A DNA stretch of 64,000 nt. Origin: Mytilus galloprovincialis (Eukaryota; Mollusca; Bivalvia; Mytilida; Mytilidae). Shown here piece by piece: positions 1 through 64,000 of the stretch (its first letter is position 1; each line of letters begins with the position of its first letter). The notes beneath the pieces are model-generated. The model searched no databases. It had not been told where the DNA came from and saw nothing but the letters and a program-made list of their open reading frames with translations. Location of the stretch: positions 62,685,877 through 62,749,876 of the forward strand of contig NC_134839.1 of assembly GCF_965363235.1 (NCBI RefSeq), read 5' to 3'. Both the position numbers and the translations under genes were made by a program.

Positions 1-640
1 ACCAGTTTGTGATGTGACTGTAACCTGTTCTGTTGTGGTAGGAACGTCAGTGGTTACAGTTTGTTCTGATGCTGTAATACCAGTCTGTGATGTGACTGTA
101 ACCTGTTCTGTTGTGGTAGGAACTTCAGTGCTTATAGTTTGTTCTGATGCCGTAGTACCAGTCTGTGTGGTGACTGTGGCCTGTTCTGTTGTGGTAGGAA
201 CGTCAGTAGTTCCAGTTTGTTCTGATGCTGTAATACCAGTCTGTGATGGGACGGTAACATATTCGGTTGTGGTAGGAACGTCAGTGGTTAAAGTTTGTTC
301 TGATGCCGTAGTACCAATCTGTGATGTGACTGTTACCTGTTCTGTTGTGGTAGGAACGTCAGTGGTTACAGTTTGTTCTGATGCCGTAGTACCAGTCTTA
401 GTTGTAACTGTAACCTGTTCTGTTGTTGTAGGAACATCAGTAATTCTAGTTTGTTCTGATGCTGTAGTATCAGTCTGTGAGGTGACTGTAGCCTGTTCTG
501 TTGTTGTAGAAACGTCGGTTGTAAAAGTTTGATCTGATATTGTAGCAGCAGTTTGTGTGGTGACTGTACCCTGTTCCGTTGTTGTAGGAACGTCAGTGGT
601 TACAGTTTGTTCTGATACTATAGTTCCAGTCTGTATTGTG
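1..640. repeat. 78-bp coding tandem repeat, about 8 units
   Basis: The motif gttctgatg recurs at 63, 141, 219, 297, 375, 453 and 609 with an exact 78-bp period (531 carries a variant). Units nearest the left edge are almost identical; those near 500-640 have diverged. This is the pattern of a minisatellite homogenised away from the signal-peptide end. The period of 26 codons keeps the mucin-like frame open. Confidence 0.95.
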
Positions 641-786
641 ATATTAGCCTGGTCTGTTGTTAATTCTGTAGTCCACGGGAAAGTCGTTTCTATTTGTGGT
701 GAAGTTGTGGCAGCAAAAACGAAGTCATCTTGGATTGCCGATACTAGAAATATTATGCCCCAGGTTGTTTTCGTGTAAGAATTTAT
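1..786 (-). CDS. Secreted mucin-like Thr/Ser-rich repeat protein (partial, runs off left edge)
   Basis: An open minus-strand frame of 262 codons runs from a strong splice acceptor (long pyrimidine tract then TTGTAG, exon starting at 786) to the window edge with no stop. It contains no Met near its start, so the initiator must lie in an exon at higher coordinates that I could not find. The first residues (INSYTKTTWGIIFLVSAI...FVFAATT) have a hydrophobic stretch then small residues, like a signal peptide with cleavage near FVFA/ATT. A short linker (TSPQIETTFPWTTELTTDQA) leads into 26-residue repeats of the type ASEQTVTTDVPTTTEQVTVT followed by SQTGIT. The repeats lack Cys and are rich in Thr, Val, Gln and Ser, so dense O-glycosylation is likely. 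I infer a secreted or surface mucin-like protein; no named family is recognised. The long plus-strand frames here are by-products of a repeat length divisible by three. Confidence 0.7.
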   Translation of the reverse strand, partial: MNSYTKTTWGIIFLVSAIQDDFVFAATTSPQIETTFPWTTELTTDQANITIQTGTIVSEQTVTTDVPTTTEQGTVTTQTAATISDQTFTTDVSTTTEQATVTSQTDTTASEQTRITDVPTTTEQVTVTTKTGTTASEQTVTTDVPTTTEQVTVTSQIGTTASEQTLTTDVPTTTEYVTVPSQTGITASEQTGTTDVPTTTEQATVTTQTGTTASEQTISTEVPTTTEQVTVTSQTGITASEQTVTTDVPTTTEQVTVTSQTG

Positions 787-1600
787 CTACAATAAAAAAA
801 AAAAAAGACGTTTTAGAATGATGAAAATGAGCGTTATAATTTTTAATACCAGCACCACTTATATAATTTCACAAAATCATAAACTTTTCGATAATTTTTC
901 AGTTGTTACTCTTGTCATTTCTTTATCTTTCTGTATATATAATGAGGGCGGAAAAGGAGATGTTAGGATATTCTATATTCGTATTGTCTTATTTCTCTCT
1001 TTTACTTGATATGATTGCTTTAATATTGTGTAATGTATTTTGATATCTTTAATTCAAATCATGCACAAAACTTGATTAAATGAAACCCATAACCTACTAA
1101 AAAACTAAATTCTTCTGTGAGAAATGTATAAAAGCAATATTATTTGAATTATAGACCGTAGAGTTTCCATTGATATGCATGAGAATAGAACAGAATGAGG
1201 TGTATATTAAAGAGACAAAAACCAAACCTCACAAAACTAAAAAAATATATCTTGACGTGACCATTTGTTTTGAACATAAACAAGTGTAGTATTAACGGTA
1301 TTACAAGCTATAAAAGCAGAAAGTGCATGATAAAAGTTTTTAGAGAAGACATCATAGGTCTATAAAAAGTTTCAAGATCCTTTGAAGCGTGTATTGCGCT
1401 TTTACCTATAGATAACATTATATATTGACATCATTTCTGGTTTTTGGTTTTTATTTACGCATTTCAATCTACAATCCGCTGTAACAAGGGTAGCGATTTC
1501 AAAAAAACTTGTTTCATTTGTCATAAGGGTTTTATAACCCTTTTAATCTCGATCAGTGGACTACGAAATCACACTCTACCCCAAAATATCGGTAAAAGAG
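787..1600. other. Upstream/intron sequence of the mucin-like gene; no further exon found
   Basis: AT-rich sequence 5' of the mucin-like exon on the minus strand. The missing start exon should lie here or further right, but I see no convincing ATG plus donor. Short plus-strand frames at 818-1009 and 1444-1647 have no recognisable product. Confidence 0.5.
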
Positions 1601-1604
1601 GAGC

Positions 1605-1775
1605 GATAGATACCATAGGGACAGTCAAACTCATAAATCGAAAATAAACTGACAACGCAATGGCTAAAAATGAAAAAGACAAACAGACAAACAATAGTAC
1701 ACATGACACAACATAGAAAACTAAAGAATAAGCAACACAAACCCCACCAAACACTGGGGGTGATCTCAGGTAAAC
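1605..1775 (+). repeat. Dispersed repeat family F, copy 1
   Basis: The segment containing cagtcaaactcataaatcg ... aacatagaaaactaaagaata ... actgggggtgatctcaggt recurs at 28060-28280 inside a dynein intron with the same order of motifs. It is therefore a dispersed element, not a gene. No terminal repeats were seen. Confidence 0.75.
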
Positions 1776-4505
1776 TAGATAACAAAAATCAAGTAAAATT
1801 AAAATAGCAATAAGCAGTATCGCAACAAGAGTGCTTGCAGTTACTAAAAGTAAGCTCAGATTACTGACTGAAACTACTGAAATATAATCATGCCGACCTG
1901 CAATCTGGAATCAGTGGATGTACTTCGGAGTAAATTTCTTACAACTTCATAAACAGTACAGTAAGACACGATCTTATGCAAAGCCAAGCCTTGTGGTTAT
2001 AACAATTGAGAGTACGATGGTCGTACTCGGAATCGGAATTCAACCAATAAAAATACTGGATTTAATGTTTTGAGCGCAAATTTTGTACTCCGAGTACTTG
2101 GTAAAGTTTTATGACCCCAAGAATACTAGTGTACAGAAGTTTACAACAGAAAACAATAATTGAAACATTTCAATCTTAATTGTTCAACCATAACTAACTT
2201 AGTGATTTGATGGAGGTCTTCATAATGAAATATTTACTACATCTTTTTCAATATGTTTCAATTCACTAAATAGGCTTCGAGTGCTTCTAAACTTAAATTA
2301 CATATAACCCAGAATTTTAATACGCCATATTTAGAAAAAGTGGGGTTATTATAATATCCTTTAAATATGATTTATAATTCTCATCATGTTGACACTATAC
2401 CATCCCATACAAAAATTAATGACATTTTCAACTCGAATACAAAATTAAGTAATTTTTCACTTCATATGATATGAACTCCACCCAAAAACGTATAATGAAT
2501 ATTGTAGAACTTAATGGTGCATGCAACCGTAAAAGTGCTCTTTGATTTGGGGTTTTATTTGAATTATTGACAATTTAAATTCCTTCATGATTAAGCTTTA
2601 TAGCCCTTGCATCAACAAGTTCTTTGGAAACTTTTTACTTTGAAAATAGGATGACCGACATTTTGTTCCTACTATATTATTTTAAGAAGCAACATACATT
2701 ATTGATATTTGTATTTTCTAGGGGTTTTTTTTTTGGATCACGGAAACTTAATATCTAACTATTTATTTTTGACTAATTGAGAACCTGCATTGAAAGGACA
2801 CTCAGGATACGAAGTCTGGTTCCCTTTCCGAAAATTCTAGTTTGAAGCTTATCAAAGATCAAACAATGACATATGTACACCAGTTATATTGTCAAGAACT
2901 CTCACTAATTTGAATTGTTTATCTCTATAATTTATTATCACTATCGAGAATTAAGACGAAGAATAATGTAGATACATGTCTCATGATTGATTTATTACTA
3001 TAAACCAAGGAATTAGTTATTTAATAAATATTCTTGGTAAAATGTGATTAAAGTAGCAATTCTACCATTGATAAAGGATTTATAAGACAATATCCAAATT
3101 AACCATTTTTTTTCATTTTCAAGTAAAAATTAATTAACTCAATTAACTGAAATTAAATATTCAAACTCTTAATGCTTATTGATGTATTGGTTGTTGTTTG
3201 CTTAATGTTCAGTAGCAAATATATCATATTCCGGTCGAGAGCAAATAAAAAGTCACATTCAATAGCTATGTTGTGTAAAATCAGTCAGCCAGAATAAACT
3301 TAAAATGGCGGGAATTTTGAATTACACTAGAAACGAAGGTAACTATACTGGATACGGGTTGGGATTTTGTCTTGCGACAAACCACCAACGTTTCACTAAA
3401 ACTAAAGAGTTGTCCGAATGCTTTATAAACGAATATAGAGCCTGGCATCCTCCCTTCGCGAGGCATCGTGTATATTAATGTCAAAATTCCGACTTGACGT
3501 GGCTGCGTATTTGTACATCTCTCTTAAGTCTAGTTGTTATACTGGATGGGAGAAATCCATATCACCTGTTAGTTTATACCATAGACAACACTAGGCGTTA
3601 TTCGGAATGAACAACACAATACAACTTTACTTATCTGGAACAAAATGCTAGTCGTAATATCAAATATTTAGTCAAATCAATAAATTTTTTCCGAATCATT
3701 CATAAAATTTCAGATGTCAAAAACCCCATTCATAAATGTTTGTTTGTATTTACGTACAGCGAAGCATATATAAATGCTTGTTTGTATTTACGTACAGTGA
3801 AGCCCCACGTTCACTTATCCTAGATTAAAGTCAAATAAACATTCGGTATAAAGGCTTCTTTGTGCGTTTCCGATAGATTTAATTTGAGAAAAAAACTTTA
3901 CAAATGTAAATACATATTATTTTAGATGGAACGATGTCAGTGTGTATCCCGGTCAATACCCTTCACATCTTATTCATTACACATTTTATCAAATAAAACG
4001 TAAAGAAGTTGCCGTCTCCTTACTTGTCTTTGAAATTGTTCGCCTATATACAATAATGTTACACTAAGATATACAGGAAAGCAAATTTCAGAGACTGTTT
4101 TATTTCTTGCATCTTAAGAGAAGCGTATATCATGATTGTCGAAAAAAATATGTGACCAGATATATTGAAAACAACAATAGTTGTGCAAGCCGGTAGTTTT
4201 TAGCTTATTTGTTTGAGACTAAACTAAACTTGAAAAAAAAACTAATTTAAAATTGTTGTTTCTATCCAATATGGTATGTATATTCCGTAAGCAAAGGGTA
4301 CAAGTTTAGGATGTGTCCTTCTGGATCTTTATCATTATTTTCTGATTGCTTTAATAACATTTCGATTAAAGAAACTTCTGTTAAACCTTTCAGTTTAAAA
4401 ACAAGATTGTATCAATATATACCTAATCTTTTTTAACAGAGTCGGGTCCGGGAACTTTAAGTTAACCTTGTTATACACTTGTTTGAAGGTTGAATATAGA
4501 AATAA
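1776..4505. other. Intergenic, no gene recognised
   Basis: AT-rich with no supported exon. A small local duplication with a 38-bp period, built around tgtttgtatttacgtacag, lies at about 3735-3800. The minus frame at 3281-3484 has no recognisable family and is not called. Confidence 0.5.
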
Positions 4506-4795
4506 AGAGATATGGTATGATTACCAATGCGACATTTTTTAATCACAGTTTAAATTTAGTGGATGTAAGCAATCAAAATGATATTAGCATAGATAATCAT
4601 ACGACCTTCGACGATGAGAAAAACCCATACCATATAGTTACCTATAAAAGGCCCCGCCATAAAAAAATATAAAACAATTCAGTTGAGAAAACTAACGGCC
4701 TAGTTTATAACGAAACAATTTACGAAAAACAAGTATAATAGACATGAACCAACGACAACCGCTCATCAACATACTCTTGGGATAGGCAAAAAAAA
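4506..4795 (+). repeat. Dispersed repeat family A (about 300 bp), copy 1
   Basis: Motifs in order: atatggtatgattaccaatg, acgaccttcgacgatgag, aaacccataccatatag, ctataaaaggcccc, gagaaaactaacggcctag, acgacaaccgctcat and gggataggca. The same series recurs at 52250-52441 (plus) and, reversed, at 24268-24556 and 47310-47515. It is a short non-coding dispersed element; the frame at 4490-4672 is part of it. Confidence 0.8.
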
Positions 4796-6149
4796 ATCAG
4801 TTGAAAAGAGCTATAACTCATCACATACAAAACAGAAAAATATAGGACAGACCGGACGTGGCAGGGTATTTGTACATCCCTCACAACAATAAAGGATACA
4901 CAGTATAGATCTGAGAGTACTGGCAGTTCCCAGCAATTCTATTTTACTGAAATTGTGTTGATCGGTTGTCTTAATTATATTTACAGAAAACAGCTTTAAT
5001 TTAAAAAGGAAAAAAAACATGTTCTTAAACAAAACAAATAGTTACGATGAAATAGTAAATTGTTATCTCTACAAAAAAATGAAATCCAATTCGGATTGAA
5101 AATTGTATTTTGTCTACTCAAAAATTCTCTATAAGAAAATGCTTCATTGAGCTTCAAGTAAGTGTTATAATCGGAAATTGTGAATGGTCGGTTTTATCAA
5201 ATTCCTATATAGAAAGACTTTACTATGTTATCATTTGCTGTAGGACGAGGAGCGCTACCTCCTTGACCGTAAAAATATGAAAAAAAGAACTTGAAGAAAA
5301 TGAATGGAATTCGTCTACATTCTATTAACTATTTGATTCTATTTTTTGAGGAAAAAAAGAAAGAAAATAGTTAATCTTGGTACTGGTTCCTTTATAAAAC
5401 AGACTGAGTCATTAGAACTGAGAACAGAAGTCTCTCAAATGTTCATGTATTTATTCTTTATCAATTGAAATTGCCCATTTCTTTGTTTTAGTTTATTGTT
5501 TTTCCCCAACAACTATATGATAATTATGTATTAGTATATATATATATATATATGTATATGTATAATGATATTTATATTTATCACAATTTTAATTTCATTC
5601 AAAGATATTTGGTTATTTGGCATGATGGCTAAATTATTCTGTATATCTGTAAGGACGTGTTTCTCAAGGTGTGGAGTCAACATACATTTTTTTGGTTTAG
5701 ACCAAACCTTAGTTTGACAAATCTTCCATAAAGTGGATAAGTTGTAATGAATTGATTTTTAGTGCATATTAGGTAATAAAGTGATACACGCAACAAAAAC
5801 TATTTACCTTAAAAATTGTTAGAATAAGTCATTTAAATAAGTTCGAATTGTAAAAGAAAACCTATAAATCGTGGGATTACTTTACAAATGTTTTCTTTTT
5901 TATTGGTGTCTATGTAAAGCTTAAAATGCTTTAACTTTGTCGTTCAAAATCACTTAGAAAGATATATATTCAATGTTGTAAAAGTCAAGTAAAATTCTCA
6001 TGAAATACATAACTAATCTTCTTATTTCTCGAATCAGACCTATTCAGGGCTAGAATTTTATAGTCTTACATCTACAAAGAATTCAACATATTGCAAATAA
6101 CATTAACGGTACCAATATAACTGCATCAGATGCACATTACGACGATTAA
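4796..6149. other. Intergenic, no gene; TA microsatellite
   Basis: AT-rich DNA with a short (TA)n run at about 5534-5556. The minus frame at 4811-5032 overlaps sequence resembling the tail of family A and has no recognisable product. Confidence 0.5.
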
Positions 6150-6260
6150 TAAAATTGAGAATGGAAACGGGGAATTTGTCAAAGAGACAACACTCCGACC
6201 AAACAACAGAAAACAGCGCAAGGACACCAATGGGTCTTCAAGCTGATCCCTTAACAAAAA
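6150..6260 (+). repeat. Dispersed repeat family G, copy 1
   Basis: Contains attgagaatggaaacgggga, tgtcaaagagacaaca and gggtcttcaa in order, matching 53740-53850. Only a roughly 110-bp core is shared within this window. Confidence 0.65.
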
Positions 6261-7644
6261 TTTTTACTAGTTCACACTAAACCCCGAAACACATAGATTA
6301 ACCAAAAAAAAAACATACACTACTAGCAAAGGCTATAAGCTCCTTACTAATTTTTTTTTTTATTATTTATTTGTTTACTACATTATTATTATCATTACTA
6401 TTTGTATACTGGAATGATTTTCTGAGTTTCCAATAGTAATTACATATGGATATAGACTTGATTACTCCTACATATGATATAGGGAGAAATTGTTCAGGGC
6501 AAATTGTTTGACAGTTTGCATTGGAAGAGGACCAAATAAGAATTACGATGTTCCACTTGCAGTTGCATACTTCAAGTTTGATTCCTATTGAAATTATTAC
6601 GGGGTTTCAATGAACAAAATGACAAAACTTGCTAAATCAAAATTTTCTTTAAGTTTTCATGTTTTCAAGTTTTCACTGTGTGTATTTGCGGATCGTTTTT
6701 CTTTCTGTATCCATTTGATTGTATTTTTGTTTTAAAAATGGGGTGGTTTAAAACAAATATGCAACATGTCATTTCATTATAAGGGAAAGTTTGTCAGGGA
6801 AAAGTCTCCATGTCTCAACGTTCGAATTATAAAAACGGCTTTTGAAAAAAATGAGGAGTGCCCGTGACGCATGTTTCGATTGTTAGCTGGACAGTTAATA
6901 CATTTTTTTTTAGCTTTATTTTATGTATATATGAACTCCAAAGTTAACGTCAAGAATCAATGACTTCTTATTACTTATATATAGAATTATGAAAAATTGA
7001 TTCCATGAATATTCTTAAAATCGAAAACACTTGTTTAGTGTCTAAAACCAATGAGGTGACAGATTAAAATAGTTTGCACAGTGATCTCTGGGTGTTGTAG
7101 GTGGCTCATTGTCGGGTAGTTTCACCTCATTGACTTTTACCCAAATCTCTTTATGAATTGTCATTGAAGAATGATTACTATTTATTATTGAAAGATGACT
7201 TAAGCACCCAAATGATTTTAGTTATAGTGATTACTTCAACACTAAACTAATCATTTTCAATGATTCCTTAAATGTTTTGATTTAGAATGTGACGACATGT
7301 ATCATTTCAGTTATTGGGCATATTTGCATCAGTAACTGTACTATAACACGTTCTATATTCAATTTTCTTAGATTGCTTAATGTAAACACACAAACATAGG
7401 AAGTGTTTTTAAATACAGATCAATCAATAACTAGTGCATTAAATGACTTTGCCAAACAAAAAAAATATATCAAATTCATAGTTTACGAGGACAAATTTAG
7501 CGTTAAGTTCGTCTGGGTCATTGTCAAATAGTGCATGCATTGGACGAAAACCGGTTTACTACGAATACAAGTTTTGGCCTGCTTTCATTCATTTCAAAGT
7601 CACACCTTTCTTGTTGCACAGAACATGAGATTGCTGGTGATATA
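6261..7644. other. Intergenic, nothing recognised
   Basis: AT-rich sequence with scattered homopolymer runs. I see no exon, repeat copy or RNA gene. Confidence 0.45.
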
Positions 7645-7809
7645 CAGTGGCGGATCCAGAGGGGGGGTTCCGGGGGTCCGCACCCCCCCTTTATTTTGGC
7701 CGATCAATGCATTTGAATCGGGACATATGTTTGCACCCCCCCCCCCCTGCACCCCCCCTTTGCCCTGGGCTAGCACCCCCCCTTTCGAAAATTCCTGCAT
7801 CCGCCACTG
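7645..7809. mobile_element. Short MITE with CAGTGGCGGATCC termini
   Basis: The left end CAGTGGCGGATCCAG is mirrored by GCATCCGCCACTG at the right end. The element is flanked by AT-rich sequence that could be a TA or ATATA duplication. The interior is unusual here: runs of G on the left half answer runs of C on the right. A TA duplication with CAGTGG ends would fit a Tc1/mariner-type derivative, but the flanks are too repetitive to be sure. A related element with CAGTGGTGGATCCAG and CTGGATCCGCC ends lies at 57723-57860, and 7832-7988 may be a more decayed one. Confidence 0.75.
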
Positions 7810-10800
7810 ATATATATATATAGCATAAGTCTCAGAGGCGGATTAAGGGCCGGGTGGGTTAGATTGAAGCATCATATATATATGTATGGTTAATGCATAT
7901 ACTTTTTGAAAGTCCAACTCCTAGCATTGCCTTGTTGGTGCCCCCTCTCCCTTTTACAAAATTCTGGATCAGCATCTGGGTCTCTACTGATGATTTTTTT
8001 CACATAAGCAAAGATGTCTAAAAATGAATAAGAGTAGATGTGGGGTATTCATTTCATAAATAAAACAGTAACCGAATGGGTCATCTATAGGTCAACATAT
8101 AGTCTTCAGCAATTGGTAGGTTTCAAGCCCCAACAAATCCAAACTTTTCCTTTTCTAAGTACATTACTTTTTGCATATATTCATTTGATTCCCAATGGAA
8201 TCGTATTGACATTCAATATTAAATAAAAACCTAGAACCACTAATTAGGTTCATGGAAATTTCAATGAATTTTTAATTGCCAGTAGAATAGTATCTTGATT
8301 AATCTTATTTTCACTTAATAAGAACAGTTTCAATCGATTATATAATGTGATAAGATTATCAAGGGAGCCATGGTCGGTTGTCAATGTCCTTATCAAACAA
8401 TTTCTCCATCTCAAAGTATGGTTTATATGTTTTATTTGTATATAGAATATGCCAATTATTGTCCATATCTATGTTTGAGACCGCTTTTTTTAAAACAATT
8501 TCATAAAGGTTGTCTATATATTTTAATTGATATCAATTTGCGCTGGCGATGACATTAAAAATGCACACATATACGTTTCACTGTTATTTAAGACTATAAT
8601 AAAAAGAAAGACGAGAAAAACGATTCAAGTTCAGCGAAAAATTGATATAACTTTCGTACATCTTGTTGGACTAGTCTCAAAGTGCAGCGAGAGGCAAAAA
8701 GTTGTAAGCATAAAGGGATAAAGGAATAAATGAAAAAATTTAAAAAGAAGATCAGCATAAAAAAAGTTCGTGGTGTATTATGAAAATCCGAACAAAAAAT
8801 ACGTTAGTTATTAAAAATTAATGTTAATGTTGATATGTGGAGCAATATTTCCCGGATTAATTTTCAACACATCAATGTAGATTCCATCATAACGTTTTAA
8901 ATTGAGACTCACCATTCTATGGTCATTGGTAATTAGTTTCCGAAAAGTTTGTAAGAGAGTTCCAAAAGTTACACTACTAGGTACGAAAAATACAGAATGA
9001 ATGAAAATTAATTTGGATTATGGACCCCATGATATAAACAAGTTATATTATTGAGTGCTGGGAGGGGATTCATCTATTTTTCTGTATATAGTCATACTTT
9101 TATAGTGTCTATTTTAGACGTTTATTGAACTGTAGCTTTTACGTATTTTGCATATTGAAAGGCTTGCTTATGTCGACACCCAATAATATTACCGCAACAA
9201 CAATATTAGTGACTTAATTCCAATACGTTCAAGTTTTTTAATATCGCTATGGTTAGAGAATTCATCCGGAAAGTATTTGTATTGTGATTGGATAAATTGC
9301 GTTTATGCATAATCATTTTAAAATTGTGTGAATTTGAAAGAAAGTTTAATCATGATCTTTAATATTCCCACACCACAACGTGAATTGTTTTCGAAGATTT
9401 ATCTATAAAGTTGTATGCTTCACATCATAGACTTTAAACAAAATTATGATAATTGATAATAATATACATGTATGTTATATATTGGTATTTAAAATTTAAC
9501 TAGAACTGAATGTAAGTTTGAGAGTGAATCTTTATCTAAATTGTTGTCTGTATTGTTATATGATTGATTCCTTTCTGGAACTCCTAAATATCGGTTAAAG
9601 TCAGTTGTACCTGAAACAACTAATAAATAACTATAGGGTTACATTCAGCGTTATTACTTGCTACAGCTGCAATGGTTTTTCGATGCCTTTCCTGTATTTT
9701 TTGTTTAGAACGTAAAAGCTATAACTATTATAGAAGAGTAAAAGTCCTTTTGAAAATTAACAAGCAAATGTTTTAGATGTTAAGAATGTTCAAATGTAAA
9801 AGTATAGTAATGTTCAGATGTAAATTATAGTAATGTACGATGAAATAGAACATGGGATACAATATTAAGAACGCATTACATTTACGTGTAATTATTTCAA
9901 TTGCTAGCAAAGTCTTAGTTCATTTGCGACAATTTCACAAAACTCAAAATTTGAACGAAATACTGGTAAATATAGAGTATTTAGTATCTCAAATGAATAA
10001 AATCATTAGGTTCACAAAACTCTTTTAAATGTATAAATGGAGAAGAAGAAAAATAATACTAAAATGTTAATTTACCGCTTTTGATTTTTATACTACTCTG
10101 GGACTGCTACTGCCGCTGTCTGCCGATGAGCAAACGTGTTATACAAATGTAAGGGTTGCAATAAGTCCTGTCATCTCTATATTCTATCTGATCATAGTGT
10201 GTTTCACCTGTTTCTTCAAATATCCTTTTAATCGAACAAAAAATTCCCAAAAGTAAAAATCAGAGTTTTGTATAGAATTGTGACAAATGTTTAATACTAG
10301 CCATGTACATCACTGCTGTATAATATGGGATATTGTTTCATCGTTGTAAGACGTTGTTTGTTTAAGGTTAAAAATTTGTAAACCGCTGGTTTTTTTTCCT
10401 AAGTACATGTATGTGGCCCATGATTGCAATAATGAAACTGTCACACTTCATCTTTCCTCTTTTGTAGTAAAATTCTGCTCTTAACATTTGGTTTTATCTT
10501 AGACTAGATCCACAATTTGCTTTCGAAAAGGAGCAAACGTTCTCCTTTTTAGATAATTAGTTGTTTATTGCTAAATTTCTTGAAATGAAGTATTTTTTTT
10601 TCCTGAGAAAAAAACTGCATTGATTTGAAAAAAAACCAATTTGTCCATGTATGATATTACATTAAAAAATACTAGTCAATGCTCTTTGTTCGGGTTGTTG
10701 CCTCTTTGAAGCATTCCCCATTCTCAATTCTATTTCTACCGGGTATTTCTGAATATAGTCAGTAAGCTAGGCGATCAGTAAAATAGAGAGAGACAATGTA

Positions 10801-12379
10801 AACAATTATAGATAAAACATTACTACATGCAAGAAACACAGGTGGAGATATTTGTTTTTCGTTTTGTCTTTCATTGTAAATCGTACACTTTTTTTTAAAT
10901 ATGAAGCTGTTATAACATTTGTTGATTAAATACGTTTCATGATGGGTGTATACGATTTATTTTTACAAAACTAGATGATCAATATACGTGATATTTCAAA
11001 TTTTCTTAAGATTTTTCAGAATGCATTAACATATATTAAATATTATGAAATTGAAATCAGCAAGGTGCAGGTAGTACGATAGTACGCCCTATCGTCACAC
11101 GGGTTCATTGATCGATATTCATTCATAAAACTTATATATGATAGATTTATTTTATTGAATGGTTCCTTTCATCTATGACTCTTTTAATAAGGCACTTTCC
11201 TAACAAAGCGTTTGTAAATTTTTAACGGTAAATGCTCTGATACACGATAAGTTTTTAAAAACTAGTATCATTCTTGAATAAAAGCCTACGTGTTGTACGA
11301 TCCTGTGTACGCTAATAAGTAGTTGTAATATTTATATTTGTAAACAATCGGCTGTCGTGGAATTTCTATCCGGGTAAACAAGAGTCAAGAGGTTTCTAGG
11401 AGTATTCTCATTCGCCTGTTTATATTTGTACCCATATCAATAACTTATTACCAGGGTTGTTTATTAACTATTGTGTAATAATCATACTGGACCTTAATTT
11501 AACGCATAAATCTTACAAGGTTGGGCTCTTAACTGTTAAAGGAGCTTCAGGTATGATTACGTAACTTCCTATAATCTAACGTATGTACGGTACATAAGTT
11601 ACATTACAATAAACGGAGATCTTTTTGTGAAAAGTTCAAGTTATCAAGTTTATATATGATGACGTTGGAAAGATTGTGTCATGTAAAACAAATTTGAAAA
11701 AGGGTTTGAACTATCTCAATAACTTTACGATGGAGTTTCATGTTACAGTCTCATTGCAAAAGGAAAGTATACGCAATTGGGCGTATTTCAGATATCATGA
11801 AATTTTATTTAATTTATGTGATCATTTCCGTGTTTTGAAATAATATAGAATCACTAAGGTCTTCATATTACATTTTTGGGAGGTCCTAAATGGGCTTCCG
11901 TAGTTTTCGTTTTTGTTATTTTCATCATTCAAGTTTCAGCGATGTCGGGAAAAAACCATGAAAGATTGCAATATTTCAGACGGTGACCTTGTTTTTCTCA
12001 CTGATTTTGTCATTTTGCTGATTTATTAAAAAAAGATCAAAATTCAATGACCCCCTATTTTCATGTCATTACACAGAAACTTTTACAGCATTATATATCT
12101 TTTTTTTAAAGAAATAATCTGTAAAATGGAATTTCGATAAATTAATATTTATAGTGTCTGACATAAATGTTTATCTGCTTTTTATGTACATTCTATACAA
12201 TTTTAGATATAGTTCATAACCTTGTAATTGATTGTATCTCTGAAAGTTTAATACTTCACATATATATTTTCTTTTATTCATATGGATATAGTACACTGAA
12301 CGAAATCTAAATCCATATCAATTTTGAAAAATCCAAAATATCGCCCACTTACGTATAAAAATAAAAAATAATTACATTA
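7810..12379. other. Intergenic, no gene recognised
   Basis: About 4.5 kb of AT-rich sequence. Short frames at 8038-8226, 8370-8552 and 8527-8721 show no family signature or exon borders. A decayed CAGAGGCGGATT-type inverted element may lie at 7832-7988. Nothing else stands out. Confidence 0.45.
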
Positions 12380-12600
12380 TGATAGGTTCATCAAAAGGAT
12401 TTCAAGGTCAAATATACTATTCCAGACAAACATATACACATTAAAATTAGTATTTTCAAACAGTTGACTAAATGGCAAACATGCCAGACAGATTTATACT
12501 CCTTAAAATATCATATACACCAAGTATAGTTGACTTTTTAAAGCTTATAGAATCTGACAAACAGACCCAATCATAAAAACTGACAAATAAACAATTATAA
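12380..12600 (+). repeat. Repeat family B fragment
   Basis: Carries the family B motifs catgccagacag, caccaagtatagttgac, cttatagaatctgacaaaca and ataaaaactgacaaa seen in more complete form at 13030-13560 and 19805-20700. Confidence 0.6.
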
Positions 12601-12615
12601 ATATAAAGAGGTTAA

Positions 12616-13010
12616 ATTGGAACTAGCAACAAGATCAAGAAAAAATTAAACATGATATTTTTTTTCAACCATTCATGAAAGTTAATAGCGAAGTAAAAAT
12701 TCGCTTTTAGCAACCAGCGTGGTTCAGTTTTGTCAAAATAGAAAAAGAAACATTGCTAAAGAATTATTCACTTGCAAGTAAATAATTCGACGATTTTTAA
12801 CATATTGATGTGAAATCAAACAGACCTAGAAAAATCCAATTGCCAGAGTTCGTTATCTATCTATTTATATCTATATTTATGCTTACAACGGGTTAAATAA
12901 CCGTTTATTTTAGACTTTTTTTTGTATACGTTTTAGTATGTTTTAAGTAGAATATGAAAATTTGAGTCAAATCGGTGAACATGAATTTGATAGCTATAGT
13001 GCCCCTTCCT
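12616..13010. mobile_element. Inverted-repeat element family C, short copy
   Basis: Starts near ggaactagcaacaag and ends near ctatagtgcccctt, which is inverted relative to the gggcactagctacgag start of the longer copy at 61970-63755. It shares caaccagcgtggttcagttt, gaattattcacttgcaagta, cagacctagaaaaatccaat and atgaaaatttgagtcaaatc with that copy but lacks its interior, so this is an internally deleted derivative. Confidence 0.7.
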
Positions 13011-13029
13011 GATCAGACAGACATGTTCA

Positions 13030-13560
13030 CCTTACAACCAGTCTATGGTTGATGGATCTGATTCTTGACCGATGCTAATGTACCAAATTACATGTACACT
13101 GATGTTTATGTGGTATGATTATCAATTATAACTGGTTTTGATGCCATTATGGCCATTGGAACCACAAATTTGTGCATAAATATATTTGACCTATTGCTTA
13201 TAGTATCTGGGGAAAAAACCTGCATAATCACAAAAAATTTACATTAAGGTACAAGAGTACACAGACTGAAACGTTTCCTGCTTTACCAATCATGATTGAT
13301 TTGATGTTGAAAGTCATTAAGATAAAATGTTAACATAGTATCACATAAACTAAATATTATCAATGTGGTCAAAATCAGATATACCCTACAAGACATTACA
13401 GAATCTGACAAACGGATCTAAATCATGAAAACTGACAAACAATAGAAATGAGGTCAATGTCAGATATGATACATGCCAGTTAAACAAGTACACCTTACAA
13501 TCATTACATGCACCAAATGTAAATCTAACGGCTGTATAACTCATTAAAAGGGTATATCTG
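13030..13560 (+). repeat. Repeat family B, copy with internal periodicity
   Basis: Motifs include acaagagtacacagactgaa, tgaggtcaatgtcag, acaagtacaccttacaat and a near-copy of tgacctattgcttatag. This matches family B at 19805-20700, whose start is aagagtgcacgcactgaaat. It is non-coding, with short internal sub-repeats. Confidence 0.65.
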
Positions 13561-13792
13561 ATACCAAAATGTTAATGTTTTATTAAAGATCTTAGATTAA
13601 ACATTTGATTCTGAAAATTAGAGAAAATTTATCATATATTCAATTTTGCCCCAAATTTTACCTTCCCTTTGAAATCCAGGTTCTCAAATATGAATCTTTT
13701 ATACGAAGCATGGGCACTTGGACTTTCCATGTCTGCTAGAATGAAACGCAGATATTTGTATCTCCATTTTGAATATGCAAAATGAATTTAAA

Positions 13793-14055
13793 ACAAGAAT
13801 GTGTCCATAGTACACGGATGCCCCACTCCCACTATCATTTTCTATGTTCAGTGGACCATGAAATTGGGGTCAAAACTATAATTTGGCATTAAAATTAGAA
13901 AGATCATATCATGGGGAACATGTGTATTAAGTTTCAAGTTGATTGGACTTCAGCTTCATCAAAAACTACCTCGACCAAAAACTTTAACCGGATGGACGAA
14001 CGGAGGCACAGACCAGAAAACATAATGCCCCTCTACTATCGTAGGTGGGGCATAA
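13793..14055 (+). repeat. Dispersed repeat family D (about 270 bp), copy 1
   Basis: Begins acaagaatgtgtcc and ends ggtggggcataaaa, with internal cagtggaccatgaaattggg, aagtttcaagttgattggac and aaactacctcgaccaaaaac. Other copies are at 17631-17938 (reversed), 34151-34368 (reversed) and 52438-52720 (forward). The frame at 13911-14099 lies wholly inside and is not a gene. Confidence 0.85.
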
Positions 14056-14522
14056 AAATGAGATCGCTTGAACTTAAAACGAGAGGTCCCATAGGTTGAC
14101 AGGGTTAATCTTCTTAAATACAAGCATCACCAACCATGCAAATCCAGACACTGTCCATATGTCAAGATTGGCAATGGGACAATATTAGTAAATTAACAGA
14201 TTCGACATCTATTCTATGGTTAAACAGTAAATGTAACGATTCTAAGGTTGTCTGCATATTGATATGGTTAAATATCAGCTACAGGTCACAATTTGAAGCT
14301 TTTTGTCTAGTGAGCATAGTGAACAGATTCAAGAAGGCTTCTTACTGTGTAGAGCAGCTCTTATTTTACAATATAAATATGCAGACAACCAGATTATCAA
14401 TTAATCTTGTTTTATTTTGCATTTATATAGAAACAAGTGGTTTCTTTGTTTCACCAGCAAACGGGAAATTGTCTTGATACATTTTCAGGACAAACTTGTT
14501 AATGTCAGTATATTCTGTATGA

Positions 14523-14780
14523 TTAGATTTGATTTTTTGGTGTTTTAACGGCACTTTTAAGCACCGCATTTAGGCTATTTGGTGGTGACCAGTTTTTATT
14601 GGTGGAAGCCAGAGTCCCCAGTGAAAACCACCAACCTTTATTTAGAAACTGACAATCCTAGTCAATTAAGATTGGAGTCGAGTGCACCCGCACGAGCGAG
14701 GTTTGAACTGGCAACCTCAGTGTTGACTGGCTAGTGATTACAGTAGTAACTACTTATACCACTCGGCTACCAAGGCCCCT
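14523..14780 (-). mobile_element. tRNA-derived SINE with target-site duplication
   Basis: Read on the minus strand, the head GGGGCCTTGGTAGCCGAGTGG matches the A box of a Leu/Ser-type tRNA. CCAGTTCAAACCTC further on matches a B box, so it has an internal RNA polymerase III promoter. A non-tRNA body follows (about 150 bp, including cactggggactctggcttcc and agtgccgttaaaacaccaa), ending in AAATC-like units. The insertion is flanked by TATTCTGTATGA (14511-14522) and TATTCTTTATGA (14781-14792), a 12-bp direct repeat with one mismatch. The family name is not assigned. Confidence 0.88.
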
Positions 14781-14792
14781 TATTCTTTATGA

Positions 14793-16231
14793 CGTTGGTG
14801 ATATACTCAAGTCAAAGTTATTAAAGAAGGGTCATCATATTTGACATCAAAGTATGCAATTTTATTAAGAGCTTAGCAGAGTTATGCAGACAGTGGGACG
14901 ACTGATAATAAAATATATGCTTATTTGGTGAAACTGCTTAGCTCTTTACACTTAAGACATCAGCAAGTCTGCTACATGTGTCATGTTGCAAGGCAAAATT
15001 TCTACCAAACTACAACATAGCTTTTCCAGTTTGGAGTCTAAATAACCAGACTTTAGAGAATCAACTACTTCACAAAACCTACCTAAAAAAGTGTTGTTCA
15101 AGTCTTTATCTGAATAAAAAAGAATCAAATGTTTTTCAGAGGACAGAAAACATCAACACTCGATCAATCCATATTTAGTTGTATAATGTTTTCCTCCAGT
15201 CTATCTTTTCAGATCATAAATGTTAAATGTCAAATCCATTTAGTGTGGCTAAAACAATATCTCTGTAAACTGTCTGCAGACAGACAAAATGGATAATGCT
15301 CATGTGGGGTAGATCATCTTATAAATACAATAGAATTCAAAAAACAAAAAATGTTCAAGTCTCAATTGAGTATTTATAAGCATATTTTATTTGCATGATT
15401 TTATAACTGTTCAATAAATATTGCAAGTATTTCTATACAAAAGTCCATCATATAACCATATAAACAATTCATTAACATAAACTGAAGCTATTATAAGTCA
15501 GCACCATGAAAAGTGACAAATGCCAGGCATAACTTATTGGTATAACAAAAATGTATTCTTTTTATCATTGAAACTTCAGATAATACTTAACTTCCACCTG
15601 ATATTGATATAAATATAAGACTCTATCAATCATTAAAACTTAATAAAAACACCATTGCTATTTCTACCTAATCTACTCCATAAATTTCAAAAGTTCCAAT
15701 AATAACTTAAACAAAGTGTAAGAAACTAGAACTTGAATACAGATCACAGTTTGATGGATTTTTTTTTTTAATTTCTTAATAAACAGTTAAACAGATGCAG
15801 CCTGTTTAATTTCACACCCCTACTGTAATAATGCATATATTTTTTTTAAAATTTCATATTAAATTATATCATTTCAAGTCCATGTATATAATTATGCCTC
15901 TATAACCATGTAAGACTAATTATAATTAATTGATAGATGTTTCATCTCTCCCCAATTAACAAAAATAGCATTTGTCAGACTTTGTTCATTTCTGTTACAA
16001 GTTGCTTTGCTGGTAATCTCTTTTCATAAAAAAAAAACTATATAAATAGTAGGCAGTGCTTAGAAAATGAAAGGAATCTGATGAAAGCAATTGTAAAGAG
16101 AACATACCACAACTCCTTATTTTTCTATTCTACTTAAGCAAATATGGTTTCAGAGGGAATAAAAAATGAAGTCCTCCTAAATGTTTGATTTTTTGTCCAG
16201 TTAGATAAAAATTTAATACCAGATATTCATT
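14793..16231. other. Intergenic and probable distal 3' UTR of the dynein gene
   Basis: AT-rich with no exon. The right-hand part is downstream of the dynein intermediate chain stop codon on the minus strand and may be 3' UTR. The frame at 14978-15178 has no recognisable product. Confidence 0.4.
15386..15391 (-). terminator. Candidate polyadenylation signal (AATAAA) of the dynein gene
   Basis: tttatt on the plus strand gives AATAAA on the minus strand, about 1.2 kb after the stop codon at 16594. No transcript evidence is available, and AT-rich DNA produces such hexamers by chance. Confidence 0.2.
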
Positions 16232-16432
16232 TGAAGCTTGCCTTAAATTGTAGACTCATTTTAAGCTTGCCTTACATTGTAGACTCATTTAAAGCTTGCC
16301 TTACATTGTAGAATCATTTTAAGCTTGTCTTACTTTGTAGACTCATTTAAAGCTTGCCTTACATTGTAGACTCATTTTAAGCTTGCCTTACATTGTAGAC
16401 TCATTTAAGCTTGCCTTACATGGTAGACAACA
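16232..16432. repeat. 29-bp tandem repeat, 7 units
   Basis: aagcttg recurs at 16234, 16263, 16292, 16321, 16350, 16379 and 16407, giving a 29-bp period (28 bp at the last step) with unit aagcttgccttacattgtag plus actcattt. It lies about 160 bp beyond the dynein stop codon, so it is probably in that gene's 3' UTR. Confidence 0.95.
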
Positions 16433-16593
16433 TCAAAGTCTGATGAATGAACACTTTAGGATACAGATAGGTATAAAGTATTGTTCCTGGAACTTGATAA
16501 ACAAAAATTCTCTTTAAACAAATTTGTTAGTAATACATCCATTAAAATGTTTGTTGAAGTCCATATAAATGTCAGATGTATAATAAGCCGTAT

Positions 16594-19500
16594 TCATCGT
16601 AATGGTGATGTCATTGTTGATAGTGACATAGCTTCTTCTTCCCTTTCTGTGGCTTGTTGTTTCATTTCTTGTAATGTTTTAGCAAACTTGGACCATTCAT
16701 TTCCTTTAGGTGCAGCTACAGTCTGTAACATAAACAAATTGACATACATCATAGATAAAAGTGTTTTATTAAGTAAAATATATAATAAGATGAGAGATTT
16801 TAAAAATGAAAATTGCTTAAAATGATCCATTTAAAATAGACATTTTGCATTTTTCATTACGGAATGTCTGGAAGACTAAAATCCTTGGATATTTTTTATG
16901 CTGAATCTTAAAATGCATCAATTTTCAACACTTTCATACAAACTGTTCACTTGTTTGTTTATATGTGACACATTTCTGTGTTATGCTATGAGAAAACCAA
17001 GAAATCATGTACAAAATTTAAAGACAAGTGCATAGTACCATTTTAAAATTTTTTCTATGAACTTCTGTCATTAGTTTTGAAGCTTGCAGATTAAAACATG
17101 AATGGATAGACAATTGATTTGACAGATGAACATTACAATAACAAAATACCATGGTACCAAATAAGCAAGACATGGAATTTGAAAATTAGTTGTCAACTTT
17201 TTAACACAAGGTATTGTGAATTTATGATGGGGACTTAAGTTTAAAATAAGAGCTCAACAGTCAGCTGATTTGTTCATTTTTCTGTAAATATGCTGTTATA
17301 ACACTATTTTCTTTCTCCCGGTATAGATTACTATACCTTATTTAACACAACTTTTAGAAATTTTTGATTTTAAATGCTCAACAACCTCATATTTGATTTT
17401 GCCATCTAATAATTTGTTTTGAATCGAGCACCATCTAATGAGTCTTGTGTAGACAAAACATGTATCTGGCATACAAAACTATGAGTCTGGTATCTCTATT
17501 GATTTTTTATATTCTGGTCACATACCCTGAACAAAACATTTCCAGAAATCATACTTATCTTGCCTATTTGTCTATTTATCAACAATCCTTCATGTACAAT
17601 ATTTATGTCTGTTTTGACTTAACCACTTTTTTATGCCCCATTAATGGGCATTATGTTTTCTGGTCTGTGCGTCCGTTTGTTTGTCCGTCCGTCTGTTCGT
17701 TCATCTTTCTGTTCGTTCGTCTGTCTGTCCCGCTTCAGGTTAAAGTTTTTGGTCGAGGTAGTTTTTGATGAAGTTGAAGTCCAATCAACTTGAAACTTAG
17801 TACACATGTTCTTTATGTTATGGTCTTTTTAATTTTAAATTAGAGATTTTACCCCATTTTCATGGTCCAGTGAACATAGAAAATGATAGTGCGGATGGGG
17901 CATCCGTGTACTGGGGACACATTTTTGTTTTTCTATTACAAGGGACACTTATTAAAAGTTCTTTCAGTTAAAATTAAGGAATTAACATTCATACTGTAGA
18001 TTCATTATTATTCCATGGATACCAATTTTTGTTGATTTATTGGATAAAAGGAAACCATTACATTTGCAATTTGAAATATTCAATGAAATATAAATTTTCT
18101 ATAGGCTATGTTTGGCAAACTTTTAAAAATCATGAAATCAAATAATCCCAAATGTTAAAACCCATGAAAAGAAATGAATCCACAGTAAATAAGAATACAA
18201 GTTGATTGGTGGTTAGTATTTTACCTCTGCAACATCATATAAATGTATCCTTCCTATATCATCTCCAGCAGCTATATGACTTCCTGTCTCATGCCATCGT
18301 ACATGGTTTAGACAGGCATTATTATCTATGGTTATTGATGTTGTTGGAACCTAAATAAAGAAATTATAATCTCTATCAGTTAAAGTTCTATTTTCATGAA
18401 TGATCCATCAATCAATGAATAATGAAATATTATATTGAATAAGAGTGAACTAGTCCATTTCCCATCCATTAAATTTCTCAATATTCTAATTCACTTGATG
18501 TAGTTTATAAGAATAAATTTGAAGTTGCGAAAAATAAATCGCTTGCAAAAATCGCTTGGTTTACAGTATCACATGCTTTAACTTTGTTAACATGATTATT
18601 AGAGATCACCATCAATTTAAATAAATCTGAGAAAATTCAGCAAATTCAAACATTTTTTTCTACTAAGGTTTTGGTTGTGGTGAGACACTTACTTCTGTGT
18701 CATTGTTAAGATTCCATAGGTCTAATTTACCATTACCATCAGCACTGGCAAACAAGGCAGGATGTGTTGGTGACCATTTTACATCATAAATATAATCACT
18801 GTTATCCTCAAATGAATGCAAAAACTTTTGTTCCTGGGAAAAAACACAATATAAAGAGATTATCAATAACACTAAATTGACTAAGGGATGAATACAATGT
18901 TACATATTTTAATTATTTGTATTCAAACCATAAATCACAGGGTTACACAATATACTTGGAAATTTTTTTCATGGCATATATCTTACTGAAATATACATCC
19001 TACTAGAACACACCCGTATATCGCGGGTCCGTGACTGAATTAAAGTATATAACTACCGTATACGCAAGCTTTATTTTAGTATTAGTATTGTCATCTGATA
19101 AAGTCATGCTGATTATAAGATACACAGTTTTCTCTGCTTTCAAATCTTTCTGTTTGAACCCGTCGAACTGGAACTTATCAATTATTGATAATATTAATTA
19201 TTTGGAAAACAAAAGGTCCTGGAATGGAATATTTTTTAATCAACAGCATTGTCTTATATTAGTTATAAATATTGAATTCTTTGATTCGCTGTTTTACGTC
19301 ATGCCCGCTAACAAATTGAAAACTGTACCTATACGCCTTATTTTAGTCCAGATTTTTAGTATTCGTGTTGTTATCTTAGAAAGTCTAACTGATTAAAATA
19401 CTACAATTGGTAACAATTTGACAATTAAGTAGTGTCAACCCTGTGATTATGACCCGTGTAATACTATATAGCATATTAATCCTGAATACACTGTTTGGTG

Positions 19501-22500
19501 GTGTGCCTGTCAGATGCGGAAGGTACAGATAAGGTAATCGGTAACAGGTGAATATACTATTGGTATCGGTATCGGACTCGACCCGGAACTTCTTAATTAT
19601 TGGCAATATTAATTACGTGGAAAACAAAAGGGCCTGGAGTGGTGTAATTTTTAATCTACACCTTTGTACTATATTAGTTATATATAAAGTTGAATTCTTT
19701 GATTCGTCGTTTTTACGTGATGACGGCTGACAAATTGGACCTCATAATTTTAGTATTATAGATATGAGAATAGTAAGATAATATAAAACATATAAGCTTA
19801 ACAATGAAATAACAAGAGTGCACGCACTGAAATGTTTCACCTTCATTGATATTATGTTGATAGTCCTCACATAATCTTAACCTTAACCAAGAAAACTAAA
19901 AATTGACCAATGAACCATATGAAAATGAGGTCATGGTAAAATGAACCATGTCAGACAGACAGCTAACAATTCTCCCATGCAACAAATATAGTTGACCTAT
20001 TGCTTATAGTTTAAGAAAAACAAACCAAAAAACAACAACTTAACACTGAGCAATGAACCATGAAAATGAGGTGTGCGACTGACATATAATTCCTAAAATA
20101 TTTCCATATAAAAAATAAAGTTAACCTATAGCATATAGAATTAGAAAAACAGACCAAAACACAAAAACTTAACTATAACCACTAAACCATGAAAATGAGG
20201 TCAAGGTCAGATGTCTCCTACCAGTTGGACATGTACACCTTACAGTCCTTCCATACATCAAATATACTTGACCTATTGCTTATAGTATCTGAAATATGGA
20301 CTTGACCACCAAAACTTAAACCTTGTTCACTGATCCAAGAAATGAGGTTGAGGTCAAGTGAAAACTGTCTGACGGGCATGAGAACCTTGCAAGGTATGCA
20401 CATACCAAATACAGTTATCCTATTGCTTATAATAAGAGAGAATTTAACATTACAAAAAATCTTAACTTTTTTCCAACTAGTCACAGAACCATGAAAATAA
20501 GGTCAAGGACATTGGACAAGTGACTGACGGAAACTTCGTAACATGAAGCATCTGTATACAAAGTTTGAAGCATCCAGGTCTTCAACCTTCTAAAATATAA
20601 AGCTTTTAAGAAGTTAGCTAACGCCGCTGCCATCTCCCGATCACTATCCCTATGTCGAGCTTTCTGCAACAAAAGTAGCAAGCTCGATAAAAATTGTACA
20701 AAGATGCATCCAAAAGGCTTTTCAGTATTTACCTTTATGACCAATGTCTTTATACAGACTTTCATTGTGTGAGAAAGCACAAAACATATCTGATTAACCT
20801 GATCGTCAAGTATAAAGCAGGGACTATTCAAATGAAATCAACATGTTATCATCAGATCCCTGAGTATGCATACAACATGCCTGGTATGCAGCTGGATATT
20901 TGTATAATGAAATGGCTGATTTTTCACTTATGTATAAGTTAACTATTATAAGTCCTACGTTATCATGTCATAAATTGCAGATGAATAAATATTATTCTAA
21001 GTTATAAAGAGAGCCCCAAAAAAAAAAAAAAAAAATACATTTCATTTAGATCTAAATGAAAAAATTCCAATTCATCCAACTTCAAAATTTGAAAATATAA
21101 CTGTTTGAAAGTTTTGAAACACTAGAATCTATAATAGTCTACTTTAATGCTCCAAAGTTTGATTGTCCAATCAAATGAAGATGTTAAGAAATAAGGTGAA
21201 AAGTCAATCTGTCCTGGAACTTTATGGCAGTCTATACCAGTGATAGGTCCATGATGTCCTTCAAATCCTTCACTTATACCAGCCTTACTGTAAAACAAAA
21301 AAATATGTACCAAATAAATAAGTGGGATTCATTGTATAAATTAAGCTATTCCAGAAAAAAATATATGGTAGGGGGTAGAATGGCACTTGATTTCTTTTTA
21401 TATTGGTGGGATCAGGTCATAAAAATCAAATTGTGTGGTAATGTATCCAAAGTAAAATGCAATAAACTATTTTCAAATTACCAACTTTTTACTCCATATT
21501 ATGTAATTTTTAAACAGGTAACCTTCTCTGTGGTAGGATATCCTGGTACAAAGTCAACTAAGAGCAAGGTAAAGAAGTAAAACCAAGCTTTTAATCGGTA
21601 CAATTTTGGGGGGAAATCAACTGCTTTATGTGTTTGATTTTACTTATTTTGGTCGCTGTTCCATGAGTACCAGGATGTCTGAACACAGAAAAGGTTACCT
21701 GTTGAAAAAATATATAATCCAGAGTCAAAAGTCAGTAATATGAAAATAGTCTATTACCCTATATGGGTCATGGCCATAAAAAAGTGCCTTCAAACACCTC
21801 CATTTTTTTCTTCTGGATCAGCCCTTATGATAATGCAAGCTAAACAATTAAAAATTCTAACCCACAATATGGCACATATGCAATAATATATGATATATTT
21901 CTGTGATATTTGAAGTTTACAATGGAAACCATCAGGAGATTTGTTAATATATTTAGATTACAACCCAAACTAAAAACTATTGAAAACAAAAAATCCTAAT
22001 TTACTAATTTTAAACTATAGACTAAAACCTACAAAACAAAAAATGTCCATCAAACTACAAATACATCTGTTACCCAAACTATTTTGTCCCTTACCTCTCA
22101 CCTCTGCCTAAATCGACAGACCTAAGTAGAAATCATGAGCATCAATAAAAGTGATAAATTATCTCCCTTTTTATGCCTCTAAAGTTATAAACAAAAGCTG
22201 ATGATTATATGGTAATATTAGCAATTAAATTCATATCTTGTGTTAAATTTATATATTAATTCTAAGAAATGCTGAACAGTTACAAAAATTAAATGAATCA
22301 CTAATTATTTATGTAAGGCAACAGATTATCTCCTCCTTACCATGACTGAATCACCAAATTGTCTCCCCTTACCATTACTGAATTACCAAATTGTCTCCCC
22401 TTACCATCACTAAATCAATCTTTTATCTCCCCTTACCTGCCATGTCTACAAGCAGTATACACTGTACATTCCTCACTGCCAACAACAAAGTTATTGACAT

Positions 22501-25500
22501 CACCAGACAAGAAGGAGAAACATGTAACAGCTACAGATTTACTTTGTTTGAAATGCAGCTCCATGCTGTCCTGAAACCAATAACAAGATTCAATCAATAA
22601 AATATCATTTCACAAAAATAAAGAAAAAGTTATTTAAATCATATTATGCCAGGTCATAAGTTAGAAAAGTTGGAAAAGAAATGATGTAGTGTCCTAATTC
22701 ATGATATAAAATCACTACACAAATTGAATAGTTTAATTTATCAATAAATAGAATTTTTTAAAGTTGCACTTTAGACAATGTCCTTTTTTCGTCCTTTATG
22801 TATCCTTTTCTATGAAAAACTACTTATTTTTTTTTTTATTTCAATTTTCTTTCAAAACAACTTGATCGTGACTAGAACTTCTTTTTACCATTTAGTTTTT
22901 TTTAATGGTTTGTTCAATGCATAGAGCAGGGGAAAACAATTATAGTTCAACAAATACCAAACAGGTTGTTCGAAAATGATAAAAGTATAGCATTTTTTTT
23001 ATGTTGATACTTTTAAAAATTTAAACTCTGCATCATTTGAGAGTTATTGATAAAAAGTTAGAAATGACTTACCTGTGGTTGAGCTAACATATCCAGACTC
23101 CATGAACACATCTTTCCATCTGTAGATACACTGATCAAGTTGTGAGCATTCTGTGTTCCCACTACATTTACACAGTATACTGGATGCTGAAATATCAGAA
23201 ACAATTTACATTTGACAAATCAAATACTATTCACAGATATTCTGCTGTCTTGTTAAATGTATGTGCCTTCTTAAATTTAAATGTACTGTACATAAAAATA
23301 TAATTCAATGTTTTTATATATAAAAATGTGCCAGGCTTAGCAATTCTTTATAAAATATTAATACATGATTATATACTTTTGAAATATTTTTCTTTGAAAA
23401 ATTACCAGAATCACATTTTATACCTATCAATTCAATAAATTACAGAGATTGACATAAATATGAATTGGGTGAAATGTTATTTAAATATTATTAGCTCTTT
23501 TTTCATTACTTTTATTTTCTATGGCCAGCTGTCTTGTTAAAGAGAGGTTTTGAGAGAACCATTTTCATTTTAGTGAATAATTTTTAATCTGTTAGCAAGG
23601 TGAGTGTTAGCAAGAAATAAATATAATATACTAACTGTGTGGGCAGCAGCAGACAAAGGAGTCCTCTGTATTGGGGTGCGTTTGTTTACTCTGTTATCCC
23701 ATAACACTATCTGTCCTGAATATGTACCACCTACTATCAAGTTAGGGTGAAATTCGGCAAAGCACGATGACATAATGGCAGACTGAAATAAAAAACAATC
23801 TTTGATTATAGTTTGTTTTCTGTATGAAAGGAAGGGATAACCATGGCTTTGATGAACTTTTAGGTTTCAAGGCCGTACAGTATCCTATTGTTTTTAATTT
23901 TTGTATCTTTTTTGGTCTCCTGCAAAGAGATCTCTCATTATTGTACTCTTTCTAAAAACTAACCTGACAGTGGAACACATATTCTGGTGTTTGCTTTTTA
24001 AATTTCATGTTCCAAATCAATGCAACACCGTCTGGGTCGTGTGGTGAATCTTCATTGGTATTGTATGATGCTAACAGTAATTCTGGATGCTGAAATATAT
24101 ACAAATCATATTACTCATTCTAAATAACATTCAAAGTATTAGGCATCAATTCTAAGATTCTGTCCACTTTAATTTGAAATGACAGAGTATGGGAGACAAC
24201 TTAAACATTCTTTTCCTAGCTACTTTTAGAAAATTAAAAGGTGGTTCAAACTTACATGTTTAACCCAGCCACATTCTGTATTTAAGTGACTGTCCCAAGT
24301 CAGGAGCCTGTAATTCATTGGTTGTCGTTAGTTTATATGTTACATATTTGTTTTTCGTTTTTATACCTAAATTAGGCCATTAGTTTTCTCGTTTTACATT
24401 GTCATTTTGGGGCCTTTTATAGCTGACTATGCGGTATGGGCTTTGCTCATTGTTGTAGGCTGTACAGTGACCTATATTTGTTAATTTCTGTGTCATTTTA
24501 GTCTCTTGTGGAGAGTTGTCTCATCGCCAATCAAACCACATCTTCTTTTTTTTTTTTTATTTATACCACCACAAATTAAATACTGCAATACAGTAAAAGA
24601 GTCATACAGAATAACAGCCAATGATTTTACATTTCTTCAAATTAAATTCTTATAGCTCATTAAATGTGTGTTTTGCATATCTCTTTTTTTTAAAAACAGC
24701 AGTCCATACCTGTTTAGACCAATCTAAACTAGTATTTGTTCTATGTTTGGACCACCTCTCATCATAAAATATTCTGTTCAACTTCAGTCTGTCTCCTGCT
24801 GACTCACTACAAAAGAAACACAACTCTATAACATACATCAGAAGTAAGAATCAGACAATTCAATAATCTATTTACAAGTTTACAAATTAAATAATAAAAA
24901 CATAAAATCTAATATTGTTTTCTGTAATGTGATGTTATAATTTGACAAAAAGTTAACTTTAAAGTCCCTAAACAAATAAAGCTATGGATATTTAAAAATT
25001 GTATTACTTTTAATAAGTTATTAAAGAAGAATTCAAAACCTGTGGCTGGGGTCTGCTATAATTGTTTATTGTGTAATGTTACTAGCTAAATCAGGCAGTT
25101 GTTTTTCTCTTTAGAATTGATTCAAATTTTTATATCCAGTGGTCTTTAAATGTTGAATATATATGGTATGTGTTTTGCTCATTGTTGCAGGTCATACTAT
25201 ATTTTTCTACAAGAACTTACTCGTCTTTGCCCTCATTATCTCCCCCTGAATAATCCGTGTAGATATCTACTTCCTCTGTAAGCATCCTCTCAACAAGTCG
25301 AGCAGATTTACTGAAGAACGTCTGGAAATCCTCAGAATTCAGAATCTGTAGTTTCTCTTCCTCACTCAGTTCTGGCACTAAAATAATATTTATATTACAT
25401 TGATATATAAGAAACACATTTTACTGTTCATTTGTCATAAATTTGGGTCATGCATTAGCTTTTTCAATTTCTTGTTTGTTATATCATGATCAAATTGAGA

Positions 25501-28500
25501 ATGGAATGGGGATATGAGGATACTTATGTTGTTAGGAGGCACATTTATTTCTGAATGGCCCTTTGGTTATTTATAACAATAAAGGTGGAAAAGACATCTC
25601 CTATCTATTGAATGATAATTTTAGAATGGAATGACAAATATCGCAAATGATTTTTTCGTTAGACCTCATAAATTGCAAGCAAATTCCTCCAGATTATATT
25701 TTATCTATCAGATGATTCTATTACATAAGTATAAGTTATTTGTATAGCTCAATTTCACTGTGTTTCTGTGGGGGTACTTCAATGCTGATTAAGAAAGAAA
25801 CTTAGAAATAAAGAAAAATTCACCTTTATATATCTTTTTTACAAAAATAACTTACCTGGTTTTTCTTCCTTTTTGTCCAAATCTTCTTGTGTCTGTTTTG
25901 GTGCCACCATTTCAACATGTGGCATCTTAGATGATGTTGGCGTCTGTGGCTGTGCTGCCATGGAATCTGTTTCTCCGTCCTCATCTGTATGACCCATTGG
26001 GTCGTCATAAGTAAGAACTATGTGTTAGTATTTAATGTTGCTGTCCAATAACAGTTTTTTCAGTATCATCATACAATAATAGTGCTATATTTGTACTTTT
26101 GCTAATTATATAAGAGACCTTTATTTTCTCTAAAGAATGTGGCATAAAAAATACATTCTGACATGTTGTTTTTAAAATTAAATTAAAAGATGTATCTACT
26201 TTGCTCTACATAAAGAATATAGTTTTTAAAGCATTAAAACTTCTTTAAATGTTCCTTTCTCACACTGTCACATCAAGATAATTTAAAGCTTAAATGAAAA
26301 AGTGTCTACTAATAAGACGGAAGGAGACCAGAAGAATGCTGAAAATTATCATAAGCTGAAAATTGTTGCTAAACCCGCCAATGCACAAATTTAATGTTAG
26401 CTCTTCTAAAGATTGGGACTTAAAATAATAAATATAGATAGAAGAAAATTGGTAGATGTAATAATGCTTGGGTGTACTATGATTTACCTAGGTACACATT
26501 AGACAAACATGTTTGATATTGTAAATGTATATACTATAAAGCACAGTTGGTATCAATACCTCCAAAAAATGTTTGTACCTAATACATAATTTTTTTTCTT
26601 CATGTAGTTCTTTAAATACAAATAACTATTATGAGAATATTTTCTATGCATCAAAAATAGGCTTCAACATGATGGTTATGCTTATAGAAGCATGTGGGAA
26701 CTACCTATAAGCACTTATGCCACACATAATGACTTAAGCAAAATGTAAACAATGAGTTATACACTAATAGTATCTGACTGTCATAGAAGTTTTGACTGAC
26801 TATATTTTTTACAAATATACAACAATCATTCATGTAAATGCACCCTCCAATCCATTCAAAACTCAACATAAATGAATATAGTGAATAAATAAGTGCAGAT
26901 TTAGAGACCTCGATCATTAAATAAAATTTATTTTTAAAAGCCACAATAAACAAAATGCTATTACACAAAAAATTGAGCAGCAAAATTTAAACAAAAGACC
27001 AATGGTCGGAGCTTAAAAAGCAAATTTTCTGTTTTTCATCTGTAAGAAACAAAAATTATCTATACCATAACAGATCTTATGTCAATAATGTATTTTAAAA
27101 CTTCCTTTTTATTATAATTGATAAAATAAATTTGCAGTTTATCTGCTGCCCATGTAAAAAGCTACTATATTTTGGAATTTAAAAAGTTTAAAGAGCTCAC
27201 TCTGACATGACTGTCATTTAATTCTTTGACATCTCAAAATTTCTTATAAAACTTCTTATAAAATACTTAAATATTACAAGTTTTATTCTCTTTTTTTTTT
27301 TTATCAATTCTAATGAAATTTAGATAAAAGACTCAATGGCTAAGTGGCATAGAATGTTTCTTAAGTCTGGAAAAATGAAAGCAAATTCTTCAAACACTTC
27401 CATAATAGCAGATGCACATCTTCAACACATGCACAATCTTTCTGTGGAGTTCCAACAATCTGTTTTGAAAACTGTAAGAGAAGTTGATTATACAAAACTT
27501 GGACTCTATTTAATAAATTTGCAGCAAGAAAATATTCTAAAATTTGGAAAATGAGAAGATATTCCTATAACAATTTCATAATAGCAGGTGTACAACTTTG
27601 GAGTTGTAACACAATGAAGTTTTTTTCCCAGGCCACCCGCCAAACCATCCACTCTCCCAATTCTATAAGCTGATAACACATCAAAAACTTAGTCACACAA
27701 AGATTGTGGAAAAAACATCAAATAGGATGAGCTGAAGAGACTTTCAAATAGACTGAATCTTATTTACCAAATATAAACACAAGACCAACATAGAACATTC
27801 AATTATGGGCACATCTGTATATCAAAATACAAATACCCATCTATTTATGTGAATTTAGCAGAGATAGGTAACAGTTTTAGATCAGCACCAAATTGTGTAC
27901 AGGTAAACAAAACAGTAATAGACAAAACAATGCATGTTTTACAGATTACAAACCATAGTGACATGTAAAAACAATACAAAATATCATCTACTGAGAGCTA
28001 GCTCACATCACTTTATCTCAAAACAATCAATTCATTTTAAAAATAAGATTATGTGGTATGATAATAATGAGTATGATTACCAAAGATACAACTTCTGAAA
28101 GAGAGGCAGTATATACTAAAGGGATATTCAAACTCATAAATCAAAAACATTCTGTTAATGTAATGACAAAAAACGGAAACAACCAGAAGAAATACAAGAG
28201 TCTAAAAAACACAATATAGAAAACTTAAGACTGAGCAACATGAACCCTACCAAAACTGGGGGTGATCTCAGGTGCTACAGAGGTTTAAGCAGAACATGTT
28301 CCACATTCAGCACCCTCAATGCCTTCTGTCTTATAATGGTTCCTGAACTTCAAGATAAGTTCTCCCATTAAAAAAAAATAAAATGGCATCTTACTTTTTC
28401 ACTTTTTTTTTCAAATAATAAAAAAACAACACTATACAAAATATTACAAACATTCAATATCTTGCATACATGACTACAGCTAAAGCATACAACAGTGAGA

Positions 28501-31500
28501 AATGAGTACTGAAATATTGGAATATACAGATCGTATCAATCAAAATATGCATAACCCTGATCAAAATTCGTATTTTAATGAATAAAAAGATCTCTCCAAG
28601 TAAAACTAAGTTTAAAGAAGAGATGTCTAACACCTACAAAACAATCACATGACAACCACAAACAACAATGTACCTTCATCATCAAATTCATCCTCCCATT
28701 CAAAATCATGATGTATAAAGCGCGGAGATCCATGAGATCCATGAAGCGGGGAACTGTATTGTGATCCCCCTGAACATAAAGCCGCAATGAAAAGAAAATG
28801 GGAAGAAATCTTTGCATCCAATGTGTATGATGTGTTTGAGATTATAATTTTTTTTATACAGTGTTAAGACAGATAGAAATTGATGTGTATAACTGAAATA
28901 TTCTTTACACAGTCAGTTTTACACACACAAAAAAATTTTTTGAAGGCAATATTTATATGTAATTTAAAATCTTTTGAGCAGCAAGCAAATATAGATAAGT
29001 TAATATTTTTCAAGGTTACTTGAAAAATAAATTATGCCTCTTAAATTGATTCATGAATTATGTTTTTGTTTTTTGTTCTTTACTCTCGACTTAAAAATAT
29101 TTGTCATTGATAAGGCAATATAAGAATTAAAAAAAATCTTATTTGCTTTATATATATATGCTCTGTTGGTTTTTCAGTGCCACACTACCAAGTATTGTAT
29201 CAATTATAAAAATACCAAAAATTAGATGCTTATGATTTTTATTTAATAAGATATTTAAAACTTGATGAATACATTTTTCAGTTTGCTTTAATAAAGTCAC
29301 TACTGAATAAGAGTAAAAATCTGATGCAAAGGCACCTTCCACGATTCACATTACACTGAAAAACTAAAAATAGAACAGAAAAAAAAATGACAGCAGAGCA
29401 TTTGACCTACCCCGCCTGGAACTGTCTCCGTCAGACAAGTTTTCTACAAAATATTGACAAAAAATATACTTCCCCAATAACTTAATACATTTATTTCAAA
29501 GACATTTGACATTTGATTTTTCTTTTTTCCATGATTTAAAATAACAAAGATTCATACTCCAGTAAATATTTTCACTGATGAAAATCATTTAAATTGTTAT
29601 ATCATTTCAGTATCAGAGAATTATTATTTGTCAAACAATAAAAAAAAATATAGAAAAATGGAAACAACTAAACTAAAAAAATACATTATCTATATAAAAA
29701 AAATTTAAAAAAACAACCCAAGTACATAAGGTCAATAGATTCATATTGCAAAAAAAAAAAAATGTTAGGTCATGTTGATATCATTTTCAGTTAGATTCAA
29801 AAACTTACTTATTTTACAGGTGTGTCTAAGATAGTACTTTTAAGTAGAATTTGTTTCTTAATAATGCAAGATTAATCACTTCTCACTAAACTCTCAACCA
29901 TAAATAAATTATATATTGTATGCAAAATCATTTCTATTCTTTATGAAAAAAAAATAAAGCTGAACAACAGAAAATAACAACACTGAAAAGCAACAACAAA
30001 ACATATGGTAGGATGGAAGGTGCATTTACATTCTGTTTCACAACTATTTTTCACATTTTTTCCCCAGTCAGAACAATTGGAACAACTTTAATGTAACCAA
30101 ACTAATGATATCATCAAAGCAAAAAAAAAGTGGCAGTTTCACTTACTATGTGTATTTGTTATACATGAATATATGACGCTTGAAAAAAATCATCACCAAA
30201 TACATGTATATGACTGTACATTGTATATAAACAAACACATACTACTAGTATGCCTTTCTGCATCCAAAATGATATTGCATATCATAGACATTTAAATATA
30301 CTATAAGCAAGTTCTTTTAAATCTAGAATGGATGTGTAATTTTTGAAATATTCAAATTTATGTTTATAACTCAAGCAGTTAAGCATGCGATCTTAGCCTT
30401 TTACTTAAATACAATGGTCCACAATTTTCAAATACAGGTTATAAACATGCAGATTGTGTATCAGTTAGTTTAGATACTTAAGATATAAAATCATAACATC
30501 TTTGTTTATTGATTTAAATGTTTGTTTATGGTAACAACTGGTCTGTTTTAGATCCACTGCATCACTTAGAAGAGAAAAAAGTATTTACACATCAAACAAT
30601 GACAAAGAATGTTATAAACATCTTTGTTTCTAGCTTAAAAGCAAAAATCATGTCAAAATCAATTGGAAATGAAATTGACATATCTTTCATTTATTTATAA
30701 GCACATCAATTGAATGAAATATGTGAAATGTGTAAAATAAAACATTTATGATTGAGTTTTGTATTTCGTTGCATTTCATTATAAATCAGATGGTTTTATT
30801 TACACATACTGGAGATATAAAGCTGAAACACCAAACCTATTTTTTTTACAATTTTTAAGAGCATAACATTGAATCACTAGCCAAAAATGAATTAAATACA
30901 AAACTACACCTGTTTTAAGCAGTTTATAGATTTGTGTTACATTGTCAAATTATTTCTGATTTTTCGGATTTTTTCCCTCTTTTGAGGACATAATTTGAGA
31001 TCTTGTCTACTTCAAATTTAAGGTTTATAGTTTTCTTAGCATTTAACTACCAGATGATTTTGTTGAAGTACAATAAGGTAACTCAGGAGAATTCTCAAAT
31101 TTGTCTTTTTTTCCTAATTTCAAAGGGACTTAACTCTAAATTGACAAATGTGAAATGTGTCTAATCTAAACCTAACCTATGTGAACATTATGTAAAGTGC
31201 TTCATGGCACTGTCTATGAATACTAAATGATTTAATTGAAGGTACACCAGTAATTGAGAAAAACAAAAAACTTTATCTTTATAGGCAGTTTAGGAGCAAA
31301 ACACTGTTAAAAACTCAGAATATTCCAGATAACCTTCACCCATACATTATATGTATTTGATATATTTTTTTTTATAAATATAAAAATAATATATTTTGTT
31401 TATGAGCTTCATAAGATAGTCAATTACTGGTATATGGTTCATCTGAATAAATTTGTAAAATAAATAAAGTTAGTTGTATAATAAAATCTGAAGCAAGTTC

Positions 31501-34500
31501 AAGATTATCTTTGATATGTGATGAGCAATATTTATGTACATGTATCAATTGTAGAAAGCTTATAGAATATTTTTACATCTATAAAATACATACGCTTGAC
31601 AACTGAAATAGACAACATAAGATATTTAAATTGTTACGGACAATCAACTCACCGTAGTAATCCCAAGGGTTTCTTCCTAATGTTTGCATTAATGAAAATA
31701 TAATATTTACTACTAGGTGCTATGTCATATAAATAAGTTGAGGTGATCACAAAAAAACAAAAACATGGTAATAAATTTCATAAACTACATGTATACCAAC
31801 AAACCCATTTGTAATGCAATTTCTAACAGTAATAGTGTTCAACAACATAATATAGAAGATTATAAACAAAACACCACAAAAAAATAACCCCAAAATGGAC
31901 AGACCACATTTTATTCAAGTTTCATTGTGGAAAATAATGAAGTATTAAAAAAATATATACATGTAAAGCTTATATAAAACTTCAGTTTTCCATAATATCC
32001 CAAATACGCTATCAGTTTTGTCTATTTCCCATTAAAGATTAGCATGTCACCATGAACATCAAATTCCCAGACAAAAGTTCTTGTTGGAAATTAATTTTTT
32101 TTTGCATGTATTGTAAAAAGTTATATGTAGAATTTAAGACACAACTTCCCACATGGAAAATTGCAATATATCTTTTATGCATAAGCATAGTCTTTACCCT
32201 ATTAAGCTTTGACACAGTAATAGATTACTCCATGACCTAAGCCATTTAGTTATTTTGTTTTTTTTTAAAGTAAATGTATATCAAACTACCATGCCTACAT
32301 GTATATACAAAGTGCATTTGAAACACATAATTTAACATTGTTTGGTCAGCATGCTGCTCATCACCAAATGATTTACAATATGTCATACTAACACATGCAT
32401 CAACATGATTAAAGAACAACACAAGCACCATATTCCTGCGTCATAATTATCTACTTGCCTTCCTTATCTAATGGTTCTAATATCGCAGTCTGTGTTTCTT
32501 TACTGTATGATACATTTTCTTTAGGTGGTATGCTAGTTTCAGATACCTTGGCCACTGAGAGTTTAACTTTTGGTTTTCGACTGCAATATGTAATAATATG
32601 TTAGTTAACTTTAGCTTTGATGTGATCTATAGCAGAAAAAACACATGTTGAAGAATGCACTTCTTCACTGATACATTTTTTGAGTACTTTACACTTCTTT
32701 ATGATTTTTTCATGTCCCATTTATGGTCATTATTAAGGTCTTTCCCCTACATGGGAAAGACCTTATTGTTTTTCTAATGTTTTTTTTTCTTTTTCTTTTT
32801 TTTCTTCCAACATTTTTTTGACATGCCCGCCTCTTGTTTCTGTTGAAGTTATTAAGACCAAATATGGACCATCGCTAAACCTCACCAAGATGTATTACCA
32901 AATGACTCTGTTAAGGATTTCATCATCCCCTTTAGGAGTTATCTCCCTTTTATTGATTTTTTTCAACATGGCCCCCCTTCGTTGGTTTTAAAGATATCAT
33001 GACCTTAATTGGACAAAATATAGATCTTATCATGATGTATTACCATATGAGGCTGAATAGGATTTCATCATCCCCTATGAGAGTTATATCCCCTTGAAAC
33101 AATTTCGTTCCTTTGCATTTTTCTCAAAATGTATAAGAGATAGAATCGATTTGAAAACGGCAACATGTACAGGAACAGATGGCAATGTTAATGAACATGT
33201 ACAATCATTTTGTTATTAACCCTTATAAGGAGTTATTCCCCTTGAAAAATTGTACATAATTTTAGAAAAATTGTATTTCGAGAACCAGAAGTCGTAGAGA
33301 CTTGGGACCTTCACCAATAATCTTAAATTCATGTGACCTTTAATATGCACACAAGGTCAAAGGTCACCGAGTGCAAAAAAAAAAATACGCTGCAATTTGA
33401 AGCTTACATATTAGGAAAACGATAAGACTTTGCTACATACATACAGCGTATAAAATGTTCTTCTCGACGAGCTCTACATTTTATACATTAAGGTCAAAAA
33501 TGTCCGACTGTCTGTTCAAAAGTTACAATGAGATGATTCTTAAAAGTATAGTTTTGTGTGTATATCTTTTAAAAGGTAACAGATAGCAACCTACTATAAA
33601 CTGCAAAGATGATCAGTAATTCAAGACCTTCAATTTCATCCCAGGGGGACGGGTGGGGTCATTTAGTGCAAAAAATTCAAATTTCTCAGATGGTAAGGTT
33701 GTCGCATATCAAATGAAAGAACATAAAGCGTACATTTCAAATTTCAAATTGACGTCCCCCAAAAATTGGTTGGATGGGGTCATTGAGTGGAAAAAATAAA
33801 TTTTCTTTTTAGATAGGGTTGTTGTATATCGAAAGAAAGGCCATGATCTGTACATTTGAAATATCAAATTCCTAACCTCCAAAAATTAGTTGGATGGGGT
33901 TATTAAGTGCAAAACTCAAACTTTCTGGAACATGGCGTTGTCGCATATCAAATGAAAGATCATCTTGTCTATGTTACATATATCATACTTCCGATCTCGA
34001 AAATGTAAGCGGAAGAGGTCATTAAGTGTAAAAAGCGAACAGTTTCAGAAGGTATGCTTGTCATATATCAAACAAAAGGTCGTACAAAGTACATTACGAG
34101 AACATCACTTTTACAGGAAAGACCTTTCAATTGTTTTACAAACAATTGAGATACTAGTGTTTTCTGGTCTGTGTGTCTATTCGTCCGTCTGTCCATCTTC
34201 AGGTTAAAGTTTTTGGTAGAGGTAGTTTTTGATGAAGTCGAAATCCAATGAGCTTGTAACTTAGTTAACATGTTCCCTATGATATGATCCCCCATTTTCA
34301 CGGTCTACTGAATATAGAAAATGATAATGTGGATGAGGCATCCGTGTACTGGGGACACATTCTTGTTTTCAAAAGATATCACAATTATACAAATCAACAT
34401 TTCACTTCAATGGATTCTTTTTCTTTCTTCAACATTTTTTGTTTAAATTACCTTAAGACAGTCTAATTTCACGATAAAAAAAGTCCTTAACACTACAACT

Positions 34501-37500
34501 TAAGAATATCTCTTTTTTTTTCTGATAACATGCAAAAAACAACCAAGTGACAAGTCCAGAAAGGTCCAACTATGAAAAAACATGTCTACATTCATCATTC
34601 CGGAGTCCATATTTGTTTACAAACCTAGTGGTGACAATAACTTGTTTGGCCTCTGTGTCTGAAGCAGATTTATTGGAATGTGTTGGACTTGGACTGGAAC
34701 TCTTTGGTCCTACAAAAATATATCACCACAAACATGACAAATGTTCTTCTTTAATTATATCTGTTCTATCATTTTCAATTAGAAATACATGTGAAGTACA
34801 TTGAAGGTGAGATTAATTGAAAATATATTATTAAGTTATTACATGTAATCATATTCTCTGTTGCCTCTGGGTTTTTTTTTAAAATTAAGTCACTTTAAAT
34901 AATATGGATGATTTAGAGCTTGTTGTTTACTGTGTAGGCCATTGAACATGCTTCCCGCTATAATGTGCCTCTAATGCTTTTTTAGGATAGTATTCATTAT
35001 ATCATTCTCATCATGCTTTAAATTCACTAACTGTACAAATTAGTTAGAAAACCATTTAGGTCAGGTTAAAACAAACTGCATATTCTACTGCAAGTACATG
35101 TAGATAACCAAATGTAATTACAATTTAACTGGTTTTAACTAATCATTTACTAATGTACTGTGTATGTATACATTTAAGGTACAGTATCAGTCATCCTTAT
35201 AATTAAAAATATAAACTAGGAAGATGTTGAATCTCATTTAGTTTAAATCTATTTAAAATACAATAAATTCTAAATTTCAAATAATGGTAACATACATGTA
35301 CATGTACATTGATATTCATTTCTCTTCTCTCCTTTAAATGAACTAAAAGTAAAATTCTTAACAAATATTACCAGAAGGAGGAATGCCAAGGTCCTTCAAT
35401 AATTCATCTGTTTCTGCTCTGAGATCTTGTGATTGAGCAGGCTTTGGTGCTTCATCAGTCTGTCAAAAAACGAGAAATCTATAAGATGTATTCTTTTATA
35501 CACACTAAATAGAGACAAAAGAAAATAAATGTGTTTCTGGTAACCAGACAAACCCCATCTTTATTTACTTCTGACTGAACAAATACTTAAATAATACATT
35601 CTCAGACTGGTGGTTGTTGAATCGAACAAGTGAAACTGCGAGCTACTGCTCACTGATGATACCCCCGCCGCAAGTGGATAATATTAATAGTGTAAAAATA
35701 TGCAAGTGTTCGGTAAACAGGAAGTTGTCGAGTGATGAATCTGAAAACGCATCACACGGTATAGCTGACTTATAAAAATCCTGAAACCAAATTTCAGAAA
35801 TCCTTGGATTGTAGTTCCTGAGAAAAATGTGACGAAAATGTTTAACTTGGTTATCATGTGTAAAATCATACAAGTGTTCGGTAAACAGGAAGTTGTCGAG
35901 TGATGAATCTGAAAACGCATCACACGGTATAGCTGACTTATATAAATCCTGAAACCAAATTTCAGAAATCCTTGTATTGTAGTTCCTGAGAAAAATGTGA
36001 CGAAAATTTTCAACTTGGCTATCATGTGTAAAATCATACAAGTGTTCGGTAAACAGGAAGTTGTCGAGTGATGAATCTGAAAACGCATCACACGGTATAG
36101 CTGACTTATATAAATCCTGAAACCAAATTTCAGAAATCCTTGTATTGTAGTTCCTGAGAAAAATGTGACGAAAATTTTCAACTTGGCTATCATGTGTAAA
36201 ATCAAGACAAGTGTTCGGTAAACAAGAAGTTGTCAAGTGATGAATCTGAAAACGCATCACACGGTATGGCTGACATATATAAATGTTGATACCAAATTAC
36301 AGAAAGGGTGGATGTGTAGTTCCTGAGAAAAATGTGACGAAAGTTTCATGGGACGGACTGACGGACGGACTGACAGACAGAGGTAAAACAGTATACCCCC
36401 CCTTTTTTAAAGCGGGGGTATAATAAAATCTGATCTATTGCTATAAGTTACAAAGCTATGAATCATTGTCTGTATTTGTCTATACTTTAGGCTGTCTTTG
36501 GTTTCAACTGGTTTTCAACATTTGTATTTGATTTTGGACATTCAAATATTTTGGCAGTGTGCATCACTGAAGAGGCATTGATTTTTGAAATACACATAAG
36601 GGATCTCCATTGATGAAAATTGAACGATGGAGGAACTTTCACCATCATAAACCGTATCTACGCTGTACAGTGTAGCACGATCGAAAGTATTTCATCCCTC
36701 CACATAAGGATAGGTGAACATGCTAATTCATTGCTTATTTAAATTATATATCTCTTTGAATTTTCATTATAAATACTATATAGAAGTATATATATTTTCA
36801 ATAATCGCCGTTTGTAACCCTTCAAAGGCCAAGCCCTCATGCCCCCTCCATTTTCCTTAGTCGAGAACGACCAATAGCTATCACGAAGGTCTCCATGTAG
36901 TTTTCTTGCTGTTTTTTGGTAATTGTTATGGGGGTTAAAAATCATGTGGAGCTTATTTTTCACGGACACTGTCAAATTCAGAAGTCATGAACCCATTACC
37001 GTATATCTCTTTGAATTTTCATTATAAATACTATATAGAAGTATATATATTTTCAATAATTGCCGTTTGTAACCCTTCAAAGGCCAAGCCCTCATGCCCC
37101 TCCATTTCCCTTAGTCGAGAACGACCAATAGCTATCACGAAGGTCTCCATGTAGTTTTCTTGCTGTTTTTTGGTAATTGTTATGGGGGTTAAAAATCATG
37201 TGGAGCTTATTTTTCACGGACACTGTCAAATTCAGAAGTCATGAACCCATTACCGGTATGGCTGGTTTGCAGCAATGACAAAACGAGTCGTACGGGTTAT
37301 GTAAAAGGTTAAAAAGATTTGTAAAGCAAACGTTGTCAAATGAAAAGGTTTTTAATGACTTTATGTAGCAAATCAATGCTATGCAACATGCATCTTTCGA
37401 GTCTGAATGAAACCAGAAACGCGGATGTATCAATTTGATTGTAAACTACGAAATTAATTCGGAATTACGATATGATATTTCTTTACATGAAATATTAAAA

Positions 37501-40092
37501 GTTTTTACTTTTTAACTTTTAAATTAATTCTATATTATCGTTACAATACAGCAGTACTCGAGTTATTTGCGATGAAATAATAATTACTGTTTTACGTCTT
37601 ATTTTGTACTTCTTAAAATTTCATTTTTTTTTTTTTATGTTATTTTTTTTTATTTTCATTACCTTATGCTTAAAATTCATTTACTTTTAAAGGAGATTTA
37701 TTCATATAATAATCCGGTTTGTTAAAAAAATCTTGATCGATTTATTTTGCATAACTACGTGCATTTGTAAACAAATCAAGGTTGGGCGGTAAATACCACC
37801 CCTGGTATTTACCAGTGGTATTTACCGGTATTTACCGCCCCGGACAATACTCCCCAAGTGGTTAATACTGGCAAATACTGGTCAATTGAAATTTTCATGG
37901 TTGTTTCTACTATTAATTGAAGTAAAAACTTGATAAAAAGTCAAATATACTTAAACTTTAATCTTTATGCATGTGTCAGCTTATAAAATTAATGAATTGG
38001 ATATGTTTTATTCATTTATAACACTTATTCTTACTGATTTAAAATTTAGTTATTATGAATTATGATATTGCATACTTAAGATATATACAAATTTACATTT
38101 TATTTCAACATTTTTAAATTTATATATTTTTATTCAAAATGTATGATTTTACAGGTAATTAAAATTAAAGGTAAATTAAACTACAGGTAAATGAAGTTAC
38201 ATGGGTCTTTTTACCTATCACCTGGGCATTGCTAGGTGTGAAAATTTAATTACTAAAACAACAGCCTCCAATAAAAGTTGACAGTGCATGGGTTGAAAGT
38301 AATAAAATTGATATATGAAGACTCCCTTAAACAATAAATTATTTCCTGTCTATTTAACTGTGAGATAAAAACCTTCTTCATGCAGGAAATGGAAATTTGA
38401 AGAAGGGACAAAAAGTCTTTCTTTTACTATAATATTATGTACACATTAATCAATGTAGATCCCTGTTTGAATTTACAATAGAATTAGAAATAAAAGCATT
38501 TAAAATGATTTGAACACTTTCCTTATAAATTAGTTATTAATAGTAATTATAAATGACCAAGTAGATAGTGGTTTTTATAGTAATGACCACTCAAAATTCA
38601 ATCGACCAGTATTTGCCGGTATTTCCCAGTATTTGCCAGTATTTCCCGGTATTTACCACTGGCATGGTCAATACTAGTATTGACCGCTTTTTTGCCAACC
38701 TTGAAACAAATGACCCCCCTTTTCTCTCTAAAGACTGTAATACGCGTATTTAAACCATACAATTATTTTCTCAAGCATTGGCAGAAAATTGATATTCCCC
38801 TGATTTTCTCTTTTTTTTTTTGTAAACTATTCAATAAGTCGGATACATAAATCATTTGGAAATGTTATTTATTTGAGGTCGAGTCGACAATATTCTACTT
38901 TCGTTTTTGACCTTGATTCTCTGAACACCACGTGGGCTTTGAAAAATGAACTTCAAAAGAGACTGTTTTCCATATTCTGAACAATATGATCTACTAAACT
39001 TTCTTTAATTTGACTGATATTATTCCATAACATAAGATTGTCATCCTAATCTGATTGTCTTCATGTTTTAAAAGCCAAAAAAAAGCCAACGAGTTAATGA
39101 CCATCGGAACGTCTCTATTGTTATCCTTCAATGGCCACCGGAACGTCTCTCTTGTTATCTTTGAAAAGAAACGATGCATTCTGACTTTAAATAGACAACC
39201 AATCAGTGACCTGAATTCATGTGAACTATATTTAGCCCAAGGTAAACACTGACTTTTCATCCTTGTTTATCGTGACTGCGACTTTGCGACAATACGTCTC
39301 TTGGCTGCCTGTAAACATTTGAAAAAGATATTTTTTTCTTTTTGAATTTATATTTTTGTCAGTGAAGTAGCTGGCACTTGAAGCCACCGTAAACGGCGGA
39401 TTTCCGCCGGCTACCGGCTTCAATGGAAAGCCCTGTTTGTCCTCCATTACTGAATATCACACAGGTTCCCGTAAAATTTTGACGTCATAAAACAAAATAT
39501 ATGACGCCACAATGGAAAAGTGATTGGTGTATGCGTCAAAAGTTCAAGTGGCCGGGTCAGCCGGGATTAGCGATAAGGTGTATTTTCGTCCAGATTCTAC
39601 TAAGAGGGACCAGTTGGCAAACCTTTATTCATAAGGATTATATACCTTTTTATAAGAGGTGCAAGTTGGAAGGACTAAATTTAACAGGATTTAACCCTTA
39701 TTCATAAGTTTGTAAACAAGAGTGAAAGGAGTCTGTGGCAAAGGCAAAGGAGACCAATTTGGTGTGAGGCGATTTGGCACTGCCAGATGGGCGAGTTGTC
39801 TGGCTTCTAGATGTAGGAGCAAGCTTGATTAGATTATTTGTTGGTAGCTTAACAATTTTTACACCATTGATGTTGATGAATAACTTGATACAAAATAAAA
39901 ACGATAAAATTTATCATCATTTGATCATGATCCATGACTCATACTGTAGTTGTAAATTGTGAAAAAAAAATCAATGACAATATTTGTTCACACCTGTCTT
40001 GTACTTCGTGCACGTTCCTTTTCTTGTCTCTCTTTTCGCATCTGTTCCAGACGCTGCTTCTTTCTTTCTAATTCTGCCTTTCTGTCAGACAT
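16594..40092 (-). CDS. DYNC1I: Cytoplasmic dynein 1 intermediate chain, complete
   Basis: Scaffold subunit of cytoplasmic dynein that links heavy chains to light chains and dynactin. I assembled 18 coding exons with matching phases, totalling 2025 nt (674 aa plus stop): 40092-39994, 35459-35372, 34709-34625, 32580-32459, 31676-31653, 29443-29411, 28769-28674, 26017-25856, 25377-25221, 24806-24710, 24089-23964, 23782-23636, 23186-23073, 22570-22437, 21287-21143, 18833-18693, 18350-18225 and 16722-16594. The start [20 protein letters not shown] is the family's N-terminal helix, which binds p150-Glued and NudE. KETQT (118-122) is the LC8 light-chain site. [15 protein letters not shown]... (240-271) is the roadblock light-chain site. 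A WD40 propeller fills the C-terminal half, with [36 protein letters not shown] and [13 protein letters not shown] strongly conserved. Human family members are about 640 aa. Residues 132-236 vary, and four phase-1 exons there can be skipped in frame. Vertebrates have two paralogues; this is best read as the single invertebrate gene. Confidence 0.97.
17631..17938 (-). repeat. Repeat family D, copy 2 (in dynein intron 17)
   Basis: Reverse-orientation copy from ttatgccccattaatgggca to the ggggacacatttttgttt end, with the same internal motifs as 13793-14055. The plus frame at 17445-17768 reads partly through it and is not a gene. Confidence 0.85.
18990..19790. repeat. Two-copy tandem repeat, about 413-bp period (in dynein intron 15)
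   Basis: ttattgataatattaatta with ggaaaacaaaaggtcctgga recurs about 413 bp later as ttattggcaatattaatta with ggaaaacaaaagggcctgga. Both are followed by a shared attgaattctttgattcg-type stretch and a gctgacaaattg-type stretch. The copies have clearly diverged. Short frames inside have no recognisable product. Confidence 0.65.
19805..20700 (+). repeat. Repeat family B, long copy (in dynein intron 15)
   Basis: Starts near acaagagtgcacgcactgaa and ends near the GC-richer stretch gccgctgccatctcccgatc and gtcgagctttctgcaacaaa. Between them, blocks with accatgaaaatgaggtcaag, tacaccttacagtcc and tgacctattgcttatag repeat several times. The reversed relative at 55850-57690 starts with cgagacggcagcggc and ends with gtgtgcactctt, so both ends agree between copies. 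Confidence 0.8.
23865..23950 (-). repeat. Family A relic between dynein exons 11 and 12
   Basis: aaggccgtacagtatcctat followed by tttggtctcctgcaaagaga resembles the corresponding part of the family A copy at 24268-24556, but diverged and truncated. Confidence 0.45.
24268..24556 (-). repeat. Repeat family A, near full-length copy (in dynein intron 10)
   Basis: Contains, reversed relative to 4506-4795, gtcccaagtcaggagcctgt, gccattagttttctcgtttt, agctgactatgcggtatggg and gagttgtctcatcgccaatc. It lies between exons 24806-24710 and 24089-23964. Confidence 0.85.
26018..28059. other. Dynein intron 7; no exon recognised
   Basis: AT-rich intron DNA. The frames at 26705-26983 (minus) and 27336-27554 (plus) have no family signature. 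The latter shares motifs such as ccataatagcagatg with sequence about 200 bp further on, suggesting an internal repeat. Confidence 0.5.
28060..28280 (+). repeat. Dispersed repeat family F, copy 2 (in dynein intron 7)
   Basis: Shares the order attcaaactcataaatca, aatatagaaaacttaaga and actgggggtgatctcaggt with 1605-1775, and extends further at its left end. Confidence 0.75.
28674..31676 (-). other. DYNC1I: Dynein variable-region exons 5-7 (possible alternative cassettes)
   Basis: Exon 5 (31676-31653, 24 nt) encodes GRNPWDYY. Exon 6 (29443-29411, 33 nt) encodes [11 protein letters not shown]. Exon 7 (28769-28674, 96 nt) encodes a His/Ser/acid-rich stretch ending [10 protein letters not shown]. 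All start and end in phase 1 and have lengths divisible by three, as does exon 8 (26017-25856, 162 nt). Any combination could be skipped without a frame shift. They follow directly on the exon holding the LC8 site, the region where dynein intermediate chain isoforms vary in other animals. Alternative use is inference. Confidence 0.75.
32454..32459 (-). promoter_or_regulatory. Non-canonical GC splice donor of dynein exon 4
   Basis: The exon 4 end reads GAAG then GCAAGT, the classic GC-AG donor context. Using it leaves one base, which joins exon 5 to give GRNPWDYY, and the phase then matches exons 5 to 8. A GT donor four bases further (GTAGAT) would put exon 5 in another frame and break the phase chain. 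Confidence 0.7.
32735..34145. repeat. Compound repeat element, about 1.4 kb, with internal ~110-bp units (dynein intron 3)
   Basis: The left end holds a perfect hairpin, aaggtctttcc then ggaaagacctt, and the right end has caggaaagaccttt. Between about 33600 and 34080, blocks with gttgtcgcatatcaaatgaa, ttggttggatggggtcatt and gtgcaaaa recur at about 110 bp. No open frame of note. Classification is uncertain. Confidence 0.6.
34151..34368 (-). repeat. Repeat family D, copy 3 (dynein intron 3)
   Basis: Reversed copy from gttttctggtctgtgtgtct to ggggacacattcttgttt; its left end is shortened and abuts the preceding compound repeat. Confidence 0.8.
35655..36425. mobile_element. Inverted-repeat element carrying 168-bp tandem units (dynein intron 1)
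   Basis: Ends are TGATACCCCCGC on the left and GCGGGGGTATAA on the right. Between them gtgttcggtaaacag recurs at 35706, 35874, 36042 and 36211 with a period of 168 bp. A period of 56 codons leaves two overlapping minus-strand frames open (35643-36260 and 35684-36205), which explains their length. I treat both as repeat by-products. Units two and three are almost identical. Confidence 0.8.
36747..37255. repeat. Recent 255-bp tandem duplication (dynein intron 1)
   Basis: The segment starting tatatctctttgaattttca and ending acccattaccg occurs twice head to tail, at 36747-37001 and 37002-37255, with only a few differences. The short minus frame at 36739-36975 lies inside the first copy. Confidence 0.95.
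37777..38703. mobile_element. Non-autonomous hAT-type element with 8-bp target duplication (dynein intron 1)
   Basis: The left terminus CAAGGTTGGGCGG is answered by CCGCTTTTTTGCCAACCTTG at the right. Both flanks are AAACAAAT (37769-37776 and 38704-38711), a perfect 8-bp target duplication as hAT elements make. Subterminal copies of GTATTTACC and GTATTTGCC cluster at both ends, typical of transposase-binding repeats. No transposase frame is present in its 927 bp. Confidence 0.9.
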
Positions 40093-40159
40093 ATTGACAG
40101 ATTAGACCTTCCAATCTAGCACAATCAGTGGATCAAATTATGATAATTTTTGCAGACAA

Positions 40160-40169
40160 ACCGGAAGTG
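40160..40169. promoter_or_regulatory. ETS-like motif upstream of the dynein start
   Basis: ACCGGAAGTG lies about 70 bp upstream of the dynein ATG, with a second ACCGGAA about 35 bp further at 40199-40205. Motifs of this type are common at housekeeping promoters. A transcription start is not visible from sequence. Confidence 0.4.
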
Positions 40170-40504
40170 AAATCACAAATAAAAGAAATATCTGTTGAAA
40201 CCGGAACGGACACGTAAATAATAAACCCAGAACGTCTGATGAGCAGTAACTGCAGTTGAGCTCTTGGAATATTGCTGTCTGTGTCAAAATTTAGTTGCCC
40301 TTAGCCCCTTAGTTATGGGAGAAGAGAAATCGTCTTTCCAAGATATAAACCCAGTAATGCATTCTTAATATTACCCCTCAAAAATTAAGGGTAGGGTCGC
40401 CCTTTTCATGACCAACCAATATGTACACAATATTACAACAAAAGGCTCAGGGTCTGCTCTATGCCAAGGACTATACATATAAACAAAGAGTTTCCCAACT
40501 CTGT

Positions 40505-41230
40505 CTTTGAGGTGATAACTGTATTCTACGTTAAGCTCTGACAGCATCAATTGGTGATTTGATGGTCGCAAATTAAGTTTACTGGCGACACGTGAAATTC
40601 CGGGTCCATTTGCGCCCATTCACGTTCGCACCACTCATGTTCGCCCCCTTTCACTTTCACACCCTACATGTTGGCACCCAAAGTCGTGCTTGCACCCTAC
40701 ATGTTCGCGCCCAATTTTAATTGGTTTTGTGTTTAATAACTTTGTAATCAAGTTTTGGCAAGTGTATTCTTATAAGTATAATTGTTGTCATTGTCTCAAA
40801 ATAAAGTGAGACCGCATTTTTTTTTTTTTTTGTGTTGAATAAATCTTAATCATGTTTCGGAAAGTGTATTGTTAAAAAAAATAATAATCCTTTCTAAATA
40901 AAGTCATGAGTGGGCCGATTCTGTCAAAGTTTTATTTTGTGTTGAATAACTCTTAATCATGTTTTGGTTATTGTATTGCTATAACTTTGTTTCACTGACT
41001 CGTTTCAAAATAAAGTGAGACTCTGACTACTTTTTTTTTTTGTGTGTTGAATAAATTTTATCATGTTTTGGTTATAATTCGATGCGAGGTGCGAACGTCT
41101 AGGGTGCAAAAGTGTATTGGGCACGATGGGACCTGATACCGCGACACGTTAGCAGAGTATTTGTGACCATCAAATCACTAATTGATGCCGTCATAGCTTA
41201 AAATACAATATAGTTATCTTCATTCTGATG
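40505..41230. mobile_element. Foldback element between divergent promoters
   Basis: The left arm (gataactgtattc... acagcatcaattggtgattt gatggtc) is matched in inverted orientation by the right arm ending at about 41230 (gaccatcaaatcac... gatgccgtcatagc ... tagttatctt). Each arm is roughly 90 bp or more. The interior has repeated blocks with gtgttgaataa, atcatgtttcgg-type and aaataaagt motifs, and many gttcgc/gcaccc motifs beside the arms. The minus frame at 40371-40619 overlaps the left arm. Confidence 0.8.
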
Positions 41231-41554
41231 AAACTGACAGAAAACAACGTTAAAACATGTATTTAAAATCTGTCATATATCGTCTGCGATTGCGCGTACA
41301 TTCCATAGCATCAATAGTCATGAAAATTAGTGACATTATCCAATCAAAATTAACATTACAAACGTTGTTGCATTAGAATGAATGTTAATCATTCATAAAA
41401 AAACTACCGTAAGTGGCATAACCATGATAACAGTGTAAATTAATGTTCTGTAACGGTTCTTGTGTATATATATATAGTCTGACGTGTCTGATAATTATAG
41501 TTATCATGTTTCTTGCATTGGGTACCACTACTGGGTTCTCTTGGAAGTATGTCT

Positions 41555-41790
41555 GCCATGGTGGTCTTATTATAGTAGTCACCTGGAAACATGCTTGCCT
41601 TCAGGGCTGGAGGTCATGGGTTCAATGCCTTGCTGTCAAAAACCTTGGTATTTGCTGCTACTTTGTTCATGGCAAGTGGGATTTATTAGTAATAATAAAT
41701 ACTATAGTCCCTAAAGACAGAGACATGTGTCAGGGTAAGGAGAAATGTCTTCCTGCAAACTGTTACCTTGTGAAAAGCACACAAACAATC
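41555..41790 (+). mobile_element. Possible tRNA-derived repeat
   Basis: ggaggtcatgggttcaatgc resembles a tRNA B box with its T-arm stem, and tggtcttattatagtagt upstream could be a degraded A-box region. No second copy or clear duplication is visible here, so this is tentative. The overlapping frames at 41443-41793 are not supported as genes. Confidence 0.3.
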
Positions 41791-42555
41791 TGACAGTACA
41801 GTTTGAACAAAGCAGGGTTCAAATTCATATAAAAAATTTATTAAAAACATATTCTCATCCTGAATATAAACATTCATATTGCCACTGGATGTTACGCTGC
41901 CATCCATCAGTCTAATTTCATTTTGTAGACATACATGTACAGCCAAGTCATGCAAGTTTCTCATTTTGAAAATTCCACTACAAATTTCAACTCAAATCAA
42001 ACAAATGAAATGATTTAAAGTTGTTAAAAAGCATACAATACAGTTGAACAAAGCTCTTAAGAGCTTTTAAAACTGATATTCTAAAGGTAAAAACATTACA
42101 AATAACATCAAACAAACATGCAAACATGCATGACAAGCAAGAACACAGATATAAGCTTATCAAAACATACAATGCCAAGCAAAGCAATAATAGCAGAAAT
42201 TAAAAACATACATGTATTAAAGTCATCCATGTCATCAAAGCTACAATCTAATAAATATATTTTGTACTAAGCTTAGCAGATATAAAATTAATATCATATG
42301 GATCTACAAAAATATACTACAGAATATTAAAGCATATGATTTTTTTTATTCTTGATTTTCTTCTTAATTTATTTCTTGTTTGAAAATGGCTGGAGTTTTT
42401 TTTATGGGTATGAAATAATATGAGGCAGGCATTACCTGTAAATGGGGACGAAGTCTTATGAATTATTATTTTGTAACTTAAATATTTGTTAAAAAAAAGA
42501 AACGGAAATACCGTAACGTTTCCGATTTTGGTTCTGTTGTAAGGGATTTTAGTTG

Positions 42556-42613
42556 TGACGTTATTTAAGTTATGACGTCATATGCAATGTAAACAAAGAA
42601 ACGCTATCATCAG
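42556..42613 (+). promoter_or_regulatory. CRE motifs and possible 5' untranslated exon of the ATXN7L3-like gene
   Basis: A perfect palindromic TGACGTCA (42573-42580) is preceded by TGACGTTA (42556-42563). Downstream, catcag|gtattg at 42613/42614 would serve as a splice donor for a short leader exon, which has stops in the frame that would join exon 2. The arrangement fits a CRE-driven promoter with an untranslated first exon, but no transcript data support it. Confidence 0.4.
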
Positions 42614-42979
42614 GTATTGTTTTTTTATATCAAGGAATTATTAAAAATGAAATTGGTATTGCGTTCGATCTTCCTGTTACTAGACTGATAAATATATATT
42701 TTACTCGAAGTTTCATACAAACGATACCAGAAAAAGGAAGTACATTGTAGATTTCTGCGCAGATGTGGGAATTCAATACATGACATAAAAAAAATTGAAC
42801 GATTTTGAGTTCATTAGTACAATGAAAATAACGGGGAAATTTTCCAGATTTTTTTTTTTTTTTTTCTACTGTTATTGGGGACTTCGTCCCCATATTATAT
42901 ACATGTATTAAGAAATTATATTTTTTTAAGAAAATCACTGTTTATAGGAAAAAATTTACTTTATTTCAATATTTGTATA

Positions 42980-43205
42980 TATGTAGATAAGAAGATGTGG
43001 TATGACTGCCAATGAGACTAATCTTTATCCAAGTTACAATTTGTGAAAGTAAACTATTATAGGTCAACGTAAGGCCTTCGACACAGAGTTTTCGCTCATA
43101 CTGAACAGCAAACTATAGACGGCCCCAAAATGACGAATTTAAAACCCTTCAAACTGGAAAAACTAATGGACTAATCTAAATAAAAACCAGAAACTAGAAA
43201 TACTT
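42980..43205 (+). repeat. Dispersed repeat family H, copy 1
   Basis: gaagatgtggtatgactgcc, atccaagttacaatttgtga, gtaaactattataggtcaac and cttcgacacagagttttcgc recur at 61105-61262 (plus) and, reversed, at 46290-46490. Related in its first 25 bp to family A. Confidence 0.8.
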
Positions 43206-43491
43206 ATGAACCACATCAGTAAATGACAACCAAAACTTTTATACATTTGTATAATTAAAATTTGTAGATTACCATACAGATGTTGTAACATCTTTTAGAA
43301 ACTTGATATACAGGTGCACTATGATGTGAACTTATAAATTATATTCCAAATTATCACAACAGCTTCACAATGTTCATATTGTTCACTGAACAAGAAACAT
43401 GATAGTGCAAGTAAGGGGCATGGTGTTCTTTGGACACATGTATATATATTAACTTTTTTATATTCTGTTTTAGGAACTACTGAAAGAGGTT

Positions 43492-46400
43492 ATGAATGAG
43501 GTTATAGATGAAGTTACTTTAGGGTTATGTTTTGAAGTCCACAGAGCATATAAAAAGGGCACTTTATTCTTAGCTGACACAGACCCAAAGTAAGTAAGAT
43601 ATAATAAAATCACAAACAGTGTAGTAAAGATAGATTTATTAGATAAACTAGTGCAAGATAGTCTAATTTCATTATTTTTGAGAATTTCAAATTAGCATTA
43701 TTCCATTTATGTATTATATATTTTTTTAAAACTGAACAAGTATTTTCGATGTTGCATAAATACAATATATAACAATGAAACATGGTAAATCATATATTCC
43801 ATTATTAATAGATTTCAAAATTACCATAGATAAAATACAAAATTAATTAAGTCTGTACACTTTCATTAACTGTCTGAAATATCATACTGTAATGATTTAT
43901 TTTCCAGATCACAAAAAGACTTTGGTAAGCCTTTCTTTTAAGTACTGGAATGCCAGGTTTTCAAAGCATGGGAAGCAGATACAAAGGGAACAATCAAAAG
44001 AAATAAGTTGAAGAAAACAGACACACCATCGTCTAAAAAAACCCAAACCAAAACAGCAAACAATGTTTCAAAATATCAATACACAGAAAACTAATAATCA
44101 ACACAATCCAACCAAAAAGTTGAAACTAGGAATTATTTTGATTTGGAATAATTTTGAATTCTGAAAAATTGATAATAAATGTATAATGAAAATAAACCCA
44201 ATTTTGGAGTGTTAACCATGCATGCTAATGATTTTTACAATTACAAATTTGAAAAAGTAACTATTTACAAGTTATAGGTGTTTTCTTCCAACAGATTTGT
44301 AAATATTTTCTTTTCAGGGAGTATGAGGATGTATAAATAATCGAATTGATAGACCCTGTTACTATGTTTTAAGTTTTTTTCACTTTATGAATGAATAAAG
44401 ATTTGATGTCATATGTTGCTACACATATATATATATATATATATATTCTTCGTTCTTCAGTCATGATCAATGTTATTAATTTTGTGTGCTAAATAAATGT
44501 TTTGTCCTTTTCATAGAAATTGTCGATAGATTTGGTGTGGATGTGTTTGGACAACTGCCTACAAAGAAACAGTTTGAATGCATTTGTCCAAGTTGTCACA
44601 GAAACATGGCTGCATCTAGATTTGCTCCCCATCTTGAAAAGTGTATGGGCATGGGCAGAAACAGTTCTAGAATTGCAAGCAGACGACAGGCTGCACAACT
44701 TGCCAGAGAATCAAATGACAGGTAATTGATAAGACAATCATTGTAACAAAAATTGTCTATTTTCATGTTGGCTAAGTACTCTGGAAGTAACATTCTTTAC
44801 ACATATACTATGTATACACATCACGCTTTATATCATGCATATAAAAACTTTCTTATGAAACAAAAATAGAGTAGAATGTCTACATCTTATTAACCAATCA
44901 TTACCTCTAAGCTACTTTTTGATTTTTTATTGTATGATTGGATTGCTGTTTTGTTGATGAACATTTGTATACCCCACATGTTACATTATAATTTTCTTTT
45001 GGGACTTTATGCCAGGAAAAGGTAAAGGTGGAATTTGACCCCAAATAATTAAATCTGATTTGATGTTTGTGCTTTGTTTGTTTTGCAGACCATCTAGTGC
45101 TCAAGGTAAACGTGACAGTGATGAAAGTCCTGATGATGATAATGATGTAGACTGGAGCTATCATGTTGATAAAAAATGTAAGTCATCGAATAAAGTACAA
45201 ATATGTCTACAGAATAATGATGTAGACTGGAGCTATTATGTTGATAAAAAATGTAAGTTATTAAATAAAGTACAAATATGTCTACAGAATTATGAATTAA
45301 AAAAGATAACACAAATTACCAAAAGTATAAGACAGCACAACAGATCACAGCAACTGTCAGCACTTGATTCCTATTAGAAAATAGACTATCAAACACTGAC
45401 AACTAAGAACAATCATCAAAATCTCTCATAAAAGTTTAATTTAAAGACAAAAACAAGATGGAAGATACCAACCAAATATGTTAAAATGAGAATCAGTTAT
45501 TGAAAAGCAAAGAAAAATGCACAAAACTAAAAACAAAATCCCATACAACAAGACAACTGACTTACAGATATATGTTGTATTGATAATCCAAAATAACTTT
45601 CATCATTAAGTCAGCTAGTGTTTAAGGGAATACGATACAGTATCAGGGGCAGATAATAATGTTTTCAAAACATTTCGTGTTTTTTCGCGACGTTGGTACC
45701 CAGAACGTTGTAATTTTGCGATGTTTCTAATAAGAACGTTAACATTTCGCAATGTCGCTTTAAATGAAGTCATCTTTTCGCGGAATATTCACTGACGTCA
45801 TAATCAGGTTGCACGAATTTAAAAAAAAGAACCTGCTAAAAAAGCGACTATGTCGTTTCTTAAAGACGGTAAATCTGCCGAAAAGCATTGATATCAAAGG
45901 AAATACTGGAGATCAACAAAAATAAATCAAATACAACTTTGCATGACGAATTGAAGAAAAGGTAAAAGACGCAGAAGAGAGTTCTGACAGTATAACATGG
46001 AAAGACGGAAGAAGAATTGTGGAGCTTTTTTAGTCTGGTAAAAGCACTGAATAACTGCTAAAACTGTACGGCCAAACGGAATCTGCTCAACGTACTAAGA
46101 GAAAGAAAAATTGCAAGGATTTCGGAGTTATCCTACTATTCGTTGCTTGAACTGTAGCATGCTGAATAACATTTTTTAAACAAATAAGACACATTACGGA
46201 ACAAAAGGACCTGCTATTTTTGACATCAGCACAAACATGATAAAAGCTGCAATAGCTAATTATGAGTATAGATTTTATATAGATTGGACCGTTGGTTTTC
46301 TGATTTGAATGGTTTTACACAAGTAATTTTTAGGGCCATATTTGCTTGCTGTTTGGTGTGAGCCAAGGATCTGACCGTGTTGAAGGCTGTACCTTTACCT

Positions 46401-49400
46401 ATAATGGTTTACTTTTATAAATTGTTACCTGGATTGGGAGTTGTCTCATTGCCACTCATACCACATCATCCTATATCTATTAATAGCTGCTTAACATCCA
46501 GCGGCAAATATTTAATTGAACATTTATGATATCAACATGTTATTTTAATGAAACTAAAAGAAATGAGAAAACGTATGAACCCGTGATTAATTAGAAAATT
46601 TTAACAAAATATATGGCGCGTAGGGTGGCCGAATCGGGTCTAGTGTTGGAAGATTTGAAATCCATACACAAAAGTCATTACTACGGCGTGGTGTACAGCT
46701 GTGCAATATTTTTCATGACGAGAACATTTATTTTCATGCATTGATAATGAAGTCAATAATACTATCTTCAATTGAAAGATAATCAGAATCAAAATAGTTT
46801 GTGTCTTTATTTTTTTCTTCTTGTATAGCATTGGACAGACTGCAAATTGAATGGTGAATTGTTATTGTGTGGCCGAATTTAACAGACAATCAATAAAATA
46901 ACAAAACCGACTGCATATGCGAGACCCTCATGGCTGGACAAGGTCGTACAACACCCCTATTCGTAAATAAAATTATAAATAAAGGAAGTCTCTCATCCTG
47001 TTCTTGACTTGCCTTGGTACATAAAAAAAAAATGCAGAGTTTAATTGATTTTTTAAAAATATATGATATTACATGTATATGTGTATGTAGAAAAGGTGTC
47101 AATAAAAGTCTGTTAAAAAGATTTAAAAAAATTACATTGTTGTCGTTTTTGTTTTGAATTTAAGCAAAATATTGTCAATAGATGCAGAATTGTCACACGT
47201 TAGTTTATTTCATTGGTTTATTTTTTATGTATATCAATCTGGATGTTATAGACCAAAACAAGAAAACGTCCGTTCACATGCTGTTAAAAGGGCTTGCAAT
47301 GCAATGGTGTCGTTTGTTATTGTATATCGTATTTGTATTTCATTCATTATTTTGTACTTAACTCAGGCTGTAAGTTTCCCGTTTCAGTTGTTTTGCATTT
47401 GGGTCTTTTCATAGCTGACTATGCGGTATAGGTCTTAATCATTGTTGACGTTACATCTTTGTTATTTGGTCTCTGGTTGATATCATTTGCCTCATTGGTA
47501 ATCATACTACGTCTTCTTTTTGTATAGTCATCTCCCTTTTGTACTTCAATGTATTGAGAGATATAAATTGAAGTATCGACAAATGTACACTAATTGCAGA
47601 CAGACAGACAGATCAGAAAGTGTACACACGTTAAAACTCGTCGCTGTCAAGCTGATGAGCAAATATGAAGTCATGCAGAAGCGTTGTTTCTGAGAAAAGT
47701 AACACAATTATAGTTAGGCGATCGGACAGAAGAACGAATAAAGTGTTTTTAATATAGCTTTACTTCTAGACAATAAGTACGCCAATAATCATACAGTTAC
47801 TCCATATGAAAGGTAATGCAACTTATCTATTGATAAAGACATCCTTGAATATTATTCTCTAATACTAGCTGCTGTACTTCCTATGAAATGTTATACTACA
47901 ACTTCATTTTCAGTCGACTGAGGCAATTATGACATGAAATTGCACAAAACAGCTCAAACTATAGAATAAGAAGTACTCCTTATAATCTAAATTTGAAAGA
48001 TGATTATCTTTTGAATGTAAAAAGACAAAAATCCAAGTACGTCGGGCCATTTAAAGCTGACAGGTTTTGTCATTGTTGACGGTTATACGGTTGTTAATTA
48101 ATGGTATCACCTCACTTAATTTATAGTTGGTTCACATTTTGCCATGTTAGGGCCTTTGCAATAATGTTGGCTATCCTCTTTCGGTACATGAAGCAATTTA
48201 AAACTAATGTCGGATGGAGCTGCACCTGTATACTTCTATAAGATTTTTCTGTTTTGCCGTACATTTGACAAAATAATCTGCTGGGATCATTTTTATTATC
48301 TTGTTTTTTTTTATTATGAAAAGGTTCCTGTCCAATTCCGTTTCGTAAATGTTTAGCCTCATGTTTAGCACAAATGTTTAGCGATTTTACGAATAACCAT
48401 CTTATGAATTTTTATGATAAGTATCAACGCTTTGGAAAACACCTTCATATACTTGGCAGCATAGTCGTGTGCGGCGGGAATGATTACACGACGTTGGTGC
48501 GATTAAAACTTTATATAGCGTAATTTAGCGCCATACTGACAGACGTCGTAAAAAATTAAGGTATATGGCTTTTATTGAAAAAACAAGCACATGGACCCAT
48601 ATTTTTTTCTTTTACAATCAATCAAGTACTGTTTCAAGAACACTTCGCCAAAATTTCAAGAAAAAATCAACGATCAATTTTTTTCTGCGCTTCCAAAAAG
48701 ACGCAAAAATATGGTCAATTTCTTTATTTCGCATATATCAATCTAAATCTGGAAAATGATGATTTGGTTTAACCTTAAACTTGTTTCAGCATATAGATGC
48801 CATGGATCAAGGGAACGTTTTACAAAAAAACCCGGTTTAGTTATGACTTTTTGTTCAAAAGTATTGTTACTTTCTTTAAAAGTCATTATTTATGAATTTT
48901 CAGGAATTTTCTTCCAAATATCCAAATTTCGAACCAAATTATCTCAAAAAGTAAGTCATGAAGGTACTTTTTTCTTTTCATATTTGGAAAGTACACATTA
49001 AAATTGACCTACTCTCAAAATTTTAGGAAAAAATCAACGAGGAATCTCTACTGTATCGTATGCCCTTAATATAAAAAAAAAGAAAATTAGAGACATAAAT
49101 AAGCACTTTTATGAATGGTATTTGTATCATACAGTGAATGAAGACATAATTTGAGGAAAATAGTGATATGAAGCTGATAAAAAAGATGTGTTCTTAATTT
49201 TTTTTCCAGTGAAAAAATTAAAGAAAGACAAGATGACAAATTCACCAAGAAGAAACAAAAACAAGATTAGAAATGGTATTTATTATAAATGCATACCAGT
49301 CACCTTAACAAACTGAATTTAGAAACCCTCATCTTATATATGAAAAAATCCCCTTTGTTGTTACATGGCACTATAGTAGCCAAAAATACAGAACGTCCTT

Positions 49401-52400
49401 AGTCAAATCTCTTGCTAATTTAAACTATACACCTTAAACAAGATAGCTACCATATGGTAGTAGTATTCAAGAAAAAAAGTCGGATGGACTCCCAAGTCAA
49501 ATTGTATGACACCTATTCCTTCAGATTGTTATCTTGTTATCTTGTGAACTTGCACTTGAAAAATCATGTTCAGCTTGTTTGTCAATAATTTGTGAATAAT
49601 AATCATATCACGTTAAAAAATTCTCACCCTGATAATTCAATTGATATTTGCCGCTTGTTGATAAAAATTCTATCAGATAACATTTATAATGTTGCATTAC
49701 ATGAAAATCTTGGTGACTTTGATAATCTAGAATAAGATTTGAATATCTGACAGACTACAAGAGCAAATGGATATGAAAAACTTGCAAGCAGTTTTTCAAC
49801 TTTTATCTTACATTTTTGGACTTTTTCCATGTCCATTTCTGTGATTTTAGAAAAACTTATGGTAAGGTATTGAAAATTGACATGCCCACTCTGTTAAGTC
49901 TTTGAAATTTTACAGTTTCTCATTGAAAATATGCAAATATATATATATATTTATATATACATGTACAAGTCTAAATTGAAAACTATATTCAAACCTATGA
50001 TTGCGTTGGATAAAAACCAGAATTTTTATACGTATGCATGTAAAACAAATTTCGTTGTAGAAGGGTCTAAATACAGCACAAACAACATTTTCCAAAAGAC
50101 CAAAAAAGTGAAAAAGTATATTTTAACAAAACACATTTGACAGGTCGAACAACTGATGTTCTTAAACCCTGCTGACTGCCATTGGCGATTGCCAAATAAA
50201 TTGATCACAAGATGTAACCAAATGGATCTTAATATGAATTTTATACTAAACAGAAAAACAATAAACTTGCAGCAAAGATGTTATACCACAAACTTATATA
50301 TAGACACTTATGTTCCTTAAATGGAAGAAGTAAGGATGGTTTCAATAAAAGAAACAAATCAAATTCTTTAAAATTTGTATTCTCTATTTTTCTTCAAATG
50401 CAAGTCAGATAGCAGTACATATATACATGTTATCCTCCTGAATATATGTGTAATATTTGCAGTTGGCAATCAGTTAATTTATGATTACAAATTTTTTGCA
50501 CCTCTGTATTTATTGTTTGCAATTTTGCAGGAGACAGTTTTCTGGAAAGATCAGTAACTCCTGAACCTAATTATGAAATGATGACAATAGGTTTGTACAT
50601 GTACTACAAGTTTGGTTTATTAAAGATAGTACTTTAAATAGATCAGTTAATAGATAACAAAGAATTGAAATACATTTATATTTGCTTTCTGAATAAAAGC
50701 AGATGGAGAAAATACACCAATGAGAAGGCAGTGCAAGTAAAATTTACAAAAAAATGTTTTAGGAATCAGAATGTTAAGTGTTTTAAATATGTATGTTACA
50801 AAAAGACGAACTCAGCAAAATAATGAAAATGAATATAGATGAATCCTATCGTGCAACAATTTATAAGCAACAACTTGCTCTATAGATGAATGTGATGTTG
50901 TTGACATTTTATGATTGATATTTGGTTCTTTTTTTAGATGAAAGAAAGAATCTCCTGACACATGTAAGTTCTCTATCATGTTTGAAAGTATTGTTTCAGT
51001 AAATATCAGCCTGTAAAACTATTTTGTAGATAAAACATCATGATTGTGTACTATTTTATAATTTAAGAAATGTTATAATACTTTCTTTTGAACTGTTATT
51101 CAAAGCGGACTTCAGAAGTATGATTTACTTGTGTCCAATTTAATTTACTTTGAGTAAATGTTTTTTTAAAAACTAAATTGGAATTATTAGAAAGATTTCT
51201 TATTGTGATTGTTAAACAGTTTTCCTGTCTATATTCTTTACATTGCAATATTCCAAATTAGTTTTGGAGTTTCAATTAGCAAATCATAGACTTTGAAAGG
51301 GGCTGATTGTATCATTTTGTAATCATTGCTCAGAACGTTTCATTTTGTATTCATGAAATGTATGATACATGCTGGCAAATCCTGTAATACAAAACAATTA
51401 TCTCCCAATTATACATGCCTATTACAAGATAAATGTTTACAAGTTAATTTATTTATAATTAAGAATATATTGTAGTTACAAAGGTTTGCATTCTAATAAA
51501 ATATTCAGCAAAATAACCCATTTAAGGATGTACTTAAGTGATCTAAGATAAAATTGAATAAATCAAGAATTCAAAATTGATACTTTGAGCTGGAAAAGCA
51601 CTAGTTAAAATCAAAATAAGCAATATAACATATTGATAGGTCATGGAGCTCCTTTTCAGGATAGTATGGAGGGAAAAGGCTGACTCAGACTTTTACCTTA
51701 TATTTGCATTGGTATTATTTGGGTCTCAAATGTAAAGGAAGAAAATCAACAATCTGCTTAAACTTTGTCAAATGACCTTTTATGAGCTATTAAGTCTTAT
51801 GTTAAAAGATAAATAGGTGTTATGGGGCAAAATATTTTACCTTGTGTTGTATGGAAAAACACTGAGGAGTCAAAATTACATCCTAAAGAATGGATATAAA
51901 AAGTAGTGACCATGAACATAAATTCACTAGTTTTGCTTTACAATTAATAAAGAAACCTCTTAATCAGATAATTACCGAAATAACTCTATATTTCAATACT
52001 TATATATGATAAGTATATGTGTTTGTTTACAGACTTGTGGTGTGATATCAGAACATACAAAGAAAATGTGTACAAGGTACGATCATTAATATTCATACAA
52101 CTATAAGTCATAAGGTTTGTAAAATCACAATATTGGTAGTTTCAGTCATCTTTATGGCACTATTTGCTTTAATATTTGCTTTTAGTTGGTCATGTAGAGA
52201 GCCAATGAAGATGAGCCAATTCGTCCAAATGCGCAGCCATATAAAAAAAAGGTGTGGCATGATTGCCAATGAGACAACTCTTCACACGAGACCAAATTAC
52301 ACTGATATTAACCACTATAGGTCACGGTACGGCCTTCAACAATGAACAAAGCCCATACCGCATAATCCGCTATAAAAGTCCTGGAAATGACAAAATAAAC

Positions 52401-54428
52401 AATTCAAATGAGAAAACTAACGGCCTAATTTATGTACAAACAAGAATGTGTTTCCAGGAAAGGGATGCCCCACTCATTTTCAGTGGACCGTGAAATCAGG
52501 GTAATAACTCATATTTGGCATTAAAATTAGAAAAATCATATCATAGAGAACATGTGTACTAAGTTTCAAGTTAATTGGACTTCCAACTTAATCAAAAACT
52601 ACCTTGACCAAAAACTTTAACCTGAAGCGGGACAGACCTACAAACAAACGGACGGACGAACAAACAAACACACAGACCAGGAAACATAATGCCCCTCTAC
52701 TATTGTAGGTGGGGCATAAAAATGAACGAAAAACATATATGTAACACATAACAAACTGTTTGGCATTCAAATGATCTATGAAAAATATCTTATATTTTCC
52801 AAAGAAGGAGATAATGATAAGGATTGCTTTATTATTTAACCCTTGAAATGGTAAACTTTTTCAATCTCTTACAAACTGTTTTCATTTTATTGATCAATGA
52901 ATTCCATAAGAAAAACTGGTAAATTTTTTAAATATTTAAAAGATTGTTACTCCAGGAAAAACTGCAGTTAAGAAAATTTCATTCTTCTATTAGCAAATAT
53001 TTTTTTTATGTTTTTGAACCAAGAACTCTTTTTAATTACTCATAGTCCTGTTCAGATTTTATCATGACTAAAAAGAAATGGTTTGTTTTGACAGATCACA
53101 TAGATGTCCTCAACATTCAGATGAACAAAGAATACAAGTTAGACAATTTCTAATGTAAGTAACATTCAGTATATGGTTCACAAGTAAGGACAAGTCTTGA
53201 TAATCGGACTTTTCAAGAAAGATGTAATATGATAAAAGGCAAACACAACATTTAAGTTTTTATCGTTCATACAGGTATTTTTACTATCCATAATTTATGA
53301 AAAAACAGTTTAACAGCATAACCTTAAATTTCTTAATGTATTTTACTGTTTTTATTATTCCATAAAAAAAATTGAATATACAATATCTATGACAGATTGT
53401 ACCTGTATTCTTATTTTTATGTCCATTTGTGACATATAATCCTGTTGATCACATTTTTATTTGTAACATTAAAATATTTTAGATCAGGTGATGATGATGT
53501 ACATATAGATATTGATACATTAGATGACCCAGATAGTGAATCTGTCAGAGACGCATTATGGGAAGAAAACTCAACGTCATCTTCTCCTGCTGGATCTATT
53601 GTATCTACTACAAGTAAGTAAAACTAAAGACACAAAGTACCAATCTTAGAGTATCCACAGGTACTGAAACCTAGTTCAAAGCCAATTATAACCAAGAAAT
53701 AAAACATATTTCCCGGACCTAAATATCAATCAGTGCACATTCATAAAATTGACAATAGAAATGGGGAATGTGTCAAAGAGACAACAACCTGACAATAGCA
53801 CAGACAACAGCAAAAGGTCATCAATAGGTCTTCAATGCAGCAAGAAACTGATCAAGTGTAAACATTCAATAAACATTATGAGAAAAAAAATCCCATTTTA
53901 GAGAATGCATAAACTTAGTTTTATGTCTTTTCTTATGTAAGTATGCTAAATCATAATGCCCTTTTCAAATTTTAAGTTTGCAATGAAAATGCCATTCGAG
54001 AGATTTTCACCTACCTTTTTAATTTCAGCTGAAACTTTATAAAGTGAATAAATAGAGGAATTAGTTTGCTGTTTTAAAACATAGAAAATATTTTATTATT
54101 GTCTTTATCTGAACGAAATAGCTCAAATTGCAGTGCGTCTGAAAGCATTTGTTTTATACAGGAAAGCCTATGTAATGATTAATCATGACAGAGGTACCTT
54201 TGACACCAATTACCTCATAGATTTATTGTACAATGTATTTATTTATATGCCAACATTTATTTACCTACTTGTATCAAATTTTCTTCAGGTTTAGCCATTA
54301 AAAAACGTCCAGCTCAAAAGGCAAGTTCAAAAAGTAAAGTGAAGAAGAAGAAACCAAATCGACCAATAGAATCTATACATAATAATGATGAATTATTAGC
54401 TAACAGTAATTTATATGACTTTGAATGA
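43492..54428 (+). CDS. ATXN7L3: ATXN7L3/Sgf11-like subunit of the SAGA deubiquitinase module
   Basis: Activates the USP22-type deubiquitinase acting on histone H2B in the SAGA complex. Recognised exons: 43474-43589 (in-frame ATG at 43492), 43908-43924, 44517-44721, 45089-45177, 49210-49275, 50531-50590, 50938-50963, 52033-52076, 53095-53154, 53483-53613 and 54289-54428. From 43492 they total 936 nt (311 aa plus stop), with all phases agreeing. [14 protein letters not shown] is the conserved N-terminal helix region. FGVDVFGQ precedes the Sgf11 zinc finger, [20 protein letters not shown], with C62, C65, H77 and C81, followed by [14 protein letters not shown]. Then come an acidic [10 protein letters not shown] stretch, a KNKI/NSPRR basic stretch, and the SCA7 domain ([20 protein letters not shown], residues 189-208). 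The C-terminus is basic, [16 protein letters not shown]. Human ATXN7L3 is about 350 aa, with some 20 more residues before the conserved helix, so an upstream coding exon may be missing. An alternative donor adds 25 residues. Confidence 0.95.
43908..43924 (+). other. 17-nt microexon of the ATXN7L3-like gene
   Basis: Flanked by a tttccag acceptor and a gtaagc donor. It enters with two bases pending and leaves one, giving K-S-Q-K-D-F and matching the family pattern DTDP..SMKDFEIVD across three exons. Skipping it would shift the frame, so it must be constitutive for a functional product. Confidence 0.9.
44424..44446. repeat. AT dinucleotide microsatellite
   Basis: About eleven AT units in the intron before the zinc-finger exon. 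Confidence 0.9.
45139..45288 (+). repeat. 75-bp tandem duplication spanning an exon end and its splice donor
   Basis: Copies at 45139-45213 and 45214-45288 each contain the exon 3' end (encoding [13 protein letters not shown]), a gtaagt donor (45178 and 45253), about 20 bp of intron, and tacaaatatgtctacag. One coding difference (His to Tyr) and few intronic ones separate the copies. The frame stays open through both, so either donor gives an in-frame product, 25 codons apart. The intervening 35 bp are too short to be an intron. Confidence 0.95.
46290..46490 (-). repeat. Family H copy nested in the Kolobok-like element
   Basis: gttggttttctgatttgaat, gtgtgagccaaggatc, gttgaaggctgtacctttac and gagttgtctcattgccactc match the reverse of 42980-43205. 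Confidence 0.8.
47310..47515 (-). repeat. Family A copy nested in the Kolobok-like element
   Basis: catagctgactatgcggtat, tcattgttgacg and gcctcattggtaatcatact match the reverse of 4506-4795. The plus frame at 47154-47414 ends in it and is not a gene. Confidence 0.75.
49276..50530 (+). other. ATXN7L3 intron; no exon recognised
   Basis: AT-rich intron with a TA-rich stretch near 49938-49960. Short frames between 49910 and 50208 on both strands have no identifiable product. Confidence 0.5.
50938..50963 (+). other. 26-nt microexon of the ATXN7L3-like gene
   Basis: Flanked by a tttttttag acceptor and a gtaagt donor. It joins one pending base to encode DERKNLLTH and returns the frame to phase 0 just before the SCA7 exon starting TCGVISEH. 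It aligns with the EELRSLLT segment of the family. Confidence 0.9.
50964..52032 (+). other. ATXN7L3 intron; nothing recognised
   Basis: AT-rich intron without repeat copies or exon candidates. Confidence 0.5.
52250..52720 (+). repeat. Adjacent family A (52250-52441) and family D (52438-52720) copies
   Basis: ggtgtggcatgattgccaat ... gagaaaactaacggcctaat is family A. It is cut off where acaagaatgtgtttcc begins family D, which ends ggtggggcataaaa. Family D therefore probably inserted into an existing family A copy. Both lie in the ATXN7L3 intron following the SCA7 Cys exon. Confidence 0.85.
53735..53850 (+). repeat. Dispersed repeat family G, copy 2 (ATXN7L3 intron)
   Basis: attgacaatagaaatgggga, tgtcaaagagacaaca and aggtcttcaa match 6150-6260 in the same order. 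Confidence 0.65.
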
Positions 54429-55849
54429 TTTATAATAGTTATTTGTTAAGCTGAATTGTGTCTTTAATGCAGTGAATCTTTGAAAAAAGTAAATTATTCT
54501 ATGGTTCTTTTAAAAACTATCTACCTAGCTTTTGCATTTGTGTGGTGTTTTAAAAAATATTAGAAGCAGCTGTCATTTGGATATCAATATGTCCACTCAG
54601 TTATTAAGGCTCCATGTTTTTGCTTTACATTGATTGCCTCTTAAGCCTCAAAATGAAGTTATGTTGAAGTTTTACCCCTGAAAAGAAACAGAAACTTACT
54701 TCATTTTGTACTTAGTGTCCCTATATGTTAATAATAGTCTTTTATTCAAAGCAATACAGCTTTTACATATTAATAGATTCACTGTATTACAGACACAATA
54801 GTTAAAGTCCCAGTGACTATAATTTAGAATTTGTTGTATTATTCCAAAGTCTTTCTGTGTGTAATTGTAATCTTTGTTTATGAGGGAGTGTATACAATGT
54901 GTAATCAAATTACAGTTTTTTTGTTTTACAACGAGAAACCCAGAGACTACCATGTTGATTTCTATAAAAATAGCAATTTTTAAAAGTACTTTCTATATCT
55001 TTTTTAATGATCAATACTTTTTTATATATCAATAGATGAGAGGAATTGAACATGTGAAATGCTAATACATTATTGTTAATTTGAATTAATATACCCTATT
55101 CTAGGAGTGGGGGCTATACTGCAATCACTTTGTCTTACCGTCTGTCTGTTTAGCAAAAAATATATTTGTCACATATTCTAGGGTACTTACAAAGAGAATG
55201 AATTTATATATGGTTAGCATCTTGACAGTGCAAGTTGCTGATACTATGAATTTTCAATATGTTTTATTAACTTCATATTTTCATCACACAATTCTCCACT
55301 TCTATTGAACAGAATGACTTCCTTTTTTGGTCAGTAGAACTGTAAAACAAGTGTGCATTTTGGATTTGTCAGACGCCAGCAATGATCTGTAATGTATAAA
55401 ACACTTTTCTGATCTATCAGACTCTTATTTCCTGTATTCATTGCTTTATATTATGAGTAGGGTATGCTTAGCACAACAAAGTGTGCAATTTCTTGTTTTA
55501 TATATATTAATGGTTAAAATGTCTTGTTATTTAATGTTACTTTGTTGTAATGCTCATTCAATTTATTACATTATAAAATTATTGTAAGTTGTGTTGTTTT
55601 CTTTATTGCTGCAACAACATGCAGCTCATGCAGATGTTGGTTAACATTTTATTTAAAACTTATTGGTTTACTGTGATTTGTTGATCAAAACTCTTCTTCC
55701 TTTAACAATGCATTTTCATATTGTGGCCTTTATAGCCGACTATACAATATAGGTTTTCTTATATTTGAAGGCAGAATGGATACCTATAATTGATCTAAAA
55801 CAGTTCTAACCTAGGGGGAACAACCTTCTCTTGGATGTTCTTAATATAT
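54429..55849 (+). other. 3' UTR and downstream flank of the ATXN7L3-like gene
   Basis: No clear AATAAA was found shortly after the stop at 54428, so the transcript end is undefined. A short family A relic (gcctttatagccgactatac) lies at 55728-55760. The minus frame at 54696-54953 has no recognisable product. Confidence 0.45.
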
Positions 55850-57690
55850 TTACACAGTTTTTTGTTTTGCCCGAGACGGCAGCGGCATAAACTATTAGTA
55901 TCAAGCTTTATCTTTATGAAGTTAGAAGACCTTGATGCTTCATATCTTGTATGCAGTTATGAAATTTACGTCTGTCATATGTTTGATGTCCTTGACCTCA
56001 TCTTCATGGTTCAGTGACTTCTTGATCAAAACATGAGTTTTTTTTCGTAATGTGAGTTTCTCACTTATTATGAGTAATAGGATAACTATATTTGGTATAT
56101 GGGTTCCTTGCAACCTTCACGTCTGTCAGACAGGAATCACCTGACCTCGACCTCATTTCATGGATCAGTGATCTATGTTAAGTTTTTGTGCTTTGTTTGT
56201 TTTTATAAGTTTCATAACCAATAGGTCAACTATATTTGGTGTATGCAATGATTGTAGGGTGTACATGTTTATGTCTGTCTGGCAGGTATCATCTGACATT
56301 GACCTCATTTCCATGGTTCATTGGTCAGTGTAAAGTTTTTGGTTAACTATAGTGTATAAAACTATTATAAGGTATACACATCATTCTAGCCAGAATAAAT
56401 GACCTTGACCTCATTTTCATTGTTCATTGAATAAGTGTTTGTGCTTCAGTCTGTTTTTTCAAATTCTTTAAAGTAATATTTCGGATGTATTTGGTATAAA
56501 AAATAATTGTAAGGTGTACATGTCTGTCTGGCATGCACTATTTGACTTTGACCTAATTTTCATGGTTTATTGGTCATGATACATTTTCTTAATTTTGTCA
56601 GTCTATCAGATACTACAAGCAACAGCTCAACTGTAGTTGGTGTATTGAATGATTGTAAGGTATACATGTCTGTCTTGCCTGGTATCATCTGACATTGACC
56701 TCATTTTCATGGTTCATTGGTCAGTGTAAAGTTTTTGTGTTTTTTTAAGTACATTTGTACTACAAGTTATTGGTCAAATATAGTGTATAAAATTATTATA
56801 AGGTTTACACATCATTCTAGCCAGAAAAAATGACCTTAACCTCATTTTCATTGTTCATTGAATAAGTGTTTGTGCTTCAGTCTGTTTTTTTTTCAAATTC
56901 TTTAAAGTAATATTTCGGATGTATTTGGTATAAAAAATAATTGTAAGGTGTATATGTCTGTCTGGCATGCACTATTTGACTTTGACCTAATTTTCATGGT
57001 TTATTGGTCATGATACATTTTCTTAATTTTGTCAGTCTATCAGATACTACAAGCAACAGCTCAACTGTAGTTGGTGTATTGAATGATTGTAAGGTATACA
57101 TGTCTGTCTTGCCTGGTATCATCTGACATTGACCTCATTTTCATGGTTCATTGGTCAGTGTAAAGTTTTTGTGTTTTTTTAAGTACATTTGTACTACAAG
57201 TTATTGGTCAAATATAGTGTATAAAATTATTATAAGGTTTACACATCATTCTAGCCAGAAAAAATGACCTTAACCTCATTTTCATTGTTCATTGAATAAG
57301 TGTTTGTGCTTCAGTCTGTTTTTTTTTTCAAATTCTTTAAAGTAATAGGTCAGATGTATTTGGTAAAAGAAATAATTGTAAGGTGTACATGTCTGTCTGG
57401 CATGCACTATTTGACCTTGACCTAATTTTCATGGTTCATTAGTCATGATACATGTTCTTAATTTTGTCAGTATCAGTTACTACAAGCAACAGATCAACTA
57501 TAGTTGGTGTATTGAATGATTGTAAGATGTACATGTCTGTCTTTCCTGGTTCATCTGACCATGTCCTCATTATCATAGAACCATGATAATGTTAAGTTTA
57601 TGTGATACTTATGGTAAAAACTTCATGTTACATACTTTCAACATAAATTTAATGATAAGTTACACAGGCAAGACATTTTGGTGTGTGCAC
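55850..57690 (-). repeat. Repeat family B, expanded copy with about 432-bp tandem units
   Basis: tcattctagcc recurs at 56381, 56812 and 57246, giving periods of 431 and 434 bp. The first two units are nearly identical and the third is partial. Every block repeats tgacctcattttcatggttc and a gtgtacatgtctgtctggca-type segment. Ends match the reverse of 19805-20700. Non-coding. Confidence 0.9.
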
Positions 57691-57722
57691 TCTTATTTCT
57701 AATATTATTACATTTGCACTCT

Positions 57723-57860
57723 CAGTGGTGGATCCAGAACTTTTCCTAAGGGGGGGGGCTGACTGACCTAAGGGAGGGCCTGCCCCAGTCATGCTTCAAT
57801 GATTCCCTATATAATCAACCAGATTTTTCCCACGGAAGGCCCCCTGGATCCGCCTATGAC
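57723..57860. mobile_element. Short MITE related to the one at 7645-7809
   Basis: The left end cagtggtggatccagaac is mirrored by ccctggatccgcctatgac at the right, with a G-run near the left end and a C-run near the right. The termini have diverged more than in the other copy. Confidence 0.65.
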
Positions 57861-58610
57861 TCTGATAGATAATTGTCTCATTGGTAATCATACCACATCT
57901 ACTTATTTTTATATTTTGGTGAATTTCATTCGAAAGTTCAACTTATCAGCACTGGTGATAAATATCAACCCTTATGTCAAATTCAATAGACCGCTAGACC
58001 TTTAAAAATATGTACAGTAATTAAACAGAAAACAACTTGATAAAACAGTTACAATACACACCTAAACAACTTTAGCAGCGTTTTTGGACCATTATTTTTC
58101 ACATCTTCATCAGATATCTAGACAATAAGAAGCCTCTATAAGAGTATTTGCTTACTGGGGATTCATTGTAATTTTGTGGATTAAGGAAATCTTGCATTTT
58201 CCTAGATATCTGATTTCATGGTTTTTCCAAAGTCTGCATATAGCCAAATAGATAATTTTTATTTCCTCAAACAAATGTTGTTTAGCTTTTAAGTATTTAC
58301 ACATGTATTTGAACCACCTAGATTACTCCCTGTGTATTATTTTCTGCAACAGAAGTGACATGCAAGACAAAAATCAAAAAGTTCTACATATGTTTGCAAC
58401 AAAGATGTTCACATTTTGAATGTATATGCAAAAAATAAGTTGGTTGCACTGGATTTAAAAAGTTGAATAACACAAATAATGTTTTACCTGACATTTACTC
58501 TACTATGGGTTTTACTTAAAAATGCACTTAGCTGACCCATAAAAATTTACTTAAATATAAAACCTCACCAATGTTAGAAGAAAAATTATGGTACAGTATG
58601 TTCATCACAT
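57861..58610. other. Intergenic / 3' flank of SDHAF3, nothing recognised
   Basis: Contains a short ctcattggtaatcataccac relic of family A near 57878. No exon seen. Confidence 0.45.
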
Positions 58611-58616
58611 TTTATT
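58611..58616 (-). terminator. Polyadenylation signal AATAAA of SDHAF3
   Basis: tttatt on the plus strand gives AATAAA on the minus strand, 33 nt after the stop codon at 58649. This is a plausible distance for a short 3' UTR. Confidence 0.5.
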
Positions 58617-58648
58617 AACAAATTATTTACATATCTATTTTATACACA

Positions 58649-61600
58649 TCAATTGTCATCATCATTTAAAGGTTTATTGGTTTCTTTGAAAAGTTCATAT
58701 AACTGAGCCACTTGATCATTCTGGAAACAGTCTAAGAGTTCAGGAGAAAGGTCAACTCCTATAGTCTGTACTTTCTTTCTAGCAGCCAGCTGCTTTCCAA
58801 TGGTTAAGTAATATTTCTGTAATAATCAAAAACATCCCTGTTAACTAGAAAGCATATGTTAAATGATAAGATTGATTGATTGTTGTTGTTTCAACACATT
58901 TTCCATTACTATTAGATATATTGTAACGGGTCGAGGGTTGGTAAGGTTTCTTTATTGTCTGTTGCCTGGTATATCAGATACTGTGACTGCTATGCGGAGG
59001 TCAATATATACTATTGGACTGCTGGTAAACAGTTGTCTCACTAATCAATTAATATTCAGCTCAACTGCCGCAGTGGTCTAGTTTGTATAGGTAATGGTAG
59101 AAAAAAGGGGGTGGGGTGGGTAGCGTAAATAGCTGTATAAACGGCGGTTTAAATAAATACTAAGTCGTATCTTGAACTTAATATGTGTAATTTAATAAGT
59201 TAGACTGACGAGGTATTCAGCATTACATATTTATATGATTTATATAATCAATAAGTTTAACAAATAACAGTTATAACAAAACTCTGTTATAGCTTTAACT
59301 TTATACAGGAACAAAATATATAGTCAATAACAACTGATTACTTCTCTGGTACCTGTGATAGTTACAAAGGAGGGGGGGTAGCTCTGGTTCAAAATGGGCA
59401 AGTGGACTGGTAATAACCAAAAGTACTTAATAAATAATAAAAACATATAATCTTTACAGATTCTTACACATGTCAGCATAAATTGAAGACTTGAGTTAAT
59501 ATATTTAAGGAAAATTCATAGAGGAAATTAACAGTTATAGTTAAAAATGACGGTTTCCGCGGTGTTCCGCAATCGGCGTTACAGTACTGTATAAATATTC
59601 ACAATGAACTTTCTTATTTAGCTAGCATGCTCTTAATAAGCCTTTGTTATAAAAAGATCTAGAATAAATATTAATAATAATCCTCAAAATCCTAAATTAT
59701 TAGAACCTAACCGTAACGAAATAACTGGATATATAAATTCTCTATTTCTGCTAGTTTGTTTATAATTGAACAATATGGCCCAGGAGGAACAAGACTGAAT
59801 AAGAGAGAATGTCGTGCATGAATTTATAGTACACGACACACTTTGGACACGATTTGGACACTTTTGATGTTTCTGACATCAAATGACGTCACGACACAAA
59901 CTGCACTTTAAACATACGAAGACTTTTATAAGAACCTTGTAAATAAACAATGGCGGCCCCCAGGGTTGAAGTGACCAATCAATAAAAAGGGATAAAAGCT
60001 ACATGTCTGGGAGACTTATGATCGTTGATACCGGTATAACTACAACAAGGAACCAGAGAATCACATTAGTTTTACTTGACTGTAAGTTAAATGTACAACT
60101 CGTACAATAAAATAGTAAATTCTACACTTGTCACATACATCATACACTTATAAAAGTATATAGTCTTTAGATTTGTGCCCATTTCCCGTATCATTTGCCT
60201 TTCCATCTATAATAGTATTTACATTTCATTACACAATATAAAGAACGTGACCCACAAAAGAAATGATCAAAAATGAATAATTTAGAATTACAAAACCGTA
60301 ACAATATTATGATTTACAGATTTTTTTGGTGGAGGAAAATGCAAGTCTGGCTTGTAAATAAAACTGACACCATCCAATTCATCTTATAAGACCATCTTAG
60401 TTTTGATAAGCTAGTGATACAGTAGGTGAACTAGCCACCATTTGCTGTCTAATTGACATTTGTCCTACATCTTCTTTAATTTATATTCTGAGATACAAAA
60501 GAGAAAATACATTTATGGTCTTAAGGCAGCAACCATTTGATTTTCTGGGGGGCTATGGGTTTTTTTTCTGGACAAATTATTTTTTTCGCCTGTGGCGAAA
60601 AACAATCTATTTTTTTCGCGACAAGTCGAAAACAATTTTTTCTTTCAATTTTAGCATTACATATAGTGGTAGCTGAGGGTGAAACAAACAATTTTTTTTT
60701 CTCAGAATCAAAAACAAATTATTTTTTTCTCCAAAAACTGGAAACAAACTTTTTTTTCCAAAAAAAACCATAGCCCCCCCCCCCAGAAAATCAAATGGTT
60801 GCTGCCTAAATGACCCGGTTAATTTACAGAAAATAAAAAAAACGGTATTTATATATACATTTTCAAGTTTTTTTAAAGAAAGGACTTCAGATAGTGAATA
60901 TAAGCAAAGCTTGGTTGAAACAATATGGCAGTTTCAGATGTTTAGAAAAAAAGGCTAATTATAAAAGCAACATTTTGGCTCAACTAACATGCAGTTCATG
61001 TGTTGATTAAAAAGTTTTTTTTGGCAGTAAATAGATAATCTCTAAATATATTTATTTTGTGAATGTCTAATACATTTTAAGTGACAGTTGCACTCTATTT
61101 TGTTTCTAATAGATATAGGAAGATGTGGTATTAATGCCACTGAGACAACTCTCCATCCAAGTAACAATTTTTAAAGTAAACCATTATAATTCAAGGTACA
61201 GCCTTCAACACAGAGCTTTAGCTCACATCGAACAGCAAGCATGTAAGTCAAACAGTAATGTTGTGATGTAACTGAATTGCTGTATAACACCAGGAAAGGG
61301 TTGATTGTTAACCAAATCTGCAATGTTTAGTAAAGAACTAAGTTTCAACATTTGATTCTGCTAGCCAGACAAATACCTCTGCAAATCAGAGACAGTTAAA
61401 ATACAATCGAATTTAGGGCCAAAATCTTTTCTTCTCCTTAAGCTTACACTCTTAAAGCTGGCTTCACTAAAAGACTTACAGTCCATTCATCCATGAAAAT
61501 TCCTGTTTCCAGGGGAGGAGCATCTTTGTGTCTTTTAAATTCATCTTTGACATACTGATCTCCCATAGCTTTCATCTGCAGGGGTAGTCCTCTGTGTATA

Positions 61601-61662
61601 CGAAGGATTGCTTTGTAAAGTGCCCTAACCCTTGAAACTTGACTTATATTAGGTGCTGACAT
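58649..61662 (-). CDS. SDHAF3: Succinate dehydrogenase assembly factor 3 (ACN9 family), complete
   Basis: Mitochondrial LYR-family chaperone that helps mature the iron-sulfur subunit of succinate dehydrogenase. Two coding exons, 61662-61480 (61 codons) and 58816-58649 (55 codons plus stop), join in phase 0 at a GTAAGT donor and a TTACAG acceptor to give 116 aa; human SDHAF3 is 125 aa. The LYR-type motif is LYK (residues 15-17) in SRVRALYKAILRIHRGLP, and the family signature LGDQYVKDEFRRHK appears as MGDQYVKDEFKRHK. The second exon, KYYLTIGKQLAARK..., and the acidic NDDDN end are more divergent. The intron carries a probable LTR and a MITE. Upstream, an acceptor-like TTTACAG at 61687 suggests an untranslated first exon, and an out-of-frame ATG at 61669 precedes the start. 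The ORF continuing past 61480 to 61444 is intron. Confidence 0.95.
58922..60303. mobile_element. Probable solo LTR of an LTR retrotransposon (SDHAF3 intron)
   Basis: A 1.38-kb segment starts TGTAACGG and ends CCGTAACA, the TG...CA ends and short inverted repeat typical of LTRs. It is flanked by ATAT on both sides (58918-58921 and 60304-60307), a possible 4-bp duplication, though weak in AT-rich DNA. Towards the right it has a TATA-like ggataaaagc and an aataaaat motif, as expected for promoter and polyadenylation elements. No internal coding region is present, so it is a fossil solo LTR; age cannot be judged from one copy. Confidence 0.5.
60525..60806. mobile_element. PIF/Harbinger-type MITE with TAA target duplication (SDHAF3 intron)
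   Basis: Termini GGCAGCAACCATTTGATTTT and AAAATCAAATGGTTGCTGCC are perfect inverted repeats, continuing through CTGGGGGG...CCATAG-type sequence. The flanks are TAA on both sides (60522-60524 and 60807-60809), fitting the TWA preference and GG-starting ends of Harbinger elements. The interior is T-rich. The plus frame at 60537-60773 is wholly inside and is not a gene. Confidence 0.85.
61105..61262 (+). repeat. Dispersed repeat family H, copy 3 (SDHAF3 intron)
   Basis: gaagatgtggtattaatgcc, atccaagtaacaattt, taaaccattataattcaagg and cttcaacacagagctttagc match 42980-43205. Confidence 0.8.
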
Positions 61663-61969
61663 TCTTCATTTTTCTCTAGACTAAACCTGTAAATGATAAA
61701 GTTCAGTTATATATAAATAAATAAACTTCCTAAAATTTTGAATAGCAATCTAACAAAGAATCCATAGGCTTCTGTACATAATGTAAAAGTAAATTGAGGT
61801 CTTTTTAGGGTTCTATTGAAGCCTGTAGATTTACCACCAAATGAAATCTGTATTGTCAGATTAAAAATTTAAAGCAATTTTTAAAAAAAAAATTTATGGC
61901 TATGAACATGACAAGTATGTTTCCAAAAAATTAACATAGAGCACTAGTGTCGCCCAAAATATTTGTTTA

Positions 61970-63755
61970 AAGGGGCACTAGCTACGAGATATAAAATATC
62001 TAAAGTATGATTTGTTTTTGTTCAATCAATAATTAAAGTGAAATAATATATCTATTTTAGCAGCCAAACTGGTTCAGTTTTGTCAAATTAAGTTAAATAA
62101 CATTGATAATGAATTATTCACTTGCAAGTGATTAATTCGACCTCATTGAATACATATTCATGTGAATTCACTTTAACCCCTCAACTAGAGATGGACAGCC
62201 AGGGGCAAAGCTAGAATGAAATGATGTGCAAGCAAATACCGCCCACAAAATTTTGGGACCCTTTTATGCAGAAAAATGGGTTTTTTTTCGGTTTTCTGTC
62301 ATAGGACGGTTAAAAGAGGAGCTTTATGTAGATAGAAAAAAAAAAAAATTATGAATGTAAAACTATAATTAATAAATCTTCTGAATCAAGTAATACATAA
62401 ACAACACATATTTGTGATGCAGAATTTACTCAAAATTGTCCAAAATCTGCTCTTCGGGTCTAGGCAGAAACAAACTTCTCTATTACTTTGTCAATATTCA
62501 CACTGAAATCCTGATGAATATGCAGTAATGCTAGTCAACTGTTGTTGTTCATTGTTGATCGTACATTTGTTTTCCATATGTAGTACACTGATAGATCTCC
62601 ATGGTCGCACTCGCGAGATGTTATAAACCAGTGTATATGTTCGGCATCAAGCGAACTCCCAATTGAATTCGTCAAAATAACATGCCAGGTCAGTTTCGTA
62701 TGTCTCAGACAATGTTGAGATTTGTTTGTTATATTTCCTACAACATGATGACGCAGATACAGCGCAAAGAAGCGATTTTAGGATAATAATTGACCCGACT
62801 CCACTCTCCAGTTCCCTTATCATATGGTCTATGAACACAAAAAATCATAGTAATAAGATTTCAAGCAATACTGTTTTGGCTTGTTTACAGGGTGATTAGC
62901 TCCGGTAGTCTGTCTACCACATTGCCTTAGCTTATTTTCAACGATATTGAAGGGTTCTGATAGTTCTAATGCTGATTGGTACATCTATTCCAAACTGATG
63001 AATCGTACACTGTAAAATGTGCTCCAAAACTACATGTCTTAGACTGAGTATTACAAATTCAGATCTTGTAAAAGATACATGTTACTGTCTGATTTTGTCA
63101 TAATCTCCAATAAAACTTTTATTTTGAAACCAAATGCCGTCATTTAATGATATTTCATCAATTCAAAAAGTGACAACATAGGTGTTTCCTTTAACATTCA
63201 ATTTAAAAATTTTATTTTGCCAATTTGTTTTGTATGCCGAATCAATGTGCACGCAACTGAGTGTTAGCGTATAGGGAGCTATGCCCCTGACAGCGCATTC
63301 ATTGTACGTGTACTGGTTGTTTAAAGGAAAAGAATGTCAACATAGAAAGTGAAACAAAGGTAAATCATTTGATGACTGATTCGATCCACAAAAAATCTTT
63401 CTTATACAGGATAAAAAATCAATGAGAAACATATATTTTTAATCTATAAAATAAAATATAAAATTAAACAGACCTATAAAAATCCAATCGCACAAATTAG
63501 CTTAATCTATTTACAAAAAGTACATCTAAATTTATGTTTATATCGCTTATATGGTCACCTGAGGTGGACTCGATAGTTGATTAGATGGAGTCTATACTAA
63601 AATTTGCACGAAACAAAGCTACATATTATCGACCCTTTTCTCTGTACTGTTAACTTTAAACTTTTGATAGTTTTGATAAATGTTTTACATTGTTATAAAT
63701 AAAATATGAGAATTTGAGTCAAATCTGTGACCATGAAGTTGGCAGCTGTATTACA
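61970..63755 (+). mobile_element. Inverted-repeat element family C, long copy
   Basis: Begins aaaggggcactagctacgag. It shares agccaaactggttcagtttt, gaattattcacttgcaagtg, cagacctataaaaatccaat and atgagaatttgagtcaaatc with 12616-13010, which ends in an inverted ctatagtgcccctt. The long copy has about 1.3 kb of extra interior. That interior includes a minus frame of 63 codons (62838-62647) of unknown nature and ctcgcgag near 62610. The right end is degenerate. Class is unknown. Confidence 0.6.
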
Positions 63756-64000
63756 TGTATAATACAATGTTTGTGTGAATATTTTTTAACATGTTCAAAT
63801 TTTGTTTATTACTGCTTCGTGATATAAGATACAGTTACAGGGGAGGACCCAGGTTATGATGTTAACACAAAAATTTAAGTTGAAAAATAGCATATAGAAT
63901 CATATTCAAAACAGTGTGGTTGTGGCCATTGATTGACTACCTTAATTATCCCATTGACTGGGACAGATTAGATGAATGTTTGTTTGTAACAACCACTGCT
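63756..64000. other. Right edge, nothing recognised
   Basis: AT-rich sequence without exon, repeat copy or RNA gene that I can support. Confidence 0.4.

Follow-up and report, generated by a model that had tools for sequence, protein, structure and literature searches.

Among the described systems in which a splice donor has been duplicated, the closest documented case is that of human OCT1, where an 8-bp duplication at a donor leaves two donors that are both operative (PMC8137991). In that case the alternative product amounts to 38-52% in minigenes and to 0.3-0.6% in the liver of carriers, and the authors ascribe the low liver level to decay of the alternative transcript. Moreover, in a designed human library of tandem 5' splice sites, it is the first of two equally strong donors that predominates (PMC6783452, section 7), a result that, in the account given there, resolves earlier conflicting evidence on donor preference. 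Tandem duplication has also been described as a way in which introns are gained or shifted (Lehmann et al. 2010, PMC2891723), with an intron case in the RdRp of potato (PMC4974935), and intron sliding is treated in PMC7730772. A literature query on duplicated splice junctions gave no match and the OCT1 case surfaced separately; absence from print is not claimed, and the kind of event considered here is already known.

The mussel locus lies in a stretch of 64,000 nucleotides (the window), from whose first letter all positions are counted, and belongs to a gene of which the following exons flank the duplication:

44517-44721, plus strand: exon with the Sgf11-type zinc finger (Pfam PF08209, E 2.4e-15; splice borders from the sequence)
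52033-52076, plus strand: exon encoding the SCA7 core, first half (joined-peptide matches)
53095-53154, plus strand: exon encoding the SCA7 core, second half (joined-peptide matches)
54289-54428, plus strand: probable last coding exon with the stop, ending ...NSNLYDFE (open frame and acceptor; no Pfam match)

The zinc finger scores 56.2 bits against a PF08209 cut-off of 26.4. The first SCA7 exon alone, unjoined, gave no Pfam match; the hand-joined SCA7 peptide of 36 residues reaches 23.5 bits with PF08313, barely above the cut-off of 23, and is far closer to 2kkt (human ataxin-7-like 3, E 5.4e-14) than to 2kkr (ataxin-7, E 5.6e-4). Given an Sgf11 zinc finger together with a SCA7 core closer to that of ATXN7L3, the gene is therefore ATXN7L3-like, as an earlier note on this DNA had proposed, and the duplication does lie between the zinc finger and the SCA7 domain, where that note had placed it. 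The gene shares with human ATXN7L3 (2KKT) the Sgf11 zinc finger and a close SCA7 core and differs from it in that the two domains may be separated by an additional 25 residues. ATXN7L3, or Sgf11, is a subunit of the SAGA deubiquitinase module, which it joins through its N-terminal helix. A pattern search for this helix on the plus strand of 25000-56000 returned no candidate exon, and neither the first exons of the gene nor any exon in the stretch from 49275 to 52033 were located.

The duplication consists of two head-to-tail copies of 75 nt, each with 39 exonic nt followed by 36 intronic nt, the GTAAGT donor being counted inside the intron part:

45139-45213, plus strand: copy 1, 75 nt long (exonic over its first 39 nt, intronic over the other 36)
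45214-45288, plus strand: copy 2, also 75 nt long (alignment to copy 1 and TRF)

The copies are identical at 71 of 75 positions (95%) in a gap-free alignment, and TRF gives a period of 75, 2.1 copies and a 93% match over 45139-45295; both agree with the 75-bp in-frame duplication of an exon end and its donor that had been noted earlier, exactly where it had been put. When the 6-kb region was shuffled 200 times by mononucleotides, the best comparison at offset 75 reached 38 of 75 identities against the 71 observed, which excludes chance and makes this a true duplication. All four differences between the copies are transitions (45162/45237, 45184/45259 and 45187/45262, C/T; 45188/45263, G/A), and in each of them C or G in copy 1 stands against T or A in copy 2; since four sites differ, an exact expansion during assembly is an unlikely source of the copies. 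At its start the unit reads ATAATGA, and just past its end stands ATTATGA, a short 6/7 match, the copies themselves abutting. This imperfect match at both ends would fit slippage or microhomology repair and renders the single replication slip of the earlier note plausible, as a mechanism that we infer.

Around the duplication, the exon, its two donors and the exon that follows are arranged as follows (the slash marks the exon border):

45089-45177, plus strand: 89-nt exon ending at donor 1 (acceptor gttttgcag, donor AAT/GTAAGT; in frame with both neighbours)
45178-45186, plus strand: donor 1 (GTAAGTCAT), GT at 45178 (sequence; U1 duplex energy equal to that of donor 2)
45253-45261, plus strand: donor 2 (GTAAGTTAT), GT at 45253 (sequence; U1 duplex energy equal to that of donor 1)
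45178-45252, plus strand: predicted optional 25-codon exon extension, dependent on splicing from donor 2 (translated joined forms)
49210-49275, plus strand: next exon (acceptor ttttttttccag, ending at 49209; 3' border guessed from the sequence, 49274 in the computations)

One exon thus carries two near-consensus GT donors, each AAT/GTAAGT and 75 nt apart, which have the same sequence from -3 to +6 and a moderate U1 duplex energy of -5.4 kcal/mol each, so the donor sequence itself cannot decide between the sites. Neither is especially strong, since four of the five other donors scored in the gene bind U1 better (-8.1, -7.2, -7.0 and -5.6, with -4.3 for the guessed donor after exon 49210). Translation of the joined forms, 45177 to 49210 and 45252 to 49210, remains in frame in both cases, because 75 is divisible by three and the copied bit of intron happens to contain no stop. 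The two donors are intact and in frame, as had been claimed, and the long form would indeed carry an insert of 25 residues with a second acidic block between the zinc finger and the SCA7 domain; the NDVDWSY block is retained in both copies, with H to Y as the only coding change. The linker is probably disordered, and the production of two isoforms from the one gene is, from the sequence, possible but unproven. A 252-nt segment folded around the donors gave a z of -0.83, with 36 of 200 shuffles folding at least as well, which gives no sign of RNA structure, and no Rfam match was obtained in 44000-50000 at gathering thresholds.

Near the end of each copy the unit also contains TCTACAG, with an AG at 45212 or 45287 that lies 35 or 110 nt from donor 1, and the duplication could in principle have made a new intron from donor 1 to one of these copied AGs. 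Tandem duplication is a published source of new introns, and the cases in PMC2891723 and PMC4974935 resemble the present one in that splice signals copied in a short tandem duplication alter the structure of a gene; they concern, however, a new intron, whereas here a donor is copied and the boundary of an existing intron can move. The tract preceding the AG is poor in pyrimidines, and removal of 35 nt, which would keep 40 of the 75 nt, shifts the frame. A length of 35 nt is also below that usual for animal introns, and this origin seems hardly credible.

We lean instead, with somewhat better than even confidence, towards an ordinary small tandem duplication that would have copied the end of a coding exon together with its splice donor, probably by replication slippage or repair at the short imperfect match, and would have left two competing donors, in frame, 75 nt from each other and locally equal in strength. 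As the frame stays intact with either donor, selection need not have removed the duplication. Both donors would be usable, the upstream form of ancestral length being dominant and the form longer by 25 residues being minor and without special function; the mutational mechanism, the splicing outcome and the neutrality are all things that we infer. From the OCT1 case and the human tandem-donor library, both junctions may be expected, with the upstream one in excess. OCT1 (PMC8137991) shares with the mussel gene a tandem duplication across an exon-intron border that yields two donors, both shown to work in OCT1; it differs in that its duplication is of 8 bp, gives an alternative form that encodes a truncated protein and hardly occurs in liver, is common in people and was followed in minigenes and liver RNA, whereas that of the mussel is of 75 bp and in frame. 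Were both mussel donors used, neither product should be hidden by decay, as both are in frame. The libraries of PMC6783452 likewise have two donors on one exon and one acceptor, but the mussel donors are copies of one another, and the copying extends over 39 nt on the upstream and 36 nt on the downstream side. If both were used, the locus would be a clean natural experiment with near-identical donor contexts at different distances from one acceptor and, as the birth of an isoform, a tidy case rather than a new principle.

The same evidence bears on the use of one donor only. The first-donor preference at equal strength in the libraries of PMC6783452 would also suit a gene that uses the upstream donor alone, with copy 2 as dead intron and the protein unchanged; this would preserve the protein that existed before the duplication, and it agrees with a linker whose openness is only at chance level (see below). 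The donors nevertheless match exactly over positions -3 to +6, and OCT1 (PMC8137991), the nearest case on record, has both of its duplicated donors functioning, so exclusive upstream use is possible but rather unlikely. That the 'first donor' preference was established in a human library counts against the expected upstream dominance. A 2010 paper by Hicks, which reportedly speaks in its title of enhanced proximal splicing, points to the proximal, downstream donor and against upstream dominance. Preference for the intron-proximal of competing 5' splice sites is an older reported rule, and if the downstream donor alone were used the protein would constitutively carry two NDVDWSY blocks, in keeping with a block that both copies have kept save for the change of H to Y. 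This, however, is contradicted by the library result in PMC6783452 and would give every molecule of the protein the 25-residue insert, and we regard it as more doubtful still than exclusive upstream use.

The earlier note had pointed out that no stop lies between the donors; the frame is open, and it continues so beyond donor 2 to a stop at 45375-45377, but this is the level expected by chance, as 3793 of 8214 12-codon stretches in the introns of the gene are open (46%), and 97 of 181 among those starting at GTR, in a count that took 49275-52032 as intron although an exon may hide there. With about half of comparable intron stretches open, the lack of a stop from one donor to the other says nothing in favour of coding. 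From a one-in-three chance of a length divisible by three and an about-half chance of an open frame, an in-frame, stop-free outcome would be expected, by our arithmetic, in roughly 1 in 6 of such duplications before selection. The insert does sit between both domains of a deubiquitinase-module subunit and carries a second acidic block, as a functional and regulated switch altering the linker between zinc finger and SCA7 would have it; the openness of the linker is uninformative in this respect, the sampled genome is rich in two-copy duplications, and we judge such a switch to be very unlikely. Scarcely any more credit, and perhaps a little less, is given to a recently born regulated isoform switch, between a short and a double-block linker, in which one tandem duplication would have made a chromatin-regulator isoform that is adjustable through donor choice and is caught early in its evolution.

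The ordinary duplication that we prefer belongs to a class that looks common in the mussel genome. In 20 stretches of 10 kb from two contigs (200 kb), there are 10 two-copy arrays with a period of 30-300 and at least 88% match, of which three are seemingly repeats of one array inside L025, and the 64-kb window holds 2 by the same criteria (period 30-300, >=88% match), which corresponds to about 40-50 per Mb. Assuming about 200,000 donors in the genome and a mean unit of about 100 bp, some hundreds of donor-spanning duplications would be expected genome-wide before selection. The earlier note had read the low divergence of the copies as the sign of a young event. This reading is weakened, since the 93% TRF match ties for second lowest among the 12 two-copy arrays and the duplication is not notably young for its class. 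An absolute date would be unsafe, as two of the four differences sit in one CpG of copy 1 (45187 C and 45188 G), which may mutate faster. A two-copy tandem duplication of 254 bp at 36747-37255, 98% alike, is a further sign that tandem duplication is frequent.

Most of the intron downstream of the donors is taken up by a transposon:

45622-49069, no strand assigned: high-copy DNA transposon in the intron, outside the duplication (inverted ends, TTAA at both borders)

It is 3448 bp long, with inverted ends of 21 nt (TTAAGGGNATACGATACAGTA), and without it the intron would measure about 588 nt from donor 1 and 513 nt from donor 2. Its ends have 2822 genome matches at <=1 mismatch, against 0 for a reversed control pattern, and copies of its body are up to 95% identical among the 40 scored of 5043 candidates. 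Four of its open frames gave no Pfam match, so the element looks non-autonomous. A possible third copy of the unit near the acceptor (49167-49197, 74% identical) was seemingly significant as a preselected 31-mer in mononucleotide shuffles (1/300), but the fairer test of the whole unit in dinucleotide shuffles gave 70/300 with the whole intron and 38/300 without the transposon, and the candidate was rejected as chance.

In the genome as searched (1.385 Gb, 331 contigs), Sgf11 (PF08209) was matched once, and so was the duplicated exon at the DNA level. Any processed copy that might record the splice choice was sought at the DNA, family and protein levels, with the zinc finger, duplicated and following exons as queries and the best candidates scored, and only the gene's own exons appeared at E <= 0.001. 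The protein search with the three joined exons likewise gave, among the best candidates scored, only the ATXN7L3-like locus at E 0.001 or better, and a C11 match with 25% identity and E 9.6 was rejected as chance. The genome-wide PF08313 search has little power where a domain is divided among exons, and it missed the split exons of the ATXN7L3-like gene itself; two SCA7 matches at C1:48016378-48017148 (L003, L004) belong to another gene, possibly an ataxin-7 homologue. A pattern scan for relatives in bacterial and archaeal contigs, where little was expected, gave 52 matches and 0 relatives.

Two further repeats lie in the window. On the minus strand of 1-660, a 78-bp tandem array forms an open frame of a 26-residue repeat rich in Thr, Val and Glu (e.g., TTASEQTVTTDVPTTTEQVTVTSQTG), the predicted product of which looks like a mucin-like or cell-surface protein, and at 56333-57576 a 434-bp tandem array shows an inner periodicity of about 146 bp.
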